Below, in pieces: positions 1 through 7,421 of a stretch of 7,421 nt of DNA. The first letter of the stretch is position 1; each line of letters starts with the position of its first letter. The stretch spans positions 1 to 7,421 of the forward strand of contig PDOX01000039.1 in NCBI GenBank assembly GCA_002746475.1, read 5' to 3'. Origin of the DNA: a candidate division SR1 bacterium (GTDB lineage Bacteria; Patescibacteriota; Gracilibacteria; Absconditabacterales; Absconditicoccaceae). A program made the translations under genes and the position numbers. Under the pieces are notes generated by a model, which was not told the origin of the DNA, searched no databases, and saw only the letters and a program-made list of their open reading frames with translations.

Positions 1-3
1 CTC

Positions 4-31
4 TTGAAATAAAAAAGTGTTTTCCTATAAA
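4..31 (+). promoter_or_regulatory. Putative sigma70-type promoter for gyrA
   Basis: TTGAAA at 4-9 and TATAAA at 26-31 are separated by 16 bases. This would start transcription near position 38 and leave a leader of about 44 bases before the gyrA ATG. A GGAGAGGA run at 42-49 is too far from the ATG to serve as its Shine-Dalgarno. Confidence 0.4.
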
Positions 32-81
32 TTAAGGTATTGGAGAGGACTTTTTTTTATTTTTAAAAAAGCTACATCACT

Positions 82-3033
82 ATGTCAGAAGAAAAGACAA
101 ATATTTTTGGAGGGAAAATTATTCCTCATTCGTTGGAGAAGGAGATTACACAGTCATATATTGACTATGCACTTTCTGTAATTATTTCTCGTGCCTTGCC
201 AGATACTAGAGACGGATTCAAGCCGGTATTGAGAAGAATTCTCTATGCGATGTATGATCAAAAAATCTTGGCGAATACTAAACATAAAAAATCTGCGAGA
301 ATTGTCTGAGAAGTACTGTGAAAATACCACCCACATGGAGATAGTTCAGTATATGAAGCGATGGTGAGAATGGCTCAACCTTGGTCAATGAGATACCCAT
401 TGGTAGATGGGCAAGGAAACTTCGGGTCAATTGATGGAGATTCACCAGCGGCGATGAGGTATACTGAGGCAAAATTGACAAAAATTGCTGAGGAAATGCT
501 TGCTGATATTGAACAAGATACGGTAGATTGGAGAGATAATTTTGATGCTTCATTGCAAGAACCGATCATGTTGCCAACAAAATTTCCAAATCATTTGTGT
601 AATGGAACGATGGGTATTGCCGTAGGTATGGCGACCAACATGGCTCCGCACAATCTGACAGAAGTTATTGATGCAAGTTTGCTCTTGATAGAAAAAGAAG
701 GGAAAAAAGTAGATCATTCTCAAATGGAAATTGTGAGACCAGAAGATAAGATGGTGTTGATTGATGCTATTGGAGTATTGTTTGAAGAAGATGGTGAAAG
801 CTATATTTTGAATGAAAAATTAGCAAAATATCTTGCTGGATTGAAAGCAAAAAAACTTATTGTGACCAATAAACCAGAAGAAGAATGTGAAAAATTAAAA
901 AATATCTTAACTACTGCTGGGTATGAAGATACGTTTGAAGTTTTCTCAAAAGGGAATGATCCAAAAAAATCAGAAGAAAAATATTTCAAAATACTTTTGG
1001 AAGAATATGAAATACCAGCTGAGAGAGTAGTATATTTTGACCACTTGCAGAGAAATCTCGATGCTGCGAATAGAGCGGGAATTGAATCAACTTTGATCTA
1101 CAAGGAATTGATTTCTACTCAGAAATTTATCAATGAATTCCTAGAATCTCAGGTTTCAGAAGATGGAACCTATTCGGTTTCTATTGATGAAATTATGGAA
1201 ATTATCAAAGGTCCTGACTTCGCAACCGGAGGTGTGATGTTTGATTCTAAAAATATTCTTGAAGTATACAAAAAAGGAAGAGGAGGAATCGTAACCAGAG
1301 GAAAGACGCATGTTGAAGACATCAAATCGCATCAAGCCATTGTGATTGATGAAATTCCGTATATGGTAAACAAAGGAAACTTGGTTGCGAAAATCGGTGA
1401 TCTGGTAGTAAACAAAAAAATTGAAGGGGTGACGGATATCAGAGATGAATCCAGTAAAGGAGACATCAGAATTGTAGTAGATCTGAAAAAAGGAGTAAAA
1501 CCAGACAGAATTTTGATGCAATTATTCAAATTCACAGAATTACAGACCAATTTCAACTTAAATAATGTGACTTTGGTAGACAAAGGAATCCAACCAAGAA
1601 CCTTGAATATCAAAGAATTGTTAATGGAATTTGTAGATTTCAGAAGAAAGGTAGTCTATCGTAGATCCGTATATCAACTTAACAAAGCTGAAGCGAGATT
1701 ACATATCTTAGAAGGGTTGAAAAAGGCCATAGATATTATTGATGAAGTGATTGAAACGATCAAAAAATCTCAAACCAAACAAGATGCGAAACAGCAATTG
1801 ATGGAGAAATTTGACTTTTCTGATGAACAAGCTGAATATATCTTGCTCATGAGATTGCAAAGTTTGGTTGGGCTAGAAATCCAAAAAATTAGTGATGAAA
1901 TCGATGAAAAAATCAAATTAATTGAGTATTTGAGAGGAATTATCGGTGATGCTGAAAAACTTGATGCTGTAGTGGTTGAGGAACTAACCTATATGAAAGA
2001 TAAATACGGAGACAAGAGAAGAACCGAACTTTCACAAGACACGAGTGTTTATAATTTGGGAGGAAGTTTGAAGGCGTTGAGAGATGCTGCCGACCAAGTG
2101 AAAGAAGATGTGATCTTGTGGTTGAGTAATGAATATCAAATGAAAGTATTATACCAGACCAGAATCCAAAATATTCCAGAAGAAACCTTGGATATTGTCT
2201 ATACGCACAACCAAGATAAACTCATCGTGATCACCGACAAAGGAGAATTGGTAGTGCAGAGATTGAAAGATTTCTGAGCGTTTACAACTGCAAAAGCGCC
2301 ATTAGATATCAAAGAACACTTTGGACTCAAAGGGAAAATCTTGTTTGCAAAAACCCTGCATTTTGATTACGAACATTTGTTATTCTTGACCAATGACAAT
2401 AGTATCAAAAAGATGAAAAAAGAACAAATCTTGAGCTTCAAAAAATTCCCAACGGTTGTGATGAAACTTGCAAAAGGAGAGAAAATTTTGAAAGTACTTC
2501 CAGTAAGTGATGATGACAAAGTTGGAGTAATCACAAAAGATGGAATGGGATTATTATTCCCAACCACTGATGTGAGAGCAATGGGAAAAACCGCAGGAGG
2601 AATCAAAGCGATTGACCTTGCTGATGGAGATAAAGTTTCAGGAATGTTCTTGTATCAAGGGCAACCATTCATCTTGATCTACTCAGACAAAGACGGAAAA
2701 TTACTTAGTGTAGAAGATGATTTGAGAGTATGGAAAAGAGCAAGAAAAGGAGATGTCTGGGCTACTGGAAAAGAACAACTCAAAGGTGGACTCAGTATCG
2801 AAGAAGGAGCTGTGAGACTGATGTTTGATGACGGAACACGAAAGACCTTACATTCTAATGATATTAAACTTGATATGCCAGATACTCCATTGAAAAAAAT
2901 GGTAGACAAAAAAATTGAAATGGCATATCGCCCACGAGAAGAAAAAGAAGAAAATCTTTCATACAAAGAAGAAATCAAAAAAAAGAAAAAGAAAGAACAA
3001 GAAAAGAAGGGGGGACTGTTTAGTGAGGAGTAG
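82..3033 (+). CDS. gyrA: DNA gyrase/topoisomerase IV subunit A with inserted HAD-like domain (code 25)
   Basis: Breakage-reunion subunit of a type IIA topoisomerase; with GyrB/ParE it passes one duplex through another to control supercoiling. Reading UGA as Gly at 307, 319 and 2275 gives one 983-residue frame ending in TAG. Seen: the N-terminal winged-helix region with [10 protein letters not shown] near residue 26, the quinolone region [17 protein letters not shown] at 76-92, and catalytic Tyr127 in [10 protein letters not shown]. Residues about 206-365 are foreign to the family (separate entry). GPDFATGG follows, then the coiled-coil/tower part to GDKRRTEL near 643, then beta-pinwheel repeats ([14 protein letters not shown]) and a Lys/Glu-rich tail. 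Without the insert the length is about 830, normal for GyrA. I see no clear GyrA box (QRRGGKG-like), so ParC is possible. The ATG at 82 precedes the conserved N-terminus; no good Shine-Dalgarno is present. Family certain, GyrA versus ParC unresolved. Confidence 0.95.
697..1176 (+). other. HAD-superfamily-like domain inserted in GyrA
   Basis: From the conserved PHN to GPDF, family members have roughly 32 residues; here there are 188. The extra part carries the haloacid-dehalogenase motifs in order. Motif I is [10 protein letters not shown] with nucleophile-type Asp228 but Ile230 in place of the second Asp. Motif II is KLIVTN with Thr262. Motif III is KKSEEKYF with Lys295/296. Motif IV is [19 protein letters not shown] with Asp320, His321 and Asn325. 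Only about 33 residues separate motifs I and II, so it would be a capless HAD. It joins in frame without stops, and the flanks ([10 protein letters not shown] and [12 protein letters not shown]) continue as normal GyrA. It has no intein splice motifs. The missing second Asp argues for weak or absent phosphatase activity. Motif assignment is by eye. Confidence 0.75.
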
Positions 3034-3082
3034 TATATCGTTAGATAAAAAAATCATTTATTTTGAATGATGTATAAATAAT

Positions 3083-3388
3083 ATGCTTAAAAATAAAGAT
3101 TCTTTCAACACACGAAACGATAAGAAATATTTTTTGCATAGCCAAAGTTGAAAAAAGACATTTATTAATATGAGAGAGATTTGGTATGTTTCGTTAGGGA
3201 ATAATATTGGGTATGAAGAAGATGGAAAGTGAAACGACTATAAAAGACCTGTGCTTGTTTTAAAAAAGCTATGAATTACTTCTCAACCAAAGGCGATTGA
3301 TAAAAAAAGGTTTATTGAGAAAATAGGGATACTATCTGAAACAGATTTTGAGACTATAAAAAAAGAGCTAATAGCTTTTTGGTTTTAG
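3083..3388 (+). pseudogene. PemK/MazF-family toxin with internal deletion
   Basis: 101 residues with three UGA-Gly codons and a TAG stop. The N-terminal part (MREIWYVSLGNNIGYEEDGKGNDYKRPVLVLKK) matches the start of PemK/MazF-like mRNA interferase toxins, including the Arg of the RPVLVL strand. The C-terminal part (SQPKAIDKKRFIEKIGILSETDFETIKKEL) matches the end of the same family. The joining segment is only LGIT, where relatives carry roughly 40-50 more residues, including the PLT-type strand with a conserved Thr. The reading frame is intact across the gap, so this looks like an in-frame internal deletion that should abolish RNase activity. The roughly 29 residues before MREIW also resemble the usual N-terminal extension of this subfamily, supporting the ATG at 3083. 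No antitoxin gene is recognisable next to it. It could instead be an unusually short variant. Confidence 0.7.
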
Positions 3389-3515
3389 ACTATTAACCCT
3401 TATTTTTTCTCCACTCCTTTACAGAAGTGGGAGGATCCCGAAGGACATTTGTACTATCAGTATATAGAAAAAATTGGAAAATGCAAATAAAAAGATTGAA
3501 AAAGTTTTAATTTTT

Positions 3516-3543
3516 TTGCATATCGTTGCATTTTATGTATACT
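3516..3543 (+). promoter_or_regulatory. Putative promoter for the 3580 gene
   Basis: TTGCAT at 3516-3521 and TATACT at 3538-3543 have a 16-base spacer. A second TTGCAT copy at 3526-3531 makes a direct repeat with 10-base period, which could be an operator. The predicted transcript start near 3550 lies about 30 bases before the ATG at 3580, which supports that ATG as the original start. Confidence 0.45.
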
Positions 3544-3579
3544 ATGAATATTGTCTTTTATATATTAAATATATTCCTA

Positions 3580-3680
3580 ATGTGATGACTTGACTTCTTA
3601 AAATTTAATAATAAAGGGGGGGGGAGATAAGAGATATTGTAGAGCAGAAGCTCGTTAATTGACTACGAGAGAAGCTTGTT
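3580..3680 (+). other. Likely N-terminal coding segment broken by a G9 tract
   Basis: From ATG 3580 the frame reads MGGLDFLKFNNKGGG with two UGA-Gly codons, then meets TAA just after a run of nine G at 3616-3624. Moving to the frame of the downstream gene at the G run continues as EIRDIVEQKLVNGLREKLV with no stop and runs directly into the 3681 CDS. A tenth G in the DNA, or a -1 slip in the run, would give a 254-residue protein. It may be a phase-variable tract, a programmed slip, a fixed mutation or a sequencing error. Confidence 0.5.
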
Positions 3681-4343
3681 ATGAATGAAGATCCTAAACA
3701 ATCTTTGAAAATTACTCTTCCTTTTAGACAGATAGAATCAGTTAGTTCTTGTTTTAGAAATTGAGCATTGCATTTATATGTAAATTTAAAAGATGAATAT
3801 TTGAAAAAAATATCCAATAGAATAATTCCTCTTGATTGAGAAAAAGGAGTGTGAATGAAGGTAGGGATATTTTGATCAAGTATAGAAATAGATTTGTATA
3901 ATGATTGAGATTTAGCTAAAAATTTTGAACAGTTTATTCAATTTCTTAGAGAAAATACAGATTTGTATTATGATGAAAATATTTTTGATATTAAATGGTC
4001 TGATAGGTCAAAACGGTGAGATGATAGGTTAAAAGTTACCATAAATCATGTCATTGAACAAGAACAATCAGATATTGAAAAAATATTGAAAGAAGCAGAT
4101 ATGAAATTATCAGGTAAAGATGAACAAAAAATAATATCAAAGATTAAAAATTTGGAATTAAGTTTTATGGAGGATAGTTATGCTGGTCTTGCTTTTGATA
4201 TGATGTTTGATGCTGATTGGAAAAAAGAAGATTTTGAAAGATTTATTGATATGATTAAAAAGAATAAATCTACTTATAATAGTGTAAAGAACTTTTTTGA
4301 TGCTTTACAAAATTTTGATTGAAAAAATGGAAATAATATATAA
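3681..4343 (+). CDS. Hypothetical protein (code 25)
   Basis: 220 residues from ATG 3681 to TAA with seven UGA-Gly codons. I do not recognise the family. The N-terminal half looks like an alpha/beta domain (SLKITLPFRQIESV, ALHLYVNL, VGMKVGIFGSSIEIDLYND). The C-terminal half is charged and probably helical (EQEQSDIEKILKEADMKL to KNFFDALQNFDGKNGNNI). No signal peptide or membrane segment is seen, so it is probably cytoplasmic. ATG 3681 is the only standard start in this frame and has a GAGAGAAG purine run at 3667-3674 as possible ribosome site. The frame is, however, open further upstream to the G9 tract and the original start may be 3580. The protease gene starts 45 bases downstream, so the two may be co-transcribed. 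Confidence 0.8.
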
Positions 4344-4388
4344 AATTCAGATGGTATAAATTTAGATTGTTAAGATTGTATATCTATT

Positions 4389-5201
4389 ATGAAAACTCAT
4401 CAAAAAATATTAATCATTGTTGCTTTGGTGAGTTTTTTTTCTTGTTTTATTGTTATGTTATCAAATCCCTCTTTTACTTCTCCCTTTGTCAAGGGAGATA
4501 CTCCCTCTTGAACTTCCCCCTTGATAAAGGGGGATTGAGGGGGATTTGAAGAAAAAAATATACTTGAAACTCAACATCCTATTCCAGAATATATAACAAA
4601 CAATCAACACTATCTTGTAAAAATATTTAGTAAGCAACAATTCACTGAGAAAGGTCAAGATTGAGGATTGAAAAATAGTGTTATTATCTCGCTTGGACAT
4701 TGAATTTTGCTTAATAATGAGTGATATATTTTGACAAATAAGCATGTCGTACAAGATATGGTGCAAGAATATGGAAATTCGCTCTATGTTAGTGTTGATG
4801 ATCAGGAATATCGTGTAGAAAATATCTGGCGAGATGAACAGCAAGACAGTAAACAAGATAGTAATCAAGATCTTGCACTTATCAAAATTGCTCATGTTTC
4901 TGAGGATGATAGCAATATGCCAGTATTTCAAAACACATCATCTTCTTGAGCGATTGAGAATGATATTCCTGTTTGGGTAGTGACATCAGCAAAGATTGTA
5001 TCATGAACGGCGAGACTGCTTTCGTGAGAGTGGCAGACCAATATCTCTGGGAAATCCTGAGACAGTGGAAGTATTTTATGTGATGATGCGTGAAATATTA
5101 TAGGAATAAATACAGAAATTAATCTCGATGATAATGATCACCTCTATGCAATTGCATTAAGTCAAAATAGTTTGCAAAAAATATTAAAATTTAGGATGTA
5201 A
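4389..5201 (+). CDS. Membrane-anchored trypsin-like (HtrA/S1C-type) serine protease
   Basis: 270 residues with ten UGA-Gly codons and a TAA stop. Residues 5-24 form one hydrophobic N-terminal segment (signal peptide or anchor), so the protease should face the outside of the membrane. A linker of about 50 residues, partly encoded by a palindromic repeat, leads to the catalytic domain. The triad is visible: His119 in GYILTNKHVVQD, Asp161 in QDLALIKI and Ser226 in GKSGDSGS. The oxyanion Gly224 is encoded by UGA at 5058. GNIIGINTEI after the serine is also typical of HtrA-like enzymes. No PDZ domain follows; the protein ends about 44 residues after Ser226. A short Asp/Gln/Ser-rich repeat (DSKQDSNQD) precedes the catalytic Asp. 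Likely role: cleavage of envelope or neighbouring proteins; the substrate is unknown. Confidence 0.9.
4462..4548. repeat. Palindromic dispersed-type repeat inside the protease gene
   Basis: The outer arms CAAATCCCTC (4462-4471) and GAGGGGGATTTG (4537-4548) are nearly complementary. Inside are two perfect 8-bp hairpins with 4-base loops: TCTCCCTT/AAGGGAGA at 4479-4498 and TCCCCCTT/AAGGGGGA at 4515-4534. The style matches a common dispersed intergenic repeat whose translations read like SPLDKGG or PPFIKGG (recalled, not searched). Here it is read in frame as part of the protease linker, using UGA codons as Gly. Confidence 0.7.
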
Positions 5202-5214
5202 ATAATATCTAAAA

Positions 5215-5228
5215 ATTATACGTATAAT
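5215..5228. repeat. Perfect AT-rich palindrome between convergent genes
   Basis: The 14 bases ATTATACGTATAAT are a perfect palindrome lying in the 37-base gap between the convergent stops of the protease gene and the minus-strand membrane gene. It could form a weak two-way terminator stem or be a protein-binding site. With a stem made almost only of A-T pairs, a terminator role is unproven. Confidence 0.3.
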
Positions 5229-5238
5229 ATAATTATTA

Positions 5239-6105
5239 TTATTCTTCTTTGATTTCTAGAAATATGTTATATCGGTAAGATTCAAAAAACGCATAAATAA
5301 TTGCATTAACATAGCTGAATAATAGAATTCATGTAATTCAGAAAATCCATAATAATAAAGAACCAAATCCATTAGTAAACCATTGGAAATATATAATGAT
5401 ATACATTACTATTGTTGGAATTAAGAAGAGTATTCCAATTCTAAAATAAAAAAATATAAATAGAAAGATTTGATATATTGTAGCTTTTATGACTTTACCA
5501 AAATTTGATATAGCAAGGCTCATACTTTTTTTGATAGCTGGATAAACATCATATCATTCAATAGCAATGAGAATCTTTGCAAAAGGAAGAAAGAGTTTCA
5601 GTAAAATTACGAGAATTCCCCAAAGAGATAAAAGACTTATAATAAAGAAATTTTCTAAGACATTTAGTGTAAAGAGTCTAGCTATAGTAATAAAAAAAGT
5701 AATAATTGAAAATGATGTGATCAGCGTATTATATTCAAAGAAAATAAAAAATTTTGATAATCATACTCCTAATGCTTTACTAAATCTAGTTTTATGAGCA
5801 ATAATTTCTAATACACTTCCATAAGCAATAGGGAAAAATACAAAATATCATAATATAATAAAAACAATAAGAAGAATAGCCCATACAAAAAAGTTATATT
5901 CTTTTATAATGTTCCAAAAATAATTGAAAACTAAAAGTATAGAAACTCCACTATGATATTTATAAATAAGAATGTTATTAAGATTCCATAATAACAAAAA
6001 AAGATTTGATATAGTATGTCAAATAGTAGTAATCCAAGAAAGAGTCAGTATACCTTTATTTTCCAAGAGATCTTTTTTGCTTTGTATTCAAAGATGTTTT
6101 AACAT
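5239..6105 (-). CDS. Multi-pass integral membrane protein (code 25)
   Basis: 288 residues from the ATG at 6105-6103 to TAA at 5241-5239, with seven UGA-Gly codons. It is very hydrophobic, with about six probable membrane segments near residues 22-42, 76-96, 130-150, 152-183, 206-240 and 248-274. The loop EGYDVYPAIKKSMSLAISNFGKVIKA before the fifth segment resembles the layout of glycerophosphodiester-phosphodiesterase-type or DUF975-like membrane domains, where a short amphipathic AIKxS stretch precedes a helix pair. That is only a resemblance. The C-terminus is short and charged (EIKEE), and no catalytic motif is seen. It is convergent with the protease gene and appears to be transcribed alone. 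Function unknown. Confidence 0.85.
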
Positions 6106-6141
6106 AGTGATGAGATATTAAATAAGTTGAATCTACGATAT

Positions 6142-6150
6142 TTTATAACA
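6142..6150 (-). promoter_or_regulatory. Extended -10 element for the minus-strand membrane gene
   Basis: On the minus strand the bases TGTTATAAA fit an extended -10 (TGnTATAAT-like). The -10 hexamer is at 6147-6142, which predicts a start near 6135 and a leader of about 30 bases to the ATG. The -35 is weak. Confidence 0.35.
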
Positions 6151-6155
6151 CTATT

Positions 6156-6338
6156 ATGAAATATAGTATAAATGAATATTTTGGATTTTCAAGAGATTCT
6201 ATTTTTTTTCTTAAAAATCTCTTGAAATTATACCCTATATGGGTATATTTAGTTTCGTTAATTTTTAGTTCTTTAGTTTGTAACAGATGCAAAAAAAGAA
6301 AAAACTTATTAAAAAGTGGCCATTCAATTCAAAGCTAG
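6156..6338 (+). CDS. Doubtful small ORF, hypothetical
   Basis: 60 codons, ATG to TAG, with no UGA codon. The translation starts MKYSINEYFGFSRDSIFFLK, has one hydrophobic stretch (YPIWVYLVSLIFSSLV, residues about 26-41) and ends in a basic tail. It is divergent from the membrane gene with a 50-base gap. I recognise no family. The start may be real, but the last 23 bases overlap another frame that looks more protein-like, so this may be a decayed gene or chance. Confidence 0.3.
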   Translation: MKYSINEYFGFSRDSIFFLKNLLKLYPIWVYLVSLIFSSLVCNRCKKRKNLLKSGHSIQS

Positions 6339-6453
6339 TCATTCAGCTTTGGCGAGTGTGTTTAGAGATTATCTCTATGAAAGTGCGGTAGAATGCCAGG
6401 TAGAAGATAGAGAGGTTTTGAAAAAAGTTTTGGGGATTTTGGCACAGGGGTAG
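6316..6453 (+). pseudogene. Possible C-terminal remnant of an unidentified gene
   Basis: A 45-residue frame from GTG 6316 to TAG 6453 reads VAIQFKASHSALASVFRDYL then YESAVECQVEDREVLKKVLGILAQG. It has a balanced, soluble, helical composition and higher GC than the DNA before it. An in-frame TAA lies two codons upstream of the GTG. The A-rich stretch just before it (6287-6315) could hide a frameshift: from the ATG at 6287 a one-base shift would give MQKKKKLIKK joined to this segment. I do not recognise the family. Confidence 0.3.
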
Positions 6454-6490
6454 TGTTCCTCCCTATTCTGTGCGGTTTCCCTCTCTGTTT

Positions 6491-6590
6491 CTTACCTCCC
6501 CTGTATCCCCTCCTCCCAGGAGGGGCCGAAGCGTAAAAAGCCTCTCCTGCTAGGAGAGGTGTCCCGACAAAGTCGGGACGGAGAGGTAAG
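6491..6590. repeat. Nested hairpin repeat element A
   Basis: The outer arms CTTACCTC (6491-6498) and GAGGTAAG (6583-6590) are perfectly complementary. Within them are three perfect 8-bp hairpins with 3-base loops: CCCCTCCT/AGGAGGGG (6507-6525), CCTCTCCT/AGGAGAGG (6541-6559) and GTCCCGAC/GTCGGGAC (6561-6579). It is GC-rich against an AT-rich background and does not code. It looks like a composite dispersed intergenic repeat. Confidence 0.75.
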
Positions 6591-6608
6591 GATAAGATAA
6601 ACTCAGCA

Positions 6609-6687
6609 TGACACTAAAATGAGTAGAGATTCCTGCCTTCGTTCACCACGGAGGACTCCGTGGCAAGGGAATGACAGAATAGTGTCA
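6609..6687. repeat. Nested hairpin repeat element B
   Basis: The outer arms TGACACTA (6609-6616) and TAGTGTCA (6680-6687) pair perfectly. A middle stem ATTCCTGCC with GGCAAGGGAAT is imperfect. The inner hairpin CCACGGAG/CTCCGTGG (6646-6663) has a 2-base loop. The order of nested arms suggests a repeat built by insertion of one palindrome into another. Confidence 0.65.
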
Positions 6688-6770
6688 CTCAGAGCGAAGC
6701 GAAGAGTCTAGTAAAGAAAAACTGGATTCTTCGGCAAAGCCTTAGACCTGTCTGACAAGTCAGAATGACA
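6683..6770. repeat. Hairpin repeat element C (GAGCGAAGCGAAGA-type)
   Basis: GAAGAGTCTAGT (6701-6712) pairs with ACTGGATTCTTC (6721-6732) with two mismatches. The outer arms TGTCACTC (6683-6690) and GAATGACA (6763-6770) pair with one mismatch. A small stem TCTGAC/GTCAGA lies at 6751-6764. The text resembles the widespread dispersed repeat containing GTCATTCTGAGCGAAGCGAA (recalled from other genomes). Its arms overlap those of element B. Together with elements A and B it fills the gene-free 6454-6818 stretch. Confidence 0.6.
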
Positions 6771-6818
6771 AAGGGGAAAAAATCACATTTTAACTATTTA
6801 TTACAAACAAACATAATT

Positions 6819-7421
6819 ATGAAACAGACAAGAACAGTATCAGTTTTATTTTTAGTAGTATTTTTATGATTGGGGGTGTTTTCTCTTTCAGGATGTGGGA
6901 AGAAACCAGCTATTCCTATGGGGATAGGAGAATACTACGAAAGTATTGAAGTGGAAACGGGGAAGATCACAGAATATACCAGTTATGTAGGATATACCCA
7001 TCCAGCAAAAGAGACGACCTTGTCTACTGAATTGCCCTGAGTGATTAATCAGATTGCCGTGAAAGTTGGAGATAGTGTCCAGAAAGGTCAGCTTTTGACC
7101 TTGGTAGATACGAATGAAATGGATGTGAATTATCAGTCGGCGAGTAGTAGTTTAGAGGCTTTTGGGCAATTAGAAAACGCGACAAGTTCAACCTTTGATG
7201 CACAAATTGAGATGGCAAAAAACAAAGTACAACAGGCAAAAATTGCCGTGGATATGGCAAAAGTGGACGGAGATGGATCAGCAGAAAAACAATTGACGCA
7301 GATGAAAATGCAAATTGATACTTTGAAAACGCAACTGGAGAGAGCAAAGTCAGGACTAGGAACCAAAGAGCAACAGTTATATCAGAATGGAGTAAATACG
7401 CTCTTGGCATCAAAGATTTTA
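6819..7421 (+). CDS. Lipoprotein periplasmic adaptor (RND/HlyD-type membrane fusion protein), 3' partial
   Basis: 201 residues from ATG 6819, still open at the window edge, with two UGA-Gly codons (residues 17 and 74). A basic start (KQTR), a hydrophobic core and the lipobox LSGC give a lipoprotein signal with acylated Cys26. Residues 45-97 match the adaptor pattern: the strand YVGYTHPAKETTLST, then the lipoyl-type half-motif VKVGDSVQKGQLLTLVD. Residues about 100-195 are Gln/Lys/Glu/Ala-rich and form the first part of the alpha-helical hairpin (IEMAKNKVQQAKIAV, QMKMQIDTLKTQLERAK), ending in LLASKIL. Such adaptors link an inner-membrane pump (RND, or MacB-type ABC) to other envelope parts, and the pump gene would be expected downstream. 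The repeat cluster lies directly upstream; no convincing promoter or Shine-Dalgarno is seen. Confidence 0.9.

Follow-up and report, generated by a model that had tools for sequence, protein, structure and literature searches.

Type IIA topoisomerases are highly conserved and are antibiotic targets, so that an enzyme-fold domain inside their A subunit is unexpected. In the window analysed here, a stretch of 7,421 nucleotides from a candidate division SR1 bacterium, the gene for such a subunit contains a long in-frame insert, which the initial annotation had read as a HAD-like phosphatase domain. The questions are what this insert is, where else it occurs and what it might do for its host. The features on which the argument rests are collected in Table 1.

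Host gene and source genome

The source genome (G000) is a metagenome-assembled genome (MAG) of 561 kb in 102 contigs, 65.6% complete, and the window is its contig C42. The topoisomerase reading frame is open under genetic code 25, in which TGA is read as glycine three times (Gly76, Gly80 and Gly732). It matched PF00521 (3.1e-153) and NF004044 (707.2 bits, above the cut-off of 654), and a profile search of its own genome found this one PF00521 locus. Tyr127, which we take to be the catalytic tyrosine, lies in the sequence AAMRYTE, and a C-terminal beta-propeller, as expected of GyrA, is present (PF03989, 1.1e-12).

The GyrA box (pattern Q.{0,2}RGG[KR]G) was absent from the window subunit in a pattern scan of the alignment. 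It was found in none of the 18 aligned subunits of the family (the window's, P0003 and 16 of the 29 family loci) vs. 11 of the 12 from other families of the class; of the 25 class loci that had been read, the alignment covered 12. Against the equivalog GyrA model TIGR01063, the subunit scored 726.4 bits, below the cut-off of 877, a score that the insert itself may depress. The earlier assignment to a GyrA/ParC frame stands as far as a type IIA topoisomerase A subunit is concerned, given the PF00521 and NF004044 matches, but the specific label GyrA is, judging from the sequence, not secure because the subunit has no GyrA box. Because the aligned family subunits have no box and a first look for TIGR01063 produced a single candidate in 37 of the 49 family genomes, the lineage may be without a supercoiling gyrase. 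GyrB (PF00204) had no match in G000, at 65.6% completeness.

Three other features of the window were recorded. A frame at 2915-3388 (+) overlaps the end of the topoisomerase gene and has a PemK/MazF-like match at residues 123-154 of 157 (27.5 bits, cut-off 23.1). Another, at 4389-5201 (+), encodes a trypsin-like peptidase (PF13365, 2.3e-11) and holds ten TGA codons. Positions 6470-6790 form an interspersed repeat with 33 matches in the 561-kb genome, one of which is the window itself, and the others are partial, covering mainly query bases 25-118 and 214-277.

Table 1. Features of the topoisomerase gene, its insert and the related synthetase inserts
Feature	Position	Strand	Evidence
Type IIA topoisomerase A subunit (GyrA/ParC-like), 983 aa	82..3033	+	code 25, profile matches
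Tyr127, presumed catalytic tyrosine (AAMRYTE)	460..462	+	sequence; AMRYTE in 30/30 aligned subunits
N-terminal linker of insert, residues 206-221; length-variable loop in relatives	697..744	+	loop comparison, alignment
HAD domain, residues 222-357, fold predicted	745..1152	+	profiles, homologues, predicted structure
Asp228, motif I nucleophile position; D+2 is Ile230	763..765	+	D in 32/32 rows; D+2 acid in 0/32
Thr262, motif II	865..867	+	T in 31/32 and S in 1/32 rows; Ile in P0006
Lys296, motif III	967..969	+	K in 32/32 rows
Asp320-His321, motif IV (D or E, then H)	1039..1044	+	E in 26/32 and D in 6/32 rows; H in 31/32; P0003 has DR
C-terminal linker of insert, residues 358-365, back into host	1153..1176	+	alignment
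AlaRS with HAD insert in catalytic domain	L132 718-2691 (G010:C41); L133 (G064); P0004; P0006	n/a	domain search, sequence reading

Boundaries and composition of the insert

The best NF004044 stretch stops at residue 211 and TIGR01063 resumes at 363, while matched pieces of PF00521 extend into the insert. From PHN to GPDF the window subunit measures 192 residues (199 with the seven preceding residues). Among the 30 best-scoring class loci outside the window's family, this segment has 34 residues in 25, and the pattern could not read the other five; in all 29 other loci from the window's family it has 44-98 residues. The excess is therefore about 158 residues over the common form and 148 over the shortest family form, against the roughly 155 extra residues estimated initially. 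Aligned through L067, a short-loop relative, the insertion site corresponds approximately to the junction of Glu201 and Asp202 of E. coli GyrA, which we take to be in the tower region of the A subunit.

The insert is low in GC (31.7% vs. 36.7%), and its GC3 of 24.5% is below that of every equal-length stretch elsewhere in the gene (28.1-44.6%), values that fit either a later arrival or a weaker constraint. One 8-base flanking direct repeat, which may be due to chance, was considered as an insertion scar and dropped.

Identity of the inserted domain

The insert matched TIGR01993 (4.7e-7, 29.8 bits, cut-off 142.9), TIGR01509 (6e-6, 26.5 bits, cut-off 29.4) and PF13419 (6.7e-5, 23.5 bits, cut-off 23.8); all three HAD matches have significant E-values yet fall below the curated cut-offs. 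Two free-standing relatives, L116 and L004, exceed the TIGR01509 cut-off, with 36.1 and 31.1 bits. The predicted structure of the domain is a HAD fold with a Rossmann-like core. The model of the full subunit is weak (mean pLDDT 66.8, pTM 0.44, residues 341-360 at 57-60), so it does not place the domain on the subunit reliably. The proposed HAD identity is borne out by profiles, homologues and predicted fold, and neither outcome named beforehand as speaking against it, an empty profile search or a fold without such a core, occurred. By sequence and model, the domain belongs to the HAD superfamily.

The HAD motif set (Asp in motif I, Ser/Thr in motif II, Lys in motif III, an acid in motif IV) is complete in the insert, as Asp228, Thr262, Lys296 and Asp320. 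The initial annotation had placed the motifs in the right order and had Asp228, Thr262 and Asp320 correct; of its alternatives Lys295 and Lys296, the alignments single out Lys296 as the conserved one. The general acid/base Asp at D+2 of HAD phosphatases is missing, its place being taken by Ile230, and this DAI in motif I, like the DH in motif IV, was confirmed in profiles and homologues. All 32 rows of the alignment have the motif I Asp, the motif II Thr/Ser, the motif III Lys and the motif IV acid (Glu in 26, Asp in 6); the next residue is His in 31, and an acid at D+2 occurs in none. The initial annotation had suggested that the domain may be degenerate. The deviation is real, but decay in this gene is not what the alignment indicates: because the rows share the deviations, we regard the odd motifs as the hallmark of a small HAD family in which D+2 is not an acid, a family that is now recorded.

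Distribution among topoisomerase subunits

P0003 (977 aa), a related protein from the databases, has the same architecture, with an insert 51% identical to that of the window (55.3% over residues 212-363). P0005, a 633-residue database record without its N-terminus, is a third insert-bearing subunit, whose insert shares 72% identity with the one in P0003. The inserts have diverged further than their hosts: residues 212-363 of the window subunit are 55.3% identical to P0003 and 53.8% to P0005, vs. 86.5% and 91.4% for the host. The three topoisomerase inserts form one clade (98/97, second tree), which suggests a single insertion event behind them.

The insert as a general trait of the lineage was rejected: the family search gave matches in 48 genomes, and G000 alone has it. 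In the remaining 47, the loop was read from the sequence in 29, and in 18 its shortness was judged from matched pieces that lie no more than about 25 bases apart; G027 gave no match. For other topoisomerases of the class, 24 loci were fetched beside the window, and the 23 that were readable included no GyrA. At least five GyrA loci came from a contig scan, four of them short-loop over the whole query and one matched over residues 1-22 only. No relative was found in 153 stretches of viral contigs.

Domain family and inserts in tRNA synthetases

Run against 353 genomes of the class, the insert had a match in 23 of them, its own included. The 23 readable loci were mostly free-standing proteins of about 125 residues, together with four ordinary HADs of 206-238 residues and inserts in alanyl-tRNA synthetase (AlaRS) in G010 and G064. 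An 18-row profile at 1e-5 matched 46 of the 353 class genomes, 21 with at least 70 bits; the build rows match by construction, and matches below 70 bits were not counted as family members. At 1e-12, the profile matched 16 of 379 genomes phylum-wide, including 13 free-standing family copies. The nearest free-standing relative (G233) is 41% identical to the insert. No repeated neighbour of the free-standing copies was seen by eye at 17 loci, up to about 1.5 kb on each side. We know of no name for these HAD-like 'VDA...(E/D)H' proteins of Patescibacteria of about 125 residues.

In G010 and G064, the same domain lies inside AlaRS between EIWNNVFMEY and VDTGMG, and P0004 and P0006 are two more AlaRS proteins with the insert. 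Within the SR1 family, the domain search found an AlaRS insert in G010 only. Where both AlaRS pieces were on one contig, they mostly abutted or nearly so among the 45 family genomes with an AlaRS match (wider gaps in G018 and G029; pieces on two contigs in G028; one piece only in G000, G033 and G044), and the abutting pieces are, as far as sequence can tell, the pattern of a clean insertion. The AlaRS of G000, in an assembly 65.6% complete, is a fragment only (G000:C29:7195-7440).

The second tree split the GyrA inserts, the AlaRS inserts and two free-standing proteins from 26 other free-standing proteins (99/99), and host labels clustered more than in any of 200 shuffles. In the first tree, the G010 AlaRS insert joined the GyrA inserts (90/81) and the G064 insert joined a free-standing protein, on long branches; L129, a ValRS insert with a branch of 3.65 in that tree, was left out of the second. 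On these two trees, the AlaRS inserts may go back to one origin or to several, and may or may not have an origin in common with the GyrA inserts.

The 1277-residue ValRS of G563 (L134 1327-5157, G563:C13) contains an inserted HAD domain (3.8e-15), a serine-hydrolase domain (2.4e-8) and a histidine-phosphatase domain (6.2e-48). Its HAD domain reads DIYG and DD and does not clearly belong to the insert's family, so we treat it as a looser case.

Seven inserts, three from GyrA and four from AlaRS, are 27-40% identical between hosts. They share 121 ungapped columns, of which 11 are invariant, including Asp228, Lys296 and Asp320; Thr262 is not invariant, being Ser in P0004 and Ile in P0006. Three of the four motif positions named beforehand fall among these 11 of the 121 columns, for which the hypergeometric P is 0.002. 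This value treats related rows and columns as independent, and any fold core would be expected to show some invariant positions.

Function of the insert

An insert homologous to HAD proteins recurs in three topoisomerase subunits, is kin to free-standing and AlaRS forms, and keeps Asp228, Lys296 and Asp320. We give an about even chance to its being a tethered HAD module that folds alone and binds Mg2+ and a small phosphorylated ligand, without being a classical phosphatase. In HAD enzymes, metal binding involves the motif I Asp, the backbone carbonyl of D+2 and the motif IV acid, and Thr/Ser and Lys hold the phosphate; the role of the D+2 Asp is to protonate the leaving group and to activate water. 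Since the metal and phosphate set is present and the D+2 acid absent, the domain could have kept its binding of Mg2+ and of a phosphorylated ligand, its chemistry being slow or of another kind.

We propose a model in which the A subunit had a long and permissive loop already in the ancestry of the lineage, a loop that a member of the small non-classical HAD family would have entered once. The retained Mg2+/phosphoryl pocket would comprise the side chain of Asp228, the carbonyl of residue 230 and Asp320, with Thr262 and Lys296 holding the phosphate. Without the D+2 general acid/base, turnover of a covalent aspartyl intermediate would be slow, and the likely outcome would be that a ligand is bound and that any chemistry is perhaps slow or of another type (dehalogenase- or phosphonatase-like). 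Part of the HAD active site is kept, so the domain likely binds a small molecule, and it might tune its host; any allosteric effect on the topoisomerase would be modest at most.

Several results speak against the tethered module: the profile scores below cut-off, the greater divergence of residues 212-363 than of the host, the changes at Thr262 and the DR in P0003. Because residues 212-363 diverge much more than the host, with 3.3 times (P0003) and 5.4 times (P0005) its differences, drift of a mere passenger has an appreciable though lesser probability. The HAD domain would then sit in a permissive surface loop, fold alone, be of no use to the topoisomerase and stay because it is harmless, which would suit the variable loop length in all 29 family loci read, the occurrence in 1 of 48 family genomes and the low GC and GC3. 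What argues against a passenger is the invariance of Asp228, Lys296 and Asp320 over seven inserts so dissimilar between hosts, together with the frame and predicted fold kept through the divergence of the three subunits.

A broader reading, which we hold to be unlikely, is that a mobile non-classical HAD module has been inserted repeatedly in essential Patescibacteria enzymes (topoisomerase A, AlaRS and, more loosely, ValRS) as a sensor linking both DNA topology and the charging of tRNA to one shared phosphorylated metabolite. If true, cells that have lost most regulators would couple topology and charging via a built-in domain.

Unlikely, too, is an active hydrolase in cis, for example nucleotidase- or dehalogenase-like, for which the host gene only ensures expression and retention. 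The top NCBIfam match is the pyrimidine 5'-nucleotidase TIGR01993, the nucleophile Asp stands in 32/32 rows, and the G563 ValRS combines HAD, histidine-phosphatase and serine-hydrolase domains; however, the D+2 acid occurs in 0/32 rows, the 29.8 bits are far from the equivalog cut-off of 142.9, and 136 residues would be too few for a cap. A chimera of two genes in a MAG of 102 contigs and 65.6% completeness, and an intein or other self-splicing insert, for which NCBIfam has an intein-bearing GyrA model (NF038098), are both extremely improbable and were rejected, since P0003 and P0005 from other sources share the architecture and junctions, both flanks are in frame, residues 206-373 alone matched no intein model at E up to 1 and the predicted fold is HAD.

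Comparison with known systems

We conclude that the domain architecture is real, recurrent and built of known parts, and that it is apparently undescribed; its function is what we infer. A literature search with thin coverage of subscription papers and none of bioRxiv turned up no title that describes a HAD domain within GyrA, ParC or AlaRS. That AlaRS shares the same domain subgroup opens to test the question of whether Patescibacteria, with their streamlined genomes, retain accessory or regulatory domains in indispensable genes.

The closest known systems are the HADs of subfamily IA (TIGR01509, TIGR01993, PF13419; small members such as MDP-1, 1u7p), which the insert resembles in predicted fold, motif order, the position of the Asp nucleophile, Thr, Lys and the motif IV acid. 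In contrast to them, it has no D+2 acid, has His after the motif IV acid and is lodged in another protein. The free-standing Patescibacteria 'VDA...(E/D)H' proteins, a family assembled here, have the motif set in common with it, but are unattached, have mostly Glu-His in motif IV and fall in a separate clade in 26 of 28 cases. The AlaRS inserts (G010, G064, P0004, P0006) belong to the same domain subgroup and also lie in an essential enzyme; their host is another one.

Large inserts in type IIA topoisomerases include the TOPRIM insert in GyrB of Gram-negative gyrases and the mycobacterial GyrA inteins, which involve another subunit or site and are not HAD domains. The nearest published idea that was found concerns RNA polymerase subunits, for which polyphyletic BEAN/HABAS inserts have been described (PMC11515920), in an article whose main text has neither 'haloacid' nor 'gyrase'. 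Like these, and like the IleRS with a GNAT domain of NCBIfam NF040702, the insert studied here is a lineage-specific addition to a core information-processing enzyme, the domains and hosts being different in each case.
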